Assembly: GCA_011525845.1 (NCBI GenBank) | Contig: WYBP01000008.1 | Span: forward strand, 1 to 64,000 | Source: Gemmatimonadaceae bacterium | GTDB taxonomy: Bacteria; Gemmatimonadota; Gemmatimonadetes; Gemmatimonadales; Gemmatimonadaceae | DNA length: 64,000 nt | Direction of reading: 5' to 3' | Part shown: positions 1 through 64,000 of the stretch, piece after piece | Numbering within the stretch: position 1 is the first letter of the stretch | Layout of the letters: each line of letters starts with the position of its first letter | The notes under the pieces: model-generated | Databases searched by the model: none | The model's input: the letters and a program-made list of their open reading frames with translations, nothing else | What the model was told of the DNA's origin: nothing | Position numbers and translations under genes: made by a program

Positions 1-33
1 GGTACCGCGTGGCGCGATCGTCTTCAAAGGCAT
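1..33 (-). CDS. Possible 5' end of the next cassette gene (partial)
   Basis: On the minus strand an ATG at 33-31 is preceded by a GAAGG-type ribosome site and opens a frame that runs off the window (first residues MPLKTIAPRGT). An in-frame GTG at 60-58 would be an alternative start. Its place just inside the next cassette, past the attC at 118-250, is where a cassette gene should begin. Only 11-20 residues are visible, so no function can be assigned. Confidence 0.25.
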   Translation of the reverse strand, partial: MPLKTIAPRGT

Positions 34-117
34 TCTCGCCTTCAACGTGCCGCGAGTCACCGGAATTCCGAGGAAACGGAAGCCCTAGGGTGAGTTGGCT
101 CTGAAGCGTGTGGATTC

Positions 118-250
118 GCCTAACGTCAAGTTGTGCTGTGGCCGATTCAATAAATGCGGGTTGGCGGCCACGGCCGACCATGAAGTACGATGAGGCCGGG
201 GCCGCCAACCCGCCACCCTAGCCGGCCATCTGCACCAACTGTCGTTAGAC
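118..250 (-). repeat. attC site 1
   Basis: 133-bp cassette recombination site bounded by GCCTAAC (118-124) and GTTAGAC (244-250). The arms can fold into a long imperfect hairpin with a GC-rich core around GGTTGGCGGCC and GGCCGCCAACC. It closes the TIR-like/membrane-protein cassette. Its arms resemble those of the site at 3810-3942. Confidence 0.88.
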
Positions 251-264
251 GGCGGGCCGCGAGC

Positions 265-699
265 TTAGGAGTACTTCGCGATCACGACCGATGCGCCAAG
301 GAGCGTGAGGTAGAACGGGAGAATCGAGAGCGAGAGCGCAGCATGCCGGAACAGGTCCCAAGAGCTACCTGAAGGCTGAACAGCATACAGGTCCGCACTT
401 GCAAGCTCATCTCGATGCAACTTGTCGATGAACTCGTTGTACGCGTTCCGGAATCCTTTCTCGAGCGCGAGATAGTACGTGTCGAGGGCGAGGAAGAGAA
501 GGGTCGCCAGCGCCGCGACCCAAGCGAATCGCGCGTCGCTGCGCTCGACGACAAACACTAGGATTGCGGAGTTGAGCGCGATGCACCACGACTTCGCAGA
601 CGCGCTGTTGGCGGCCATTCGCTGAATGACGGCCTGGACGATCCCGAGGTGTGCCTGAACGGCCGGAGACTCAGCGCTAATTCTCGAGGCGGCAGTCAT
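265..699 (-). CDS. Small membrane protein coupled to the TIR-like gene (candidate membrane effector)
   Basis: 144-residue protein. The ATG at 699-697 overlaps the TGA (698-696) of the upstream TIR-like gene, a four-base ATGA overlap that indicates translational coupling. A longer frame starting at 747 exists but would overlap that gene by 50 bases and has no better support. A soluble N-terminus of about 35 residues is followed by a hydrophobic hairpin (about 37-52 and 58-76), a charged helix (80-98) and a third hydrophobic segment near the C-terminus (118-140). No enzymatic motif is visible. The two-helix layout recalls 2TM effectors found beside nucleotide-signalling defence genes, which is a resemblance only. 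It shares one integron cassette with the TIR-like gene, so the two move as a unit. Confidence 0.8.
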   Translation of the reverse strand: MTAASRISAESPAVQAHLGIVQAVIQRMAANSASAKSWCIALNSAILVFVVERSDARFAWVAALATLLFLALDTYYLALEKGFRNAYNEFIDKLHRDELASADLYAVQPSGSSWDLFRHAALSLSILPFYLTLLGASVVIAKYS

Positions 700-1280
700 G
701 CATCGATCCAAGTAGCGAAGTTGTTGTAGCCGTCGTCCGTGACCCAATCATACGTCTTGTACCATTGGGAAAGGTTATATCCATTCCCGCGATACGGCGC
801 CGCAACGCTTGTGGCAAAGGACGCGCTCCCGTCGATCTCGGAGTATTGCTCCCATTTGCCATTGACGACCTGGTGAAGCGTGCCCGTCTGGCCGTCGGTT
901 GAATAGCTGACGCCAATGTGCGCCAACGGATTGGGACCGAGGGCCTTGGTCATCCGATTCTTGCCCGCGATGCTGTTAATGTGGACTCCGAGAAGCTTGT
1001 TCCCTTTGCGGAAGCTCTTCAGGAGTTCATAGCGCACCCAAGGGCGAGCGAACGTCTCCGATCCGATGAGAACGCATGTGATGGTGGTTCCGTCGACCGC
1101 GCTGTTAACGAGCCGCTTCACGGCCAGCGGGCTCGTTCTGCGCGCGGTTTCCCACACCGATGCGTCGAAGAACCCGGCCTCTTCGCGATTGGGCTTCAGC
1201 ATCCAATGCTGCCGAACCACGTTGGCTCGGAAGTCGATGACATCCTGATAGTGAAAGCTGAAGAACACCCGCTTCGCCAT
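696..1280 (-). CDS. TIR-like protein of the Thoeris ThsB family (PF08937-like)
   Basis: 194 residues. The N-terminus MAKRVFFSFHYQD, the segment VRQHWMLKP and the strand-helix WVRYELLKSF with Glu85 match the ThsB/MTH538 type of TIR domain. ThsB proteins sense phage and make an ADP-ribose-derived messenger from NAD. Residues about 105-194 form a C-terminal extension ending in an aromatic, Gly/Asn-rich stretch (YRGNGYNLSQWY). The start lies only 10 bp from the attC at 1291-1425, without a clear Shine-Dalgarno site, as is common for cassette genes. It overlaps the following membrane-protein gene by 4 bp. No ThsA (SIR2-SLOG or macro-domain) gene is present, so the membrane protein may be the effector. 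The family assignment is fairly firm; a role in defence is inference. Confidence 0.83.
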   Translation of the reverse strand: MAKRVFFSFHYQDVIDFRANVVRQHWMLKPNREEAGFFDASVWETARRTSPLAVKRLVNSAVDGTTITCVLIGSETFARPWVRYELLKSFRKGNKLLGVHINSIAGKNRMTKALGPNPLAHIGVSYSTDGQTGTLHQVVNGKWEQYSEIDGSASFATSVAAPYRGNGYNLSQWYKTYDWVTDDGYNNFATWIDA

Positions 1281-1290
1281 GATGTCGTCC

Positions 1291-1425
1291 GTCTAACGTT
1301 TGCTTCTGCTGTGAACGCTCATATAAAAAGGGTTGGGCGGGGCGGCCGCAACACGCCTAGGGCATCACGGCCGCCCCGCCCAACCCAATCCGCACCGCGT
1401 TCATCGGCAGCAAGCGTCGTTATAC
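1291..1425 (-). repeat. attC site 2
   Basis: 135-bp site bounded by GTCTAAC (1291-1297) and GTTATAC (1419-1425), with a GC-rich stem built from GGGCGGGGCGGCCGC and its complement. It belongs to a different sequence subfamily from site 1 and resembles site 3. The TAA stop of the gene at 1420-1689 lies inside its gene-proximal box. Confidence 0.88.
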
Positions 1426-1689
1426 GGCATCCGTCGGTGCGCGCCGTTGTTCCAGCAGCTTAGTCGTGAAGTCGTGCTGCGCGCGGAGGTGCTGGATCTC
1501 CTCGGCGGCACGCACCTGTGCGTCTTCGAGCGCGCTGATTCGCTGTAACAACAGGTCGTCGCTGGACGCTGACTCGCGACGCTGCTCCATGCTGCGGACG
1601 GCGCGCAAGCCAAGGTAGAAGACGCCGATAGCGACCAGCGCCGCCGGCGCATACGCGAGCACGACCGCAGACCACGACATTCCGAACAT
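1420..1689 (-). CDS. Membrane-anchored coiled-coil protein, unknown function
   Basis: 89 residues: one N-terminal hydrophobic segment (about 8-29, rich in Ala/Val/Leu) and then a charged heptad-like region (about 35-80) likely to form a coiled coil. It is the second gene of a two-gene cassette and begins 4 bp after the zinc-ribbon gene stops. Its stop codon is TAA within the attC box GTATAAC, so the recombination site supplies the end of the reading frame. I recognise no family. Confidence 0.65.
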   Translation of the reverse strand: MFGMSWSAVVLAYAPAALVAIGVFYLGLRAVRSMEQRRESASSDDLLLQRISALEDAQVRAAEEIQHLRAQHDFTTKLLEQRRAPTDAV

Positions 1690-1692
1690 CGG

Positions 1693-1956
1693 CTATCCGC
1701 GCTCTTCGGGGTCCGTCAGGAACCACTCGAGACGGCCGCACTCCACGCACGCGAGGGTCGCGGCGGAGCGATTGGCCCAGTCGAGATTCAGGAACGTGAG
1801 GCCCGCGGAGTTGAGCTGCGCGCGGCCCTCGACGAAGCGTTCGCCACCGCAGTGCGGGCAGCGGACGGGCTTACCAGCGACCTCGAACGGCTCACCGCTC
1901 GGTCCACTGCTCATCGCCTTGGCGCCAGCTGCGACCGCGCTGAAGAACTTCTTCAT
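1693..1956 (-). CDS. Zinc-ribbon protein (DUF2082-like, putative nucleic-acid binding)
   Basis: 87 residues. A CPHCGG knuckle at about residue 33 and a CVECG knuckle at about residue 70 form a four-cysteine zinc ribbon. The region between them (ERFVEGRAQLNSAGLTFLNL) and the following LEWF resemble the small DUF2082 zinc-ribbon family, annotated as nucleic-acid binding on structural grounds. A GAGGGAG ribosome site precedes the ATG at 1956. It is the first gene of its cassette, followed by a membrane/coiled-coil gene. The molecular role is unknown. Confidence 0.7.
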   Translation of the reverse strand: MKKFFSAVAAGAKAMSSGPSGEPFEVAGKPVRCPHCGGERFVEGRAQLNSAGLTFLNLDWANRSAATLACVECGRLEWFLTDPEERG

Positions 1957-1978
1957 GAGTCTCTCCCTCGACTAGTCC

Positions 1979-2117
1979 GTATAACGATTGCTTCTGCTGT
2001 GAACGCTTCAAATAGAAGCAGTTGTGGGGCGGCCGCTAGGCCGTCCCATGCTTCATACTGCGGCCGCCCCACAACTGCATCATTCGCCGCGTTCATCAGC
2101 AGCAAGCGATGTTATGC
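1979..2117 (-). repeat. attC site 3
   Basis: 139-bp site bounded by GTATAAC (1979-1985) and GTTATGC (2111-2117). The arms match site 2 (TGCTTCTGCTGTGAACGC near one end, CGTTCATC-GCAGCAAGCG near the other). It closes the TraB-like cassette, leaving 55 non-coding bases (2118-2172) between stop and attC. Confidence 0.88.
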
Positions 2118-2172
2118 CGCTCCCTTCCTTGCTGTAGGCATTGATCCGCCTCGCCATTCAGGCCTGAGTTCC

Positions 2173-2829
2173 TCAGGGCTCAAGAGATGCGTTGAAATCC
2201 CAGACCGCGCCAGAATCACCCCCGGGAGCTCTCTCCCTGGCGAGTCTCATGAGCCCCGGTCGATGCGCCGCGCCAGTCAGTAGGACGCTCGTTCTGAAAG
2301 TCCCAGTGCGACATTGGCGCTCAATGTTCGTCATCATCTCCTCTTCACGGAGTCGATTCGTGTCGAGCCAGAGTTGGAACAACGCGTCGAGCCGAGGGTC
2401 TGCGATGACTCTGAGGGTCGACAGCATGGCGTCGCGGAGATCAGATCCGAGTTGAGCACACTGCTCGCTATTGAGGTAGTGAAAGCCGTGCACATACGTG
2501 TATTGGCTGTGCAAATCAATAGCACGGCAGTACTCGGGGCTCCGGACTTCGATCTCCCGGTTGAGCTCTCGGTCGCGATGGAAGAACTCGCCTACAGGCG
2601 TCGGCCGGTCGACAGCGACGAGCTCAACTGATCTGCCTTGGCGGTAGTGACTGACGGCAATCGCCTCGAGTGACGGCTCAGGTCCCTCCAAATACTCGTC
2701 AATCCTTCCGACTGGCGCCTCCAGGAAGACCACCTCTGGCTGGATGCGCTCCAGAATTGCTACCAGCTCCGCAGGATTCGCCTGCCCGTTCTCGGCGTGC
2801 ACAGTGCCAACTACGAAGACCTGCTTCAT
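2173..2829 (-). CDS. TraB/PrgY-like family protein
   Basis: 218 residues. The opening VFVVGTVHAENG, followed about 15 residues later by PEVVFLEAP, resembles the GxxH...E start of the TraB/PrgY/Tiki group. A C-terminal VLLTGAAHRPG resembles its second conserved GxxH motif. Members of this superfamily are suspected metalloproteases or pheromone-processing factors, though activity is mostly unproven in bacteria. No transmembrane segment is visible, so it is probably cytoplasmic. GAGGAG precedes the ATG. It is the only gene of its cassette. The superfamily call is moderate because overall similarity is limited to these motifs. Confidence 0.6.
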   Translation of the reverse strand: MKQVFVVGTVHAENGQANPAELVAILERIQPEVVFLEAPVGRIDEYLEGPEPSLEAIAVSHYRQGRSVELVAVDRPTPVGEFFHRDRELNREIEVRSPEYCRAIDLHSQYTYVHGFHYLNSEQCAQLGSDLRDAMLSTLRVIADPRLDALFQLWLDTNRLREEEMMTNIERQCRTGTFRTSVLLTGAAHRPGLMRLARERAPGGDSGAVWDFNASLEP

Positions 2830-2857
2830 CAGACGCTCCTCAAGCGCGCGCGAGTCG

Positions 2858-2991
2858 GCATAACGTCAGCTTGTGCTGCGGCCGTTCCAATAATTTGCGG
2901 CGGCGGGGCCGCCGCAAGCCTTCCATACCATGGAGCGGCGGCCCCGCCGCCGCTTCCGAAGCCCGGCCGTCTGCACCAAGCGCCGTTAGCT
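2858..2991 (-). repeat. attC site 4
   Basis: 134-bp site bounded by GCATAAC (2858-2864) and GTTAGCT (2985-2991). The stem contains GCGGCGGGGCCGCCGC and its complement. It is nearly identical to site 5, differing at only a few positions. The TAA stop of the gene at 2986-3261 lies in its terminal box. Confidence 0.9.
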
Positions 2992-3261
2992 GGTTCGCGC
3001 GTCGAGCCAGCCCCTCAACTCGTCTACGTCACGAATGACGTGAGGATTCCGATGCAGCCCCGGATCTAGCTGCGCGGCATGATAGCCGCTCGGCTCCCCG
3101 GAGTCACTCAGCACAACCCACGAGTTCGCCGCGTTCTTCGGTAAGCCTTGCATCACCGATCGTGGAAGACGGCCCACCAGTCCGGCAACCGCGCCGTATG
3201 TCGCGCGCTGCTGCGCAGCCCTGAGTTCCCGGAGAATGATGCCTAGGCTGAGCGGCGCCAT
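2986..3261 (-). CDS. Alkyltransferase-like (MGMT-fold) cassette protein lacking the acceptor cysteine
   Basis: 91 residues. ATYGAVAGLVGRLPRSVMQG reads like the helix-turn-helix of O6-alkylguanine DNA alkyltransferases (TYGxIA...G...A.xVG). It is followed by NSWVVLSDSGEPSGY where those proteins have PCHRVV..G. The reactive Cys is absent and a Trp stands next to its place, as in alkyltransferase-like (ATL) proteins, which bind O6-alkylguanine and recruit excision repair. The domain is shorter than classical ATLs. There is no clear ribosome site. The stop codon TAA is provided by the attC box AGCTAAC. The fold assignment rests on motif reading only. Confidence 0.55.
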   Translation of the reverse strand: MAPLSLGIILRELRAAQQRATYGAVAGLVGRLPRSVMQGLPKNAANSWVVLSDSGEPSGYHAAQLDPGLHRNPHVIRDVDELRGWLDARTS

Positions 3262-3286
3262 GAGTGCTTCGAATGTTTGAGAATCC

Positions 3287-3421
3287 AGCTAACGTCAGCT
3301 TGTGCTGCGGCCGTTCCAATAATTTGCGGCGGCGGGGCCGCCGCAAGCCTTCCATAACATGGAGCGGCGGCCCCGCCGCCGCTTCCGAAGCCCGGCCGTC
3401 AGCCACCAAGCGTCGTTAGCC
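3287..3421 (-). repeat. attC site 5
   Basis: 135-bp site bounded by AGCTAAC (3287-3293) and GTTAGCC (3415-3421). It is almost the same sequence as site 4, so the two adjacent cassettes share an attC type. The stop of the membrane-protein gene at 3416-3790 lies in its terminal box. Confidence 0.9.
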
Positions 3422-3790
3422 AGCGCGTCGCCGAGCCAATACGCCAGCGCTGACCGCGAGCAGCCCGGCGAGGAAGTACGCCGAGGCACCCCAGCCGATC
3501 GGCGAAGGAGTCAGGTCCCAGGACTCTGCGTACAGCCTCCAGTTGAGGTACGCGGCACCCATGACCGCGATCAGGCCCACAAGTGACAGCGCGACCGGCC
3601 AACGGCGTACGATGCAGACGGCCCCCAGTGCCGCGCAGCCAATCGGAATCGCGGAGGACGCAGCGCCCGTACTCGAGTGGAGCGCCTCACTCCCCGTCCG
3701 GAGCATCGGCAGGAGAGGCACCGCGGCGAGCCCGGCGACCGCCAGCCAACCGAGTCCGACTGCTATGGCGCTCCTTTTGTCGCGAGTCAT
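3416..3790 (-). CDS. Four-helix membrane protein, unknown function
   Basis: 124 residues from the ATG at 3790 (a TTG one codon upstream is an alternative). Hydrophobic segments at roughly 7-29, 44-59, 64-84 and 98-120 predict four transmembrane helices joined by short loops, with an arginine-rich C-terminus. No catalytic motif is evident. It is the only gene of its cassette, and its TAA stop lies inside the attC box GGCTAAC. Small multi-helix membrane proteins of unknown role are common cassette cargo; I do not recognise this family. Confidence 0.7.
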   Translation of the reverse strand: MTRDKRSAIAVGLGWLAVAGLAAVPLLPMLRTGSEALHSSTGAASSAIPIGCAALGAVCIVRRWPVALSLVGLIAVMGAAYLNWRLYAESWDLTPSPIGWGASAYFLAGLLAVSAGVLARRRAG

Positions 3791-3809
3791 CAAGACACCA
3801 AGGTCGTCT

Positions 3810-3942
3810 GGCTAACGTCAGCTTGTGCTGCGGCCGATCAAATAGATGCGGGTTGGCGGCCGCGCCAAACCCGCCTCAACGATAAGGCGCGGCCGCCAAC
3901 CCGCCACCCTAGCCGGCCGTCAGTCACCAAGCGTCGTTAGGC
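3810..3942 (-). repeat. attC site 6
   Basis: 133-bp site bounded by GGCTAAC (3810-3816) and GTTAGGC (3936-3942). It shares GATCAAATA/GATTCAATA-type and GCGGGTTGGCGGCC segments with site 1. It closes the cassette nearest the attI-like end. Confidence 0.88.
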
Positions 3943-3946
3943 GCCG

Positions 3947-4894
3947 CTAGTACAAATACTCGTCAAGCAGCTTCTTGACCGAGAATCCCTTCTTCGCCAG
4001 CTGAACGCGCATACGCCAGCGTCGCGCACGCATCCCGCTGCAGTAGACCGTAATTGCGAGAGTGACGACGCGCTTTGCGCGTACGCCCTTCTTCATCTCG
4101 AATACGAGTGCTCCGATAACAACATTGAAGCCTCGATGAAGCGGTCGGTCCTGATGAGCCGAGAACGTCTTCTCGCCAGGATTGATGTCGCTAATGTCGG
4201 CGAGGTGCTGCGCAATGATCGATGAGCACGCGTCCGGATTCTCCACAGTGACTGTGACATCGATGTCGCGTCCAGCACGCGAGGCACTGTTGCCAAGAAT
4301 CAGAGGAACCCGCCATGCACCGTTTGACTCTCGCGTGACGAGCCGGTCGTCGAAGATCGGTGCGATGTCTGGCGCTTCGCTGCCGGCGAACATCCGCTTG
4401 ATCATCGGATACGGCATATCGACAAACTCCGCACCAACGCGGATGCAGATGCGTTTGTCGTCAATGGACTGGACCGGGTCGCCTGAGGTTCCCGGCACAA
4501 GCAGGACTGCCACCCCCTTAGAGTCCTTTGAGGACTTCTTAAGCACACGCACCGGCGGACACGGGACGACAGGTGTTGTCAGTGTCGCGAGAATCCGATC
4601 GATGCGCTGCGCAAACTTTGTGCACTCGGCGATGGGTTCAATCTGGGCGAGTACGTCAAGGCCGCTGTGAAGCTTGTTCGAAGTGCTCACGCCGAACACG
4701 ACGACTCCGCCCCCTGCGTTAGCAAAACCGCTCAGAATCGTTCCGAGCTGGGCCTTGAATCCCTTGTCTAGGATCGGAGAGTGCGGAGCCTTGCACTCGA
4801 GAAGCTGGCTCTCCGCCTCGCCAGTGGAAACCAGATCCTCGATACTCTGCCACGTTGACAGACTTTCGAACAGAGCTTGAGCCGAGGTGGTCAT
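3947..4894 (-). CDS. AlbA_2/Schlafen-type DNA-binding domain protein
   Basis: 315 residues. The N-terminal section, with LLECKAP (about 32-38) and ILSGFANAGGGVVVFGV (about 53-69), carries the ExK...SAFANxxGGxxxFGV signature of the AlbA_2 domain (PF04326), which is found in Schlafen-like and putative regulatory or defence proteins. The remaining two thirds hold no recognised domain, and the C-terminus is basic. It is the first cassette after the attI-like site, so it is best placed to be expressed from that end. There is no ribosome site before the ATG; the coding frame ends 5 bp from attC site 6. The biological role is unknown. Confidence 0.75.
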   Translation of the reverse strand: MTTSAQALFESLSTWQSIEDLVSTGEAESQLLECKAPHSPILDKGFKAQLGTILSGFANAGGGVVVFGVSTSNKLHSGLDVLAQIEPIAECTKFAQRIDRILATLTTPVVPCPPVRVLKKSSKDSKGVAVLLVPGTSGDPVQSIDDKRICIRVGAEFVDMPYPMIKRMFAGSEAPDIAPIFDDRLVTRESNGAWRVPLILGNSASRAGRDIDVTVTVENPDACSSIIAQHLADISDINPGEKTFSAHQDRPLHRGFNVVIGALVFEMKKGVRAKRVVTLAITVYCSGMRARRWRMRVQLAKKGFSVKKLLDEYLY

Positions 4895-4916
4895 AGGCAG
4901 AAAGATTGTGTCGTGC

Positions 4917-4994
4917 GCCTAACGTGTGTTAGACAGCCCCGCCTAATTCGGACCGCTCCCACACCCACCGAATTAGCCCGCGCTGCCTAATTGG
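4917..4994 (-). other. attI-like recombination site at the right end of the array
   Basis: On the minus strand this reads GTCTAAC-ACAC-GTTAGGC (4934-4917): an inverted box pair like the attI core, where the array's first cassette begins. Two direct copies of CCAATTAGGC / CCGAATTAGGC lie upstream (4994-4985 and 4951-4941), and an inverted copy at 4968-4977 makes a 9-bp stem with the second. Class 1 attI has a comparable core plus two upstream direct repeats that bind integrase. No integrase gene is adjacent; mnmA ends 169 bp away. An attC that lost its centre could look similar. Confidence 0.55.
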
Positions 4995-5162
4995 TCCCGC
5001 CAATACTCACCGCCGCGCAAATCTCCGCAACACACACGGATGGGCGGCCTTGGCCGGCTCCGGGAATGCAGCGATCGCCGGGCAAAGCGGCCGCAGGCAG
5101 GGAAAGGCAGAACTGCCTAAGCGGGGATTCGCGGGCGGTGAAAGCCCCTCGCCGGCACGGAG
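4995..5162. other. Non-coding spacer between mnmA and the integron array
   Basis: 168 bp with no convincing gene. It contains a short GGCAG-AA-CTGCC palindrome (5106-5117) running into another GCCTAAG box (5115-5121), possibly a further degenerate relative of the integron boxes. There is no T-run typical of an intrinsic terminator, so transcription from iscS-mnmA could continue into the cassettes. Confidence 0.4.
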
Positions 5163-6314
5163 CTACGCCGCCCGCACCGGCAACCCACGCCTGCCGCGCT
5201 CGATCACGCCCCCGCCCAGCACCACGTCCCCATCATAGAACACCACCGACTGCCCGGGCGTGATCGCCGGCACGGCGACGTCCAGCGCGACCTCGACCTC
5301 ACCGGCCGCGCTGCGGAGGAGAGTGCCGGGGACGGGCCTGGCACGGTGGCGGATGCGGACCTGGATGGGGGCGCCGTCTGAGGGCGGGGTGGGGACGAGC
5401 CAGTTCACCTCCCTGGCGACGAGGCCGCGGCCGAGGAGCTCCTCGCGCGGGCCGATCACCACGGCACGGTCGGCAGGGCGGAGGGCGACGACGAACATGG
5501 GCTCGGACGAGCCGCCGGGGAGGCGGCGGCGCTGGCCGACGGTGTAGCGCGCGAATCCCTCGTGCGAACCGACGACGGTCCCGTCGCTCGTGACGATCGG
5601 GCCCGGGGAGAGGGCGGGGGCGTCGGCGGGGAGCTCGCGCTCGAGCACCTTCACGTAATCGCCGTCGGGCACGAAACAGATCTCCTGGCTCTCCGGCTTC
5701 TCGGCGGTGAGCACGCCGAGCTCGCGCGCGAGCGCACGCGTCTCGGCCTTCGTCATCCCGCCGACGGGGAGGAGCATCCGGCCGAGCACGGCGCGGTCGA
5801 TGCCCCAGAGGAAATAGGTCTGGTCCTTGGCATCGTCGAGCCCGCGCATCAGGCGCCCGTCGGCGACGCGGGCGTAGTGGCCGGTCGCGATGAAGGGGGC
5901 CTCGATGGCGTCGGCCTTCTCGAGGAGGTCGCGGAACTTGGTGAAGGTGTTGCAGCGCACGCAGGGGATGGGGGTGCGCCCGGCGGCGTACTCGTCCACG
6001 AAGTCCTGCAGCACGTCGCGCCCGAACCGGTCCTGCAGGTTGAGCACGTAGTGCGGCACGCCCAGCGCCTCGGCCACGCGACGCGCATCGTTCACGCTGT
6101 CGAGCGAGCAGCAGGGCCGGTCGGGCACCTCGCCGCCGTCGTGGAAGAGCTTCATCGTCACGCCGACGACGTCGTACCCCTCGCGCACGAGGAGGGCGGC
6201 GGCGACGGACGAGTCGACGCCGCCGGACATGGCGACCAGGACGCGCGGGCCCCGGTGCATGCCTCGCGTGCTCGCCGGAGCCGCCGCGCCCTGTCCGCCG
6301 AGCTCGCCGCTCAC
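5163..6314 (-). CDS. mnmA: tRNA-specific 2-thiouridylase MnmA
   Basis: 383 residues. The enzyme adds sulfur to C2 of uridine 34 in tRNAs for Lys, Glu and Gln, using ATP and sulfur relayed from a cysteine desulfurase. Evidence: the PP-loop VLVAMSGGVDSS (about 25-36), IPCVRCN with the first catalytic cysteine, GHYARV, and ESQEICFVPDGDY with the persulfide-forming cysteine. A C-terminal beta-barrel domain follows (GxxVxxH region, then a Gln/Val-rich end). The GTG start at 6314 overlaps the stop of iscS (GTGA), and an internal ATG at 6260 is an alternative. The pairing with iscS supplies both steps of 2-thiolation. Immediately downstream lies the integron array. Confidence 0.97.
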   Translation of the reverse strand: MSGELGGQGAAAPASTRGMHRGPRVLVAMSGGVDSSVAAALLVREGYDVVGVTMKLFHDGGEVPDRPCCSLDSVNDARRVAEALGVPHYVLNLQDRFGRDVLQDFVDEYAAGRTPIPCVRCNTFTKFRDLLEKADAIEAPFIATGHYARVADGRLMRGLDDAKDQTYFLWGIDRAVLGRMLLPVGGMTKAETRALARELGVLTAEKPESQEICFVPDGDYVKVLERELPADAPALSPGPIVTSDGTVVGSHEGFARYTVGQRRRLPGGSSEPMFVVALRPADRAVVIGPREELLGRGLVAREVNWLVPTPPSDGAPIQVRIRHRARPVPGTLLRSAAGEVEVALDVAVPAITPGQSVVFYDGDVVLGGGVIERGRRGLPVRAA

Positions 6315-7474
6315 GCCGCTCCCGCGAGCCCTCGCGCCTTCTGGATCAGGGCGGGGAAGAGCTCCGCGACACGCGCGATGTCGGGCTCGGTGGTGAGGGA
6401 GCCGAGGCTCATGCGGATCGCCGCGCTGGCGAGGTCGGCCCGCACCCCCATCGCGGCGAGCACGTGCGACGGCGTGATGCTCCCGCTCTGGCAGGCGGAA
6501 CCGCTCGAACAGGCGACACCCTGCAGGTCGAGCGCCATCAGGAGCGACTCGGAGTCGGTGCCGGGGACGGAGACGTTCAGGATGTGCGGCGCGCGCTTCG
6601 CGTTGCGGCCATGCACCATCGCGTCCGGCACGCGCGCGACGAGCGCGGCTTCCAACTTGTCGCGCAGCGCCTCGAGCTCCTTCCAGTGCGCCTCACGCTC
6701 GGCCACCGCGAGCTCCATCGCCGTCGCGAGGCCGACCGCCGCCGCGACGTTCTCGGTGCCGGGACGACGCCCCCGGTCCTGCATCCCGCCGAAGAAGAGG
6801 GGCTCGAGCGGGGTGCCGCGCCTGATATAGAAGGCGCCGATCCCCTTGGGCGCGCCCAGCTTGTGGCCACTGACGGAGACGAAGTCGAAGGGCACCTTCC
6901 TCGCGTCGACCTCCACCTTGCCGAACGCCTGCACGGCGTCGGTGTGGAATACGCCCCCGGCGGCCTTGGTGAGCGCGGCGAGCTCCTCGATCGGCTGGAT
7001 CACGCCGGTCTCGTTGTTGATCCACATCACCGAACAGAGCGCGACGTCGTCGCGGAGCTGGGCCCTGGCGTCCGCGAGGTCCACGGCCCCCGAGGCCTCC
7101 ACCTTGAGCAGCCGCTCCTCGGCCCCTTCCTTCGCGGCCTGGTGCACGGACTGCAGCACGGCCTTGTGCTCGATCGGGGAGGTCACGACGGCCTTGCGCC
7201 CCTTCTCCTTCAGGATGCGCCAGCCGCCGAGCACGGCGAGGTTGTCCGCCTCGGTGCCGCCGGAGGTGAAGCAGACCTCGTCGGGGGCGGCGCCGAGGCA
7301 GGTGGCCACGCGCTCACGCGCCTCGTCGAGCGCGGCCCGGGCCTCGCGTCCCCACCGGTGCGTAGACGAGGGGTTGCCGAAGCGCGGTCCGTAGAAGGGC
7401 GCCATCGCCTCGAAGACCTCCGTGCGCACCGGGGTCGTCGCGGCATGGTCGAGATAGATGGGAGTCTGGGCCAT
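6311..7474 (-). CDS. iscS: Cysteine desulfurase (IscS/NifS family)
   Basis: 387 residues. PLP enzyme that converts cysteine to alanine and carries the sulfur as a persulfide. The N-terminal IYLDHAATTPV, the loop FGNPSSTHRWGREA, FTSGGTEADNLA and the PLP lysine in VSVSGHKLGAPKG are all present, as is the active-site cysteine in GVACSSGSACQSG near residue 330. A TATATT box sits 6 nt before the ATG, implying a leaderless transcript. The gene overlaps mnmA by 4 bp, so its likely sulfur acceptor is MnmA; a general role in Fe-S assembly is also possible. Confidence 0.95.
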   Translation of the reverse strand: MAQTPIYLDHAATTPVRTEVFEAMAPFYGPRFGNPSSTHRWGREARAALDEARERVATCLGAAPDEVCFTSGGTEADNLAVLGGWRILKEKGRKAVVTSPIEHKAVLQSVHQAAKEGAEERLLKVEASGAVDLADARAQLRDDVALCSVMWINNETGVIQPIEELAALTKAAGGVFHTDAVQAFGKVEVDARKVPFDFVSVSGHKLGAPKGIGAFYIRRGTPLEPLFFGGMQDRGRRPGTENVAAAVGLATAMELAVAEREAHWKELEALRDKLEAALVARVPDAMVHGRNAKRAPHILNVSVPGTDSESLLMALDLQGVACSSGSACQSGSITPSHVLAAMGVRADLASAAIRMSLGSLTTEPDIARVAELFPALIQKARGLAGAA

Positions 7475-7480
7475 GCAGGG

Positions 7481-7486
7481 AATATA
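7481..7486 (-). promoter_or_regulatory. -10 box for leaderless iscS-mnmA transcript
   Basis: TATATT on the minus strand, 6 nt before the iscS ATG. This is the spacing expected when the transcript begins at the start codon. No convincing -35 box is visible. Confidence 0.55.
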
Positions 7487-7523
7487 GGGGCTCAGGCCCC
7501 GCGGGTGACCCCGCGCCCGCGCC

Positions 7524-8174
7524 CTACGCCGACTGGGCTTCCGCGGGCTGCGAGGCCTTGTAGACGACCGCCGCGCCGAGCCCGCCGAGCACGGGGCCGA
7601 TCGCGTAGATCCAGGCCAACGGCGACGGGTCGTACCCGACGAGGGGCTCGAAGATGGCAGTCATCAGGCCGACGGCGGGATTGAACGCGGCGCCGGTGAT
7701 CTCGCCGAGCGCGAAGGCCCCGCCCATCACGGTCCCGCCGATGGCGATGCCGAAGTAGTCGTTCCCCGCGGTCCCCTTCGTGAACGCGACGTTCAGGATC
7801 ACCCACGCGAGCACGAAGGTCATGATCGCCTCGCCCGTCACCGCCTTCCACGCGCTGACCCCCTCCCCCGGCTCGATGTGCAGCGGGAACCCGTTGAACT
7901 TGTAGACGAAGAACGCGGCGACGAGCGCCCCGAGGGACTGCGCGACGACGTAGGGCACGACCTCGCGCGTGGGGATGGCCCCGCGGATCCAGATGGCGAT
8001 CGTGACCGCCGGGTTGTAGTGCGCCCCCGAGATGTGGCCCCCCGCGTAGACCACCGCCATCAGGGCGACGCCCACCGCGAGCGGGGAGGGAACGCCCTCC
8101 TGGACGCGCGCGAGTCCGATCGTGAGGACGAGCACGAAGGTGCCGATCGCTTCGGTGAGGAGCTTGGACGTCAT
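7524..8174 (-). CDS. Aquaporin (MIP family) with atypical second NPA loop
   Basis: 216 residues, six predicted membrane helices plus two half-helices. The first pore loop is GGHISGAHYNPAVT and the second is GEITGAAFNPAVGLM. Both NPA motifs are intact, but the residue after the second NPA, normally the selectivity-filter arginine (NPAR), is Val. That widens the filter and makes a strict water channel doubtful; glycerol or another small neutral solute, or a gas, is possible. The length is close to the bacterial family norm. The ATG start at 8174 has no obvious ribosome site. It stands alone between iscS and a kinase gene. Confidence 0.9.
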   Translation of the reverse strand: MTSKLLTEAIGTFVLVLTIGLARVQEGVPSPLAVGVALMAVVYAGGHISGAHYNPAVTIAIWIRGAIPTREVVPYVVAQSLGALVAAFFVYKFNGFPLHIEPGEGVSAWKAVTGEAIMTFVLAWVILNVAFTKGTAGNDYFGIAIGGTVMGGAFALGEITGAAFNPAVGLMTAIFEPLVGYDPSPLAWIYAIGPVLGGLGAAVVYKASQPAEAQSA

Positions 8175-8250
8175 GGCGGGAAGGGTGGGGGCGGGAAGGT
8201 CCGGGCGCGAAGGTACCCGGATTCCGCGGCGAGGGCCAGTCGCGCTAGAT

Positions 8251-8290
8251 CGTCGCCCGTCGCCGCCCGTCGTCGCCCGTCGTCGCCCGT
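8251..8290. repeat. Four tandem 10-bp repeats
   Basis: Consecutive units CGTCGCCCGT, CGCCGCCCGT, CGTCGCCCGT, CGTCGCCCGT lie in the gap between the kinase stop (8296) and the aquaporin start (8174). One unit differs by one base. Function unknown; replication slippage is the simplest origin. Confidence 0.8.
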
Positions 8291-8295
8291 CGCCG

Positions 8296-9288
8296 TCAGC
8301 TCCCGCTCCGCAGCGCGACGACGACGGCGGTGATCGCGATGACGAGGGAGAGCGCGGCGATCGCCCAGGGCACCCAGAGCGGCACCTTCCCGAGTGCGCG
8401 CGCCAGGGGGCCCCGCTTCCCCGCGCTCGCGGGGCGGAGGGCCTGCGCGATCTCCTCGCCGGTGGCAGGGCGGTCCTCGCGGCGCTTCTCGAGGCATTGC
8501 ATCACGATCCGCACCAGGGCCGGCGGCGCGTCGGGACGGCGCGGCCCGATCGGGTCGGGCGGGTCGTGCAGGTGCGCCCGCATCACGAGCTGCGGCGAGC
8601 GGCCCGCGAAGGGCGGATGCCCGGTGATCATCTCGTACGCGACGACGCCCAGCGCGTAGAGGTCCGCGCGGTGGTCGAGGTCGGGGTCCCCCGCGGCCTG
8701 CTCGGGCGCGATGTAGGTCGGCGTGCCGAGGCTGGTCCCCGGCTTGGTGATGCGGAGCGCGTGGTCGTCGTCGCCGCCATCCGTCGTCGCCTTCTGCAGC
8801 GCCTTGCCGATGCCGAAGTCGAGCACGACGGCCTGGTCGTGGAAGAACATCACGTTCTCGGGCTTGATGTCGCGGTGCGCGATCCCCTCGGCGTGCGCAT
8901 AGGCGAGCGCGTGCGCCACCTCCTCGAGGATCCGCATGATCGTCGGGATCGGCATCGGCCGCTCGCGGGCCATCCGCTCCCGGAGCGAGTCGCCCGCGAC
9001 GAGGGGCATCGTATAGTAGAGGTGCCGCCCCGCCTGTCCCGCGGCGAGCAGCGGGACGATGTGCGGATGCTGCAGGCGCGCCGCGAGCGTGATCTCCCGC
9101 TTGAAGCGCTCGGCCGAGAGCGTGGCGGCGAGCTCGGGGGAGAGGACCTTGATGACCACCTTCCGCCCGAGCGCGACCTCGGTGGCGACGAAGACGCGCG
9201 ACATCCCCCCGCGCGGGAGCTCGCTCTCGATCTGGTACGACTCCGCCAGCGCCTCCTGCAGTTCGGCCTGCAGCTGTTCGTTGCGCAT
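8296..9288 (-). CDS. Membrane-anchored Ser/Thr protein kinase (PknB-like)
   Basis: 330 residues from the ATG at 9288, chosen because GGAGG precedes it and the kinase domain begins shortly after; longer in-frame extensions upstream are Arg-rich and unlikely. Kinase features: Gly-rich loop LPRGGMSRVFVA, VAL-type lysine in KVVIKVL, catalytic loop HRDIKPEN, DFG in VVLDFGIGKAL, and the TYIAPEQAAGD activation segment end. A single C-terminal membrane helix (about 305-325) is followed by only a few residues, so there is no PASTA or other sensor domain outside the cell. The substrate is unknown and it stands alone. Confidence 0.92.
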   Translation of the reverse strand: MRNEQLQAELQEALAESYQIESELPRGGMSRVFVATEVALGRKVVIKVLSPELAATLSAERFKREITLAARLQHPHIVPLLAAGQAGRHLYYTMPLVAGDSLRERMARERPMPIPTIMRILEEVAHALAYAHAEGIAHRDIKPENVMFFHDQAVVLDFGIGKALQKATTDGGDDDHALRITKPGTSLGTPTYIAPEQAAGDPDLDHRADLYALGVVAYEMITGHPPFAGRSPQLVMRAHLHDPPDPIGPRRPDAPPALVRIVMQCLEKRREDRPATGEEIAQALRPASAGKRGPLARALGKVPLWVPWAIAALSLVIAITAVVVALRSGS

Positions 9289-9491
9289 GAGCGTCGCCTC
9301 CAAGTGGATACTTCGAATGTAGGACAGACCGGCGTCCCGTGCTGGCGATGGCCGTGCGCGGCGCGGGTTGCCGCACCGGCGACGCGGGCGGATACTTGGG
9401 CGCGGCGCAGCGCGACTTCGCGCGCCGGCGCGACGCTCCGGCGCGGCCTGCCGGTGTTCGCCATCCCCCCGTGTGCGGAGTGAGACCGATC

Positions 9492-12128
9492 GTGTCACAG
9501 TGTGCCCTTCTCGTCGCCACCGGCCTCGCCCTCCTCGGCGCAAGCGCCTGCACCCCCGCGCCGCGCGACCCCGAGCCCGGCGTGGCCCGCGCGCTCGCCG
9601 AGCAGCGCGCGCAGACGATCTCGGACCTGCACTACCAGGTCGATCTGTACGTGCCCGCGGAACGCGACTCCGCCGTCACGGGGGAGATCACGATCTCGTT
9701 CGCGCTCAGCGACGCCCGACGCCCGCTCGTGCTCGACTTCCGCGCCCCCCGCGACCACGTGCGCCGCGTGCGGCTCGACGGCGACTCGGTGGCGTACTCC
9801 CTCCCCGAGGATCACATCGTGATCCCGGCGTCGGCGCTCAACGAGGGAGTGCACACGGTCACCGTGGGATTCCGGTCGACGGACGCGGCGCTCAACCGCA
9901 ACGCGGACTTCCTCTACGCCCTCTTCGTCCCCGACCGCGCCTCCACCGCTTTTCCCGTCTTCGAGCAGCCCGACCTCAAGGCGCGCTTCCGGCTCGCGAT
10001 CTCTGTACCGGCGGGCTGGCAGGCGCTGAGCAATGGCGCCGAGACGCGCCGCGAGCGCGTGACCGTGGTCGCGAGCACCGGTGGCATGCTGGAGGAGCCC
10101 ACGAGGGAGACGATCTTCTTCGCCGAGACGGAGCCGATCAGCACCTACCTCTTCGCGTTCGCCGCGGGCCGGATGCAGGCCGAGCGTGCCGTGCGCGACG
10201 GGCGCACCTTCACGATGTACCATCGCGAGACCGACGCCGCGAAGCTCGCGCGGAACCGCGACGCGATCTTCGACCTGCACGCCACGGCGCTCCGCTGGCT
10301 CGAGGAGTACACGGGGATCCCGTACCCGTTCGGGAAGTTCGACTTCTTCGCCGTGCCCTCGTTCCAGTTCGGCGGGATGGAGCATCCGGGCGCGATCTGG
10401 TACCGCGCGGACGGGCTCTTCCTGGACCCCACCGCGACGCGCAACCAGGAGCTGGGGCGCGCGAGCCTGATCGCCCACGAGACCGCGCACATGTGGTTCG
10501 GCGACCTCGTCACGATGCGCTGGTTCAACGACGTCTGGATGAAGGAGGTCTTCGCGAACTTCATGGCGGCGAAGATCGCGGGGCCCGCGTTCCCCGACAT
10601 CAACCTCGACCTCCGCTTCTTCCAGGCGCACCACCCCACGGCGTACGGGGTGGACCGCACGGCGGGCGCGAACCCCATCCGGCAGGAGCTCGAGAACCTG
10701 CGCGAGGCGGGGTCGCTCTACGGCGCGATCATCTACCAGAAGGCGCCGATCGTGATGAAGCAGCTGGAGCAGCTCGTGGGCGAGGAGGCGATGCGCGACG
10801 GATTGCGCGAGTACCTCGCGCAGCACCGGTTCGGGAACGCCACCTGGCCCGACCTCATCGCGGTGCTCGACGCGCGCACGCCCGAGGACCTCGCGGCGTG
10901 GAGCCGCGCCTGGGTGGAGGAACCACGCCGGCCGCGCATCACGGCGCGCTGGGCGGACTCAGGCGTGGTGCTCGCGCAGCGTGACCCGCTCCCCGACCGC
11001 GCCCTGCGCTGGACGCAGCCGATCGTCCTCGCCTTCGACTCGGCGGGCACGGTCGCGAACCGGCGCGTCGCGCTCCGCGAGGCGCAGGTGTTCGTCCCGA
11101 TGCCGGGGGTGACCTCGCCCTCGTTCATCCTCCCCGGCGCCGACGGCGTGGGGTACGGACGCTTCCTCCTCGATTCCGCGAGCCGCGCCACGCTGCTCGC
11201 GCGCACCACCACGCTGCGCGACCCGGTGCAGCGCGCGGTGGCCTGGCAGACGCTCCACGAGGAGATGCTCGACGGATTCCTGCCCCCTGCGACGCTCCTC
11301 GAGTCGGGACTCGCGGCGCTCGCGGCGGAGCGCGAGGAGCTCGTGCAGTTGCAGGTGCTGGGCCTCGTGCGCGGGGTGTACTGGCGCTTCCTCTCCGACT
11401 CCGTGCGCCGCGCGCTCGCGCCCCGCGTGGAGGCCGCGCTCTGGCGCGAGCTCGACCGCGCGCCGACGCCGGGCCGGAAGGGGGCGTTCTTCTCCGCGAT
11501 CGTGGGCAGCACGCTCACCGCGGAGGGCACCGCACGACTCGAGCGGATCTGGAACAAGGCCGAGACGCCGCGCGGGCTCCCCCTGGCCGAGCAGCAGTAC
11601 ATCGGGCTCGCCGAGGCGCTCGCGATCCGCGGCGTGCCGAACGCCGAGCGGATCCTCGATGAGCAGGAGGGGCGCGTGACCAACCCCGACCGCCGGCAGC
11701 GGATGCGCTTCATGCGCGCCGCGCTCTCGGCCGACGTGCGCGTGCGCGACTCGCTCTTCGCCACCTTCCGCGAGGTGGAGAACCGGCGGCGGGAGTCCTG
11801 GGTGCTCGACGCGATGGCGGCGATGAACCATCCGCTCCGCGCCACGGCGGCGCTCCCCAACCTCACCGCGAGTCTGGACCTCGTGCTCCCCATCCAGCAG
11901 ACGGGGGACATCTTCTTCCCGCTGCGGTGGCTGAACGCGACGCTGGACGGGCACCAGTCGGCGGCCGCGGCCTCGGCGGTGGAGGCGTTCCTGGCCGCGC
12001 ACCCGGACTACCCGCCGCGCCTCAGGGGGAAGGTGCTCCAGGCCGCGGATGACCTGTACCGCTCGGCGACGATCGTGGAGGGATGGACGCCGGCGGCAGG
12101 GCGTGCCAGGCCAGCAGCACGACCGTGA
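9492..12128 (+). CDS. Lipoprotein M1-family metallo-aminopeptidase
   Basis: 878 residues from the GTG at 9492, which puts a lipoprotein signal (hydrophobic stretch ending GASAC) at the N-terminus; an upstream in-frame ATG would add an unlikely Arg-rich leader. The gluzincin core is clear: GGMEHPGAIWY (the GAMEN-like exopeptidase loop), zinc motif HETAH followed by the downstream Glu in WMKEVFANF. An N-terminal beta domain and C-terminal helical repeats complete the family layout. It probably trims peptides at the outer envelope. The 3' end overlaps the convergent heme A synthase gene by 107 bp. Confidence 0.93.
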   Translation: MSQCALLVATGLALLGASACTPAPRDPEPGVARALAEQRAQTISDLHYQVDLYVPAERDSAVTGEITISFALSDARRPLVLDFRAPRDHVRRVRLDGDSVAYSLPEDHIVIPASALNEGVHTVTVGFRSTDAALNRNADFLYALFVPDRASTAFPVFEQPDLKARFRLAISVPAGWQALSNGAETRRERVTVVASTGGMLEEPTRETIFFAETEPISTYLFAFAAGRMQAERAVRDGRTFTMYHRETDAAKLARNRDAIFDLHATALRWLEEYTGIPYPFGKFDFFAVPSFQFGGMEHPGAIWYRADGLFLDPTATRNQELGRASLIAHETAHMWFGDLVTMRWFNDVWMKEVFANFMAAKIAGPAFPDINLDLRFFQAHHPTAYGVDRTAGANPIRQELENLREAGSLYGAIIYQKAPIVMKQLEQLVGEEAMRDGLREYLAQHRFGNATWPDLIAVLDARTPEDLAAWSRAWVEEPRRPRITARWADSGVVLAQRDPLPDRALRWTQPIVLAFDSAGTVANRRVALREAQVFVPMPGVTSPSFILPGADGVGYGRFLLDSASRATLLARTTTLRDPVQRAVAWQTLHEEMLDGFLPPATLLESGLAALAAEREELVQLQVLGLVRGVYWRFLSDSVRRALAPRVEAALWRELDRAPTPGRKGAFFSAIVGSTLTAEGTARLERIWNKAETPRGLPLAEQQYIGLAEALAIRGVPNAERILDEQEGRVTNPDRRQRMRFMRAALSADVRVRDSLFATFREVENRRRESWVLDAMAAMNHPLRATAALPNLTASLDLVLPIQQTGDIFFPLRWLNATLDGHQSAAAASAVEAFLAAHPDYPPRLRGKVLQAADDLYRSATIVEGWTPAAGRARPAARP

Positions 12129-13137
12129 GGAGGAGGACCGCACCTCCCTGGTGCGCGACGCCCAGGGAGATCGGGACCGCGAGGAGCAGGGTGGTGACGC
12201 CGAGCGCGAACTGCAGGAGCACGACCCCGAGCATCGCGTGGACGCGCACGCGGAACCGGGCGTCGGTGGTGGTGCGATGCCGCCACCAGGTGGCGAGCAC
12301 GGCGAGCAGGGTGACGGTGGCGAGGAGGCGATGGTCGAACTGCACCGCGCCATGGTTCTCGAAGAGGTTCCGCCACCAGGGGTCCATGCTCGCGTAGCCG
12401 GGCGGGACGAGCCCGTCGCCCATGAACGGGAACGAGTTGTAGACCTTGCCGGCGCGCAGGCCGGCGACGAGCGCGCCGCTGAACGCCGTGAGGAGCACGA
12501 GGCCGGTGAGCGCGCCGAAGGTCCGCCCCCGGCCGCGCTCCGGGGGTGCCTCGCCCGCAGGCAGGTCCGCCGCGCGCAGGAGGTCGGCCGCGGTCCAGAC
12601 CGTGAGCGCGAAGAGGATGAGCGCCATCGAGAGGTGCGCGGCGAGCCGGTACTGGCTCACCTCCGTGCGCACGCTGAGGCCGCTCGCCACCATCCACCAT
12701 CCCATCGCGCCCTGTGCCGCGAGGAGCGCGAGCAGGGTGGCGAGCGTCGGGGCGAGCGCGCGCGGGATGCGCCGGCGGAGCGCGAACCAGATCAGCGGAA
12801 GGAGGAAGGCGGCGCCCACGAGACGGGCGATGATGCGGTGCACGAACTCCCAGAGGTAGATGCGCTTGAAGCCGGCGAGGTCCATGTCCGGGTTCATCTG
12901 CGCGTACTGCGGGATCCGGCGGTACTTCGCGAACTCCTCCTCCCACTGCGCCTCGGAGAGCGGCGGCACCACGCCGGTGACCGGCTTCCACTCCGTGATC
13001 GAGAGGCCGCTCTCCGTGAGGCGCGTGGCGCCGCCCACGACGACCGTGAGGAAGACGAGGAAGGCCCAGGCCGCGAGCCAGCGGCCGAGCGCGCGGGCGT
13101 CCCCGCGGTCGATCGAGCGGAGAAGGTCGCGGGTCAC
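12022..13137 (-). CDS. ctaA: Heme A synthase (CtaA/COX15)
   Basis: 371 residues, eight predicted helices. It converts heme O to heme A for heme-copper oxidases. Family signs: GGATRLTESGLSITEWKPV, the helix-II histidine region EFVHRIIARLVG, AQGAMGWWMVASGL, RLAAHLSMAL, and GAVQFDHRLLAT. Its presence beside the oxidase genes suggests the oxidase uses heme A. The start is a GTG at 13137. The Pro-rich C-terminal tail (about the last 25 residues) is encoded within the overlap with the convergent peptidase gene and may be dispensable. Confidence 0.95.
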   Translation of the reverse strand: MTRDLLRSIDRGDARALGRWLAAWAFLVFLTVVVGGATRLTESGLSITEWKPVTGVVPPLSEAQWEEEFAKYRRIPQYAQMNPDMDLAGFKRIYLWEFVHRIIARLVGAAFLLPLIWFALRRRIPRALAPTLATLLALLAAQGAMGWWMVASGLSVRTEVSQYRLAAHLSMALILFALTVWTAADLLRAADLPAGEAPPERGRGRTFGALTGLVLLTAFSGALVAGLRAGKVYNSFPFMGDGLVPPGYASMDPWWRNLFENHGAVQFDHRLLATVTLLAVLATWWRHRTTTDARFRVRVHAMLGVVLLQFALGVTTLLLAVPISLGVAHQGGAVLLLTVVLLAWHALPPASIPPRSSPSGTGHPRPGAPSP

Positions 13138-13158
13138 GAGGTGCGGCCTCGGGCGTGC

Positions 13159-13206
13159 GTCATGGCGTGAGTCAGGGCGTGTGTCAGGGCGTGTGTCAGG
13201 GCGTGG
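13159..13206. repeat. Four tandem 12-bp repeats
   Basis: Units GTCATGGCGTGA, GTCAGGGCGTGT, GTCAGGGCGTGT, GTCAGGGCGTGG run from the end of the exported-protein gene into the spacer before ctaA. One unit contains the stop codon of that gene (13196-13198). Because 12 is a multiple of three, extra copies would keep frame. Confidence 0.8.
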
Positions 13207-13816
13207 GTCGCACCGCGCGCAGGGTGCGCGTGGCGCCGTCGTAGGTCACGAGCACCACTTCGCGCGCGCCGAGCGTGACCGACTCGCGCAGTTCGAGGAG
13301 CGGCGGGACCTCGCCGTCGTGGCGGCGCGTGCGCGCGGAGTCCGCCGGCGGCTGCTCCGCCGTGACGGCCGCGACGGCCGTGGCGGCCGTGTCGAGGCGG
13401 GCGAGGCGGACCTCGATCGTGGAGCGCCCTGCCGGGATCGCGGTCTCGTGGAAGACGTAGAGCTGCCGGTCGCTGCGCATCCCGCCCCCGCGCAACCGTT
13501 CGCGCGAGAGCACCTCGCCGTCGCGGCGCACCTCCAGCTCGTACTGCGCCGTGGTCCCCTCGCAGGAGACGGGTTGCCGCATGTGCGCGGGGAGCGCCTC
13601 CAACTCGGCGGGCGTGAGCGTGCGGCAGACCTCGATGCGCTCCGGGCGCGCAGCGAAGGCCACGCGCAGCACGGCCCCGGTGCCGTCCTCGAGGGTGAGG
13701 GGCACGTGCGAGCCGTGGGCGATCCCGACCGCCGCCGCGAGCGCGAGGGCGGCGCCGGCGATGCGCGAGCGCAGGCCGGGGGAGGTGCGGGGCGGGGTCG
13801 GAGGGGGCGCGGTCAC
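13196..13816 (-). CDS. Exported/anchored protein of the respiratory locus, unknown function
   Basis: 206 residues from a GTG at 13816 that overlaps the stop of the cytochrome b fusion gene (GTGA). A Pro-rich N-terminus is followed by one hydrophobic segment (about 20-37) and then a mainly beta, soluble domain with two cysteines (VCRTLTP and VSCEGT). The domain probably faces the periplasm. Coupling to the cytochrome b gene and the position before ctaA suggest an accessory role in the same respiratory complex. I recognise no family. The 3' end lies in 12-bp tandem repeats. Confidence 0.75.
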   Translation of the reverse strand: MTAPPPTPPRTSPGLRSRIAGAALALAAAVGIAHGSHVPLTLEDGTGAVLRVAFAARPERIEVCRTLTPAELEALPAHMRQPVSCEGTTAQYELEVRRDGEVLSRERLRGGGMRSDRQLYVFHETAIPAGRSTIEVRLARLDTAATAVAAVTAEQPPADSARTRRHDGEVPPLLELRESVTLGAREVVLVTYDGATRTLRAVRPTP

Positions 13817-15384
13817 TCGCGGGGCCCGGTGAGCTCGACGTCGCATTCCGCACCGACCTCCCCCGGATCGGCGGCGACGGCGCCGAGGGGACGGGTGTCG
13901 GCGACGAAGTCGCGGAGCGCGGCGACCGCGTCCGCGCCCTCAGCGGCGTTCGCGTAGGCGACGCGCACCCGGCTGCGGTCCACGCGTGCCTGCAGCTCGG
14001 CCTCGCGGTCGTGGTACATCCGCTCGAGCAGCCAGCGCGGGCCCTCGCGGTTCCAGCAGTCGCGGGGCGGGCAGGCGACCACGAGCACGCCGGCCGAGCC
14101 GTTGCGCACCAGGAGCTCGACGACGGAGGTGTGCAGGTTGCCGGCGCAGTCCACGGGCAGCAGCGCGGCGCCCTCGCCGCGGATGGCGTCGCCCCACCGG
14201 GAGGCGCCCCGGTCGCAGGCGACGACCACGTGCTCGCCCGCGCGGCGCTCCGGCGACTCGATGAAGGCGCGCACCTCCGCGAGCTGGTCCCGCCCCGTGC
14301 GCCCCGGCGGGCCGACGCCCATCGGCGCGCAGGAGCCGGCGCAGATCCCGCAGCTCACGCAGCGCGCGGGGTCCACGCGCGCCACGAGCTCGGATCGGCC
14401 CCCCGGCGCGCGCGTGATCATCGCGATCGCGTCGTACGGGCAATCGGCGGCGCACTGCTCGCACCCCACGCAGATCTCCTCGTCCACCGTCGAGGGAGGG
14501 GCCGCGCGGTCGCCCCGGCGCCGGGTGAGCAGCGGCACGGCGGCGAGGAGCGCGACGGCGCCGGCGGCCGCGAGGAGCGCGCCGCCCCCGCTCATCCGCC
14601 GCGCGAACGGGATCCAGAACCCGAAGAAGAGGTCCACCGGCACCGTCGCCGGGATCGTGAAGGGACTGGCCTCCGGCAGCATCGTGATCGGGATGGCCAG
14701 CGAGATCGCCAGCAGCGCGCCCACCACGCCGTAACCGAGCGGCTTGGGCGGGAGGAGCGCCGGTCGTGCGACGCGCGAGATGTGCAGCCAGAGCCCGATG
14801 CCGAGCGCGAGCGGGATCCCGATGTGCGCGAAGAGGTTCAGGAAGAAGAACGCGGGCGGGAGTGGCCGTTCGCCGGTGAAGGCGCGGCTGGTGGGCTCCG
14901 AGAGCACCGGGAGCGCGTCAAGCATCCGCGCGCCCTCGCGGGCGAGCGTCTGGCCGAAGGTGTCCCACACCATCACGTACCCGGTCCACCCGCAGAGCAT
15001 CAGGAGGACGAGGAGGCCGACGCCGGTGACCCAGGCGAGCGCGCGCGGTCCCCAGCTGCGCCCCTGGGCGTACATCCGGAACGCGTGGACGATCGTGGCG
15101 AGCACGGCCGCGTCGCTCGCGTAGCGGTGCATGCCGCGCATCCAGTTGCCGACCCAGCGGTCCGCGGTGATCCGCTCCACCGACGCCCAGGGCGCGCCGA
15201 CGCGATAGAAGAGGATCAGCCAGAGCCCCGTCACGAGGATCACCAGGAGGAGCGCGATGACGATCGTGCCGCTCTGGTAGAGCGGGTTCGCGCGCCAGCC
15301 GTAGAGCCGGTTGGCGAGGGCGTCCGCCCGGGCGAGCGCGCGGAACGCGACGCGTTCCGTCGGGGGTCGGGTGGTGGCGCTCAC
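13813..15384 (-). CDS. Cytochrome b - two [4Fe-4S] - MvhD/FlpD fusion protein
   Basis: 523 residues, three modules. Residues 1-210 are a cytochrome b core with heme-ligand pairs His86/His100 and His187/His201, each 14 apart as in bc complexes. Residues 215-285 keep remnants of the C-terminal cytochrome b helices (SPFTIPATV) without a PEWY motif. Two ferredoxin clusters follow: Cys305, 308, 311, 315 and Cys342, 345, 348, 352. Residues about 380-480 resemble the MvhD/FlpD hydrogenase delta subunit (VVVACDRGAS, LLPVDCAGNLHTS, VVACPPRDCWNREG). It probably moves electrons between a soluble carrier and membrane hemes feeding the divergent oxidase. GTG start at 15384. Confidence 0.88.
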   Translation of the reverse strand: MSATTRPPTERVAFRALARADALANRLYGWRANPLYQSGTIVIALLLVILVTGLWLILFYRVGAPWASVERITADRWVGNWMRGMHRYASDAAVLATIVHAFRMYAQGRSWGPRALAWVTGVGLLVLLMLCGWTGYVMVWDTFGQTLAREGARMLDALPVLSEPTSRAFTGERPLPPAFFFLNLFAHIGIPLALGIGLWLHISRVARPALLPPKPLGYGVVGALLAISLAIPITMLPEASPFTIPATVPVDLFFGFWIPFARRMSGGGALLAAAGAVALLAAVPLLTRRRGDRAAPPSTVDEEICVGCEQCAADCPYDAIAMITRAPGGRSELVARVDPARCVSCGICAGSCAPMGVGPPGRTGRDQLAEVRAFIESPERRAGEHVVVACDRGASRWGDAIRGEGAALLPVDCAGNLHTSVVELLVRNGSAGVLVVACPPRDCWNREGPRWLLERMYHDREAELQARVDRSRVRVAYANAAEGADAVAALRDFVADTRPLGAVAADPGEVGAECDVELTGPRE

Positions 15385-15416
15385 GGGACGGGGAAGGGCA
15401 TCACGCGGGAGAAGGT
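15385..15416 (-). promoter_or_regulatory. TACCTT box and seven-codon leader frame before the cytochrome b fusion
   Basis: On the minus strand TACCTT (15416-15411 region) lies 6-7 nt before a GTG at 15404 that opens a seven-codon frame. That frame's TGA overlaps the GTG start of the cytochrome b gene (GTGA). This would give a leaderless mini-cistron coupled to the main gene. It may be chance. Confidence 0.3.
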
Positions 15417-15440
15417 AGCCCGTGGCGCGCGGGCGCCACT

Positions 15441-15470
15441 GTCAGGGAGTTCCCCTACACGCGTCAGGGA
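15441..15470. promoter_or_regulatory. Direct repeat GTCAGGGA in the divergent respiratory promoter region
   Basis: GTCAGGGA occurs at 15441-15448 and 15463-15470, exactly 22 bp apart (two helical turns), between the divergent cytochrome b fusion and oxidase genes. It is a candidate binding site for a regulator of both operons. No regulator gene is nearby and the match to any known site is not recognised. Confidence 0.3.
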
Positions 15471-15551
15471 AAAGCCGTATGGCACATGCACCTTTACGGC
15501 CGTATCCTCGCGTTGATCCTCCCTCACCCCCGACCGGAACACGGAGACCCG

Positions 15552-15722
15552 ATGCCAGATCCGGTGAAACCAGACGAAGCCGCCGAGCAGGTCCCGCTCG
15601 GGCAGCGCCTGTTCGACAATGTCTTCCTCCTGCTCGGCCTCGGTCTCCTCGTGGTCTTCGTCCTGTACACGGGATGGGGCCTCTGGGAGATCCTGACGTT
15701 GCCCCAGGCAACCCTACCCTGA
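15552..15722 (+). CDS. Small single-helix oxidase subunit (IIa-like)
   Basis: 56 residues from the ATG at 15552, which has GGAG just upstream; an upstream ATG at 15486 would add an unlikely leader. A charged N-terminus is followed by one membrane helix (about 24-45, LLLGLGLLVVFVLYTGW). Position directly before the CuA subunit and this architecture match the small subunit IIa of ba3-type heme-copper oxidases, which stabilises the complex. The sequence is too short for a firm family call. Confidence 0.7.
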   Translation: MPDPVKPDEAAEQVPLGQRLFDNVFLLLGLGLLVVFVLYTGWGLWEILTLPQATLP

Positions 15723-15727
15723 CCGCC

Positions 15728-16312
15728 ATGCATACCGAGACGCACACGGGGCTCGAGTCCCCGAAGGGGATCTGGTGGAAGCCCGCCCACAAGTCGGAGA
15801 AGGTCTGGGTCGGGATCGCGTTCGCGTGGTGCATGGTGCTCTTCGCCATGATGCCGCTCTGGCACTGGAAGGGAGGGCAGAACCCGTCGGGCATCCGGCG
15901 CCGCGTGGAGCCCGCCGCCTTCTTCGCCCGCACGCAGGAGTTCATCCAGCAATACCAGGTGGACACCGACCGCGGCATGCCGATCGTGGCGCCGCCGCCG
16001 GGCTCGGACATCTACCTCACGGGGATGAGCTTCCAGTGGACGCCGATCCTCAAGCTCCAGAAGGGCGCGGAGTACATCCTGCACCTGTCCGCCCTCGACG
16101 TGAACCACGGGTTCTCGCTCTACCCGATCAACGTGAACTTCCAGGTGATCCCCGGCTATGACTACGGGCTCCGCATCACGCCCAACGCCTCCGGCGACTT
16201 CCGCATCATCTGCAACGAGTTCTGCGGCATCGGGCACCACACGATGGTGGGGCGCGTGATCGTCGAGGATGCGCCCGCCACCGGGACGCCCGGCACGGGA
16301 GGCACGCCATGA
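15728..16312 (+). CDS. Heme-copper oxidase subunit II with CuA site
   Basis: 194 residues. One N-terminal membrane helix (about 26-45) is followed by a periplasmic cupredoxin domain. The binuclear CuA ligands are complete: the histidine in ALDVNHGF and the CNEFCGIGHHTM motif (Cys, Glu carbonyl, Cys, His, Met). It takes electrons from cytochrome c or another donor and passes them to subunit I. The ATG at 15728 lies 5 bp after the small subunit gene; the last codon overlaps the start of subunit I (ATGA). The presence of only one helix is typical of ba3-like enzymes. Confidence 0.92.
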   Translation: MHTETHTGLESPKGIWWKPAHKSEKVWVGIAFAWCMVLFAMMPLWHWKGGQNPSGIRRRVEPAAFFARTQEFIQQYQVDTDRGMPIVAPPPGSDIYLTGMSFQWTPILKLQKGAEYILHLSALDVNHGFSLYPINVNFQVIPGYDYGLRITPNASGDFRIICNEFCGIGHHTMVGRVIVEDAPATGTPGTGGTP

Positions 16313-18048
16313 CCGCCCCCGCCGCGACCTTCCGCACCTGCCCGGTCACCACGCGCCGGATCCACGACCAGGCCGAGTCGCTGGTCAAGATCAACGCCGT
16401 CGTCTCGGTGGTCGCGCTCCTGATCGGGGCGATCGCCGCCGTGCTGATCGTCCTCACGCGCTGGCAGGCGGTGCACCTCCTCTCCGCCACCTGGTTCTAC
16501 CGGCTGCTCGGCGTGCACGGGATGAGCATGCTCATCTTCTTCATCGTGTTCTTCGAGATGGCCGTGCTGTACTTCGCCAGCACCGCGCTGATCAATGCGC
16601 GACTGGTGGCGCCCAAGCTCGCCTGGTTCTCCTTCCTCCTGATGCTCGGGGGCGCGGTGCTGGTGGAGGCGATGATGTGGGGCGGGAAGGCCGACGTCCT
16701 CTTCACCTCGTACGTGCCGCTCCGCGCGTCGCCCGCGTACTACCTCGGCATCATCCTCTTCGCCGTGGGAGCGCTGATCGTCACGGGGATCTTCTTCGCG
16801 AACCTCGTGGTGGCCAAGCGGGAGAAGCGCTACGAGGGGTCGCTGCCGCTCGTGGTCTATGGCGCCGTCACGGCGGCGATCATCACGGTGATCACCCTGC
16901 TGCACGGGGCGGCGATCTACATCCCGACCTTCCTCTGGTCGCTGGGGCTCATGCACGTGGATCCCCAGGTGTACCGGATGGTCTGGTGGGGGCTCGGGCA
17001 CTCGTCGCAGCAGATCAACGTGGCCGCGATGGTCGCGATCTGGTACATGCTCGGCGGGCTCACGATCGGCGCGGTGGTGCTGAACGAGAAGATCAGCCGC
17101 TCCGCCTTCGTGCTCTACGTGCTCTTCATCTCGATGGCGTCGGCCCACCACCTGCTGGTGGACCCGGGGATGGGGCCCGCGTGGAAGGTCGTGAACACGA
17201 GCTACTTCATGTACATGGCCGTGCTCGCGTCGATGATCCACGGCTTCACCGTCCCGGCCGGCATGGAGCTCGGGATGCGGCTCCGCGGCTACACCAACGG
17301 CATGTTCGACTGGCTCCGGCGCGCCCCCTGGCACGACCCCGGGTTCAGCTCGCTCGTGCTCTCCGTGGTCGTCTTCGGGTTCGTCGGGGGCATCACCGGC
17401 GTGACCATCGGCACGGAGCAGATCAACATCATCGTGCACAACACGCTGCGCGTGCCGGGGCACTTCCATGCGACCGTCGTGAGCGGCACGGCGATGGCGT
17501 TCATGGGCGCGACCTACTACCTGATCCCGCTGGTCTTCCAGAAGCGCGTCGCGTTCTGGCGGATGGCGCAGTGGCAGCCCTACATCTTCGCGGGCGGGAT
17601 GTTCATCTTCACGCTCTCGATGACCTTCGCCGGGAGCTTCGGCGTGCCGCGCCGCCACTGGGACATCACCTTCAGCCAGGCGCCGTTCGACGTGCCCTTC
17701 AGCCCGGTGGTGGACCTCGTGCTGGCGGTGGTGGCGGTCGGTGGGCTCCTCGCCGCGACGGGGGCCTTCATGTTCGTGGCCATCGCGGTGGCGTCGGTCT
17801 TCTTCGGGAAGCCCCTCGGGGAGATCACGAAGGGGACGGCGATGGTCGGCGTGCCGCAGGGCATCACGCACCCGCCGGTGCACGCGGCCGACGTGGACGC
17901 GCGGAACGCGGCGCTGCACGCGCCCGGGCGCGGGATCATGGGTCCGGCCCCGGGGACGATCGTGCTGGTCTTCGTCTTCCTCGCGGCGTTCATCCTCTAC
18001 TTCTTCGTGAACTGGAAGATCCTCTCCTTCGTGTGGAAGATCGGATGA
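16309..18048 (+). CDS. Heme-copper oxidase subunit I, B-type-like, active-site Tyr replaced by Gln
   Basis: 579 residues, about 13 membrane helices. Low-spin heme and metal ligands are visible: LLGVHGMS (helix II), GLGHSSQQIN (helix VI copper ligand), SAHHLLVDPGM (helix VII His pair) and PGHFHATVVSG (helix X heme ligands). In oxygen reductases of the A and B types helix VI reads HPxVY, with the Tyr cross-linked to His; here the motif is HSSQQ, with Gln at the Tyr position. This change is associated with nitric oxide reductase-type members of the superfamily, so this may reduce NO rather than oxygen. The gene overlaps subunit II and the SCO gene by 4 bp each. Confidence 0.9.
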   Translation: MTAPAATFRTCPVTTRRIHDQAESLVKINAVVSVVALLIGAIAAVLIVLTRWQAVHLLSATWFYRLLGVHGMSMLIFFIVFFEMAVLYFASTALINARLVAPKLAWFSFLLMLGGAVLVEAMMWGGKADVLFTSYVPLRASPAYYLGIILFAVGALIVTGIFFANLVVAKREKRYEGSLPLVVYGAVTAAIITVITLLHGAAIYIPTFLWSLGLMHVDPQVYRMVWWGLGHSSQQINVAAMVAIWYMLGGLTIGAVVLNEKISRSAFVLYVLFISMASAHHLLVDPGMGPAWKVVNTSYFMYMAVLASMIHGFTVPAGMELGMRLRGYTNGMFDWLRRAPWHDPGFSSLVLSVVVFGFVGGITGVTIGTEQINIIVHNTLRVPGHFHATVVSGTAMAFMGATYYLIPLVFQKRVAFWRMAQWQPYIFAGGMFIFTLSMTFAGSFGVPRRHWDITFSQAPFDVPFSPVVDLVLAVVAVGGLLAATGAFMFVAIAVASVFFGKPLGEITKGTAMVGVPQGITHPPVHAADVDARNAALHAPGRGIMGPAPGTIVLVFVFLAAFILYFFVNWKILSFVWKIG

Positions 18049-18929
18049 CGACGGCTCCGCGGACGGGGACGGCGCTCACCGCGCTGGGCGTGATCCTGGT
18101 GATCACGGTCTCGTGGTGGGCGCTCGCCCTCTGGCCGATCGACCCCGGCATGGCGCCGGAGTGGCTGACCCGCACCCGCGAGGTGTGCTTCGGCACCACG
18201 GGGAGCGGACTCCCGAACGCCGGCGGCTGGCTCCTGCTCGTGGGCCAGCCGCTCGGGATGCTGATCGTGCTGGTGGCGGTCTGGGGGAAGGAACTCGCAC
18301 AGGGTGGACGGCGGCTCCTCGGGACCACGCCCGGGCAGCTGCTGGTGGGAGTCTCGGCGGCCCTCCTGCTCGCGGGCGTGGGGGGCGTGGTGCTGCGGGT
18401 GCAGACCGCCGGGGCCGAGCCGTTCGCGTCGTCGCCCACGGAGCGGATGGCGGGCGGGCTGACGCGGGTGAACGACACGCCCCCCACCTTCGCGCTCGTG
18501 GACCAGGCCGGCGACACCATCTCGCTCGACCGGTTCGAAGGGCGGCCGGTGATCGTGACCTTCGCGTTCGCGCACTGCGAGGCGATCTGCCCGCTGATCG
18601 TGAACGACGTGCTGCTCGCGACCTCGCGGCTCGGGGCGCACGACCCGGCGGTGCTGATCCTCACGCTCGACCCCTGGCGCGACACGCCGAGCCGCCTCGC
18701 CTCGATGGCCGAGGCGTGGGGCGTCACGGGGGACGTGCACGTGCTGAGCGGGACGCCCGAGGTGGTGGAGCGGGCGCTCAACGCCTGGCGCGTGCCGCGG
18801 GTGCGCAACGAGCGCACGGGCGACCTGGTCCACCCGGCGCTGGTCTACGTGATCTCGCGCACGGGGCGGATCAGCTACGTCCTGAACGGATCGGCCTCGA
18901 TGATCCAGGCGGCGGTCGAGGCGCTCTGA
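18045..18929 (+). CDS. SCO-type copper chaperone fused to an N-terminal membrane domain
   Basis: 294 residues. Three hydrophobic segments in the first 125 residues precede a thioredoxin-like SCO domain. It carries AHCEAICP (the CxxxC copper site) and the distal His in VHPALVYVI. SCO proteins deliver copper to the CuA centre of subunit II. The ATG overlaps the subunit I stop (ATGA), so all four plus-strand genes form one operon. Usual SCO proteins have one membrane helix; the extra helices here look like a fused small oxidase subunit or anchor. Confidence 0.88.
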   Translation: MTTAPRTGTALTALGVILVITVSWWALALWPIDPGMAPEWLTRTREVCFGTTGSGLPNAGGWLLLVGQPLGMLIVLVAVWGKELAQGGRRLLGTTPGQLLVGVSAALLLAGVGGVVLRVQTAGAEPFASSPTERMAGGLTRVNDTPPTFALVDQAGDTISLDRFEGRPVIVTFAFAHCEAICPLIVNDVLLATSRLGAHDPAVLILTLDPWRDTPSRLASMAEAWGVTGDVHVLSGTPEVVERALNAWRVPRVRNERTGDLVHPALVYVISRTGRISYVLNGSASMIQAAVEAL

Positions 18930-18931
18930 GC

Positions 18932-18961
18932 GCGCGGGAGGCCCGCTGGGGCCCCCCGCGC
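18932..18961. terminator. Strong hairpin between convergent genes
   Basis: GCGCGGGAGGCCC (18932-18944) pairs with GGGCCCCCCGCGC (18949-18961), with one mismatch and a 4-base loop. It sits exactly between the convergent SCO and four-helix genes, so it could end both transcripts. There is no T-run. Confidence 0.5.
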
Positions 18962-18962
18962 C

Positions 18963-19463
18963 TCACCCCGTGGGATCCGTGAGGTCGTGGAACGCCCGCG
19001 GGTAGCGCCGCATCACGTACCGCGCACCGAGCATCACGGCGACGGCGTTGGCGACGATGATCGACCACCAGGGGAGCACCGCGCGCAGCGGGATGGTCGC
19101 GAAGCCGACCGCGCCGATGGTGACCACGAAGCCGGCGATGATCGCCACCAGGATCATCGGCGCGCGCGCCGGGCGCTCCTGCGAGTGCGCCACGAGCGCC
19201 ACCACCACGAGCCCGATCGCGAGCGAGACCGCGAGGTGGAGCGCCGTGTAGAGGAGGATCGCGGTCGCGTCGATCGGGAGGGGCATGCCGAGGCTCGCCG
19301 GGTCCCGCGCCCCGCGGAAGACCGCGCGCCCGAGCTGGTTCACCGTGTAGAGCGGCCCGCGCGCCGCGAGGAAGTCGAAGAGCGCGTAGAAGACCGCGAC
19401 GGCCGCATACGCGATCGTTCCGACGACGAGACCCTCGCGGACGGGACGGGATGGTGCGGCCAT
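18963..19463 (-). CDS. Four-helix membrane protein, unknown function
   Basis: 166 residues with hydrophobic segments at about 12-30, 66-90, 100-120 and 126-145. The loop between helices 1 and 2 contains a conserved-looking LGRAVFRGARDPA stretch. No cofactor motif is visible. A GAGG ribosome site lies upstream of the ATG at 19463. It converges on the SCO gene, so a link to the respiratory complex is possible but unsupported. Residual doubt concerns function, not the reading frame. Confidence 0.75.
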   Translation of the reverse strand: MAAPSRPVREGLVVGTIAYAAVAVFYALFDFLAARGPLYTVNQLGRAVFRGARDPASLGMPLPIDATAILLYTALHLAVSLAIGLVVVALVAHSQERPARAPMILVAIIAGFVVTIGAVGFATIPLRAVLPWWSIIVANAVAVMLGARYVMRRYPRAFHDLTDPTG

Positions 19464-19619
19464 GGTGCGGACCTCGGGTGGTGAGGGGACTCCCTACTAA
19501 ATACGCCCTGCTGCGGTTGCCCCGCATCGGGAGAAAGTCCTACAAGGCGTCGGGACTTGCGACACGCCCCCCGCCGCGCGAGAATCGCGTCGCGAACCCC
19601 CCTTCCTCCCGGAGTCCGG

Positions 19620-20516
19620 ATGCGCGCCCCCGTCCTCACCGCGGCCCTGCTCGCCGCGGCCCTGCTCTCCGCCGCCCCGGTGCCGGCCGCCGCGCAGCGC
19701 ACCATGAAGGTCTACATCTCCGTCGACATGGAGGGGATCAGTGGCGTGAACTCGGACAACCAGACCTCGGCGGCGGGGGCCGAGTACGGCCGGGCGCGCC
19801 GGCTGATGGTGGAGGACGCGAACGCGGCGATCCGCGGCGCGTTCGAGGGCGGCGCGACCGACGTGCTCGTGAACGACTCGCATGGCGGCCAGCGCAACCT
19901 CCTCCCCGAGGACCTCGATCCCCGCGCGCGGCTGATCAGCCACAGCTTCAAGCGGCACGGGATGATGGAGGGGCTCGACGAGAGCTTCGACGCGGTGATC
20001 TTCGTCGGCTACCACGCGAAGGCCGGGACGGCGCGCGGCCTCTTCGCGCACACGGGCTCGGGCGTGCTGACGGACCTCCGGATCAACGGGCAGTCCGTCG
20101 GCGAAGGGGGGATGAATGCGATCCTCGCCCAGTGGTACGGGGTGCCCGTCGTGCTCGTCACCGGGGACGACGTCGCCGTCGCCGAGCAGCGGGAGACGGT
20201 GCCGGGCGTGCGCGGCGTGGTGGTGAAGCGGGCGATCAACAGCCGCGCGGTGGAGCTCCGGCCGCTCGCGGACACGCGCCGCGAGATCCAGGTCGCCGCG
20301 AAGGAGAGCGTGGCCGCCGCGCGGAAGGGCGCGCCGGCGCGGCTCCCGCAGTACGTGGTGCAGATGCAGTTCCGCGATCCCACCATTCCCGAGGTGGCGA
20401 CGGCGTTCCGCGAGATCCGCGCCCTCTCGCCCCACGCGGTGGAGTTCACGCGCGAGTCGATGCCGGACGCGTACCGCCTGATCCGCGTCCTCTACCGCTT
20501 CATCAGCACGGACTGA
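19620..20516 (+). CDS. Exported D-aminopeptidase, M55 (DppA) family
   Basis: 298 residues from the ATG at 19620 (GGAG upstream); a signal peptide of about 27 residues ends in AAAQ. The zinc-site motifs of the M55 family are present: ISVDMEGISGV (Asp and Glu ligands), VNDSHGG and the downstream HTGSG. DppA removes N-terminal D-amino acids and can act on peptidoglycan-derived peptides. Unlike the cytoplasmic Bacillus enzyme, this one appears to be secreted. It is followed 6 bp later by an uncharacterised gene. Confidence 0.9.
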   Translation: MRAPVLTAALLAAALLSAAPVPAAAQRTMKVYISVDMEGISGVNSDNQTSAAGAEYGRARRLMVEDANAAIRGAFEGGATDVLVNDSHGGQRNLLPEDLDPRARLISHSFKRHGMMEGLDESFDAVIFVGYHAKAGTARGLFAHTGSGVLTDLRINGQSVGEGGMNAILAQWYGVPVVLVTGDDVAVAEQRETVPGVRGVVVKRAINSRAVELRPLADTRREIQVAAKESVAAARKGAPARLPQYVVQMQFRDPTIPEVATAFREIRALSPHAVEFTRESMPDAYRLIRVLYRFISTD

Positions 20517-20521
20517 GGCGC

Positions 20522-21001
20522 GTGGCACGAGCGACGCTCACGATCGAGCTCAAGAAGACCAGGGACGGTCGCCCGAGCCTCGCCTGCGTGCGCGCCGACG
20601 GATCGCGCACCTGGGCGCGCGTGCATCCCTTCTTCCCCACGCACGACCTCACCCACTGCGCGGTCGAGAGCGTGCTCGGCTACCACGAGGCGTTCTTCGG
20701 ACTCGTCGCCGTCGGGTGGGAGATCGACGCGTTCACCCTCCCGGGCGCGGCGAGCCGGATGCCGACGCAGGCGATGTGCGCCGAGAACGTCGTGGGCCAT
20801 CTCGAGCGGGGCGTGGTGCACGACGCGGCCGAACTGAACACGGCGCTCGCGGCGAGCATGCGGGATCAGGGCCACGCCCCGTGCGCGGAGGTCACGCAGG
20901 CGCAGTTCGATGCGATCCGCGAGCTCCGTGCGCGCCTCACGGCCCAGTGGGCCGAGCTGCCGGAGGGGAGCACCCTGCGGGTGGAGTTCCCGGCGTCGTA
21001 G
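20522..21001 (+). CDS. Conserved hypothetical protein
   Basis: 159 residues from a GTG at 20522 with GAGG just upstream, 6 bp after the M55 peptidase and probably co-transcribed with it. There is no signal peptide or membrane helix. A His/Cys-rich centre (VHPFFPTHDLTHCAVES) and two further cysteines (AMCAEN, APCAEV) could bind metal. I do not recognise the family. Confidence 0.75.
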   Translation: MARATLTIELKKTRDGRPSLACVRADGSRTWARVHPFFPTHDLTHCAVESVLGYHEAFFGLVAVGWEIDAFTLPGAASRMPTQAMCAENVVGHLERGVVHDAAELNTALAASMRDQGHAPCAEVTQAQFDAIRELRARLTAQWAELPEGSTLRVEFPAS

Positions 21002-21021
21002 TCGTAAGTTATTGTCGGGAA

Positions 21022-21050
21022 TTGACTTACACTATCCGTTGTGCTATACT
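21022..21050 (+). promoter_or_regulatory. Consensus sigma-70 promoter
   Basis: TTGACT (21022-21027), a 17-bp spacer and TATACT (21045-21050) preceded by TG one base upstream (extended -10). It is the best housekeeping promoter in the window and implies a 5' leader of about 110 nt before the gene at 21168. Confidence 0.85.
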
Positions 21051-21167
21051 TCATTCATCGAAGAAGAAGACGCCGTGAGTCCCGACCGGCGCGCCCAGAC
21101 CTGCGGTCGACCCTCGTCCCGCGGTCGTGACATGGGGCCTCGACGAGGTGCTGAAGGAGACTACTTA

Positions 21168-21470
21168 ATGCTGAACATCGCCCGCAGTGTGCGATTTCCG
21201 ATCCAGAAGGGGAAGAAGGCCGAGTTCACGAAGCTCTTCAACGACGAGCTCCTCCCCATCCTGAAGAAGCAGGACGGCTTCAAGAACGAGATCATGATGG
21301 TGAATGACGACCACGTGGTCGGCGTGAGCCTCTGGAAGAGCCAGGACGAGCTGAACAAGTACGCATCGACGGTCTATCCGAAGCTCGAGGCGAAGCTGCT
21401 GTCCCTGATGACCGGGAAGCCGCAGATCGAGACCTTCGAGCTCACCGCGGTGAACGCGCTCCCCGCCTAA
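21168..21470 (+). CDS. ABM-like dimeric alpha/beta-barrel protein
   Basis: 100 residues. AAGGAG lies 8 nt before the ATG. The pattern of a first strand (IARSVRFPIQKGKKAEF), a helix ending in LLPILKKQDGFKNEIMM and a strand VVGVSLWKSQDELNKYA is typical of antibiotic-biosynthesis-monooxygenase-type barrels, which include heme-degrading and quinone-modifying enzymes and many uncharacterised members. A strong consensus promoter and a terminator hairpin frame it as a single-gene unit, probably well expressed. The substrate is unknown. Confidence 0.8.
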   Translation: MLNIARSVRFPIQKGKKAEFTKLFNDELLPILKKQDGFKNEIMMVNDDHVVGVSLWKSQDELNKYASTVYPKLEAKLLSLMTGKPQIETFELTAVNALPA

Positions 21471-21515
21471 GGTCGCGAAGCGCGAGTAGGAGAAGGCGGA
21501 TAGACAGGAACGAAT

Positions 21516-21539
21516 GGACCCCCGGAAGCTCGGGGGTCC
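21516..21539 (+). terminator. Intrinsic-type terminator after the ABM-like gene
   Basis: Perfect 9-bp stem GGACCCCCG / CGGGGGTCC with a 6-base loop, followed by a moderately T-rich stretch. It may also serve the convergent gene ending at 21579. Confidence 0.75.
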
Positions 21540-21578
21540 GTTCGTCGTTCCGTCCTTCTGGCTGGCGGCGCTCTGGGC

Positions 21579-22595
21579 TCAGGGCGTGCGCGGCACCACG
21601 AAGGTGGTGTACGCCACGCCGTCGGGGGTCTCGCCCACGGCGAGGTGTCCACGGACGCTGCGTGAGGCGACGTCGACGACCGCGACACGGGCCTGGCTGC
21701 TGAGCGAGACGAAGAGGTGCCGCCCGTCCGGGGTGATCGAGACGCCCTGCGGTCCCTCGCCGGTCATCGCGAGGCGCCCCAGCTCGGCGCGCGAGGCGCG
21801 GTCGAGGAAGCGGACCTCCTCGCCCCGGTAATCCGGGATGATCGCGAGCCGCGAATCGGGGGAGAAGAGCACGCGATAGGGCCACCCCAACCCTTCGGCC
21901 GCGGTCGTCACCGATCCCGTGCGCGCATTCACCACGCTCACGCGCCCCGTGGCGTTGCTCCCCACCCAGGCCTCGCTCCCGTCGGCGGTGACGTTGATCG
22001 CCTCCGGCTGCGCGGGAACGGTGATGCTGCGCACCGCGCTCCCCGCCACGAGGTCGAGCTCGGTGACCGTGTTGCTGCCGATGTCCCCCGTCCATGCGCG
22101 CCGGCCGTCGGCGGCGACGCCCACCATGTGCGAGCCGTTCTTCTCGGTGGGGACGCCCTTCACGACCGTGCCGGCGCGCACGTCCACCACGACCACCGCG
22201 CGCGCGGCCTCGCTCGTCACCGCCACGAGCGAGTCGCCCGGGAGGAAGACGATGCCGTGGGGGCGCGTGTAGCCGCCGAGTGCGATGGTGCGCGCCACGC
22301 GGAGCCCGGGGACGTCGATCACCGTGAGCGTGCTCCCCGGCGCCGGGCCCGTGCCGTAGTCGGTGACGACCGCGGTGCGGCCGTCGCGCGAGACGACCAC
22401 CTCGTGCGGGCCGTGGCCGGTGGGGAGGGTGGCGAGCGTGCGGCCGGAGGCGACGTCCACGATCGTGGCGGTGGACGGCGACTTGTTGGTGATGATCACC
22501 GTGCCGGTGAGGCCGGGTACCTGCGCGCCCACGGGCACGAGCGCGAGCGTCGCGGTGAGGAGGGCCGTCGGGGCGAGGTGCGTGATCGATCGCAT
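21579..22595 (-). CDS. YncE-like beta-propeller protein, secreted
   Basis: 338 residues with a signal peptide (about 1-24, ending VGAQ). Repeats of the type VDVASGRTLATLPTGHGPHEVVVSRDGRTAVVTDYG recur at about 42-residue spacing, as in seven-bladed YVTN/YncE propellers. These bind DNA, cell-wall parts or partner proteins; no enzymatic residue is evident. GGAGA precedes the ATG. It lies 25 bp before the S9 peptidase stop, on the same strand. Confidence 0.85.
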   Translation of the reverse strand: MRSITHLAPTALLTATLALVPVGAQVPGLTGTVIITNKSPSTATIVDVASGRTLATLPTGHGPHEVVVSRDGRTAVVTDYGTGPAPGSTLTVIDVPGLRVARTIALGGYTRPHGIVFLPGDSLVAVTSEAARAVVVVDVRAGTVVKGVPTEKNGSHMVGVAADGRRAWTGDIGSNTVTELDLVAGSAVRSITVPAQPEAINVTADGSEAWVGSNATGRVSVVNARTGSVTTAAEGLGWPYRVLFSPDSRLAIIPDYRGEEVRFLDRASRAELGRLAMTGEGPQGVSITPDGRHLFVSLSSQARVAVVDVASRSVRGHLAVGETPDGVAYTTFVVPRTP

Positions 22596-22619
22596 CTGAT
22601 CTCCGATCTCAGTGAGACA

Positions 22620-25343
22620 CTACGGCGTGAAGGTCGGCCGCTCCTGCTTGGCGTTCTTCAAGTGTACATCGAACCAGGCCAGCCACCGCGCCCAGAGGTC
22701 GAGGTCGCTCTCGTACGTGGCCACGCTGTGGTCCTCGTACGGGTACATGTAGAGCGCCGCCTCCTTCCCGAGACCCTGGAGCGCGGCCATCATGCGCACG
22801 GAGCTCATCGGCGCGGTGCCGGTGTTCTGGTCCTCGAGGCCATGGTACATCAGCAGGGCGCCCGAGATCTTGTCCGCGCGGAAGAAGGGGGACATGTCGA
22901 GGTAGGTGTCCTGCGCCTCGAAGAAGCTGCGGCGCTCGCTCTGGAACCCGAAGGGGGTGAGGGAGCGGTTGTACATCCCGTCGCCGGCGATGCCCGCCTT
23001 GAAGTACGGGACGAGCGTCATCGCGTTCACGGTGCTGAAGGCGCCGTAGCTGTGCCCGCCGATCCCCATCCGGTCGCGCGCGACGAAGCCGGAGTCGACC
23101 ATGGCGTCGAGCACGGCGTCGAGGTTCTCCTTCAGGTCGCGCGTGTAGTTGTCGTTCATCCGCCCCGAGTCGCCGAAGATCGGGATGTCGGGCTCGACGA
23201 ACACGTAGCCGCCGGCGACCCAGAGTTCCGTGGCGGTCGCCGGCCGCGCGGCCGGGACGGCGGGGAACTGGTTGATGTTCGTGCTCCAGCGCGAGCGCTC
23301 GTATGCCTGCTGCGTGGCGTACTCGCGCGGGTAGAACCAGATGATGCCGGGCGTGCCGTCGCCGGAGCGCCACCCCTTGGGGAAGGTCACGTCGACCCAC
23401 AGGGCGAACCCGTCGCGCGGCCGCGTGACGCGGATGCGCTTGCGGGAGGCGCCGGTCACCTCGGGCGCGACGTCGACCGCATTGGTGAGGCGCCTGAGCG
23501 TCCCGGCGCGCGTGTCGCGCAGGTACGCGTCCTCGATCATCGTGGCGGACTGCCGGGTGACGATCACCTGCGCGTGGTCATCGTCGAGCGCGGCGACCAC
23601 CCGCTCGTAGACGTCGGCGGGCGCGTCGATCACGCGCGTGCGCGCCCCCGTCTCGATCTCGATCCGGTCGGTCCAGGGGCGGGGGGCGCGGGTGGCCCAG
23701 GCGGCGCCGTACTGGCGCGTGCCGGAGACGAAGACGCCCTTCTGGTCCGCGCTCATCGTCACGAAGAGCTGGCCCGCCGGGCCGCGGCGGGTGGCGAGCG
23801 CGCCGCCCGTGCCGAGGGTGTCGGGCGCGGCGTTCCCGCCGCCGAAGCCGCCCCCGCCGCCGAACCCGCCGAACCCGCCGCCACCGGGCAGCGTGACGCC
23901 GCGGCCCAACGGGTACTTCCGCGTGGGATCGGTGACGCGGATCGCCGAGACGGCGCCGCTGTCGTTCACGAACATCGTGCGGCCGTCGGCGCTCCAGGCC
24001 ACGTTGGTCAGCTGCGCGCCACCTTCGTAGAGCACCTTGGTGTCGTTCGCGCCGAAGGGGGGGAGCCAGTTCATGTAGCGGACGCCGGCGACCTGCGGGC
24101 GCGCGGCGGCGCCACGGGCCGGATGGGCGCCGGCGTCCCGGGCCTGCGCGCCCGCGGGGGCCGCCTCGGGTGCGGCGGCCGGAGCGAACACCGACTGCAG
24201 GTAGACGAGGCCGGGTCCCACCGGGTTCCACTGGATGTTGCGCTTGCCGCTGTCGGGGGCGGCGTTCGCGCCGCCTCCCTGGCCCGGCCCGCCGCGCTCC
24301 TCGCGGAGCGGCGTGGTGGCGAGGGTGGCCACGACCGTGCCGTTCGCGTCCCAGAGTTCCTGCACGGTGCCGAACGCATTCACGGGCACCAGGTACGAGA
24401 AGGGCTCGGTCACGCGCGTGACGCGGAAGTGGCGTGCGTCGGGAGCCGCGTCGACGCTGCGGATCATCGCGGGGGCGCCGACCTTCCGCACGGTGCGCCG
24501 CGCGATGTCGAGCAGCGCGAGCTGGCCGGTGGTGTGGTACTTGAGGAGCGCCTGGTCGTGCGGGTCCTCGAGGAGGCTCGCGTGCACCGGCTGCGGCACC
24601 GCGCGACCGCCCGTGAGGCGCACCTGCGGGCCGTCCTCGATCCCGTTCGGGCCGTGCGTGGGTGCGGCGCCTCGGCCGTCAGGGACGAGCACGACGAGCA
24701 ACTGCTTCCCGTCCGCGGTGAAGTCGACGCCCGTCACGAAGGTCGCGAGGAGCGGCGAGCGGCTCACCTGCGTGGAGCGCCCCGAGGCGACGTCCGCGAC
24801 GTAGGCGTACGAGGCGTCGGGGAAGTTGGCGATGTAGGCGACCTGCCGGCCGTCGGGCGACCAGGTCTCGCCGGCGATGGTCGCGCCCGCCGGCGTCTGG
24901 ATCGCGCGCGACTCCCCGCTGCGCGGGTTCACGAGCGTGATCCCGGTGCGCGTGGTGGTCGTGAGCGAGCGCGCACGGTTCGCGCGCGGGTCCACCTGGA
25001 GGCCGCCGAGGAAGAGGTGCGGGAGTCCCCAGGTGGCCACGGTGCCGCGGTCCGCGCCGGTGGTGCGCAGGAACCAGGTGCGGTCGGGGCTCGGCGCGTC
25101 GAACGAGATGTCGGTGCGCGGGGCGAGGACGATCCGCTCGAGCACGGCCGGCGGCCGGACGAAACGCTCCGCCTTGAGGATCTCCTGCGGGTCCCACGCG
25201 CCGGCCGCGGCATCGGCGGCCTGGCGTGCCGGTGCCTGGGCCGTGGCCTGCGCCGTCACCGGCGTCGGCGCGAGCGGGGAGAGGGAGGCGAGGAGCGCGG
25301 CTGCGGGGAGGGTCGCGAGGAGTCGGCGGGCGGCGGTGATCAT
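22620..25343 (-). CDS. Secreted S9-family serine peptidase
   Basis: 907 residues from the ATG at 25343; the first 31 residues form a signal peptide ending VTAQ. An N-terminal propeller of TolB/DPP-like repeats (SPDGRQVAYIANF, TADGKQLLVVL) is followed by an alpha/beta hydrolase domain with GIGGHSYGAFS (nucleophile elbow), an Asp in GLEDQNTG and a His in YPYEDHSV. A Gly-rich insertion of about 25 residues near position 490 is low-complexity. It resembles acylaminoacyl/dipeptidyl peptidases that degrade oligopeptides. Confidence 0.92.
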   Translation of the reverse strand: MITAARRLLATLPAAALLASLSPLAPTPVTAQATAQAPARQAADAAAGAWDPQEILKAERFVRPPAVLERIVLAPRTDISFDAPSPDRTWFLRTTGADRGTVATWGLPHLFLGGLQVDPRANRARSLTTTTRTGITLVNPRSGESRAIQTPAGATIAGETWSPDGRQVAYIANFPDASYAYVADVASGRSTQVSRSPLLATFVTGVDFTADGKQLLVVLVPDGRGAAPTHGPNGIEDGPQVRLTGGRAVPQPVHASLLEDPHDQALLKYHTTGQLALLDIARRTVRKVGAPAMIRSVDAAPDARHFRVTRVTEPFSYLVPVNAFGTVQELWDANGTVVATLATTPLREERGGPGQGGGANAAPDSGKRNIQWNPVGPGLVYLQSVFAPAAAPEAAPAGAQARDAGAHPARGAAARPQVAGVRYMNWLPPFGANDTKVLYEGGAQLTNVAWSADGRTMFVNDSGAVSAIRVTDPTRKYPLGRGVTLPGGGGFGGFGGGGGFGGGNAAPDTLGTGGALATRRGPAGQLFVTMSADQKGVFVSGTRQYGAAWATRAPRPWTDRIEIETGARTRVIDAPADVYERVVAALDDDHAQVIVTRQSATMIEDAYLRDTRAGTLRRLTNAVDVAPEVTGASRKRIRVTRPRDGFALWVDVTFPKGWRSGDGTPGIIWFYPREYATQQAYERSRWSTNINQFPAVPAARPATATELWVAGGYVFVEPDIPIFGDSGRMNDNYTRDLKENLDAVLDAMVDSGFVARDRMGIGGHSYGAFSTVNAMTLVPYFKAGIAGDGMYNRSLTPFGFQSERRSFFEAQDTYLDMSPFFRADKISGALLMYHGLEDQNTGTAPMSSVRMMAALQGLGKEAALYMYPYEDHSVATYESDLDLWARWLAWFDVHLKNAKQERPTFTP

Positions 25344-25423
25344 CTCGAGGTCCGGTGTCGCGCGCCTGGTGGCGCGCCGTGGTGGAGGTCCGTCCATCTG
25401 TACGCGCGGGAGGCCGCGACCGC

Positions 25424-25984
25424 TCACTTCTTCCTGGCCGCGGCCTTCCGCTTCGCCGGGCGCGCCTTCGCGGCGGGCGCCTTCTTCGTCGCGGCGGCCT
25501 TCTTCGCGGCCGGGGCCCTCTTCTTCCACGCGCCCTCCCCCACCTGCCGCACGTAGTTCCGGATGTGCACCGCGCCGGGCGTCATCCGGATCGCCTCGGC
25601 GATCGTGTCGAGGTCGAGCTCCTCCAGCGTCCGGAACCGGATGCACGACTTCCCCATGTCGAGCTTCTTCCCGGCCGCGGCATACCCTGCGCGGATGAAC
25701 TCCTCCACCGGCTTCTCGGTGTACGCGCACATGAGGTAGAGCGCCATGTGGTTCTTCTGGGACGCGAGCGCGGCGTACGGCACCGGTTGCGCCGGGTCGC
25801 AGTGGTAGCCCGCGGGGAAGACACGATGCGGGACGTACCACCCGATCATCCCGTACTGCATCCCCTCCTCGATGTCCTTGTCCACGCTCTTCCGCACCAC
25901 CGCGCGCACCGCCTCGATCGCCTTGCGCCGGTCGGCGGGGAGGGACTTGAGGTACGCGGCGACGGTCGTGGCCTTGCTCTGCAT
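25424..25984 (-). CDS. DUF1801 (YdhG-like) protein with a basic tail
   Basis: 186 residues. Residues 1-150 follow the DUF1801 pattern (TTVAAYLKSLPADRR, EEGMQYGMIGWYVP, ASQKNHMALYLM, CIRFRTLEELDLD). The last 35 residues are almost only Lys, Ala, Arg and Pro (KKAAATKKAPAAKA), resembling histone-H1-like bacterial tails. The tail suggests nucleic-acid association, though DUF1801 itself has no proven function. GGGAGA precedes the ATG. It is followed by an M28 peptidase gene on the same strand. Confidence 0.82.
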   Translation of the reverse strand: MQSKATTVAAYLKSLPADRRKAIEAVRAVVRKSVDKDIEEGMQYGMIGWYVPHRVFPAGYHCDPAQPVPYAALASQKNHMALYLMCAYTEKPVEEFIRAGYAAAGKKLDMGKSCIRFRTLEELDLDTIAEAIRMTPGAVHIRNYVRQVGEGAWKKRAPAAKKAAATKKAPAAKARPAKRKAAARKK

Positions 25985-25998
25985 GGGATCTCCCGGGT

Positions 25999-27900
25999 TC
26001 AGCGCCCGCAGGATGGGTAGGCGGGGTCCGGCCCCGCGATCGCCGGCCGCTCGGCACGCGTCGCGATGGCCATCATCACGTCGTGGATGAAGCGCCCGAG
26101 CCGCGCGGAATGCTCGTACTCGATGTACTGCGGGTCGTCGGTGAGCTGGTGGTAGTCGAGCGAGTAGCCGAGCGAGAAGTAGGTGACGGGGATGTTCTTG
26201 TTGACGTAGTTCACCTGGTCGCTGCGACAGAAGCGGTTCATCGGGTTGGCGGTGACGTCCCAGCTCTTGTCGATCGCCATCGGCTCCGCGCGCACGGCGT
26301 TCACCGAGTCGATGATGTCGCCGAACTCGCGCGAGAGGCGGCGGGCGCCGAGGGTCTGCACCGAGTTGGGGCCGCCGAACTTCACCTGGTCCGCGCGTCC
26401 CTTGCCGAGCATGTCCATGTTGTGCGCGGCGACGATGTTCTCGAGCGGCACGGTCGGATGGTCGACGAACCAGCGGGAGCCGAGGAGTCCCGCCTCCTCC
26501 CCCTGGTGCGAGATGAAGAGGATCGAGCGCGCGGGCTTCTCGCTGGCGAAGCGCTCGGCGATCTCGAGGAGGACGGCGGTGCCGGAGCCGTCGTCGTCGG
26601 CGCCATTGAAGATCGAGTCGCGCCGCGGCGGACGGATCGAGCGCGCGTGGGCGATGAGCGCGTCGATCTCCGCCTGCTGGGCCGGCGTGGGGGTGCAGGC
26701 GGGATCGTTCGCGCCCTGCCGGCGGGTCACCTTGTTCACGGCGCGGAGCGAGTCGTGGTCCACGCCCACGGCGGCGGTGCCGACGTGGTCGTTGTGCGCG
26801 CCGACGAGCACGATCTCCGCGGCGCGCGCGGGGTCGGAGCCGGGGAGCATTGCGAGCACGTTGCGCACGGGCGCGGCGGCGGGCTTCCAGCCGTAGGCGA
26901 AGCGCGCCGCGACCGGCTTGCCGGCAGCGCCCTCGGTGAGGCGCTCGGGAGCTCGGCCGAAGATCCGCTCGGCGGCCGCACGGGAGATGGTGGCGCCGAA
27001 GAGAGGGGCGTCCTCGCCGGCGATGCTCGACGGCCGCATGGTGGAGCGCGGGGTGAGCGCGGCGTTGCGCGCGGCGTCCGTCATGCCGTCCAGTGCGACA
27101 ATCAGGATACCCGCGGCCCCCGCGAGTTCGGCGCGGCGATCACGCACCGGTGCAGTGAAGCCGCCGGGCCGTGCCGCCGCGGGCCGCGGGTTGGCGCGCA
27201 GCTCGGCCTCCACCTTCGCCGCCGCGGCCGCGCCGAACTTGTCGGGGACATCGGCGCAGCTCATCGGCGGGGCCGGGGCGCGGGGCGCGGCACCCGCGGC
27301 GTCCTCGGCGGCGAGGAAGACGGCGACCTTGCCGCGGAAGCGCGCGGGGTCGAGCGCGACGCTCGTGTCACCCCATCGGCCGGCGAAGACCGTGGCCGCG
27401 GACGCGTCGACCGTGCCGCGGTACGGGTTCACAGGTGAGGGAGCGGAGGGCACCCAGTCGGTTCGGAGGGCGAGGGGCCGGCCATCCACCGTGAGGCGCA
27501 GCGTGGCGACGTCGAAGCCGAGCGGACCGTACGGCATCTCCTGGAACCAGGTGCCGTTGTCGCCGGCCGGCTTGAGGCCGAGGCGCTCGAACTCGCGCGC
27601 GATGTAGGCGGTGGTCTTGGCGTTCCCCGGCTCGCCGATGCGGCGTCCGGCCATGGAATCGTCGGCGATCTGGTAGAGGCGCGTGCGCAGGTCGTTGGCG
27701 GTGATCTCCGGTACGGTCGGACGCGGGGCCCAGGTGCGCGGGCCTTCGTCCGGCCAGACCGTGCGCTCAGCGCCGGCTGCCGATCCGGCCTGCGCCCCGA
27801 GCGGTGCGGGCGAGCCGAGCGAGCAGGCGAATGCCGTCGCAAGTCCGATGAGCGCGCCGGTGGTGCGGCGCGAGGCGAGGAGCGAAGAACGAACGCGCAT
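25999..27900 (-). CDS. Secreted M28-family peptidase, long form
   Basis: 633 residues from the ATG at 27900 (an in-frame ATG 54 bp upstream is less likely). A signal peptide ends near GAQ. A protease-associated-like domain (about 150-350) precedes and partly splits the M28 domain. Zinc ligands: VGAHNDHVG, NGADDDGSGTAVLLE, SHQGEEAGLLGS, HNMDMLGKG and YHQLTDDP. These enzymes are co-catalytic dizinc aminopeptidases or carboxypeptidases. A second M28 gene of the same general type lies at 30614. Confidence 0.92.
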   Translation of the reverse strand: MRVRSSLLASRRTTGALIGLATAFACSLGSPAPLGAQAGSAAGAERTVWPDEGPRTWAPRPTVPEITANDLRTRLYQIADDSMAGRRIGEPGNAKTTAYIAREFERLGLKPAGDNGTWFQEMPYGPLGFDVATLRLTVDGRPLALRTDWVPSAPSPVNPYRGTVDASAATVFAGRWGDTSVALDPARFRGKVAVFLAAEDAAGAAPRAPAPPMSCADVPDKFGAAAAAKVEAELRANPRPAAARPGGFTAPVRDRRAELAGAAGILIVALDGMTDAARNAALTPRSTMRPSSIAGEDAPLFGATISRAAAERIFGRAPERLTEGAAGKPVAARFAYGWKPAAAPVRNVLAMLPGSDPARAAEIVLVGAHNDHVGTAAVGVDHDSLRAVNKVTRRQGANDPACTPTPAQQAEIDALIAHARSIRPPRRDSIFNGADDDGSGTAVLLEIAERFASEKPARSILFISHQGEEAGLLGSRWFVDHPTVPLENIVAAHNMDMLGKGRADQVKFGGPNSVQTLGARRLSREFGDIIDSVNAVRAEPMAIDKSWDVTANPMNRFCRSDQVNYVNKNIPVTYFSLGYSLDYHQLTDDPQYIEYEHSARLGRFIHDVMMAIATRAERPAIAGPDPAYPSCGR

Positions 27901-27985
27901 GGATGCGGTCCCCTGCTGGGAGGTCGTGGAGTGTGCCGGGCGGTGCGAGGCCACGGACGAGCTACGGACGGGTCCCGCGCGCCGT

Positions 27986-28729
27986 TCAGCGCCCGTAGAG
28001 GCGCGCGCGCACGGCCCAGAGCTCCGGGAAGAAGCGCTGGCTGATCGTCTTCTGCAGGTACTTGGCGCCGAGCGTCCCGCCGGTGCCCCCGGTGTCGGGC
28101 CCGATGATCCGCTCCACGAGCTGCACGTGGAGGAAGCGCCAGCGCGCGAACCCCTGCTCGTACTCGAGGAGCGACTCGGCGAGCATCTGCAGCAGGCCGT
28201 GGCCCGGTTCGGTGTAGAGCGCCTCGAGCGTGACCTGTTCGTGCTCGAGCAGGGCGAGGAAGAGCGCCTGCAGCGTCGGGCGTTCCAGCGCGCGCGCGAC
28301 GGGGGGCGGGAGCGGGCCGTGCTCCTTGAGTGCGGCCATGAAGTGCGGGTCGCGCAGGCCGCTCGTGGCCTCGATGGCGCGGAACTGCGCGCTCTGCGAG
28401 CCGCTGGAGGTGCCGAGGTAGCCGCGGAACTGCATGAAGCGCTGCGGCGGGAGGGTGTCGAGGGCGGAGAGCTCGTGCGAGACGAGCTCGACGAGCGTGT
28501 TGATCCGCTGCATCACGGTCAGGGCGCCCTGTGCGTCGAAGGCCCGCAGGCGATCGATCAGTTGGTCGAACTCGTGGAGGATGACCTTGAACCAGAGCTC
28601 GCTCGCCTGGTGCACCACGATGAAGAGCAGCTCGTCCGGGTGCTCGGGGGTGCTCTGGGGCCGCTGCAGCGAGAGGAGCTGTTCGAGCACGAGGTACGTG
28701 GGATAGGAGATCGTGCGGGGGGCGTTCAA
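27986..28729 (-). CDS. kynA: Tryptophan 2,3-dioxygenase
   Basis: 247 residues. A heme enzyme that opens the tryptophan indole ring, the first step of the kynurenine pathway. Motifs: SYPTYLVLEQLL, FIVVHQASELWFK (substrate-side His), FMQFRGYLGTSSGSQSAQFR (substrate-binding Arg), and the heme histidine in RFLHVQLVERIIG. The start is taken as TTG at 28729, overlapping the bshB-like stop (TTGA), with GAGGG upstream; no ATG fits. It is shorter than the usual 270-280 residues, at the N-terminus. No kynureninase or formamidase gene is near. Confidence 0.92.
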   Translation of the reverse strand: MNAPRTISYPTYLVLEQLLSLQRPQSTPEHPDELLFIVVHQASELWFKVILHEFDQLIDRLRAFDAQGALTVMQRINTLVELVSHELSALDTLPPQRFMQFRGYLGTSSGSQSAQFRAIEATSGLRDPHFMAALKEHGPLPPPVARALERPTLQALFLALLEHEQVTLEALYTEPGHGLLQMLAESLLEYEQGFARWRFLHVQLVERIIGPDTGGTGGTLGAKYLQKTISQRFFPELWAVRARLYGR

Positions 28730-29448
28730 AACGTGGATCCCTCGAGGGCCAGGAGGTCGTCCGCGCGCAGCGTCTCGACCGTGAAGAAGGGCTCGCCGTA
28801 GCGGCAGCGGATGAGCGACCCGTAGTGGGCCGCCTGGTGGCGCACCACGTCGTACAGCGGCTCGCCCGTGGGATAGACCTCCCCCGCCTGCGTGGCCCCG
28901 TCGAACTGCGAGGCATAGCACTTGATGGCCTCGAGCTTCGCCTCGAACTCCGCGCTGATGTCCACCACGAACGTGGGCTTCACGTGGTCCTCGCGGTACG
29001 TGATGGTGTGCACGAGCTTGTGCGGGCGGTGGGGCGGGGTGGCGGGGTCGAGCTTGGTGAGGCCGGCGAGGAAGCAGGCGTCGCGGACGAGCTGCGCGGC
29101 CACGCGGTGATCGGGGTGGCGGCCGCGCGGCGCGGGCGCGATCACGGTGCGGGGCTTCAACTCCCGGATGACGGCGGCGAGCTGGCGGCGCGTGGCCGGC
29201 GTGTTCTCGATCCCGGCGTCCGGCAGCGCGAGGTTCCGTCGCACGGCGACACCCATCACGCGGGCGGCGGCCTCGGACTCGGCCTCGCGGATGGCGGCCG
29301 AGCCGCGGGTGCCCATCTCCCCCTGCGTGAGGTCCACGATGCCGACGCGGTGGCCGCGTCGCGCGTGCTTGACCAGCGTGCCGCCACAGGTGAGTTCCGC
29401 GTCGTCGCGGTGCGCGGCGATCGCGAGGAGGTCCACGGGAGCGCTCAT
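28726..29448 (-). CDS. bshB1: LmbE-like deacetylase, BshB1-type (bacillithiol biosynthesis)
   Basis: 240 residues. Zinc-dependent N-acetylglucosaminyl-type deacetylase; in the bacillithiol pathway it frees the amine of GlcNAc-malate. Evidence: AIAAHRDDAELTCGGTL (the AHPDD-like metal motif with Arg in place of Pro, which occurs in related lineages), DLTQGEMGTRGS, and RGRHPDHRVAAQ. Substrate choice cannot be proved from sequence. A TAGATT box 7 nt before the ATG suggests a leaderless transcript shared with kynA, whose start overlaps the stop. Confidence 0.85.
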   Translation of the reverse strand: MSAPVDLLAIAAHRDDAELTCGGTLVKHARRGHRVGIVDLTQGEMGTRGSAAIREAESEAAARVMGVAVRRNLALPDAGIENTPATRRQLAAVIRELKPRTVIAPAPRGRHPDHRVAAQLVRDACFLAGLTKLDPATPPHRPHKLVHTITYREDHVKPTFVVDISAEFEAKLEAIKCYASQFDGATQAGEVYPTGEPLYDVVRHQAAHYGSLIRCRYGEPFFTVETLRADDLLALEGSTF

Positions 29449-29455
29449 CCGGGGG

Positions 29456-29461
29456 AATCTA
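29456..29461 (-). promoter_or_regulatory. -10 box for leaderless bshB1-kynA transcript
   Basis: TAGATT on the minus strand, 7 nt before the ATG at 29448. No ribosome-binding sequence fits between the box and the start. Confidence 0.55.
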
Positions 29462-29502
29462 CCGGTGTCGACGCGGCACCGCGATTCGGCGACATTGGAG
29501 GC

Positions 29503-30096
29503 ATGCCGAGGCCCGCCACGCCAGGCGCCGCTCGCGGTGCCGCTCCCTACTCCTCGCCCCTCCCGACGCTCGAGGCGGAGCGGGTCGCGCTGCGCGCCTT
29601 CCGCGCGACGGACGCGCCCGAGGTGGAGCGGCTCCTCGCCGACGGCGCGATCGCGCGCAACACGCTCACCATCCCGCACCCGTATCCGGCGGGCACGGCG
29701 GTGCCCTGGATCGCGACGCACGCCGAGGAGTGGCGGGAGGGGCGGGCCGGGACCTGGGCGATCACGCGGCGTGCGGACGGGGCGCTCGTCGGCGCCGTGG
29801 GGCTCCGGATCTCCGCGGTGCACGCGCGGGCGGAGGTCGGCTACTGGGTGGCGGTGACGGAGTGGGGGAAGGGGATCGCCACCGAGGCCGTGCGGCGGCT
29901 CATCGCGTTCGCCTTCGACGAACTCCGCCTGCACCGCCTGCAGGCGCACCATTTCGTGGAGAACCCGGCGTCCGGGCGCGTGATGGCGCGGGCGGGGATG
30001 CGTGCGGAGGGGACCCGGCGCGGCGCCTTCTTCCGCGACGGGGTCCCGCACGACGTGGTGGAGTACGCGATCCTGCGGACCGACGCGCGGCCTTAG
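29503..30096 (+). CDS. GNAT-family N-acetyltransferase (RimJ/RimL type)
   Basis: 197 residues. TTGGAGG precedes the ATG. Pattern of the family: LEAERVALRAFRATDAPEVERL at the start, GAVGLRISAVHARAEVGYWV in the centre, then the acetyl-CoA loop WGKGIATEAVRRLIAFAF and HHFVENPASGRVMARAGM near the end. It transfers acetyl to a protein N-terminus or a small amine; the substrate is unknown. It is divergent from bshB1. Confidence 0.88.
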   Translation: MPRPATPGAARGAAPYSSPLPTLEAERVALRAFRATDAPEVERLLADGAIARNTLTIPHPYPAGTAVPWIATHAEEWREGRAGTWAITRRADGALVGAVGLRISAVHARAEVGYWVAVTEWGKGIATEAVRRLIAFAFDELRLHRLQAHHFVENPASGRVMARAGMRAEGTRRGAFFRDGVPHDVVEYAILRTDARP

Positions 30097-30117
30097 CCGG
30101 CGGAGTCACCCGCCGGC
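30096..30117. terminator. Bidirectional terminator-like hairpin
   Basis: GCCGGCGG / CCGCCGGC, an 8-bp perfect stem with a 6-base loop, between the convergent acetyltransferase and Spy-like genes. Confidence 0.5.
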
Positions 30118-30133
30118 CAAGGCCGCGCGAGGC

Positions 30134-30526
30134 TCAGGACTGCGGGGGCGGACGCCGTCCGCCACCCTGCGGCATCGCCGCGACGTTCTTGTCGAACACC
30201 ACCTGCTGTTCCGCGGTGAGCACGTCGCGGATGTCCTTGTTCTGCTTGGCGCGCATCTCCATCATCTTCTCGCGCGTGGCGGGGTCCTGCATCCCGCCCG
30301 ACTGCATGAGCGCCTGCGTCTCCGTCCGGGCCTTCGCCTGGATGGAATCGATCTTCGCCTTCTGCGCGTCGGTGAGCGTGATGTCCTTGAAGAGCATCTC
30401 GTTCATCCGGCCCATCCCGCCGCCCTGGCCCATGCCGCCGCCGGGCCCGCCCTGGCCGCCCTGCGCCGCCGCCGTCGAGGCCACGAACACCAGTGCCGCT
30501 GCCGCCAGGATCCTGATCGCCTGCAT
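30134..30526 (-). CDS. Periplasmic Spy/CpxP-like (LTxxQ) protein
   Basis: 130 residues: a signal peptide (about 1-22, ending TAAAQ), a Gly-rich segment, then a helical region with ITLTDAQKAKIDSIQAKA and VLTAEQQVVFDKNV, the paired LTxxQ-type motifs of Spy/CpxP envelope-stress proteins. These act as ATP-independent chaperones or metal/stress sensors. A GGAGG ribosome site precedes the ATG. The C-terminus is Gly/Arg/Pro-rich. Confidence 0.8.
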   Translation of the reverse strand: MQAIRILAAAALVFVASTAAAQGGQGGPGGGMGQGGGMGRMNEMLFKDITLTDAQKAKIDSIQAKARTETQALMQSGGMQDPATREKMMEMRAKQNKDIRDVLTAEQQVVFDKNVAAMPQGGGRRPPPQS

Positions 30527-30602
30527 GCTTCCTCCGAAGTGTGGACTGTCCGGGCGGCATGCGCCGCCCGCACGGAGTAAACGCCGGCCGACCCCAATCC
30601 GT

Positions 30603-30608
30603 TAGGAT
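30603..30608 (+). promoter_or_regulatory. -10 box near the M28 gene start
   Basis: TAGGAT, 5 nt before the ATG at 30614. It fits the leaderless pattern seen elsewhere in the window, with slightly short spacing. Confidence 0.4.
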
Positions 30609-30613
30609 AGGCG

Positions 30614-32203
30614 ATGGCCCCCCACCGTCCGTCCGTGCTCGCCGGGCTCCTCGTCCTGGCGTTCCCGGCAGCGCTCGCGCTGCCCGCCGCCCCGCGCCCC
30701 CTGCACGCGCAGGAGGGCGCCGGGGTGCCGTCCAGGCTGCCGCTCAAGCTTCCCCCCCGGCCCACCGGTGCGGCGATCTCGCCCGCCGACCTCATGACGC
30801 GGCTCTACCAGTTCGCGGACGACAGCATGGGCGGGCGCGCGACGGGGAGCGTCGGGCACCTCAAGTCCACCGCGTACCTCGCGGCCGAGGCCGAACGGCT
30901 GCGCCTCACCCCCGCCGGCGACCCGGGGAGCTACTACCAGGTCCTGCCGCTCCTCGTCCGCCGGATCGAGCCCGGGAGCGCGATCCAGGTGCGCGCACGG
31001 CGCTTCGAGGTCGGTCGCGAGTTCGGCGTCCTCATCACCGACGTGCCGGGCGGGTGGCTGCCGGACTCCGCCGAGGTCGTGTACGGCGGCGTCCTCGACG
31101 ACACGCTGACGCAGATCACCGAAGCGGAGGCGGCGGGGAAGCTCGTCCTTCTCGACCCCGATCGCCGCACGCTCCGGCTGTCGCCGGCGTCGTACCGGGT
31201 GGCCCGCGGCGCGCGCTTCTCGCGCGCACTGGCCGTGGTGGTCCCGGTGTGGGAGTCGCTCGGCGCCGACGCACAGCGCACGCTGCTGACGCCGGTGGCC
31301 GAGCCACCGGTCCCCCCGCCCGCGGGCGACCTCCCCCCGCATCCGCCGACGCTCCTCGTCTCGCGCGCGCTGGGGGCGGCGCTCCGCCAGGTGGCCGACT
31401 CCGGCGTGCCGGGGGAGCGCGTGGGACTGGAGATCGCGTTGCGCGAGTCGCCGGTGGCGCGGAACGTCGTCGCGATCCTCCCGGGGAGCGACTCCGCGCT
31501 GAACCGCGAGTTCGTGGTGCTCGGCGCGCACAGCGACCACGACGGGGTGCGCGCGCCCTCGTCCGCGGCGGCCGACACGATCATGAACGGCGCGGACGAC
31601 GATGGCTCGGGCGTGGTCGCGCTCCTCGAGATCGCGGAGGCGCTCGCGGCGCGTCCCGTCGCGCCGCGCCGGTCGGTGCTCTTCATCTGGCACGCGGCCG
31701 AGGAACAGGGGATGGTCGGCTCGGGGTGGTACACGGGGAGCCCGACCGTGCCACTCGACGCGATGCTCGCGATGGTCAACCTCGACATGGTCGGGCGTGG
31801 CGGGCGGCGCGACATCGGGCAGGGCGGGCCGCGCTACCTGCAGGTGGTCGGGTCGCGCCGCCGTTCATCGGAGCTCGGGAGCCTGGTCGACTCCGTGAAC
31901 GCGGCGCGGCCGACGCCCTTCCGGTTCGACTACTCGCTGGACGCGAGCAACCATCCGGAACGGATCTTCTGCCGGTCGGACCACGCGAGCTACGCGCGTT
32001 ACGGGATCCCGGTGGTCTTCCTCTCCACCGGGCTGCACGCGGACTACCACCAGCCGAGCGATGAACCGCATCGCATCGACTATCTGAAGCTGACGTCCGT
32101 GACCGAGTACGTGCTGGACCTGACGCTGGCGCTCGCCGACCGTCCCGGTCCGCTCAAGCTGGACCGGAAGAAGCCCGACCCCGACGCGCCCTGCCGCCAG
32201 TAG
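30614..32203 (+). CDS. Secreted M28-family peptidase
   Basis: 529 residues with a signal peptide ending near LHAQ. The M28 dizinc ligands are all present: LGAHSDHDGV, NGADDDGSGVVALLE, IWHAAEEQGMVGS, VNLDMVGRG and a final His in ADYHQPSDEP. An insertion between the N-terminal segment and the catalytic core (about 115-280) looks like a protease-associated domain. It shares layout with the M28 gene at 25999 but is shorter by about 100 residues. It probably digests peptides outside the cytoplasm. Confidence 0.92.
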   Translation: MAPHRPSVLAGLLVLAFPAALALPAAPRPLHAQEGAGVPSRLPLKLPPRPTGAAISPADLMTRLYQFADDSMGGRATGSVGHLKSTAYLAAEAERLRLTPAGDPGSYYQVLPLLVRRIEPGSAIQVRARRFEVGREFGVLITDVPGGWLPDSAEVVYGGVLDDTLTQITEAEAAGKLVLLDPDRRTLRLSPASYRVARGARFSRALAVVVPVWESLGADAQRTLLTPVAEPPVPPPAGDLPPHPPTLLVSRALGAALRQVADSGVPGERVGLEIALRESPVARNVVAILPGSDSALNREFVVLGAHSDHDGVRAPSSAAADTIMNGADDDGSGVVALLEIAEALAARPVAPRRSVLFIWHAAEEQGMVGSGWYTGSPTVPLDAMLAMVNLDMVGRGGRRDIGQGGPRYLQVVGSRRRSSELGSLVDSVNAARPTPFRFDYSLDASNHPERIFCRSDHASYARYGIPVVFLSTGLHADYHQPSDEPHRIDYLKLTSVTEYVLDLTLALADRPGPLKLDRKKPDPDAPCRQ

Positions 32204-32247
32204 GCCGGGTCAGCGGCGCCGGCGCGAAGGCAGGCGCGAGCGCCGGC

Positions 32248-33561
32248 TCAGCGCCCCCGTCGTCCCCTGCCGGGCCCCTTGCGCGACGCCGCCGGGCGCG
32301 CCGCCTCCCGCTGGGCGTGCTCCTCGCGCCGCGCGGCCTTGGCCTTGGCCCGTGCGCGATCCTCGGCCTTTCGGGCGCGGATCGCGGCGATGCGCTCGGC
32401 CAGTGGCACCTCGAGGCGCTCGGCAGGGCGGTGGGCGTAGTCGAAGCCGGACACCGTGCGCCGCGGGAGCTTGCGGGCGATGGCCTTCTCGATCGCGCGC
32501 AGGTCCTGCTCCTCTTCAGGCGAGACGAGCGTGAACGCCTCGCCGGTGGCCTCGGCGCGGGCAGTGCGGCCCACGCGGTGGATGTAGTCCTCGGGCACGT
32601 GCGGCACGTCGAAGTTCACCACGTGCTCGAGCGCCTCCACGTCGATCCCGCGCGCGACGATGTCCGTGGCCACGAGCACGCGGACCTTGCCGCTCTTGAA
32701 GTGCGCCAGCGCCTCGGTGCGCTGGGCCTGGCTCCGGTTGCCGTGGATCCGCGCGTTCGGGATCCCGGCGCGGGTGAGCACCTCGGCGAGGCGGTTGCTG
32801 CGGTGCTTCGTGCGCGTGAAGCAGATCACGTTCCCGATCGTGTTCGACTTGAGGAGCGCGATGAAGAGGTCCGCCTTGAGCGCCTCGGGCACGGGGTAGA
32901 GCGCCTGCTCGATCCCCACCGCGGGCTTGCTCACGCGCTCGACGTTGATGCGCGCCGGCTCGCGCAGCATCGCGTGCGAGAGGTCGACGATCGGCTTGGG
33001 GAGCGTGGCGCTGAAGAAGAGCGTCTGGCGCTTCGCCGGCAGGTGCGAGAGCACGCGCTTGATGTCGGGGAGGAAGCCCATGTCGAGCATCCGGTCCGCC
33101 TCGTCGAGCACGAGCACCTCGAGGCCGCGGAAGTCCACGTAGCGGCCGGGCTGGCCGAGGTGGTCGAGCAGGCGGCCCGGCGTCGCGATGATCACGTCGG
33201 TCTGGCGGCGGAAGGCGGCTTCCTGCGGGCCCATCCCGACACCGCCGAAGACGGCCGCGCCCTTGAGGCTGGTGTGCTTCGCCAGCTCCTGCAGGTCGGC
33301 GTGCACCTGCGCGGCGAGTTCGCGCGTGGGCGTGAGCACGAGCGCGCGGGTGCCGCGCGTGGGCGCGTCGTTCAGCCGGTGGAGCAGGGGGAGCAGGAAG
33401 GCGGCCGTCTTGCCGCTCCCCGTCATCGCGCAGGCCAGCACGTCCCGGCCCTCGCGGGCGGGGGGGATGGCGTCGATCTGGATCGGGGTGGGCTTGGGCC
33501 AGCCGAGGTCAGCGACCGCGCGCAGCAGCGCGGGGTCGAGGCCGAGGGTCTCGAAGGTCAT
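32248..33561 (-). CDS. rhlE: DEAD-box RNA helicase, RhlE type
   Basis: 437 residues from the ATG at 33561. All family motifs are in order: Q motif (PKPTPIQIDAIP), TGSGKT, PTRELA, ATPGRLLDHL, DEADRMLDMGF, SATLP, ICFTRTKH, ARGIDV and HRVGRTAR. A basic, Arg/Lys-rich tail (about 390-437) is typical of RhlE and binds RNA. It unwinds RNA during ribosome assembly and decay. It stands alone, divergent from the DsrE-like gene. Confidence 0.95.
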   Translation of the reverse strand: MTFETLGLDPALLRAVADLGWPKPTPIQIDAIPPAREGRDVLACAMTGSGKTAAFLLPLLHRLNDAPTRGTRALVLTPTRELAAQVHADLQELAKHTSLKGAAVFGGVGMGPQEAAFRRQTDVIIATPGRLLDHLGQPGRYVDFRGLEVLVLDEADRMLDMGFLPDIKRVLSHLPAKRQTLFFSATLPKPIVDLSHAMLREPARINVERVSKPAVGIEQALYPVPEALKADLFIALLKSNTIGNVICFTRTKHRSNRLAEVLTRAGIPNARIHGNRSQAQRTEALAHFKSGKVRVLVATDIVARGIDVEALEHVVNFDVPHVPEDYIHRVGRTARAEATGEAFTLVSPEEEQDLRAIEKAIARKLPRRTVSGFDYAHRPAERLEVPLAERIAAIRARKAEDRARAKAKAARREEHAQREAARPAASRKGPGRGRRGR

Positions 33562-33645
33562 CTTGTGGGGTGAGGGATCTTGTTGCGCGAAAGCTAGCGG
33601 GTCGCGCATTCTGGATGCAGTCATCCACTCCTTTTCGAGGTTCCC

Positions 33646-34290
33646 GTGTCCACTCCCCGTCGTTCGTTCCTTGGTCGCCTCGGCGCCCTCCTCGCGCTGG
33701 GCGCCGTGCCCTCCTCGCTCGCCGCGGTCGAGTCGGGCGGACGCGGGTCGGGCGCGGGCGACGCGTACGCGCCGGACGAGCGGTGGCTGGAGGCGGTCGC
33801 GCAGCGCGAGCACCGGCTCTTCGTGGACACGGCCACGCTCACCGACGTGGCGGCGTTCCGCCGCACGCTGAACTTCCTCGACGTCTACAACACCGATTTC
33901 GGCACGGCCGACGGCAAGCTCGGCGTGGTGATCGGGATGCATGGCGGGGCGATCGCGCTCGCGCTCGGCGACGCGCTCTGGGCGAAGTACCGCCTCGGCG
34001 AGCGGCTCGGCGTGAAGGATGCGGCCGGTGCGCCCGTCACCGCGCACCCCTTCCGTGCGGGGCACGCGGCGACCATCGAGGGGATGAAGGCGCGCGGGGT
34101 GCACCTCCTCGCCTGCAACCGCACGTTGATGCGGCTCTCGCGCGAGCTCGCCGGCGCCGCGGGGGACGCCGCGGCGCTGCACCGGGAGCTGGTGGCGGGC
34201 GTGCTCGCCGAGGTCCAGGTGGTACCGGCGATGATCGTCGCCGTGAGCCGGGCGCAGGAGCGCGGGATCCCGTACATCGTGGTCGTCTAG
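33646..34290 (+). CDS. Exported DsrE-like protein with twin-arginine signal
   Basis: 214 residues from a GTG at 33646 with GAGG 5 nt upstream. The N-terminus PRRSFLGRLGALLALGAVP is a twin-arginine leader. The mature part carries DsrE/DsrF-type features: KLGVVIGMHGGAIALAL, then MKARGVHLLACNRTLMRL with the Cys at the usual position, and a C-terminal VVPAMIVAVSRAQERGIPYIVV. DsrE proteins relay sulfur through that Cys, but exported versions have no known role. Tat export implies folding in the cytoplasm. Confidence 0.8.
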   Translation: MSTPRRSFLGRLGALLALGAVPSSLAAVESGGRGSGAGDAYAPDERWLEAVAQREHRLFVDTATLTDVAAFRRTLNFLDVYNTDFGTADGKLGVVIGMHGGAIALALGDALWAKYRLGERLGVKDAAGAPVTAHPFRAGHAATIEGMKARGVHLLACNRTLMRLSRELAGAAGDAAALHRELVAGVLAEVQVVPAMIVAVSRAQERGIPYIVVV

Positions 34291-34300
34291 CGCGCCCCCG

Positions 34301-35551
34301 CTACTCGTAGTGGAGGGCCTCGATCGGGTCGAGGTAGGCGGCCCGGCGCGCCGGTAGGACGCCGAAGACGATGCCGATGCCGACCGAGACGGCCACCGCG
34401 ATGAGGGTGAGCCCGACCGGGGGTGACGCGTCGATCCCGAGCAGCCGCGTCACCACCTGTCCCGCCCCGAGGCCGACCACGATCCCGAGGAGGCCGCCGA
34501 CGCCCGTGAGGGTGGAGGCCTCGATGAGGAACTGCACGAGGATGTCGCCCCGCGAGGCCCCGACCGCCTTGCGCAGCCCGATCTCCCGCGTGCGGTCCGT
34601 CACCGAGACCATCATGATGGCCATCACGCCGATGCCGCCCACGAGGAGCGCCACCGAGGCGAGGACGATCATCACGAGGAAGAACACCCCCGTGAGCTGG
34701 TTGAACACGTCGAGGATCTGCTCCTGCGTGATCAGGTCGAAGGAGTTCTGCTGCGCGGGGCGGAGTCCGCGGCGCTCCCGCATCGCGATCGTGACCGCCT
34801 CCTGCGCCTGCGCAACGGGCACGCCCTCGCGCGGCTTCACGGGGATGAAGAGCGCGTTGGTCTTGTCGATCCGGAACTGCGCGTCGAGGAGCTTGAAGGG
34901 CATGATCGCCCCCGTCTCCGAGCCCGGGGGCGCGAAGATGTTCTCGGGCGGCTCGTACAGCCCGATCACCTCCATCGGCCGCCCCGCCACCTGGATGGTC
35001 TTGCCGATCGGATTGATGCGGCCGAAGAGCCGCCGGGCCATCGCCTCCTGGACCACCACGACGCTCGCGCCACCGCGGACCTCGGCGCTGGTGAACCACC
35101 GGCCCTCCACCAGCCCCCCGCCCTGGATCTCGCTGAACCCGGCGTCGGCCCCGAAGATGCCGGTCAGCTGCGTGCGCTCGCCGAGGTAGGAGAGGCGGGC
35201 GGCGCTCTGCCCCCAGAGCGCGGCGTACTTCACCTCCGGCAAGTCGGCGATGATCTCGGCCTCCGCCTCGGCGAGGTCCGGGCGGATCCGCACCCAGGCT
35301 GGCGGATTGTCGGGGTTGATGGGCGTGCTCGAGTAGACCTTCACCACATAGAAGGTGGAGGGACCGGCGATCTCCACCGTGCTGATGATCTGCGACCGCA
35401 GCCCCTCGACGAGGGACGCCATGGTCATCACGGTGGCCACGCCGATCACGACGCCGAGGATGGTGAGCGCGGAACGCAGCTTGGCCACGCGCAGCGCCTG
35501 CATCGCGACGGCGAGGTTCTCCTTGTACGGCTCGAGGAATCCGAGGCGCAT
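34301..35551 (-). CDS. MacB/FtsX-type ABC permease 1 (subtype B)
   Basis: 416 residues, four membrane helices: one near 25-50, then a large periplasmic domain (about 55-285), then three helices in the C-terminal FtsX domain (about 290-400). The FtsX signature DRTREIGLRKAVGASRGDI and the C-terminal LPARRAAYLDPIEALHYE are present. The N-terminal KLRSALTILGVVIGVATVMTM and GPSTFYVVK place it with the permeases at 36820 and 39331. It is the last gene of the exporter operon. MacB-type permeases drive export through mechanotransmission to a TolC conduit. Confidence 0.9.
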   Translation of the reverse strand: MRLGFLEPYKENLAVAMQALRVAKLRSALTILGVVIGVATVMTMASLVEGLRSQIISTVEIAGPSTFYVVKVYSSTPINPDNPPAWVRIRPDLAEAEAEIIADLPEVKYAALWGQSAARLSYLGERTQLTGIFGADAGFSEIQGGGLVEGRWFTSAEVRGGASVVVVQEAMARRLFGRINPIGKTIQVAGRPMEVIGLYEPPENIFAPPGSETGAIMPFKLLDAQFRIDKTNALFIPVKPREGVPVAQAQEAVTIAMRERRGLRPAQQNSFDLITQEQILDVFNQLTGVFFLVMIVLASVALLVGGIGVMAIMMVSVTDRTREIGLRKAVGASRGDILVQFLIEASTLTGVGGLLGIVVGLGAGQVVTRLLGIDASPPVGLTLIAVAVSVGIGIVFGVLPARRAAYLDPIEALHYE

Positions 35552-35556
35552 CGCGT

Positions 35557-36798
35557 TCACTCCGACCGCATGGCGGTGATCGGGTCGAGGCGCGCCGCGC
35601 GCCGCGCGGGGTAGACGCCGAAGAGGACGCCGATCCCGGCCCCGAGCCCGAGCGCGAGCGCCACCGACCACCAGGTGATGCGCGCCGGGAGCGGCGAGAC
35701 CACGGAGACGAGGAAGGCGAACGCCCACCCCGCCAGCACGCCGATCACCCCACCCAGCGCGGCCAGCGCGATCGTCTCCACGAGGAACTGCCGCTCGATG
35801 TCCTGCTTCCGCGCCCCGACCGCCTTCCGCAGGCCGATCTCCCGCGTCCGCTCGCTCACCGCCATCAGCATGATGTTCATGATCACGATCCCGCCGACCA
35901 CGACGCCGATCGCGACGACCGCCGGGATCACGGCGAAGAGGATCCGCGTGAGGCTCTTCCAGAAGTCCACGAGCGCGTCGGCCGTCTCGAGCGAGAAGTC
36001 GTTCTCCTCCGCCGGCCGCAGCCCGTGCGACATCCGCATCGCCTCCTCGGCCCGGGCCATCGCCCCCGCGATCTCCTCCGCGTCGCGCATCTTCACCGAG
36101 ATCGTGGTCGTGAGGCGCCGGCCGTAGCGCATCTCGAAGCGCGGCAGCGGGAGGAGCACGAACGAGTCGAAGGACTGGCCCAGTACCCGCCCCTTGGGCT
36201 CGTTCACGCCGATGACGGTGAAGCGCTCGCCCGCGACGCGGATCTCCTGGCCGATGGGGTCCACCGTCTCGAAGAGCTTCTCCGCGACCTCGGCGCCGAG
36301 CACCGCCACGGGCATCCGCCGCGAGATGTCCACGGCGCTCAGCGCGCGCCCGCTGGCGATGCGGTAGTCCTGCACCACCTGGTACTCCGGCGTGATCCCG
36401 AAGACGAGCACGCTGCCGACCGAGCGGCCGCGCCAGAGGATGTCGCTGGCGGGCGTCGGCCAGCCGGTCTGCATCGCGACCGCCTCGGCGTCGGGAAGCG
36501 CCGCGCGCACCGCCGCCGCATCCCGCTCCGTGATCCGCGGCCGTCGCTGCACCTTCGCCCATCCCTCGTCGTCGAAGAACCCGACCTGGATGGGGGTGCG
36601 GCGCACCTGGAACGCATTGGTCCCCACCACGGCGCCCGCGATGTTCTCGCGGACGTAGGCGTTCATCCCCTGGATGATCGCGACGACGGCCACGAGGAAC
36701 GCCACCGAGACGATGATGCCGAGCAGCGTGAAGAAGGTCCGCAGGGGGTTCCCGCGGATCTGGGCGGCGGCGATCCGGACGACGTCGGCATGGCGCAC
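35557..36798 (-). CDS. MacB/FtsX-type ABC permease 2 (subtype A)
   Basis: 413 residues with the same four-helix layout. The N-terminal RGNPLRTFFTLLGIIVSVAFLVAV and the periplasmic GTNAFQVRRTP place it with the subtype at 38089 and 40594. FtsX end: ERTREIGLRKAVGARKQDI, then YPARRAARLDPITAMRSE. GTG start at 36798, preceded by a TAGTTT box at 6 nt, so permeases 2 and 1 may also be made from an internal leaderless transcript. It ends 6 bp before permease 1 starts. Confidence 0.9.
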   Translation of the reverse strand: MRHADVVRIAAAQIRGNPLRTFFTLLGIIVSVAFLVAVVAIIQGMNAYVRENIAGAVVGTNAFQVRRTPIQVGFFDDEGWAKVQRRPRITERDAAAVRAALPDAEAVAMQTGWPTPASDILWRGRSVGSVLVFGITPEYQVVQDYRIASGRALSAVDISRRMPVAVLGAEVAEKLFETVDPIGQEIRVAGERFTVIGVNEPKGRVLGQSFDSFVLLPLPRFEMRYGRRLTTTISVKMRDAEEIAGAMARAEEAMRMSHGLRPAEENDFSLETADALVDFWKSLTRILFAVIPAVVAIGVVVGGIVIMNIMLMAVSERTREIGLRKAVGARKQDIERQFLVETIALAALGGVIGVLAGWAFAFLVSVVSPLPARITWWSVALALGLGAGIGVLFGVYPARRAARLDPITAMRSE

Positions 36799-36804
36799 CC
36801 GTGA

Positions 36805-36810
36805 AAACTA
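36805..36810 (-). promoter_or_regulatory. Possible internal leaderless promoter before permease 2
   Basis: TAGTTT on the minus strand, 6 nt before the GTG at 36798, inside the exporter operon in the 21-bp gap after permease 3. No ribosome site is visible. Confidence 0.4.
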
Positions 36811-36819
36811 GCGGTCGTG

Positions 36820-38085
36820 CTACTCGTGCCGCAGCGCTTCCACCGGGTCGAGGCGCGAGGCGCGCGTGGCGGGGAGCATCCCGAACACCACCCCGGTGAG
36901 CGCGGCCGCGACGAGGGACATCACCACGGCGCTGACGGGAACGGAGGCGGGTACGGGCGTGTTCGCCCGCACCACCCAGGCGAGCCCGGCCCCGATCAGG
37001 AGCCCGAGGATCGCGCCGATGCTGGTGAGCGTCGCCGCCTCCACGAGGAACTGCCAGAGGATGGTCGCGCGCGTGGCGCCGAGCGCCTTCCGCACGCCGA
37101 TCTCCCGGGTGCGTTCGGTGACCGAGATCATCATGATCGCGACCACCCCCACGCCCCCCACGAGGAGCCCCACCGCGGAGAGCCCGAGCCCCACCATGAA
37201 GATCGCGCCGAAGAGCGAGTCGAAGGTCTCCATCATCTTGTCCTGCCCGACCAGGAAGAAGGAGTTGGGCTGCGCCGGCCGGAGCCCGCGCATCCCGCGC
37301 AGCGTGGCGGTGACGGCGTCCATGGCGGCGTCGCGCGAGACCTCCACCTTGGGGCGCACCATCACCATCATGCTGCGCCGCCAGACCCCCATGCGACGGT
37401 AGGCGGTCATCATCGGGATCACCGCGCGCGGCGTGTCGGGGCCGCGCCCGTCGAGTGACTTGAGGAACCCCGCCTTGGTGTGGTAGACGCCGATCACGGT
37501 GAACTGGCGCCCGTCGAAGTCGATCGCCTTGCCGATGGGGTCCGAGTCGCCGAAGAGCTCGGTGGCGAGCTTCTGGTTCACCAGCGTCACCTGCGCCGCC
37601 GCATCGTGCTCGGCCTCGGTGAAGGTGCGCCCGGGGAAGACGTCCGCCTGGTCGGTCTGGATCCACTCCGTGCTCTGCGCGTCGTAGCCGACGTTCTTCA
37701 CCTGCCGGTCGCGGTAGGTGATGGTGGACTGGCCGAAGAGCCAGGCCATCGCGTTCTCCACCTCGGGGAGTTCGCGCACCGCCTTCCATTCCGCGAGGGA
37801 GACGCCGGGATAGCGGCGCTCGGGGCAGTCGTCCACCGTGGGGTCGCAGCTGTTGAACCCGGGGTTGCGGCGCCGGATCTGGAAGGTCTGCGTGCCGAAC
37901 TCGTCCATGTCGGACTGGAACGAGGTGCGCACACCATGCACGGTGGCCCCCATCGCCACCACGACGAAGACGCCGACCGCCACGCCCGAGATGGTGAGGG
38001 CGGCGCGCACCTTGTTGGCGCGCAGCGAGTCGAGGGCGATCATCACCCCCTCGAGACTCATCAGGATCCTGTCCCAGAGTCGCAC
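36820..38085 (-). CDS. MacB/FtsX-type ABC permease 3 (subtype B)
   Basis: 421 residues. GTG start at 38085; an ATG at 38061 is an alternative. N-terminal LRANKVRAALTISGVAVGVFVVVAM, a periplasmic segment with two cysteines (NSCDPTVDDCPERR) that could form a disulfide, then the FtsX domain ERTREIGVRKALGATRATI and the end LPATRASRLDPVEALRHE. The cysteine pair recurs in permease 5 (EACDGTDDTCAW), supporting a duplication origin. Confidence 0.9.
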   Translation of the reverse strand: MRLWDRILMSLEGVMIALDSLRANKVRAALTISGVAVGVFVVVAMGATVHGVRTSFQSDMDEFGTQTFQIRRRNPGFNSCDPTVDDCPERRYPGVSLAEWKAVRELPEVENAMAWLFGQSTITYRDRQVKNVGYDAQSTEWIQTDQADVFPGRTFTEAEHDAAAQVTLVNQKLATELFGDSDPIGKAIDFDGRQFTVIGVYHTKAGFLKSLDGRGPDTPRAVIPMMTAYRRMGVWRRSMMVMVRPKVEVSRDAAMDAVTATLRGMRGLRPAQPNSFFLVGQDKMMETFDSLFGAIFMVGLGLSAVGLLVGGVGVVAIMMISVTERTREIGVRKALGATRATILWQFLVEAATLTSIGAILGLLIGAGLAWVVRANTPVPASVPVSAVVMSLVAAALTGVVFGMLPATRASRLDPVEALRHE

Positions 38086-38088
38086 CGG

Positions 38089-39327
38089 CTACTCCTGCCG
38101 GAGGGCGGCGATGGGGTCGAGGCGCGCCGCCCGGCTCGCCGGGTAGAGCCCCGCGACGATCCCGACTCCCGCGCCGACGATGAGCGCGGCCACGATCGAC
38201 CAGGGCGCGACGGAGGCAGGCAGCGGAGTGAGCGCCGCGATCGTCTGCGACATCGCGACCCCGAGCGCGGCCCCGATGGCCGCCCCCACCACGGAGAGGG
38301 TCGCGGCCTCGATCAGGAACTGGCGGATGATGTCCTTCCGCCGTGCGCCGAGCGCCTTCCGGATCCCGATCTCCCGGGTCCGCTCCGCGACGGCCACCAG
38401 CATGATGTTCATGATCACCAGCGCGCCGACCACGAGGCCGATGCCGGGGAGCGCGGTGCCGAAGAGGACCATCTTGCTCCGGATCCCGTCGAAGAAGCTG
38501 AGCGCGGCGTCGGAGGTCTCGAGGGCGAAGTTGTCCGCTCGGCCGGGGGTGAGGCGTCGGAAGCCGCGCATCGCGGCCCGCACCGCCTCCATCCCGTCCA
38601 TCAGCACCTCGCGTGTGGGCCCCTGCACGGTGATGTACTCGATATCCCCGCGCGGCCGGAGCGCGCGGCCGAGTGCGGAGGTGTAGGGGGCGATCGCCAT
38701 CCGGTCGAGCGAGAAGCCGAAGACGGAGCCCTGGGGCTCGATCACGCCGATCACGGTGTAGGGCTGCCCGGCGATGCGGAGCTCGCGGCCGAGGGGGTCG
38801 AGGTTGGCGAAGTAGTACTTCGCGATCTCGTCCCCGATCACCAGCACCCGGCTCCCGCTCACGACCTCCTGCGGCGCGAAGGCGCGCCCCTGCGTGAGGT
38901 TGAACTTCTTGATGTCGAAGTACGCCGCCTCGGTGGCGATGGCCTGCACCATCCGCGGCCGGACGCCGGGGGCGTTGGCGTAGATGAAGTTCTCGGAGAC
39001 GATCGCCGTCTTGAAGTCGGCGGAGAGGGTCTCGCGCACGAGCCGGGCCTCGGTCTCGTAGAGCCGCGGCCGGCGCAGGAGCTCGCGCCAGTCCTCGTCG
39101 TCCTCGTTCGGGTTGAAGTTCGGCCAGCGGCGCACGTCGAAGGTGTTCACGCCGATGATCTTGGCCGCGAAGTCGTTCTCGACGTAGTCGCTCATCCCCT
39201 CGACGATCGAGACCACCGCGATCAGGAACATCACGCCGATCATCACGCCGAGCAGGGTGAAGAAGCTCTTGAGCTTCTGGACCCGGATCGTGTGCAGCGC
39301 GAGCCGGACGGCCTCGAGGAAGGGCAT
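38089..39327 (-). CDS. MacB/FtsX-type ABC permease 4 (subtype A)
   Basis: 412 residues. It begins MPFLEAVRLALHTIRVQKLK, nearly identical to the start of permease 6, and shares VNTFDVRRWPNFN with its subtype. FtsX region: ERTREIGIRKALGARRKDI, with the end YPASRAARLDPIAALRQE. The gap to permease 3 is 3 bp, which suggests coupled translation. The strong N-terminal identity with permease 6 points to a recent duplication or to gene conversion. Confidence 0.9.
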   Translation of the reverse strand: MPFLEAVRLALHTIRVQKLKSFFTLLGVMIGVMFLIAVVSIVEGMSDYVENDFAAKIIGVNTFDVRRWPNFNPNEDDEDWRELLRRPRLYETEARLVRETLSADFKTAIVSENFIYANAPGVRPRMVQAIATEAAYFDIKKFNLTQGRAFAPQEVVSGSRVLVIGDEIAKYYFANLDPLGRELRIAGQPYTVIGVIEPQGSVFGFSLDRMAIAPYTSALGRALRPRGDIEYITVQGPTREVLMDGMEAVRAAMRGFRRLTPGRADNFALETSDAALSFFDGIRSKMVLFGTALPGIGLVVGALVIMNIMLVAVAERTREIGIRKALGARRKDIIRQFLIEAATLSVVGAAIGAALGVAMSQTIAALTPLPASVAPWSIVAALIVGAGVGIVAGLYPASRAARLDPIAALRQE

Positions 39328-39330
39328 CGG

Positions 39331-40587
39331 CTACTCGTGCCGGAGGGATTCCACGGGATCGAGCTTGGAGGCGCGGGCGGCCGGGATCATCCCGAAGAGC
39401 ACGCCGGTGACGGCGCTCGCGCCGAGGGCGGCGAGCGCGGCCAGGGGCGGGATCGAGGCCTCGATGGGCGTCGTGGAGCGCAGCAGGTAAGCGGCGCCCC
39501 AGCCGAAGGCGAGCCCGATGAGCGCGCCGATCCCGGTGAGGGTCACGGCCTCCACCAGGAACTGGAAGAGGATGGTCGCGCGTGTGGCGCCGAGCGCCTT
39601 CCGCACGCCGATCTCGCGCGTGCGCTCGGTGACGGAGATCATCATGATCGCCACCACGCCCACGCCGCCGACGATCAGCCCCACGGCCGAGAGCGCGATC
39701 ATCACGAGGAAGAACATCCCGAAGATCGCGTCGTAGGTCTCGAGGAGCTTGTCCTGCGTGATGATGGCGAAGTTCGACTCCTGGCTGGGGCGCAGGCCGC
39801 GCGACGCGCGCATCGCCGCGGTCACGTCGTCGATCATCACGTCGCGCGCGACGCCGTCGCGCGGCTTCACCACGAGCCCCATGTCCGAGCGGCGCACGTT
39901 GAGCGAGCGCTGCAGCGTCGTCACCGGCATCACGCCCTTCGGCGAGTCCCCGCCGGAGAGGAAGCTGGCGTTGTCCTTGTACACGCCGATCACGCGGAAC
40001 TGCACCTGGTCGATCGCGATGTTCTTGTCGAGCGGGTCGGACTCGCCGAAGAGCCGCTCGGCCGCGGTCGTGTTGAGCACCACCACGCGCGCCGCGCCCC
40101 GCACCTCCTGCTCGGTGAAGACGCGGCCGCCGGGCTGCATCTCCGGCGCGCCGAAGAGCGCCCAGTTGGAGGTGTACGCCTCGATCCCGGCGGAGGGGAG
40201 GGACTTGTCCTTGTACTTGTAGGAGCCGCGCCAGTCCATGCGCACGCCGACCGCCGCCGCGTTCTCGAGGCGCGAGAGCGTCTCCACCTCGCCCCAGCTG
40301 ATCGGCGGGTTGCGGAGCCAGGCGCAGGTGTCATCGGTGCCGTCGCAGGCCTCGAAGACGATCGGGTAGCGCGTCACGAAGAAGGTGGTCGGGCCGGTGG
40401 ACTCGAAGTCCTTGGCCACGCTCATGTTGATCCCGTGCACCGCGGCCGAGATCACCACCACCACGAAGACGCCGACGGCGACGCCGAGGATGGTGAGGCC
40501 GGCGCGCACCTTGTTGCCGATGATGGCGTCGAGCGCGATCCGGACGCCCTCGCCGAGGTTGTAGAGCCGGGAGGAGAGGTTGCTCAT
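39331..40587 (-). CDS. MacB/FtsX-type ABC permease 5 (subtype B)
   Basis: 418 residues. N-terminal GNKVRAGLTILGVAVGVFVVVV, then periplasmic GPTTFFVTRYP and the cysteine pair EACDGTDDTCAW. FtsX end: ERTREIGVRKALGATRATI (the same 19 residues as permease 3) and IPAARASKLDPVESLRHE. It lies 3 bp after the end of permease 6's partner block and 3 bp before permease 4. It probably pairs with a subtype A permease. Confidence 0.9.
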   Translation of the reverse strand: MSNLSSRLYNLGEGVRIALDAIIGNKVRAGLTILGVAVGVFVVVVISAAVHGINMSVAKDFESTGPTTFFVTRYPIVFEACDGTDDTCAWLRNPPISWGEVETLSRLENAAAVGVRMDWRGSYKYKDKSLPSAGIEAYTSNWALFGAPEMQPGGRVFTEQEVRGAARVVVLNTTAAERLFGESDPLDKNIAIDQVQFRVIGVYKDNASFLSGGDSPKGVMPVTTLQRSLNVRRSDMGLVVKPRDGVARDVMIDDVTAAMRASRGLRPSQESNFAIITQDKLLETYDAIFGMFFLVMIALSAVGLIVGGVGVVAIMMISVTERTREIGVRKALGATRATILFQFLVEAVTLTGIGALIGLAFGWGAAYLLRSTTPIEASIPPLAALAALGASAVTGVLFGMIPAARASKLDPVESLRHE

Positions 40588-40593
40588 CGAGCC

Positions 40594-41838
40594 CTACTCC
40601 TGCCGCAGGGCGGTGATGGGGTCGAGCAGGGAGGCCCGGCTCGCGGGGTAGACGCCGGAGATGATCCCCACGCCGCCGCCGACGAGCACGCCGACCACGA
40701 TCGACCAGGGGGCCACGCTCGCCGGGAGCGGCGTGAGCGCCGCGATGGCCTGCGCGAGCGCGATGCCGAGCGCGATCCCCAGGATCGCCCCGAGCGTGCT
40801 CAGCGTGGCGGACTCCACGATGAACTGCGCGAGGATGTCCCGCCGCTTGGCGCCGAGCGCCTTCCGGATGCCGATCTCGCGCGTCCGCTCCGCCACCGCG
40901 ACCAGCATGATGTTCATGATCACGATCGCGCCCACCACGAGCCCGATCGCCGGGAGCGCCACGCCGGCGATCACGAGGTACCCCTCGATCTTGTCCCAGA
41001 ACTCGAGCGCGCTCGCCGAGGTCTCCATCGAGAAGTCGTCCCCGGTGCCGGGGCGCAGCTTGTGCCGCGTGCGCATCACGGCGCGCACCCGCTCCTGCGC
41101 CTCGATCAGCACGGTCTGGTTCTCCGCCTGCACGATCACGGCGTCGATCATCTGCGGCTCGGGGTTGAGCAGCCGACGGATGGGGGAGCGCCAGGGGGCG
41201 ATCACGAAGTTGTCGAACGAGATGCCGAACACGCTCCCGCGCGACTCGGTCACGCCGATCACGCGGTAGGGGATGCCGCCGATCCGCAGCTCGCGCCCGA
41301 TCGGGTCGAGCCCCGGGAAGGCGCGGTCCACCATGTCGGGCCCGAGGATGAGCACGTTCTCGCCCTGCGCCATCTCCTGCTCGGTGAAGGCGCGGCCGTC
41401 GGTCATCCCGAGCTGCTTGATCCCGAACCAGTCGCCGTCGATCCCGATCGCGGTGGTGCTCCGCGGGCGCGCGTACTGGCTGGTGGCCTGGACGCCCCCC
41501 TCGGACTCCTGCGCCCACTTGGTGCCCTCGGGGAGCGCCTCCACCACGGGGAGGAGGTCGCTCACGTAGAGGCGCCGGCGCCGGCGGTACTCCTCCCAGA
41601 CCGAGGGATCCATCTCCCCCATGTTGATGTTCGGGCGGCGCCGGAGCTCGAAGGAGTTGACGGCGATGATCTTGCCGACGAGGTCCTCCTTCATGTAGCG
41701 CCCCATCCCCTCGATGATCGAGACGACGGTGATGAGGAACATCACGCCGATGCACACGCCCGCCAGGGTGAAGAAGCTCTTGAGCTTCTGCACCCGGATG
41801 GTCTGGAGGGCGAGGCGGACGGCTTCGAGGAAGGGCAT
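40594..41838 (-). CDS. MacB/FtsX-type ABC permease 6 (subtype A)
   Basis: 414 residues, the first permease of the block. N-terminal MPFLEAVRLALQTIRVQKLK and VNSFELRRRPNINMGEMDP in the periplasmic domain; FtsX region ERTREIGIRKALGAKRRDI; end YPASRASLLDPITALRQE. It starts 70 bp after the ATPase stop, across a very GC-rich spacer able to fold into hairpins. Together with permease 5 it could form the ancestral A-B pair from which the following pairs arose. Confidence 0.9.
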   Translation of the reverse strand: MPFLEAVRLALQTIRVQKLKSFFTLAGVCIGVMFLITVVSIIEGMGRYMKEDLVGKIIAVNSFELRRRPNINMGEMDPSVWEEYRRRRRLYVSDLLPVVEALPEGTKWAQESEGGVQATSQYARPRSTTAIGIDGDWFGIKQLGMTDGRAFTEQEMAQGENVLILGPDMVDRAFPGLDPIGRELRIGGIPYRVIGVTESRGSVFGISFDNFVIAPWRSPIRRLLNPEPQMIDAVIVQAENQTVLIEAQERVRAVMRTRHKLRPGTGDDFSMETSASALEFWDKIEGYLVIAGVALPAIGLVVGAIVIMNIMLVAVAERTREIGIRKALGAKRRDILAQFIVESATLSTLGAILGIALGIALAQAIAALTPLPASVAPWSIVVGVLVGGGVGIISGVYPASRASLLDPITALRQE

Positions 41839-41908
41839 CAGGACGCTGGAGTGCGAAGCCGGGCGCTCCCCGAGCGGGGCCGGGCGCCCGAGGGCCCCGG
41901 CCGCCGGC
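41839..41908 (-). other. Structured spacer between ATPase and permease block
   Basis: On the minus strand GGCCGGG and CCCGGCC can form a 7-bp stem, and a following CCCCG-CT-CGGGG a second small stem. It is the only sizeable gap in the operon from the adaptor to permease 1 and could adjust the ratio of ATPase to permease mRNA. Confidence 0.4.
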
Positions 41909-42712
41909 TCAGAGGGTGAGGCCGAGCTTCTCGGTGAAGACTTCGCGACGTTCGTCGCTCTCGATGGTGCCGTCGCGGAGGACGACCACGCGCCGCGCGT
42001 GCGCCGCGATGTCCGGCTCGTGCGTCACCATGATGACGGTCTGGCCGGTCTCGGCGAGCCCCTCGAACACCCGCATGATCTCCTCGGAGGTCTTGGAGTC
42101 GAGGTTGCCGGTGGGCTCGTCGGCGAGGAGGATCGAGGGCCGGTTCACGAGCGCCCGGGCGATCGCCACGCGCTGGCGCTGGCCGCCGGAGAGCTCGTTC
42201 GGCCGGTGGTGCACGCGCTCGCCGAGCTGCACGGCCTCCAGCGCCTCCATGGCCCGTTCGCGCCGCTCATTGGAGGAGATCCCCGCGTACACGAGCGGGA
42301 GCTCCACGTTGGCCAGCGCGGTCGCGCGGGGAAGGAGGTTGAAGGTCTGGAAGACGAACCCGATCTCCTTGTTCCGCACGCGCGCGAGCTCGTCGTCCTT
42401 CATGGTCGAGACGAGCTGGCCGTTCAGCCAGTACTCGCCTTCGTTCGGCGTGTCGAGACACCCGATGATGTTCATCAGGGTCGACTTGCCCGAGCCCGAC
42501 GGGCCCATGATCGCGACGTACTCGTTGCGGCGGACGGCGATGTCCACGCCCCGGAGCGCGCGCACGATCTCGCCGCCCATGTCGTACTCGCGCTTCACGC
42601 CGCGGGTGACGATCACCCACTCCTTGCTCGGCGCGGCGCCGGCCTGGTCGACGATGATCTTCCGCTCGGCGGTGGTGCTGAGCGGGACTTCCTCCTCGAG
42701 GTGCTGGCTCAC
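41909..42712 (-). CDS. MacB/LolD-type ABC transporter ATPase
   Basis: 267 residues. Walker [12 protein letters not shown]-loop [11 protein letters not shown], signature [15 protein letters not shown], Walker [14 protein letters not shown] and H-loop [12 protein letters not shown] all fit the MacB/LolD group. An N-terminal extension of about 30 residues precedes the domain. It is the only ATPase in the operon and therefore must serve all six permeases, unless others act in trans. The ATG overlaps the adaptor gene stop by 4 bp. Confidence 0.93.
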
Positions 42713-43992
42713 GGCGTCCCCCCGGCCTTGGTGGCGGCCGGCGTCGGTGGTTGCTCACGGACGAGCTGGCCATCCTTCAGCTCGCGGATCGCCTGATAGG
42801 TACCGGCGACGATCCTCTCGCCGGACTTGAGCCCGTCAAGGACCTCGAAGTACTTCTCGCCTGCGATCCCCACCCTTACGGGGCGGAAGCTCACTTTGTT
42901 GTCCTCGCCGACGACGAACACGCCCTCGACGTCCTTCTTGCCGACCTGCACCGCGGGCGCCTTCGCCGCGGCCGGGGCCGACTTGTCCTCGTTCGTGAGC
43001 TCCTCGTTCTCGCGCACGGTGAGCGCGATGATCGGGATCGAGAGCGCCTGCTTCCGCGTGTCGGTCACGATCTTCGCCGTGGACGAGAAGTCCGGGCGCG
43101 TGTCCGAGGGCGGGTTCAGGATCCGCACCGTCACCTCGTAGTCGATCGCCTGGTCGGTCGCGGCCGTGCTGGTCCGCGAGATCGAGCTGTTCGAGATCTC
43201 CACCACGCGCCCGAGGAAGGTGGTGTCGGCGAAGGCGTCGATCTGGATCACCGCCGAGTCGCCGACGCTGATCCGGCTCACGTCGGTCTCGTCCACCTTC
43301 ACCTTGGTCTCGAGGATGCTCATGTCGGCGATCGTCATCAGCGTGGCGGCGTCGCGGTTGAGCGTCCCCATGATCGCCGTCTCGCCCACCTCGACGTTGA
43401 GGCGCGTCACGCGCCCCGTCATCGGGGCGTAGATCGTCGAGCGCGAGAGCTGCCAGCGGGCGTCCTTGAGCGACGCCTCGTTCTGCTTCACGTTCTCCTC
43501 GGCGGCCTTCACCAGCGCCTGGTTCACCTCGTTCTGCGTCTGCAGCTGCTCGATCTCCTGCGCGGAGACGAGCGCCGCGTTGGTCTTCCGGATCTCCTGC
43601 TGCCGCTCGAGGTTGCGCTGCGCCTGGAGCTGGTTCGCCCGCGCCTGCGCGAGGCTCGCGCGGGCGTTCGCCAGCGCCGCCTCGGCGCGCTGCACCTGCG
43701 CCTCGTACTGCTGCGGGTCGATCTGGAGGAGGAACTGCCCCTCCTTCACGAAGTCACCGTCCTTCACCGCGAGGCGCGTGATGCGCCCCGTGATGTCGGC
43801 CGAGAGGTCGACCTTCGTCCGCGGGCTCACCTGGCCGCTCGCCGTCACCGACGCGACGAGGTCCTGGCTGGAGACCGCCTCGATGCGGACGAGCGTGCCC
43901 TTGCCCGTGGAGCGCGCCGCCGAGACGCCCACGATCGCGACCAGCGCGATCAGGACCACCGCGGCCACCCCGTACTTCGTCTTCTTGCTCAT
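42709..43992 (-). CDS. Periplasmic adaptor (MacA/HlyD-like membrane fusion protein)
   Basis: 427 residues. One N-terminal membrane anchor (about 7-26), a lipoyl half-motif ([23 protein letters not shown]), a long coiled-coil hairpin (about 95-200, rich in Ala/Gln/Glu/Arg), the second lipoyl half ([17 protein letters not shown]) and beta-barrel/membrane-proximal domains. It links the inner-membrane permeases to the TolC-type channel encoded just upstream. It is somewhat longer than MacA of E. coli (about 370). Confidence 0.9.
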
Positions 43993-44004
43993 CGTTGCCT
44001 CGTC

Positions 44005-45474
44005 CTATCGAAGGGTGCGTCCGACGGCCGCCTCGAGCGCCGCGAACGACCGGTGGAATTCATAGATCGCGTCGATCCGGTCCGTCTCCGCGCGCTCGTA
44101 CTCCGCGCGCGCCGTCGTGAGGTCCACGAAGGTGTTCGCCCCCACGCGGTACCGCTCCTCGGCCAGCTGGAGCGCCTCGCGCGCCGTGGCCGCGTTCTGG
44201 TTCTGCAGCTGCACCGTCTCGTACGCCGCCTGCAGCGTCACCCGCGCCGACGTCACGTCGGCGGTGAGGGCGAGCTCCTGGCGCCGCACGTTGTAGCGCG
44301 CGTCCGACCGGCTGGCCGAGGCCTCCTGCACCCGCTGCTCTCGGCCGAAGCCGTCGAAGAGGGGGAGCGAGACGCCCAGCGAGAGGCTGTACGGGTTGCG
44401 CGTGAAGCCGAACGGGAAGTTCTCGTTGGCGTCGCGGATCGCGTCGGCCTGCGCCGGCGTGAAGACGATCGCGTTGCACTGCGCGGCGATGCTGGAGAGC
44501 CCCGCCCCCACGCGGATCGAGTCGGTGGTGAAGCAGCTCCGCTGCGATGAGAGCGACTGCGACTGCGCCTGGTTGATCGCGATGTCGATGTTCTTCTGCT
44601 GCTGCGCGACGCCGCCGACGTTCCCGGAGAGCGAGAGGCTCGGGAAGTACTCGCTGCGCGCCGCCTTGAGCCCCTGGTCCGCCACCCGCTCCCGCGCCTG
44701 GATCGCGCGGAGCGCCGGATTCGACTGCCGGGCCGTGGCGAGCAGGTCGCCGAGCTCCATCGTCGGGGCGTTGAGCGGGAGGTCCGCGGTGAGATCGACC
44801 TCCGCGGGCATCGTGATGCCGAGCTGCTGGATGAGCTGGAGCCGGGCGACCACTGCCGCGTTGCGCGCCCGGAGCGCCGCGACGCGCTGCGTCCCGAGCC
44901 CCACCTCGGCGCGCTTCACGTCGAGGGAGGTCGCCGAGCCCACGCCGGCCCGCGCCTGCGCGAGCTGCAGCTGCAGCTCCTGCTGGGTCACGAGCGTGTC
45001 CTGCAGCGCCGCGCGCGCCTGCAGCTGCAGCGCGAGCAGGAACTGCGCGGTCACCGCGTTCCGCAGCGTGTAGAGCGCCGCCTCGACGTCGGCGTCCGCC
45101 GCATCCATCGAGGCGTTGGCCCGCTTGATGTTCGAGAAGGTGCTGTAGCTCAGCTGCGTGCTGGCCGAGAGCCCCCAGGACGACGAGATGATGTCCGAGG
45201 TCGCGCCGAAGGCCACGCCGCCGAAGAACTGGGGGCGGCCCTCACGGTAGCTGGCGCCGAGGCTCGCGTCCGCGCGCGGCAGCAGCGCCCCGTACGCGGA
45301 GCGCACGGCGGCCGAGGCGCGCGTGCGCCCGTTCACCGACTGCAGGTACGCGGGGTTGTTCTGCTTCGCGATGTCCAGCGCTTCTGCCAGCGACAGCGTC
45401 GCCCGGGTCGCCGTCTGTGCTCCCGCGGGCATCGCGATGCCGAGCAGGAGGAGCGCGCAACAAGCCAATCGCAT
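44005..45474 (-). CDS. TolC-family outer-membrane efflux channel
   Basis: 489 residues with a signal peptide (about 1-19, ending AGAQ). Two OEP repeats are visible: LSLAEALDIAKQNNPAYLQS near the start, and a second from AQARAGVGSATSLDVKRAEVGLG on, with paired coiled-coil helices and a matching C-terminal RYRVGANTFVDLTTARAEYERAE. It is the first gene of the exporter operon and supplies the outer-membrane duct for the adaptor, ATPase and permeases downstream. Confidence 0.93.
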   Translation of the reverse strand: MRLACCALLLLGIAMPAGAQTATRATLSLAEALDIAKQNNPAYLQSVNGRTRASAAVRSAYGALLPRADASLGASYREGRPQFFGGVAFGATSDIISSSWGLSASTQLSYSTFSNIKRANASMDAADADVEAALYTLRNAVTAQFLLALQLQARAALQDTLVTQQELQLQLAQARAGVGSATSLDVKRAEVGLGTQRVAALRARNAAVVARLQLIQQLGITMPAEVDLTADLPLNAPTMELGDLLATARQSNPALRAIQARERVADQGLKAARSEYFPSLSLSGNVGGVAQQQKNIDIAINQAQSQSLSSQRSCFTTDSIRVGAGLSSIAAQCNAIVFTPAQADAIRDANENFPFGFTRNPYSLSLGVSLPLFDGFGREQRVQEASASRSDARYNVRRQELALTADVTSARVTLQAAYETVQLQNQNAATAREALQLAEERYRVGANTFVDLTTARAEYERAETDRIDAIYEFHRSFAALEAAVGRTLR

Positions 45475-45510
45475 CTATACCGAGTCCTGTGAGTAGGGTT
45501 CCACTACCTG

Positions 45511-46239
45511 TTACGTCCGTCCGCCGCCGGGTGTTTCAGCGGGCGGTTCGTCCCGCACCGCCTCCAGGTCCTCCCCGGGCACCCGCACCCGGAGCAGGCG
45601 CCCCTCGAGGTCGGTCCACGCCTCGCGCACCCCCTCGCCACTGCTCGGGCGGATCACCCACCGTCGGGTCACGAACTCCCGGAGCCCCAGCGAGACGCGG
45701 TCCGGCCCGGCGTCCTCGATGCTGACCTGCTCCACCTGGAGCGAGCGCGGGTGGAGCACGTCGGTGGTGCGCCCCTCCCCGAACCGGATCAGGAACCAGA
45801 GGTGGTGCATCACCACCGCCTCGGCGGCGAGACTCCCCGCCGGGAAGCGGAACTCCCGCGCCCGCTCCCCTTCGGGCCGAACGGAGCGCCCCGACCAGAG
45901 CTCGCGGCGCGACTCCCCGGTGAGGGACTCCGTCAGCCTCCCGTCCCGCGTCTCCTCGAGCGTGAAGAGCAGGGGAGAACCCGCGGCCGAGGTGTTCAGG
46001 CGGACCGCCAGCCTCACCTCGCCGCGGAGCACGTTGCCCTGCGCGACGAAGCCCGCGCTCGCGCCTCCCCCCACCGTCCGGATGCTGAAGTCCTCCCGCC
46101 CGACGCGGACGCCGCCCACGAAGAGCGAGAAGGTGCCTTCGTCCACGACGCGCGACTGTGCCGCGGCCGGTACGGCCATCGCCGCCGCCGTAGCCAGCAC
46201 CAGCGCCCTGCGGGTGATCGACGCGCGATTCCGGCACAT
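45511..46239 (-). CDS. Exported protein, DUF3108/DUF6134-like, unknown function
   Basis: 242 residues from the ATG at 46239. A signal peptide (about 1-27, ending PAAAQ) is followed by an all-beta domain (FSLFVGGVRVGREDFSIRTV, then strand pairs such as VRLAVRLNTSAAGSPLLFTLEETRDG), which resembles small periplasmic beta-sandwich families. No catalytic residues are obvious. A TAGATT box lies 7 nt before the start, indicating a leaderless transcript divergent from the large kinase gene. It ends 36 bp before the exporter operon begins, on the same strand, and might belong with it. Confidence 0.75.
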   Translation of the reverse strand: MCRNRASITRRALVLATAAAMAVPAAAQSRVVDEGTFSLFVGGVRVGREDFSIRTVGGGASAGFVAQGNVLRGEVRLAVRLNTSAAGSPLLFTLEETRDGRLTESLTGESRRELWSGRSVRPEGERAREFRFPAGSLAAEAVVMHHLWFLIRFGEGRTTDVLHPRSLQVEQVSIEDAGPDRVSLGLREFVTRRWVIRPSSGEGVREAWTDLEGRLLRVRVPGEDLEAVRDEPPAETPGGGRT

Positions 46240-46246
46240 CCCATGC

Positions 46247-46252
46247 AATCTA
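46247..46252 (-). promoter_or_regulatory. -10 box, leaderless, for the exported-protein gene
   Basis: TAGATT on the minus strand, 7 nt before the ATG at 46239. It faces the TATAAT box of the divergent kinase gene about 45 bp away. Confidence 0.55.
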
Positions 46253-46294
46253 ATGAGTGGGCGCTGCGGGTCGCCGGGCACGACGGCGAGCGGG

Positions 46295-46300
46295 TATAAT
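46295..46300 (+). promoter_or_regulatory. Perfect -10 box, leaderless, for the large kinase
   Basis: TATAAT ends 6 nt before the GTG at 46307. A perfect consensus hexamer is rare in DNA this GC-rich. No -35 match lies 17 bp upstream. Confidence 0.6.
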
Positions 46301-46306
46301 GTCCGC

Positions 46307-49300
46307 GTGAACCCCTCCACCTCGCCGATGGCCCGCAAGGGCGCCGCCCGGGCCCCGCGAGAAGCGTGGACGGTGGTCGCGGCGCTCCTGGTGCTGCTGG
46401 GTGCCGGCTGGATCCGCTCCCCGTCGGTCGGTGTGCTCCTCGGCTTCGGGACCGGTGTCGGGGCGCTGGCGCTCCTGGCGTGGCGCACCCGGGAGAGCGC
46501 CTGGCGCCGGCGGGCGGCGTTCGTCAGCGTGGCGCTCCTCTTCCTGGGGATCGGCGGCCAGTACCACCTCGAGGCCCGGCGACTCGACCGGGCCGGCGCG
46601 GAGGTCGTGGCGGAACGGGTGCGCGCCGGCGGCGCCGCACTGCGCTCCGAGTTCGACGTGGTCGGCGGCGCGCTCGCCACCATGGCGCGGCGCGCGCTGG
46701 AGGTGCCCGCGGAGCCCGCCGACGCATTCGCCGCCCTGGCGCCACTCGCGGACGCCGCGGAGGATCGCGCGGTCCTCGTGGCGCAGGGCGGCCGCCCCTT
46801 CGCGTGGGCGGGGCGGCTCCTCGTCCCCGTCGACTCGCTCCCCGGGCCGCTCGGGGTCGTGGCGACCCCGTTCTACGTCGTGGCGTACGCGATCGAGCGC
46901 GCGGGGGACCGCGCGGCGATCGCCACGGTGCTCGTGCACGCGGATGCGCCCGCGGACCGGCTGGCCAAGCCGCTCGACCGACGCATCGCCGAACGGCATG
47001 GACTCACCGGGTTCGTCTACGCCGGGGCGGCGGCCGCCGCCGACGCGCCGGACGCCGTGGTGCTCTCCCTCGTCGGGGAGCCCCTGCTCGCCGCCCGCCC
47101 GCTGGTCGCGTCCCCGGAGACCCTGGCGCTCGCGTCGCGCGAGCAGGCGCTCCCGCGCGCCGGGCTCACGCTGGCGCTCCTCGTGGTGCTCCTCCTCGCC
47201 ACGGCCTGGCAGCGCGACGGCGGGCTCGCGGCGCGCCTCGGCGCGCTCGCGGTCGGGTTCGGCGCGCTGCTGATCGTCCCGCTGAGCGCGTTCTCGAACC
47301 ACTCGGCGCTCTTCGACCCGACGGTCTTCTTCGTGCGCGCCGGCGGGCGCCTCACGGCGAACGCGGGCGCGCTCGCGATCACCTGTGGCCTGCTGCTGCT
47401 CGCACTCCTCTCCGCGCTGCGCGAGGGGGTCCGCCCCCGCTCGCGCACGCAGGCCCTGGTCGGTGTGCTGGTGGTCGCGGGGGTCGGGCCCTTCCTGCTG
47501 CGGGAGCTGGCGCGCGGCATCCAGGTCCCCGTCCTCGGCGTCCCCACCTCGCTCTGGCTGAGCTGGCAGGTGACGCTCTTCCTCGCGGCGGTCACGGTGC
47601 TCCTGCTGGGGGTGACCGCCGGGCAGGCCGCCCTGGGGACCCAGCGCGGGCTGCCGGCCTGGGTGGCCCCCACGTTCGCGATGATCGCGGCGATCACGAC
47701 ACCGCTCGTGCTCGAGGCGCCCGCCCGGCTCCCGCCCCTGCATCCGCTGCTCTGGGTGGCCGCCATCGGGGCGCTGGCGCTCACGCGGCGGGCGAGAGCG
47801 ATGGTGCTGCCGGTGGCGTTCGTGGCCGCCTGCGGCGCGGTGACGCTCGTCTGGTTCTCCACCGTGCGGGAGCGGGTGGACCTCGCCCGAGCCGACGTGG
47901 CCGCGCTCCGCACCCCCGACCAGAACGCCGCGGCGCTCCTGCAGCGCTATGCGTCCGTGCTCGACCCTTCCGGGGCGGACCGGACGCGCGTCGACGTCCT
48001 CGTGCGCTACGCCGAGTCCGACCTGGCCGGCACGGACATCCCCACGGAGATCACCTCCTGGTCCGCCGACGGCCGTCGGATGGCGGAACTCCGCGTGGGC
48101 CGGGGGTCGGGGGTGACGGCCGGCGTGAACCTCCTGGCGCGGGAGGCGCAGGCCTCGGGGCAGGCCAGCCTCCGGCAGGAGTTCGTCGAGCCCGCGGTGA
48201 ACACGGTGCTGAGCGTACCGCACGCGGACGGCACGGCCACGACGGTCGTCCTCGCGCCCCGCTCCCGGCTGGTCGCGCCCGATGCGTTCGGGGCGCTGCT
48301 CGGCTTCCCGCCACCCCCCACACCGGAGCCCCCGTACGCGCTGCGGCTCGGGGACCTGGTGGAGGGGGTCGCGCCCGCGGGTCCCAACGCGCGCTGGAGC
48401 CGCACGGGCGCGGAGTTGCACGGCGACTGGCTCCTCCCGGCGGGGGGCGGCCGCGTGCGGCAGGTCCACGCGACGATCGACCTCCGCTCGTTCGGGGCGC
48501 TGGTGACGCGGGGCACCCTGCTCGTGCTGAGCGACCTCGCGATCCTCGGTGCCGTCTGGCTCCTCATCGTGATGGCGGACGGCGTGTTCCGGCGCTGGTG
48601 GCGGGTGCGCCGGCGCGACCTCGTGAAGAGCTTCCGCGCGCGGCTGAGCCTCGCGCTCTTCGCCTGCTTCCTCACGCCGTCGTTCCTCTTCGCGTTCTGG
48701 TCGTTCCAGCGGGTGCAGACGGACGACCGGCAGTCGCGCGACCTGCTCGTGCGCGAGACGCTCCGCGGCGTGGCCGCCTCGACCGACTCGGTGCAGCTCG
48801 CGGAGACCGCCCAGCGCTTCGACACGCCCCTCTTCCTCTACGCGGACGGGCTGCTCGTCGACACCAGCGATCCCCTGCTCGACGCGATCGCCCCGGTGGG
48901 CCGCCTCCTCCCGCCCGGCATCGCGATCGCCCTGGCCGAGGGGGACGAGCCGACGGCGGGGCGGGGGGCCACGCTCGGTCCCGCGCCGCTCCGGCTCGGA
49001 TACCGCGCGGTGACCGACTCGATGGGGACGCAGATCGTGCTGGCGGCGCCCGCGCGGCTGGACGAGCGCCTCCTCGACCGGCGCCGCAACGACCTCGCGA
49101 TCTTCCTGCTCTTCGCGCTCGCGCTCGGCGGGATCGCGGCCCTCTGGGTGAGCGGGGCGGTCTCGCGGCAGCTCTCGCGGCCGATCAATGAGCTGCGCGG
49201 GAGCGCGCTCGCGCTCGCGCGCGGCGACGAGCCCGCGACGTTCACCGCGGACCCGCCCGTGGAGTTCGCCCCGGTGTTCAGCGCGTTCCAGCGGATGACC

Positions 49301-50332
49301 ACCGACCTGAACGAGAGCCGCGCGGCGCTCGAGACGGCGGAGCGCCGGCTCGCGGCCACCCTGCGCAACGTCGCCAACGGGGTGGTCGCGGTGGATGACG
49401 CGGGGCGCGTGACCTTCGCGAACCCGCGCGCGGAGAAGATCCTCGGCGGGCCGCTCGCGGCGGGCATGCCGCTCGCGGATGCGGTGGGCGCGGCACTCGC
49501 GGCGCGGATCGAGGCGTTCCGCTCCGGGGACGAGGACGACGCCTTCGAGGTCGAGCGCGAGGGGCGGCGCCTGCAGGTGCGCGTGGCGCGGCTGGCCCCC
49601 GGCGCCCGGCGCGTGGTGGTCACGGTGGACGACGTCACGGACGTGGCGCGGGCCGAGCGCGTGCTCGCCTGGGGGGAGATGGCGCGCCAGGTCGCGCACG
49701 AGATCAAGAACCCCCTCACGCCGATGCGCCTGGGGATGCAGCACCTGCTCCGGGCGCGCCGCGACGGGCGCGTGGACTTCGACGCGGCGCTCGAGGAGAA
49801 CACCGCGCGCGTGCTCGCCGAGATCGACCGCCTGGACGAGATCGCGCGCGCCTTCAGTCGCTACGGGACCGCGCCGGTGGCGGACGCGCCCGCCACCGCG
49901 GTGGACGTCGCGTCCCTCGCGCGCGACGTGCTCGAGCTCGAGCGCCTGGGCGCCGAGGGACCCGCGTGGGAGGCCCGGATCCCCGACACCCCGGTCCCCG
50001 CGGCGGCGCGGGAGCGCGAACTGCGCGACGTGCTGCTCAACCTCCTCGAGAACGCGCGGCTCGCCGGCGCCACGCGCATCACGCTCACGGTGAGCGCCCT
50101 CGCCGAGGGGGGCGCCGAGATCCGCGTCGTGGATGACGGCGAGGGCATCTCGCCGGAGCTGCTCGAGCGGATCTTCGAGCCGCACTTCTCGACGCGGACG
50201 AGCGGGAGCGGGCTCGGGCTCGCGGTGAGCCGGCGGCTGATCGACGGCTGGGGCGGTTCGATCCGCGCCGAGCGAGGTGCGGCGGGCGGCGCGACGCTCG
50301 TCGTGCGGCTTTCTCCGCCCCCGGCGTCCTGA
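46307..50332 (+). CDS. Very large NtrY-like sensor histidine kinase
   Basis: 1341 residues. The GTG at 46307 is chosen because TATAAT lies 6 nt before it; an ATG at 46328 is an alternative. The first half holds about 10-12 membrane helices and two probable extracytoplasmic sensor regions (about 100-260 and 530-750). Then come a helix pair with HAMP (about 930-1000), a PAS-like segment (LRNVANGVVAVDDAGRVTFANP), the phospho-acceptor box RQVAHEIKNPLTPMRLGM and an ATPase domain (LLNLLENARLAG, DDGEGISPE, TSGSGLGLAV). The C-terminal half resembles NtrY. No response regulator is adjacent; an NtrC/NtrX-type regulator lies at 61776. Confidence 0.9.
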   Translation: MNPSTSPMARKGAARAPREAWTVVAALLVLLGAGWIRSPSVGVLLGFGTGVGALALLAWRTRESAWRRRAAFVSVALLFLGIGGQYHLEARRLDRAGAEVVAERVRAGGAALRSEFDVVGGALATMARRALEVPAEPADAFAALAPLADAAEDRAVLVAQGGRPFAWAGRLLVPVDSLPGPLGVVATPFYVVAYAIERAGDRAAIATVLVHADAPADRLAKPLDRRIAERHGLTGFVYAGAAAAADAPDAVVLSLVGEPLLAARPLVASPETLALASREQALPRAGLTLALLVVLLLATAWQRDGGLAARLGALAVGFGALLIVPLSAFSNHSALFDPTVFFVRAGGRLTANAGALAITCGLLLLALLSALREGVRPRSRTQALVGVLVVAGVGPFLLRELARGIQVPVLGVPTSLWLSWQVTLFLAAVTVLLLGVTAGQAALGTQRGLPAWVAPTFAMIAAITTPLVLEAPARLPPLHPLLWVAAIGALALTRRARAMVLPVAFVAACGAVTLVWFSTVRERVDLARADVAALRTPDQNAAALLQRYASVLDPSGADRTRVDVLVRYAESDLAGTDIPTEITSWSADGRRMAELRVGRGSGVTAGVNLLAREAQASGQASLRQEFVEPAVNTVLSVPHADGTATTVVLAPRSRLVAPDAFGALLGFPPPPTPEPPYALRLGDLVEGVAPAGPNARWSRTGAELHGDWLLPAGGGRVRQVHATIDLRSFGALVTRGTLLVLSDLAILGAVWLLIVMADGVFRRWWRVRRRDLVKSFRARLSLALFACFLTPSFLFAFWSFQRVQTDDRQSRDLLVRETLRGVAASTDSVQLAETAQRFDTPLFLYADGLLVDTSDPLLDAIAPVGRLLPPGIAIALAEGDEPTAGRGATLGPAPLRLGYRAVTDSMGTQIVLAAPARLDERLLDRRRNDLAIFLLFALALGGIAALWVSGAVSRQLSRPINELRGSALALARGDEPATFTADPPVEFAPVFSAFQRMTTDLNESRAALETAERRLAATLRNVANGVVAVDDAGRVTFANPRAEKILGGPLAAGMPLADAVGAALAARIEAFRSGDEDDAFEVEREGRRLQVRVARLAPGARRVVVTVDDVTDVARAERVLAWGEMARQVAHEIKNPLTPMRLGMQHLLRARRDGRVDFDAALEENTARVLAEIDRLDEIARAFSRYGTAPVADAPATAVDVASLARDVLELERLGAEGPAWEARIPDTPVPAAARERELRDVLLNLLENARLAGATRITLTVSALAEGGAEIRVVDDGEGISPELLERIFEPHFSTRTSGSGLGLAVSRRLIDGWGGSIRAERGAAGGATLVVRLSPPPAS

Positions 50333-50333
50333 G

Positions 50334-50339
50334 TATCTT
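50334..50339 (+). promoter_or_regulatory. Possible -10 box for the tandem kinase gene
   Basis: TATCTT, 9 nt before the ATG at 50349 and directly after the stop of the upstream kinase gene. Spacing is longer than in the other leaderless examples. Confidence 0.3.
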
Positions 50340-50348
50340 CCATCCGCG

Positions 50349-52121
50349 ATGCAGACGCCCGAGTTCGCCAGCCCGAACCGCCTCACCACGGGCCTCCCCC
50401 CGCATCTCGACGGCTGGCAGCTCCCGCCCGACTGGCGCTGGGGGGGCAGCGGGGTCCTCACGCCGCATCGCCACGCGCAGGAGGTGATCGACGCGCTCGG
50501 CCGCTCGCTGGCGCTCGTCACCGCGCCCGACCCCGCGCACCACGCCTGGCTCTTCCGCGAGGCACGCCATCTCGCGCTCCGAAGCCACCCGAGCATCCCC
50601 ACCACCTACCACTTCTGGCAGCAGCACGTCGGGAGCCGCCGGGGTCCGGGATACCTGCGGCGCTGGATCACCGGCGAGACCATCGGCGAGCGCCTCGTCC
50701 GGAGCGGCGCCGAGACGGTGCCCTTCGCGCTGCGCGTGATCCGCGCCCTCGGCTCCACGCTGGCCTACCTGCACGATTCGGGCGCCACCCACGGGGCCAT
50801 CACCCCGGAGACCGCCTACTTCACACCCACCGGGCGGCTCTGGCTCCTCGGCTGGCAGTGGGCGGTCCCGGCCTCGGAGATCCCGCCCGGCATCGCCCCG
50901 GACCCGCGTTGGGCGCCGCGCGCGCCGGAATGGACGGACGGATGGCGGCCCACGCAGGCCTCCGACCAGTGGCAGCTCGGCGCCGTGGCCTTCGCGGCGC
51001 TCACCGGCGAGGTCCCGCTCAACGGTGAGGTCCCGCCGATCCGGGTCGCGCGCCCGGATTGCCCGGCGACCGTGGCCGAGCTCGTCGACCAGATGCTGTC
51101 GCGCGACCCCAAGGAGCGCTTCTCGAGCCTCGCCGGGATGCTGCGGCGCATCGAGCGCATCTCCGGGACGTCATCGCTCGTCGTGCCCGGGACGGAGCAG
51201 GCGAGCGGCGAGCACACCGCGCTCTCCGAGGAGGACCGGCTCCGGTGGGCCACCGGGGACGACTACGAGGTGCTCGCCCCGCTCGGCGTCGGCACCTACG
51301 GCTCCGTCTGGCGCGTGCGCGACCTCTCGCTCGAGCGCGAGGTGGCGCTCAAGATGCTCCACCCCGCGGTCGCGCGGAACGCCGCAGCGGTCGCGCGCTT
51401 CCGGCGCGAGGCGCAGCTCGCGGCACAGCTCCAGCACCCCGCGATCGTCCCGATCTTCTCGTGGGATTCGAAGGGGGACGTGAACTGGTACATCATGGAG
51501 CTGGAGGAGGAGGGGTCGGTCGCGGACCTCGTCAAGCGCGAGGGGCCGCGCCCGTTCGGGGAGATCGCCGCGCAAGTGGAGGCCGTGCTGGACGGGCTCG
51601 CGGTGGCGCACGCGAACGGGATCATCCACCGCGACCTCAAGCCGGAGAACATCCTCATCGATCGTTACCGGCGCTGGCGGATCGCGGACTTCGGCATCGC
51701 GAACGCGCTGGGCGCGCAGCGGCCGGGTGCGTCCGGGACGCCGGCCTTCGCGGCGCCGGAGCAGCTCCTCGGCGAGGACCAGGGGGTGGGAACGGACCTC
51801 TTCGCCGTCTCGGCGATCGTCCACTTCGCGCTCACGGGGCAGCCCCCGTTCCCCGGCGACGACAGCCGGTCGATCCTCGCCGCGCAACTCGCGGGGCGCG
51901 TGGACCTGGACGGGTTCGACGCTCCCCTCGCGGCCTGGCTCCGGCGGGGACTCGCGGCCGATCCCGCGGACCGCTTCCCCGACGCGGAGGCGATGCAGAA
52001 GGCCTGGCGGGGCGTGGCGAAGCTCGTGCGCCGCGAGGAGCGGCGGGCCTCGTCGGGGTTCTGGCGCATGGTGCGGCGGACGATCTCCGCGCTCGGGATC
52101 CCCGTGCGGCGGCGGCGCTGA
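50349..52121 (+). CDS. Tandem pseudokinase-Ser/Thr kinase protein
   Basis: 590 residues, two kinase-like domains. Residues about 20-275 have kinase topology, but the catalytic loop reads THGAITPET (147-155) instead of HRDxKxxN and the DFG position reads LGW (167-169), so it is probably inactive. Residues about 305-560 are complete: Gly-loop LGVGTYGSV, Lys335, HRDLKPEN (427-434), DFG (447-449) and the APEQ end. There is no membrane helix; the C-terminus is basic. The first domain may regulate the second or act as a scaffold. It lies 16 bp after a histidine kinase gene. Confidence 0.9.
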   Translation: MQTPEFASPNRLTTGLPPHLDGWQLPPDWRWGGSGVLTPHRHAQEVIDALGRSLALVTAPDPAHHAWLFREARHLALRSHPSIPTTYHFWQQHVGSRRGPGYLRRWITGETIGERLVRSGAETVPFALRVIRALGSTLAYLHDSGATHGAITPETAYFTPTGRLWLLGWQWAVPASEIPPGIAPDPRWAPRAPEWTDGWRPTQASDQWQLGAVAFAALTGEVPLNGEVPPIRVARPDCPATVAELVDQMLSRDPKERFSSLAGMLRRIERISGTSSLVVPGTEQASGEHTALSEEDRLRWATGDDYEVLAPLGVGTYGSVWRVRDLSLEREVALKMLHPAVARNAAAVARFRREAQLAAQLQHPAIVPIFSWDSKGDVNWYIMELEEEGSVADLVKREGPRPFGEIAAQVEAVLDGLAVAHANGIIHRDLKPENILIDRYRRWRIADFGIANALGAQRPGASGTPAFAAPEQLLGEDQGVGTDLFAVSAIVHFALTGQPPFPGDDSRSILAAQLAGRVDLDGFDAPLAAWLRRGLAADPADRFPDAEAMQKAWRGVAKLVRREERRASSGFWRMVRRTISALGIPVRRRR

Positions 52122-52125
52122 GGGC

Positions 52126-52143
52126 GGCGCCGGCGGCGGCGCC
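52126..52143. terminator. GC hairpin between convergent genes
   Basis: GGCGCC-GGCGGC-GGCGCC can form a 6-bp stem between the tandem kinase and the convergent hybrid kinase. Weak evidence, no T-run. Confidence 0.35.
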
Positions 52144-52161
52144 CCGACGCGCCGCGCACCC

Positions 52162-54477
52162 CTAGTCGGCGTCCAGCATCTCGCGGACGGCCGCAACGGC
52201 CTGCCGTGCGGCGAAGGGCTTCTGGAGGAACATGTACCGCGCGTCGCCGAGGTCCTGGCGGAGGAGCTCGTCGTCCGTGTACCCCGACATGAGGATCACG
52301 CGGGTGGACGAGCGCGTCACGAGGAGGCGCTGCACCAGTTCCTTGCCGCCGATCCCCGGCATCATCACGTCGGTGAGCATGAGGTCGATCTCCCCCGGGG
52401 TCTCCTCCGCCACGCGGAGGGCCTCGCCGCCGTTGGAGGCCTCGATCACGCGGTAGCCGTGCCCCGAGAGGACGCGCGAGAGCGCCTGCCGGATGGCCGG
52501 CTCGTCCTCGACGAGGAGGATCGTCTCTCCGGCGCGCGCCGCCTGCATCCCGTTGTGGGGACTGGGGCGCGTATCGGGCTCACGGTCCGCGTCCGCGCGC
52601 AGGGGGAGGATGACGTCGAAGCGGGAGCCCTTGCCGAGCTCGCTCTCCGCCCGGATGACGCCATCGGCGGCCTGCACGATGGCGTACGCGGTGGCGAGGC
52701 CCAGCCCCGTCCCCTCGCCGGCGGGCTTCGTGGTGAAGAACGGCTCGAAGAGGCGCCGTTGCGTGTCGACGGACATCCCAGTGCCCGTGTCGGTGACCGA
52801 GATCGCGAACGCGCGCTGCTCCGGGGTGCCTCGGGGAAGCGCGTTCGACGGCACCTCGCGTGTCGCGATGGTGAGCGTGCCGCCATCGCGCATGGCGTGC
52901 ACCGCATTGATCGCGAGGTTGAGGACCACCTGCTCGATCTGGCCCGCGTCCGCACGGATCAGGCGGGGGGCGGGATCGAGGTCCATCCGGAGCTCGATCC
53001 CCTGGCGGAGCAGGCGCTCCAGGATCCCGTGCATCCCGCGCAGGAGTTCGTGGGCATCCAGGACCTTCGGGATCACCACCTCGCGCCGGCTGAACGCGAG
53101 CAGCTGGCGGGCGAGCGCGGCGGCACGGTCCGCCGCCGTGCGGATGGCGCGCAGCTCGCCGTGTCCCTCCGCCCCCTGCGGCAGCTCGACCGCGAGGAGT
53201 TCGGCATAGCTCTGGATGATGGTCAGGACGTTGTTGAAGTCGTGCGCGATGCCCCCGGCCAGCCGGCCGACCGCCTCCATCTTCTGGGACTGCCGGAGCT
53301 GCTCCTCGAGGAGCGTCCGCTCCGTCACGTCGAGCACCATCACGCCGACGCCGATGGGCGGCCGGCCCTTCGACCGGAGCGGATAGCAGGTGAGCCGCCA
53401 CTGGCGCGGGGAGGCGCCGGCCTCGACCGAGCCCTCGATGGCGACGTCGGCCTCCGGCACGCCGGTCCGCAGGACGCGCGTGAGGACCGCGGTGATCGCC
53501 GCCGCGACGCCCGGGGCCACCTCGTCGACCGACCGCCCGACATGGGAGGCCCCGGAGCGCCCGTTGATCGCGGCGAGCGCCTCGTTCACCCGCACGAACC
53601 GGAGTTCCCGGTCCAGGAATCCCACGCCGATGGGGGCGCTCTCGACCGCGGAGTCCAGGTACGCGCCGGTCTCCTCGAGGAGCCGGTTCGTCTCGTGCTG
53701 CTCCTCGATGCGGTGCTCGAGCTCCGCGGTCTGCTCCTCGAGCATGGTCGCCTGCTGTTCCACCTGCAGCGCCTGCTGCTCCATCTCGGTGGCCTGCGCC
53801 GCCAGCTGCGCCTGCTGCGTTCGCGCGTGCTCGGATTCGAGGACGAGTCGCTCCGAGACGCGATGGAACGCGGCGATGATGACGAGCAGGGCGGTGAGGA
53901 CGACGATCGGCCCGAGGTCGGCGATCCGGCCGAGGTCGCGGAGCGCCGCCTCGCGGTGCGCCGCCTGTGCCTCGATGAACTCGTCGAAGTGGAGCGCCAC
54001 CTGGTCGAAGCTCGCGGTGCCCTCGAGCGCGAGTTGCCGCGTGAGGGGTGCGCCAGCGAGCACGGGCGTGAGGACGACCGCATCCCAGCGCTCGACGGCG
54101 ACGCGGATCGAGTCGAGGTGGCCCCGGTGCTCGGTCGACGTGGCGCTCAACCGATCCAGCGTCGCCAGCTCCTCCAGCATCCCTTCGCGGAGCGCGCGCG
54201 CCTCGGGTGCGGGCGCTTGGTCCCCGAGGAGCGCGACCCGGCGGATGGCCGCCTCGGTCTTCCAGAGGAGCGCCTGGGCCGTCGCCGCGTGGCGCAGCAC
54301 CATGCTGCTCTCCGCCATGCGCAGGCGAGCGCTGCGGGCGAGGACGAGGTCCGTCACGACGAGCGCGGCCGCCGCGAGCACCGCGAGCACGAAGGCCGCG
54401 CGCCACCGCCGGAGGCCCGGCGTCAGCCGCCACGACGTCGTGCCATTCTCTTCCAGGTCAGCGGACGATGGGGTCAC
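52162..54477 (-). CDS. Hybrid histidine kinase with C-terminal receiver
   Basis: 771 residues from a GTG at 54477. Two membrane helices (about 20-42 and 165-185) flank a periplasmic helical sensor. A long coiled coil ([20 protein letters not shown] region), a PAS domain ([20 protein letters not shown]), the phospho-acceptor [20 protein letters not shown], an ATPase domain ([20 protein letters not shown]) and a receiver with the Asp in [14 protein letters not shown] follow. An upstream in-frame GTG at 54576 is an alternative start. A 34-codon frame starting at 54578 ends in a TGA overlapping this GTG, so translation may be coupled. It is divergent from a TonB receptor. Confidence 0.88.
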
Positions 54478-54586
54478 GTCGTAGGAGTACGGGGCGAGCG
54501 GCTGGGCGGCGGTATCGCAGGGGTCGGGCCTGTCGTCCAGTATCGGCGGGGAACGCCCGCATCCACTGTCGTGCACATCCTCCCCA

Positions 54587-54592
54587 TATAGT
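54587..54592 (+). promoter_or_regulatory. -10 box for the TonB receptor, in an AT-rich divergent region
   Basis: TATAGT, 5 nt before the ATG at 54598, implying a leaderless transcript. Its complement contains TACTAT, which could serve as the -10 box of the divergent hybrid kinase. Confidence 0.5.
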
Positions 54593-54597
54593 ACAGT

Positions 54598-56757
54598 ATG
54601 CGCCCTCGGACCTCCACATCTGTCAAGCGACTGCCGGTCGCGGGACTCCTGCTCGCCGGGATCGCGGCCGCGGCCTCGGCACAGGGTGCGCCGGGCACGC
54701 CCGCGGACTCCGCAGCCGCCGACAGCGTACGCGCCCAGCAGCTGGGGCTCGTGCGCGTGGAGGTCACGCGCGGGACGCAGGTGGGTGAGCGCTCCCCCTG
54801 GTCCGTGGCCGCGCAGGACGCGCGCGCGCTGCGCCGGGGGCAGTCGACGGTGGCGCTCGAGGAGGCGCTCGGGAACATCCCGGGTGTGGTCGTCTCCAAC
54901 CGCTACAACTTCGCGACCGACTCCCGGCTCTCGATCCGCGGGGCGGGGAGCCGCGCGAACTTCGGGATGCGTGGCGTGAAGGTCCTGCTCGACGGCGTGC
55001 CGCAGTCGCTGCCGGATGGGCAGAGCCAGCTCACCAACGTGGACCTGGCCGCGATGTCGCGCGTCGAGGTGCTCCGCGGCTCCGCCTCCTCGCTCTACGG
55101 CAACGGCTCGGGGGGCGTGCTCGCCTTCACCTCCGACCTCTCGGCCCCCGACCCGCTCGGCGCGAGCGTGCGTGCCACCGCGGGGTCGTTCGGGCTCAGC
55201 AAGACGCAGCTCCGGCTCAGCGGACGCCGCGGCGGCACGGTCGGCGCGTTCTCCGCGTCGCGCACCACCTGGGACGGGTTCCGCCAGTACAGCGCGGCGG
55301 ACACCCGCCAGTACATGGGCGCCGTGGACCACGCGCTCTCCGAGCGGCTCACCCTCGCGCTCCGCGCCGGCACGGCCGAGACCCCGCACGCACTCAACCC
55401 GGGGGCGCTGACGGCCAACGAGTACCGGCTCAACCCCGACTCGGCGGCGGCGAACAACATCCGCCGCGCCGCGAGCCGCGCGATCTCGCAGCGCTACGCG
55501 TCGGTGCGACTCGCCGCCACGCGCGACCGGGGGGACTGGAGCGTGACCGCGTACGGCCAGCGGCGGTTCGTCGACAACCCGCTCGCGTTCGCGGCGGCGC
55601 CGGCGGGCCCCACGACGGGGACGCTGAACCTGATCGACCGTCGCGTCCTGGGCGTGCGTGCCGACGCCTCCCGGCGCTTCGCCACCGCGTGGCGCCCGAC
55701 GCTCAGCGGGGGACTCGACGCCCAGCGCTCGCACGACGGCCGCAAGAACCAGCGCATCACCGCCGGCGTCGTGAGCGCGCCGACCGACACGCTCTTCCTC
55801 GACCAGGGGGAGACGGTGACGAGCGTGGGGCCGTTCCTGCGGCTGCAGGTGGACCCGCGTCCCGCGGTCACGCTCAGCGCCGGCGCGCGCGCCGACCGCC
55901 TCTCCTTCCGCGTGGAGGACCACTTCCTCGGCGACGGCGACGACGACAGCGGTGAGCGCGTGATGACCGCCGCGAGCGGGCACCTGGGTGCGATCTGGCG
56001 CCTGCGCGGCTGGGCGATGCCGTACGTGAACCTCTCCACGGCGTTCGAGACCCCCACCACCACGGAGCTGGCCGCGAGCCCGACGGCCGCCGGGGGGTTC
56101 AATCCCGACCTCGGGCCGCAGCAGATCCGCACGCTGGAGATGGGCGCGCGCGGGCGGTGGCGCGGCTGGCTGGACTACGAGGTGGCGCTCTTCCGGGCCG
56201 ACGCGCGCGACGCGATCGTGCAGTTCCTCGAGACGAGCGGCCGCGCCTACTTCCGGAACGCGGGGGAGACGAGGAGCGAGGGGGTGGAGCTCGGGGTGAC
56301 GGCGCTCCCGTTCCCCTGGCTGGAGCTGCGCGCCGCGCAGACCTTCACCAACTACCGGTTCACCGAGTACCGCATCACCAACGGGGCGGTGGTGGACACC
56401 CTGGATGGCAACCGCGTGGCCGGCGTGCCCCGCATGGTCGTCCGGCTGGGCGCGCGCGGCGCGTTCCGCGGGTTCGCGCTCGACGCGGACCACACGCTGC
56501 AGAGCGGCCAGTACGGCGACGATGCGAACACCGTGGCGGCGGCCGGGTGGGGGCGGGGACAGCTCAACCTGCGTGCCTCGTGGAGCGGCACGGTGGCGGG
56601 ATGGCGCGTGGAGCCCTTCGCGTCGGTGCAGAACGCGCTCGACCAGCGGTACGTGGGCGCGGTGACCTTGAACGGGTTCGGTGGGCGCGTGCTGGAGCCG
56701 GCCCCGCGGAAGAACTGGTACGCGGGTCTCGAGCTCGGGGTGCCGCTCCTCCGCTGA
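54598..56757 (+). CDS. TonB-dependent outer-membrane receptor
   Basis: 719 residues with a signal peptide (about 1-28, ending ASAQ). A plug domain (STVALEEALGNIPGVVVSNR, SRLSIRGAGSRANFGMRGVKVLLDGVP, LRGSASSLYGNGSGG) is followed by a barrel with repeated aromatic-ended strands up to a C-terminal NWYAGLELGVPLLR. The layout fits PupB/FecA-type or copper/siderophore receptors; there is no N-terminal signalling domain. The substrate is unknown. The divergent hybrid kinase may regulate it. Confidence 0.92.
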   Translation: MRPRTSTSVKRLPVAGLLLAGIAAAASAQGAPGTPADSAAADSVRAQQLGLVRVEVTRGTQVGERSPWSVAAQDARALRRGQSTVALEEALGNIPGVVVSNRYNFATDSRLSIRGAGSRANFGMRGVKVLLDGVPQSLPDGQSQLTNVDLAAMSRVEVLRGSASSLYGNGSGGVLAFTSDLSAPDPLGASVRATAGSFGLSKTQLRLSGRRGGTVGAFSASRTTWDGFRQYSAADTRQYMGAVDHALSERLTLALRAGTAETPHALNPGALTANEYRLNPDSAAANNIRRAASRAISQRYASVRLAATRDRGDWSVTAYGQRRFVDNPLAFAAAPAGPTTGTLNLIDRRVLGVRADASRRFATAWRPTLSGGLDAQRSHDGRKNQRITAGVVSAPTDTLFLDQGETVTSVGPFLRLQVDPRPAVTLSAGARADRLSFRVEDHFLGDGDDDSGERVMTAASGHLGAIWRLRGWAMPYVNLSTAFETPTTTELAASPTAAGGFNPDLGPQQIRTLEMGARGRWRGWLDYEVALFRADARDAIVQFLETSGRAYFRNAGETRSEGVELGVTALPFPWLELRAAQTFTNYRFTEYRITNGAVVDTLDGNRVAGVPRMVVRLGARGAFRGFALDADHTLQSGQYGDDANTVAAAGWGRGQLNLRASWSGTVAGWRVEPFASVQNALDQRYVGAVTLNGFGGRVLEPAPRKNWYAGLELGVPLLR

Positions 56758-56776
56758 ATCCGCGTCCGGTCCCGAT

Positions 56777-56782
56777 TAGATT
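56777..56782 (+). promoter_or_regulatory. -10 box, leaderless, for the SET gene
   Basis: TAGATT, 7 nt before the ATG at 56790, just after the TonB receptor stop. No ribosome site is present. Confidence 0.55.
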
Positions 56783-56789
56783 CCCGCAC

Positions 56790-57299
56790 ATGACCAAGCC
56801 ACTCGCCTTCGAGATCCGCGACTCCGCGATCTCCGGAAAAGGTGCGTTCGCCATCCGTCCCATCGCCGCCGGGGAGCGGCTGATCGAGTACGTCGGGGAG
56901 CGCATCACGCACCGTGAGGCGGACCGTCGCTACGACGACGACTCCATGGACGAGCACCACACCTTCCTCTTCACCGTCTCGAGCCGCACGGTGATCGACG
57001 CGACGCACGACGGGAACGAGTCGCGCTTCATCAATCATTCCTGCGAGCCCAACTGCGAGTCGGAGATCGACCGGGGGCGGGTGTTCATCTTCGCGCTGCG
57101 CGACATCGCCGTGGGGGAGGAGCTCCACTACGACTACGCGTACGAGCGGAGCGGGGACGAGACGGACAAGGACGAGGAGCAGTACCGGTGCCGCTGCGGC
57201 ACGCGCACCTGCCGCGGGTCGATCATGGAGGCGAAGGAGGCGTTCCACCGCCGGCGCCAGGAGAAGCGGCGCGCGCGGAAGGAAGCGGCGAGCGCCTGA
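56790..57299 (+). CDS. SET-domain methyltransferase with post-SET zinc motif
   Basis: 169 residues, almost entirely a SET domain: SGKGAFAIRPIAAGERLIEY, FINHSCEPNCES (the catalytic-pocket NHSCxPN motif) and the Tyr-containing GEELHYDYAYE. A post-SET CRCGTRTCRG cysteine cluster follows, which with the upstream Cys would bind zinc. The tail is Arg/Lys/Ala-rich. Such enzymes methylate lysines; bacterial copies are usually thought to come from eukaryotes and some act on ribosomal or DNA-bound proteins. The target is unknown. Confidence 0.92.
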   Translation: MTKPLAFEIRDSAISGKGAFAIRPIAAGERLIEYVGERITHREADRRYDDDSMDEHHTFLFTVSSRTVIDATHDGNESRFINHSCEPNCESEIDRGRVFIFALRDIAVGEELHYDYAYERSGDETDKDEEQYRCRCGTRTCRGSIMEAKEAFHRRRQEKRRARKEAASA

Positions 57300-57339
57300 C
57301 GCCGCCCGTCGCCGCCTGCGACGCGCCTCGAGGCGCCGT

Positions 57340-58053
57340 CTACGGCGACGGCCAGGCGCGCAGGACGCGCGCCGCCAGGATCTTGTCGAGCAGCGGGAAG
57401 CCCTCCGCGAGGTACGCCTCGCCGCGCGCGCCGATCTCGCGCTGGCCCGGGCCGTTCCCGGCCGGCGCGGCCTCGCCATAGCCCGTGTAGAGGGCGTCCA
57501 CCGCGTCCATCCCCGCGACCACCTCGCCCACCGGGGCGAAGCCCATGGCGTCGAGCCGCGCGTTGTCGCGCAGGTTGATGAAGAGCTGCACGGTGCGCGT
57601 GTTCGGGCCGCCGGCCGCGAAGGTGACCGTGCCGCGACGGTTCGTCTGGCGCACGGTGTCGTCCGGGATCGAACGGCCGCGCCACGCGGCGCTCATCGAC
57701 GAGTCGGCGGCGATCCCCCACTGCACCACGAACCCGCGGAGCGCGCGGAAGAATCGCGCGCCGTCGTAGTAGCCGGCCGCCACCGCCTCCGCGACGCGCG
57801 GCGCGCCATGCGGCGCCCAGTGGCGGCGGAGCACCACGTCGATGTCGCCCCGGGTGGTGGTGAACCGCACGAGCGTCGAGTCCGCGGCGGTGATCGCGGC
57901 GCTGTCGATCAGGATGGGCGTCGCGATGGTCGGGACGTGGGAGACCGCGACGGCACCGTCGCCGCCGGCGGGGCCGCCACCGCGCACGCTCGCGCATGCA
58001 CCGGCCCCGAGCGTGAGGGCGAGCGCGAGGAGGGCGATCCTAGAGGATGTCAT
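57340..58053 (-). CDS. Cyclophilin-type peptidyl-prolyl isomerase lipoprotein
   Basis: 237 residues. A lipoprotein signal (ALTLGAGACASV) precedes a cyclophilin domain: VRFTTTRGDIDVVL, ARFFRALRGFVVQWG, and FAAGGPNTRTVQLFINLRDN (close to the FISxxDxPHLD-type loop), GFAPVGEVVAGMDAV. It accelerates proline isomerisation in envelope proteins. The residues RF.R and F.Q are partly conserved; the active-site Arg is present in ARFFRA. Its start overlaps the end of the upstream gene by 14 bp. Confidence 0.87.
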   Translation of the reverse strand: MTSSRIALLALALTLGAGACASVRGGGPAGGDGAVAVSHVPTIATPILIDSAAITAADSTLVRFTTTRGDIDVVLRRHWAPHGAPRVAEAVAAGYYDGARFFRALRGFVVQWGIAADSSMSAAWRGRSIPDDTVRQTNRRGTVTFAAGGPNTRTVQLFINLRDNARLDAMGFAPVGEVVAGMDAVDALYTGYGEAAPAGNGPGQREIGARGEAYLAEGFPLLDKILAARVLRAWPSP

Positions 58054-58582
58054 CGCGGCGGACGAGTTCGAGGACCCGGCGGCGCTGCACCGTGCCGTTC
58101 CGGTAGGTGAAGGGGACGGTGATGCGGTCGCGTCCGGTGACGCGCCCGGCCAGCATGCGCAGCCCCTTGCCGTCGCCGGTGGAGTCGGGGGTGAACGCGA
58201 TCTCCCCCTCCGTCACCGCATAGGTGCCGGAGACGGTGAGGCTCTGGATCGGCGCGGTCCGCCCCTGCGCGCGCGGGTCGCTGGAGATGAGCGTGCGGCG
58301 GAAGCGGACGGAGGCACGGAACCGGTTCCCTCCCCGCAGGGAGAGCACGAGCCGCTCGAACTCCACGAGGTAGGTGGTCCCCTCGTCGTCCGTCACGCGG
58401 TCGGCGAGAGGGAGCGCGCTCTCGTCGATCCGCGTCGCGAGGAACGCGCCCGTGCCCTGCGCGGCCGCACGGGTGGGCGCGCCGGCCATGGAGAGCGCCA
58501 GGAGGAGCGCGGCGAGGCGCACCGTCGGGCGCACGACGCGCGGCAGGGCGGGCAGGGCGGATCGGCGCGAGGGGATCGTCAC
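58040..58582 (-). CDS. Exported beta-rich protein, unknown function
   Basis: 180 residues from a GTG at 58582. A hydrophobic signal segment (about 20-37) is followed by an all-beta domain (YLVEFERLVLSLRGGNRFRASVRFRR, TVSGTYAVTEGEIAFTPDSTG). TACCTT lies 7 nt before the start, indicating a leaderless transcript that continues into the overlapping cyclophilin gene. No family is recognised; lipocalin-like or DUF domains of this shape are common in periplasmic proteins. Confidence 0.72.
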   Translation of the reverse strand: MTIPSRRSALPALPRVVRPTVRLAALLLALSMAGAPTRAAAQGTGAFLATRIDESALPLADRVTDDEGTTYLVEFERLVLSLRGGNRFRASVRFRRTLISSDPRAQGRTAPIQSLTVSGTYAVTEGEIAFTPDSTGDGKGLRMLAGRVTGRDRITVPFTYRNGTVQRRRVLELVRRDDIL

Positions 58583-58589
58583 GAGCCGG

Positions 58590-58595
58590 AAGGTA
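58590..58595 (-). promoter_or_regulatory. -10 box, leaderless, for the exported beta protein
   Basis: TACCTT on the minus strand, 7 nt before the GTG at 58582. Confidence 0.5.
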
Positions 58596-58666
58596 TCGAG
58601 CGTCCGCAGGCGCGGAAAGCGTGACGCGCGCGGCATTCCGCTGGCGCTCCCGCCGCGCCCACCGCC

Positions 58667-58672
58667 TACCAT
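58667..58672 (+). promoter_or_regulatory. -10 box, leaderless, for comM
   Basis: TACCAT, 6 nt before the GTG at 58679, divergent from the box at 58590-58595. Confidence 0.5.
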
Positions 58673-58678
58673 CTCGCC

Positions 58679-60211
58679 GTGCTCGCCGCGATCCGGACCG
58701 CCACCGTGCTCGGCATCGACGCCCTCGAGGTCACCGTCGAGGTGGACGCGGCGCCGGGACTTCCGGGGTGGACGATGGTCGGACTCCCCTCCGGCAGCGT
58801 GCGCGAGGCACGCGAGCGCGTGGGCGCCGCGCTCGTGAACGCGGGGTTCACACTCCCGCCACGGCGGTGGACCGTCAACCTCTCGCCGGCGGACCTGCGG
58901 AAGGAGGGCACCGCCTTCGACCTCCCCGTCGCGATCGGCGTGCTGGTGGCGAGTGGACAGCTCGATGCCGGGCGCGTGCGCGACCTCATGTTCGTCGGGG
59001 AGCTCGGGCTCGACGGTTCGGTCCGCGCGGTGCGGGGCGCGCTCCCCGTGGCGCGCGCCGCGCGCACGGCGGCCGTGCGTGCGCTGGTGCTGCCGCAGGA
59101 GAACGCGGCGGAGGCCGCCCTTCTCCGCGATGTGCCGCTCGCCCCGGTCGGCGGACTGCGCGCGCTGGTCGCGGCGCTCGCGGGGGGGCGCCTCCAGGTC
59201 GTCGTCGGCCCGCCGCCCGTCGTGGGCGATCGTCCGTCCACCGCCGCCGGACCGGACTTCAGCGAGGTCGTGGGCCAGCCCGGCGCGAAGCGCGCCCTCG
59301 AGATCGCGGCGGCCGGCCGGCACAACCTCCTCTTCGTCGGGCCACCCGGTGCCGGCAAGACGATGCTCGCACGGCGGCTCCCCTCGATCCTCCCGCCGCT
59401 CGCCGACGACGAACTGCTCGAGGTCGTCGCGATCCACTCGGTGGGTGGCGTGCTCGCGGCCGGAGCGACCCCCACCCGCGTGCCCCCGTTCCGTGCGCCC
59501 CACCACACGACCTCCCTCGCGGGGCTCATCGGCGGCGGACCGGGGCCGCGGCCGGGGGAGGTGAGCCTGGCCCACCGCGGCGTCCTCTTCCTCGACGAGC
59601 TCCTCGAGCTCCCGCGCTATCTCCTCGACGCCATGCGGCAACCGCTCGAGGACGGGCGCGTGGTCCTCGCGCGCGCGGCGCACGCGGTCGCCTACCCCGC
59701 GCGCTTCCAGCTGGTGGGCGCCGCCAACCCCTGTCCCTGCGGGTTCGACGGCGACGGTTCCGGGCGCTGCCGCTGCTCCGCGGCCGACATCGCGCGCTAT
59801 CGCGCGCGCCTCTCGGGTCCGCTCGCGGACCGGATCGACCTGCACGTCGCGGTGGGCGCGGTGGCGCTCGCCGAGCTCGGGCGGTCGGCGCAGGAGGAAC
59901 GGAGCGCCGCGATTCTCGAGCGCGTGGTCGCCGCGCGCGAGGCGCAGCGGGAGCGGTACCGCGTGCTCCCCGGCGTGCGCTGCAACGCGGACGCCCCGGG
60001 CGGATGGCTCCGCGACCACGGCGTGATCACGCCCGACGCCCACGCGCTCCTGCGGACGGCCGCCGAACGACTGCGGCTCTCCGCGCGCGGATTCCACCGC
60101 ACGCTGCGCGTGGCGCGCACCGTGGCGGACCTCGACCGTGCGGAGGAGGTCTCCGCGCACGCGGTGGCTGAGGCGCTCCTCCTGCGGCCGGCGGAGGTGG
60201 CGAACGCCTGA
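58679..60211 (+). CDS. comM: ComM/YifB Mg-chelatase-like AAA+ ATPase
   Basis: 510 residues from a GTG. An N-terminal Lon-like domain (GLPGWTMVGLPSGSVREARERV), the AAA+ core with Walker A GPPGAGKT, FRAPHHTTSLAGLIGGG, LAHRGVLFLDELLEL and AANPCPCG, and a C-terminal Mg-chelatase-type domain with RGFHRTLRVARTVADLD. ComM is a hexameric branch-migration helicase that extends recombination during natural transformation. This hints that the organism can take up DNA, which fits an integron-bearing genome. Confidence 0.94.
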   Translation: MLAAIRTATVLGIDALEVTVEVDAAPGLPGWTMVGLPSGSVREARERVGAALVNAGFTLPPRRWTVNLSPADLRKEGTAFDLPVAIGVLVASGQLDAGRVRDLMFVGELGLDGSVRAVRGALPVARAARTAAVRALVLPQENAAEAALLRDVPLAPVGGLRALVAALAGGRLQVVVGPPPVVGDRPSTAAGPDFSEVVGQPGAKRALEIAAAGRHNLLFVGPPGAGKTMLARRLPSILPPLADDELLEVVAIHSVGGVLAAGATPTRVPPFRAPHHTTSLAGLIGGGPGPRPGEVSLAHRGVLFLDELLELPRYLLDAMRQPLEDGRVVLARAAHAVAYPARFQLVGAANPCPCGFDGDGSGRCRCSAADIARYRARLSGPLADRIDLHVAVGAVALAELGRSAQEERSAAILERVVAAREAQRERYRVLPGVRCNADAPGGWLRDHGVITPDAHALLRTAAERLRLSARGFHRTLRVARTVADLDRAEEVSAHAVAEALLLRPAEVANA

Positions 60212-60244
60212 GCGTCCCGCCTCACACTCCCCGCGTCGGCCGCC

Positions 60245-60250
60245 TAACTT
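60245..60250 (+). promoter_or_regulatory. -10 box, leaderless, for larE
   Basis: TAACTT, 6 nt before the ATG at 60257. Confidence 0.5.
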
Positions 60251-60256
60251 CCACGC

Positions 60257-61123
60257 ATGACGCCGCCCCCGACGAGCGCTGCGACGCCGGATCCCACCGC
60301 CCAGGAGCGCGAAGCGCGCCTCCTCGCCTGGTGCCGCGCCGAGGGTTCGCTCCTGGTCGGCTTCTCCGGCGGCGTCGATTCCGCCTACCTCGCCTGCGTG
60401 GCCCTCGACGCGCTCGGCCCCGGGAAGGTGCTCGCCGTGATCGGCCGGAGCGCGTCCTACCCCGAGGCGCAATGGACGCGCGCCCGCGCCGTCGCGGACC
60501 AGTTCGGCATCCCCGTGCTGGAGGTGGACACCGACGAGTTGGCGGACCCGCGCTATGCGGCGAACCCCTCCAACCGCTGCTACTTCTGCAAGTCGGAGCT
60601 CTGGTCCCGCCTGGGACCGATCGCCGACGCGCGCGGCCTCGCGCGCATCGTGGACGGCACCAACGCGGACGACCTGGGTGGCCATCGCCCCGGGATGCGC
60701 GCGGCGCAGGAGCGCGCGGTGGCCTCCCCGCTCGCCGACCTGGGCTTCACCAAGGCCGAGATCCGCGCGCTCTCCGCGGCGCGCGGCATCCCGACCTGGG
60801 ACCAGCCCTCGTCACCCTGTCTCGCTTCGCGTCTGCCGACCGGGATGGCGGTGACTCCCGAGCGACTGCGGGCCGTGGAGAGCGCGGAGGCGTCGCTCCG
60901 CGCACTCGGGATCGAGGGGAACCTGCGCGTGCGCCACTTCGGCGAGCTCGCGCGCGTGGAACTCGACCCGGGGGAGCTGACGTACTGGGGTGAGGACGCG
61001 CGGCGCGCGCGGCTCGAGACGGCCGTGCGCGGTGCGGGGTTCGCGCGCGTGGAGCTCGACCCGCGCGGCTATCGCTCCGGTGCGCTCAGCGTGCTCGCGG
61101 GCTCCTCCACAGCGGGAGAGTGA
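60257..61123 (+). CDS. larE: LarE-type ATP-dependent sacrificial sulfur transferase
   Basis: 288 residues. PP-loop VGFSGGVDSAYLA, adenylate-binding region SASYPEAQW, NRCYFCKSELW with two cysteines, VDGTNADDLGGHRPG and the donor cysteine in SSPCLASRLPTG. LarE builds the nickel-pincer cofactor of lactate racemase, giving up its own cysteine sulfur. LarB and LarC are not in the window, so it may serve another substrate or be encoded apart. The stop overlaps the start of the next gene (TGATG). Confidence 0.9.
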   Translation: MTPPPTSAATPDPTAQEREARLLAWCRAEGSLLVGFSGGVDSAYLACVALDALGPGKVLAVIGRSASYPEAQWTRARAVADQFGIPVLEVDTDELADPRYAANPSNRCYFCKSELWSRLGPIADARGLARIVDGTNADDLGGHRPGMRAAQERAVASPLADLGFTKAEIRALSAARGIPTWDQPSSPCLASRLPTGMAVTPERLRAVESAEASLRALGIEGNLRVRHFGELARVELDPGELTYWGEDARRARLETAVRGAGFARVELDPRGYRSGALSVLAGSSTAGE

Positions 61124-61775
61124 TGTTCGGTTGCCTCGGTCGCATCGGTTGCGGGCTCCTCCTCATCATCCTCGGCGCCGTGGGGTGGGCGTACCGCGGC
61201 GTCTGGGTGCCGAAGGTCAAGGAGCTGGTGGCCGCGCGCGTGCCGGCCGCCAGCCAGGAGTGGGCGCCGGTCACGAGTGCGGGCGCCGAGCGCGCCGAGC
61301 GCAGCATCGCGACGCTGGGGGAGCAGGGCGGGCCGGCGTCGGTCGCGGTCTCGGCGGCGGACTTCGCCGCCTACGTGCTCGAGCCCGCGCTCGGCGTCAT
61401 CGCCCAGGCGGACACGGCGCCCGAGGCGCTCATCCAGGGTGACACGCTCTACCTGCGCACGCGCATCCGCCTCGCCGACGTGGGCGGGAAGGGGGCGCTG
61501 GGTCCCCTCGCGCAGATGTTCAACGAGACGGAGCCGCTGCTCATCGGCGGGCTCGTCGCGCCCGTGCGGGCCGGGCTCGGGCAGTACACGCTCTCGACCG
61601 TGGCGCTCCGCGAGCTGCGGGTGCCCACGGCCGGCGTCACGCGCCTCGTGACGCGCTGGGGCGCACCGGCGCGCCCAGCCGGCGTCGCGTCGGACGCCCT
61701 GCCGATCGCCGTGCCGCCCTTCGTCGCCGGACTCCGCGTCTCCCGCGGGCGCGTCATCCTCACGCGGGCGAAGTG

Positions 61776-61776
<1 letters not shown>
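61123..61776 (+). CDS. Single-pass membrane protein, unknown function
   Basis: 217 residues from an ATG overlapping the larE stop; a GTG one codon upstream is an alternative. A short N-terminal membrane helix (about 8-26) leads into a soluble region with beta and helical predictions (VAVSAADFAAYVLEPALGV, YLRTRIRLADVGG). There are no recognised motifs. It overlaps the following regulator gene (TGATG), so larE, this gene, the sigma-54 regulator and the next membrane gene appear co-transcribed. Confidence 0.72.
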
Positions 61777-63142
<1,366 letters not shown>

Positions 63143-63146
<4 letters not shown>

Positions 63147-63589
63147 GCGATCGCGACTGGGACGCCGAGCTGAAGAAGATCGACAAGCAGATGGAGAAGG
63201 TCGCCGACCAGGCGATCCTCCCCGCGCCGAAGGGTGCGGCGCCGGCGCAGAAGGCGGCCGCGGCCGAGGTGCAGCGGACGACCTCCACCTTCGGGGTCTT
63301 CGCGCGGCTCTCGCTCGCCGTCGCCCTCGGGGTGGGGATCCTCTTCTGGCCCTACAGCGCGCGCTGCGGGCTCGGCCTCGCCGCCTTCCTCGGCGCCGTC
63401 GCGGCGCTGGTCGTGAGCGGGGTCTGGTCCTCCATCTGGACCTGGAGGCACCGGGCCGCGCGCGCCCACACCCTCTCGCTGCTGATCGTGCTCTGGGGGC
63501 TCGTGCTGGCCGGCATCGACATCCTGCCGCGGGTGGGGTACGCCATCCCGACCGTCGCGCATCCGGCCGGGTGGGCCTGCACGGAGTGA
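63143..63589 (+). CDS. Membrane protein with soluble N-terminus, unknown function
   Basis: 148 residues, with an ATG overlapping the regulator stop (ATGA). A charged, Ala/Lys-rich N-terminus of about 45 residues, possibly coiled coil, precedes three hydrophobic helices (about 54-72, 77-96 and 110-130). No motif is recognised. It is the last gene of the apparent larE operon. Confidence 0.72.
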
Positions 63590-63603
63590 ACGCCGCCGCG
63601 CGT

Positions 63604-63609
63604 TAGATT
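63604..63609 (+). promoter_or_regulatory. -10 box, leaderless, for the aldehyde dehydrogenase
   Basis: TAGATT, 6 nt before the ATG at 63616. Confidence 0.55.
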
Positions 63610-63615
63610 ACCACT

Positions 63616-64000
63616 ATGACGACTTTCAACAATTTCATCGGTGGCGAGTGGGTCGCGCCTTCCACCGGTGCGTATTTCGAGAACGTGAATCCCGCGGACA
63701 CCACGGACATCGTGGGCCGCTTCCCGAAGTCCGGCGCCGCGGACGTGGCCAAGGCCGTGGAGTCCGCGAAGAAGGGGTTCGAGCGCTGGAAGCGCACGCC
63801 GGCCCCCGCGCGCGGCGACGTGCTCCGCCGCGTGGGCGACCTGATGACCGCCCGCAAGGAGGAGCTCGCGGACCTCATGACGCGGGAGATGGGGAAGCCC
63901 CTCGCCGAGACGCGGGGCGACGTGCAGGAGGGGATCGACACCGCCTACTACGCCGCCACCGAGGGACGCCGCCTCTTCGGGCACACCGTGCCCAGCGAGC
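63616..64000 (+). CDS. Aldehyde dehydrogenase family protein (5' part)
   Basis: The first 128 residues of an open frame that leaves the window. The start FNNFIGGEWVAPSTG, the FENVNPADTTDIVGRF segment and VLRRVGDLMTARKEELADLMTREMGKPLAE match the N-terminal part of NAD(P)-dependent aldehyde dehydrogenases, close to the group of 1-pyrroline-5-carboxylate, succinate-semialdehyde or alpha-ketoglutarate-semialdehyde dehydrogenases. The catalytic Cys and Glu lie beyond the window, so the substrate class is open. Confidence 0.9.
   Translation, partial: MTTFNNFIGGEWVAPSTGAYFENVNPADTTDIVGRFPKSGAADVAKAVESAKKGFERWKRTPAPARGDVLRRVGDLMTARKEELADLMTREMGKPLAETRGDVQEGIDTAYYAATEGRRLFGHTVPSE

Follow-up and report, generated by a model that had tools for sequence, protein, structure and literature searches.

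A predicted eNOR-type nitric oxide reductase in a Gemmatimonadaceae genome and its closely linked cytochrome b-ferredoxin-FlpD gene

The eNOR family of nitric oxide reductases is related to the B family of heme-copper enzymes and has been biochemically characterised (PMC11388526); the sources cited for it in PMC8756737 and PMC11388526 are Hemp and Gennis 2008 for the family and Murali et al. 2024 PNAS for its characterisation. It is diagnosed by a Gln residue at the site of the active-site Tyr and by a cupredoxin subunit II encoded immediately upstream of the catalytic subunit (PMC8756737). The residue at this site differs between the groups of the superfamily, being Tyr in the oxidases, Glu in cNOR and qNOR, Asn in sNOR and CuANOR/bNOR, Asp in gNOR and Gln in eNOR (PMC8756737 Table A4). 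In Ardenticatena, eNOR and the nitrite reductase NirK are encoded in one operon (PMC4653789). The eNOR-type enzymes carry cytochrome oxidase subunit annotations in database records.

Here we describe a locus of this type in a Gemmatimonadaceae bacterium (assembly GCA_011525845.1). The window, i.e. the whole stretch of DNA that was analysed, comprises 64,000 nucleotides of contig WYBP01000008.1, and the features of the locus are collected in Table 1. The catalytic subunit I matches the Pfam COX1 family with confidence (E 3e-61). A preliminary description of this DNA had claimed that subunit I carries Gln at the helix VI Tyr position together with all six metal-binding His residues, and that the CuA subunit is intact; each of these points is borne out. 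Helix VI reads WWGLGHSSQQINV, with the CuB ligand His231 followed at +4 by Gln235, which the alignment places at Tyr237 of the B-family ba3 oxidase (GHPIVY). Thus, the cross-linked helix VI Tyr of the B-family oxygen reductases is absent and Gln occupies its place. The metal ligands are His70 (helix II), His231 (helix VI), His280 and His281 (helix VII), and His385 and His387 (helix X); all six are invariant among 16 close relatives, in which Gln235 is conserved as well. The gene of subunit II lies directly 5' of that of subunit I and overlaps it by four bases. Its product possesses a complete CuA site, consisting of CNEFCGIGHHTM (the motif is spelled C-N-E-F-C-G-I-G-H-H-T-M) and the His of an upstream NHGF.

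Table 1. Features of the predicted eNOR locus (positions in the window)
Feature	Coordinates	Strand	Remarks
CtaA, heme A synthase	12022..13137	-	PF02628, E 2e-109
Family-less protein with a signal-like N-terminus	13196..13846	-	216 aa; follows the cytochrome b gene
Partner protein: cytochrome b6-like (four heme His), 2x[4Fe-4S] ferredoxin and FlpD	13813..15384	-	Pfam
Small single-TM subunit	15552..15722	+	56 aa; size and position like ba3 subunit IIa
Subunit II, one TM helix and CuA cupredoxin domain	15728..16312	+	194 aa; COX2/CoxB matches
Predicted eNOR catalytic subunit I, Gln235 at the Tyr site	16309..18048	+	579 aa
SCO1/SenC-family copper chaperone	18045..18929	+	PF02630, E 4e-23

Upstream of subunit II we identified a further component of the operon that was absent from the preliminary description, a short ORF whose product found no match in the Pfam search. 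It is kept in the related loci, including those of Thermomicrobium, Defluviimonas and the Thermus plasmids, with the motif P..QRL.D..FLLL..YT.WG..EI. Within the Gemmatimonadota-type branch the SCO gene comes after that of subunit I at nearly every related locus, and its product probably has a role in CuA assembly. A ctaA gene also lies close to eNOR at several of the other related loci.

Relatives of subunit I were gathered from public genomes, from the taxonomic class of the window and from plasmids, and were aligned. Gln at +4 (GH-x-x-Q-Q) is present in all aligned relatives with identities between 82% and 43%. These span many genera in several phyla and comprise Gemmatimonadota, records labelled Acidobacteria, Eisenbacteria, Oligoflexia, Spirochaetia and Proteobacteria, and further Thermomicrobium, Defluviimonas and Thermus plasmids. 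Since Gln is kept throughout the aligned members of the clade, it is neither a chance substitution nor a sequencing error. All aligned B-family oxidases (~30% identity) exhibit Tyr at the same site, and so does the A-family enzyme of this genome, while its own C-family enzyme carries the Tyr on helix VII. In the maximum-likelihood tree the Gln-bearing sequences are separated from the others by a branch supported at 100/100, drawn against outgroup branches that are very long; the clade includes the Thermus thermophilus plasmid and Thermomicrobium homologs. The eNOR-like subunit I of L056 (plasmid 4 of Thermus thermophilus TTHNAR1) reads VGHFKG in helix X instead of GHFH, so that Lys replaces the second His, the expected ligand of the low-spin heme. 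In six other loci (L074-L079, from genomes G069, G024, G113, G028, G031 and G019) the last ~70 residues of the eNOR gene, corresponding to the final helix, match as a separate piece, which may reflect gene fission, an insertion or frame differences. Another COX1-family protein (L080:2864-4222, minus strand, in G028:C12) reads GHVIQF in helix VI and lacks the helix VII HH pair for CuB; its heme ligands seem to be retained.

Among proteins of known structure, the best PDB match of subunit I is the ba3 oxidase (E ~2e-42), and a Foldseek comparison of the AlphaFold model likewise found the B-family ba3 oxidase (E 4e-15). The mean pLDDT of this model is 69.8 and falls below 50 at residues 285-317 and 366-382; it was used for the overall fold alone, because it is too weak round the active site for the geometry of Gln235 and Tyr270. 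The window enzyme shares with the ba3 oxygen reductase of Thermus thermophilus (PDB 1XME/1EHK) the overall fold, the metal ligands, the CuA subunit II and a small single-helix subunit, but at about 25-30% identity it differs in having Gln235 for Tyr237, Val242 for Tyr244 and His311 for Thr312. With cNOR and qNOR it shares the proposed reaction (2 NO to N2O) and the lack of a cross-linked Tyr; these enzymes belong to another branch of the superfamily, exhibit Glu instead of Gln at the site (PMC8756737 Table A4) and possess no CuA. Their HLWVEG-type helix VI motif is not found in the window enzyme, which reads GHSSQQ instead. The combination of Gln at the Tyr site, a CuA cupredoxin subunit II immediately upstream and a B-family-like subunit I matches the published description of eNOR, and the window enzyme is therefore best filed there. 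We put the probability of an eNOR-type NO reductase at roughly 0.88, an assignment made by the published diagnostic features; the enzyme would be a new member of an already described family.

The genomic context agrees with this assignment. The genome (3.58 Mb, 99.8% complete) encodes NirK (C21:176436-177332, with a C-terminal CxxCH cytochrome c motif) and a clade II NosZ (C12:146257-148059), both above the curated cut-offs; for NirS it yielded sub-threshold matches only. Its other complete heme-copper enzymes comprise only one A-family and one C-family oxidase, and the VHLWVEG motif of cNOR and qNOR was not found in a search for the motif itself rather than for the full family. In the 198 sampled genomes of the class, an HLWVEG-type motif occurs in only two. 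Two proteins of ~150 aa with COX1-like sequences are encoded beside nirK (L004, C21 near 177830) and beside nosZ (L005, C12 near 148777); they were considered as NO reductases and rejected as partial COX1 matches. Inspection by eye assigned the molybdopterin matches to formate dehydrogenase, to a generic Mo enzyme and to an alternative-complex-III-like subunit, hence there is no clear respiratory nitrate reductase in this genome. The route from nitrite through NO and N2O to N2 closes only if eNOR is counted; counted in this way, the nitrite-to-N2 steps are found in this genome and in five more of the 198. In six related loci (L007, L009, L012, L014, L017 and L112) a NirK 65-73% identical to that of this genome is encoded no more than about 7 kb away from the eNOR operon, an association known from the eNOR of Ardenticatena (PMC4653789). 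The presence of nirK and clade II nosZ, the lack of the cNOR/qNOR motif and the loci in which nirK adjoins the operon, together with the Gln235 clade, thus support the reading as a possible NO reductase that the preliminary description had proposed, as far as sequences can indicate.

Among the same 198 genomes, eNOR is present in 58, NirK above the cut-off in 27 and NosZ in 64. The nirK genomes are enriched in eNOR (15 of 27, compared with 43 of 171 others; Fisher p=0.0025 by genome and 0.012 by genus), an association inflated by relatedness, which these counts do not fully remove; that between eNOR and NosZ is not significant (p=0.095). Conversely, 43 of the 58 eNOR genomes have no NirK above the cut-off (NirK being the nitrite reductase counted here), hence many hosts may employ the enzyme for detoxification or for the use of external NO. 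Could the window enzyme, too, be an NO-detoxifying enzyme without a respiratory role? Such a function would involve the same chemistry and overlaps with the respiratory reading; apart from the distribution of NirK, matches to Rrf2-type regulators and DUF542 at some related loci speak for it. For the window enzyme we nevertheless consider it rather unlikely, as NirK and NosZ of its own genome flank the reaction, nirK adjoins the operon in several relatives, and the CuA electron entry and the conserved channel-like residues suggest energy conservation. The DUF542 matches lie near the eNOR operons of L106, L115, L015 and L020, those to Rrf2-type regulators near L011, L013, L104, L109 and others, and on the Thermus plasmid L056 both come after eNOR; such neighbours would fit NO-responsive control.

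A further question is whether the missing Tyr is supplied from elsewhere, and the preliminary description had pointed to helix VII as a place to look. In the C family the Tyr of helix VII occupies position -6 relative to the first CuB His, as is visible in the genome's own cbb3 enzyme (L002). No Tyr is found at this position of subunit I, which is occupied by Ile274, invariant in close relatives; a conserved Tyr270 is located at -10, ten residues upstream of the CuB His. Tyr270 is invariant in close relatives and conserved across the Gln clade, and B-family relatives carry Phe there, which might speak for a B-family oxygen reductase using Tyr270 for the lost Tyr in the fashion of the C family. 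This is very improbable: on an ideal helix Tyr270 lies one turn (~6 Å) further than the C-family position, published Gln-bearing members are classed as NO reductases, and the genome already possesses an A-family and a C-family oxidase. Because of this displacement we read Tyr270 as a residue that would line a proton path rather than cross-link.

Residues matching the sites of the ba3 K channel were identified in the alignments as Gln235, Val242, Tyr246, Ser308 and His311, with Glu24 in subunit II. Their ba3 counterparts we take to be Tyr237, Tyr244, Tyr248, Ser309 and Thr312, respectively, with Glu15 of subunit II corresponding to Glu24. Tyr246, Ser308, His311 and Glu24 are conserved at or near the channel positions, Tyr246 and Ser308 being a further likeness to the ba3 enzyme, and Glu24, a candidate for the channel entry, is common to all aligned homologs of subunit II.

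An even less probable alternative is that the enzyme belongs to another Tyr-less B-family NOR group, i.e. sNOR, bNOR, gNOR or nNOR, all of which have been described as B-family-related (PMC11388526), with cupredoxin second subunits in sNOR and gNOR (PMC8756737), but the Asn of sNOR and CuANOR/bNOR and the Asp of gNOR disagree with the Gln found here.

As an eNOR, i.e. a B-family-derived, CuA-containing NO reductase, the enzyme would receive electrons from a periplasmic carrier at CuA of subunit II and pass them to the low-spin heme (His70/His387) and then to the site formed in subunit I by the high-spin heme (His385) and CuB (His231, His280, His281), where two NO would be reduced to N2O. With Gln235 in place of the cross-linked Tyr, the extra donor of an electron and a proton with which oxygen reductases split the O-O bond would be missing. 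Protons probably come from the cytoplasm via a modified K-type channel comprising Glu24 of subunit II, Tyr246, Ser308, His311 and perhaps Tyr270; with protons taken from that side, the reaction would be electrogenic. For the window enzyme the NO reduction, its electrogenicity, the proton route and the electron donor are proposed by analogy with published work on the family.

Less expected was the co-occurrence of eNOR with the partner gene, which is transcribed divergently from the operon. Both are present in 55 of the 198 genomes and neither in 138, with eNOR alone in three and the partner alone in two, and in all 51 cases where they share a contig the distance between them is 0.9-1.6 kb. Among the five exceptions, G007, G052 and G192 lie at contig ends, G061 (L072) carries a distant eNOR, and in G180 eNOR seems to be truly missing. 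In an alignment of 45 partner sequences, drawn from several phyla, conservation of the four heme His and of the cluster Cys residues exceeds 90%. In other phyla the partner gene is located downstream of the SCO gene, and a domain similar to the family-less protein of Table 1 follows the cytochrome b protein or is fused to its C-terminus. Beside the more distant eNORs of Thermus and Thermomicrobium, no copy of the partner was found. The Gemmatimonadota-type branch seems to differ from the described eNOR by two additions, the cytochrome b-ferredoxin-FlpD protein with its tight linkage and the family-less (DUF) protein. It is possible, although short of probable, that the partner is a dedicated, undescribed factor of this eNOR branch, which either couples NO reduction to the quinone pool and to a cytosolic iron-sulfur donor or acts as an NO sensor via its clusters. 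The linked gene offers a specific and testable entry point to the question of how this branch of NO reductases is powered or regulated.

The enzyme resembles an oxygen-using respiratory oxidase, yet it falls into a family that converts NO to N2O. In its own genome eNOR would supply the middle step between nitrite reductase and nitrous oxide reductase, bridging NirK (nitrite to NO) and NosZ (N2O to N2). Gemmatimonadota have been reported as abundant carriers of nosZ in soil; the assignment to eNOR therefore bears on whether such bacteria are a sink of N2O only, or may both make and use it.
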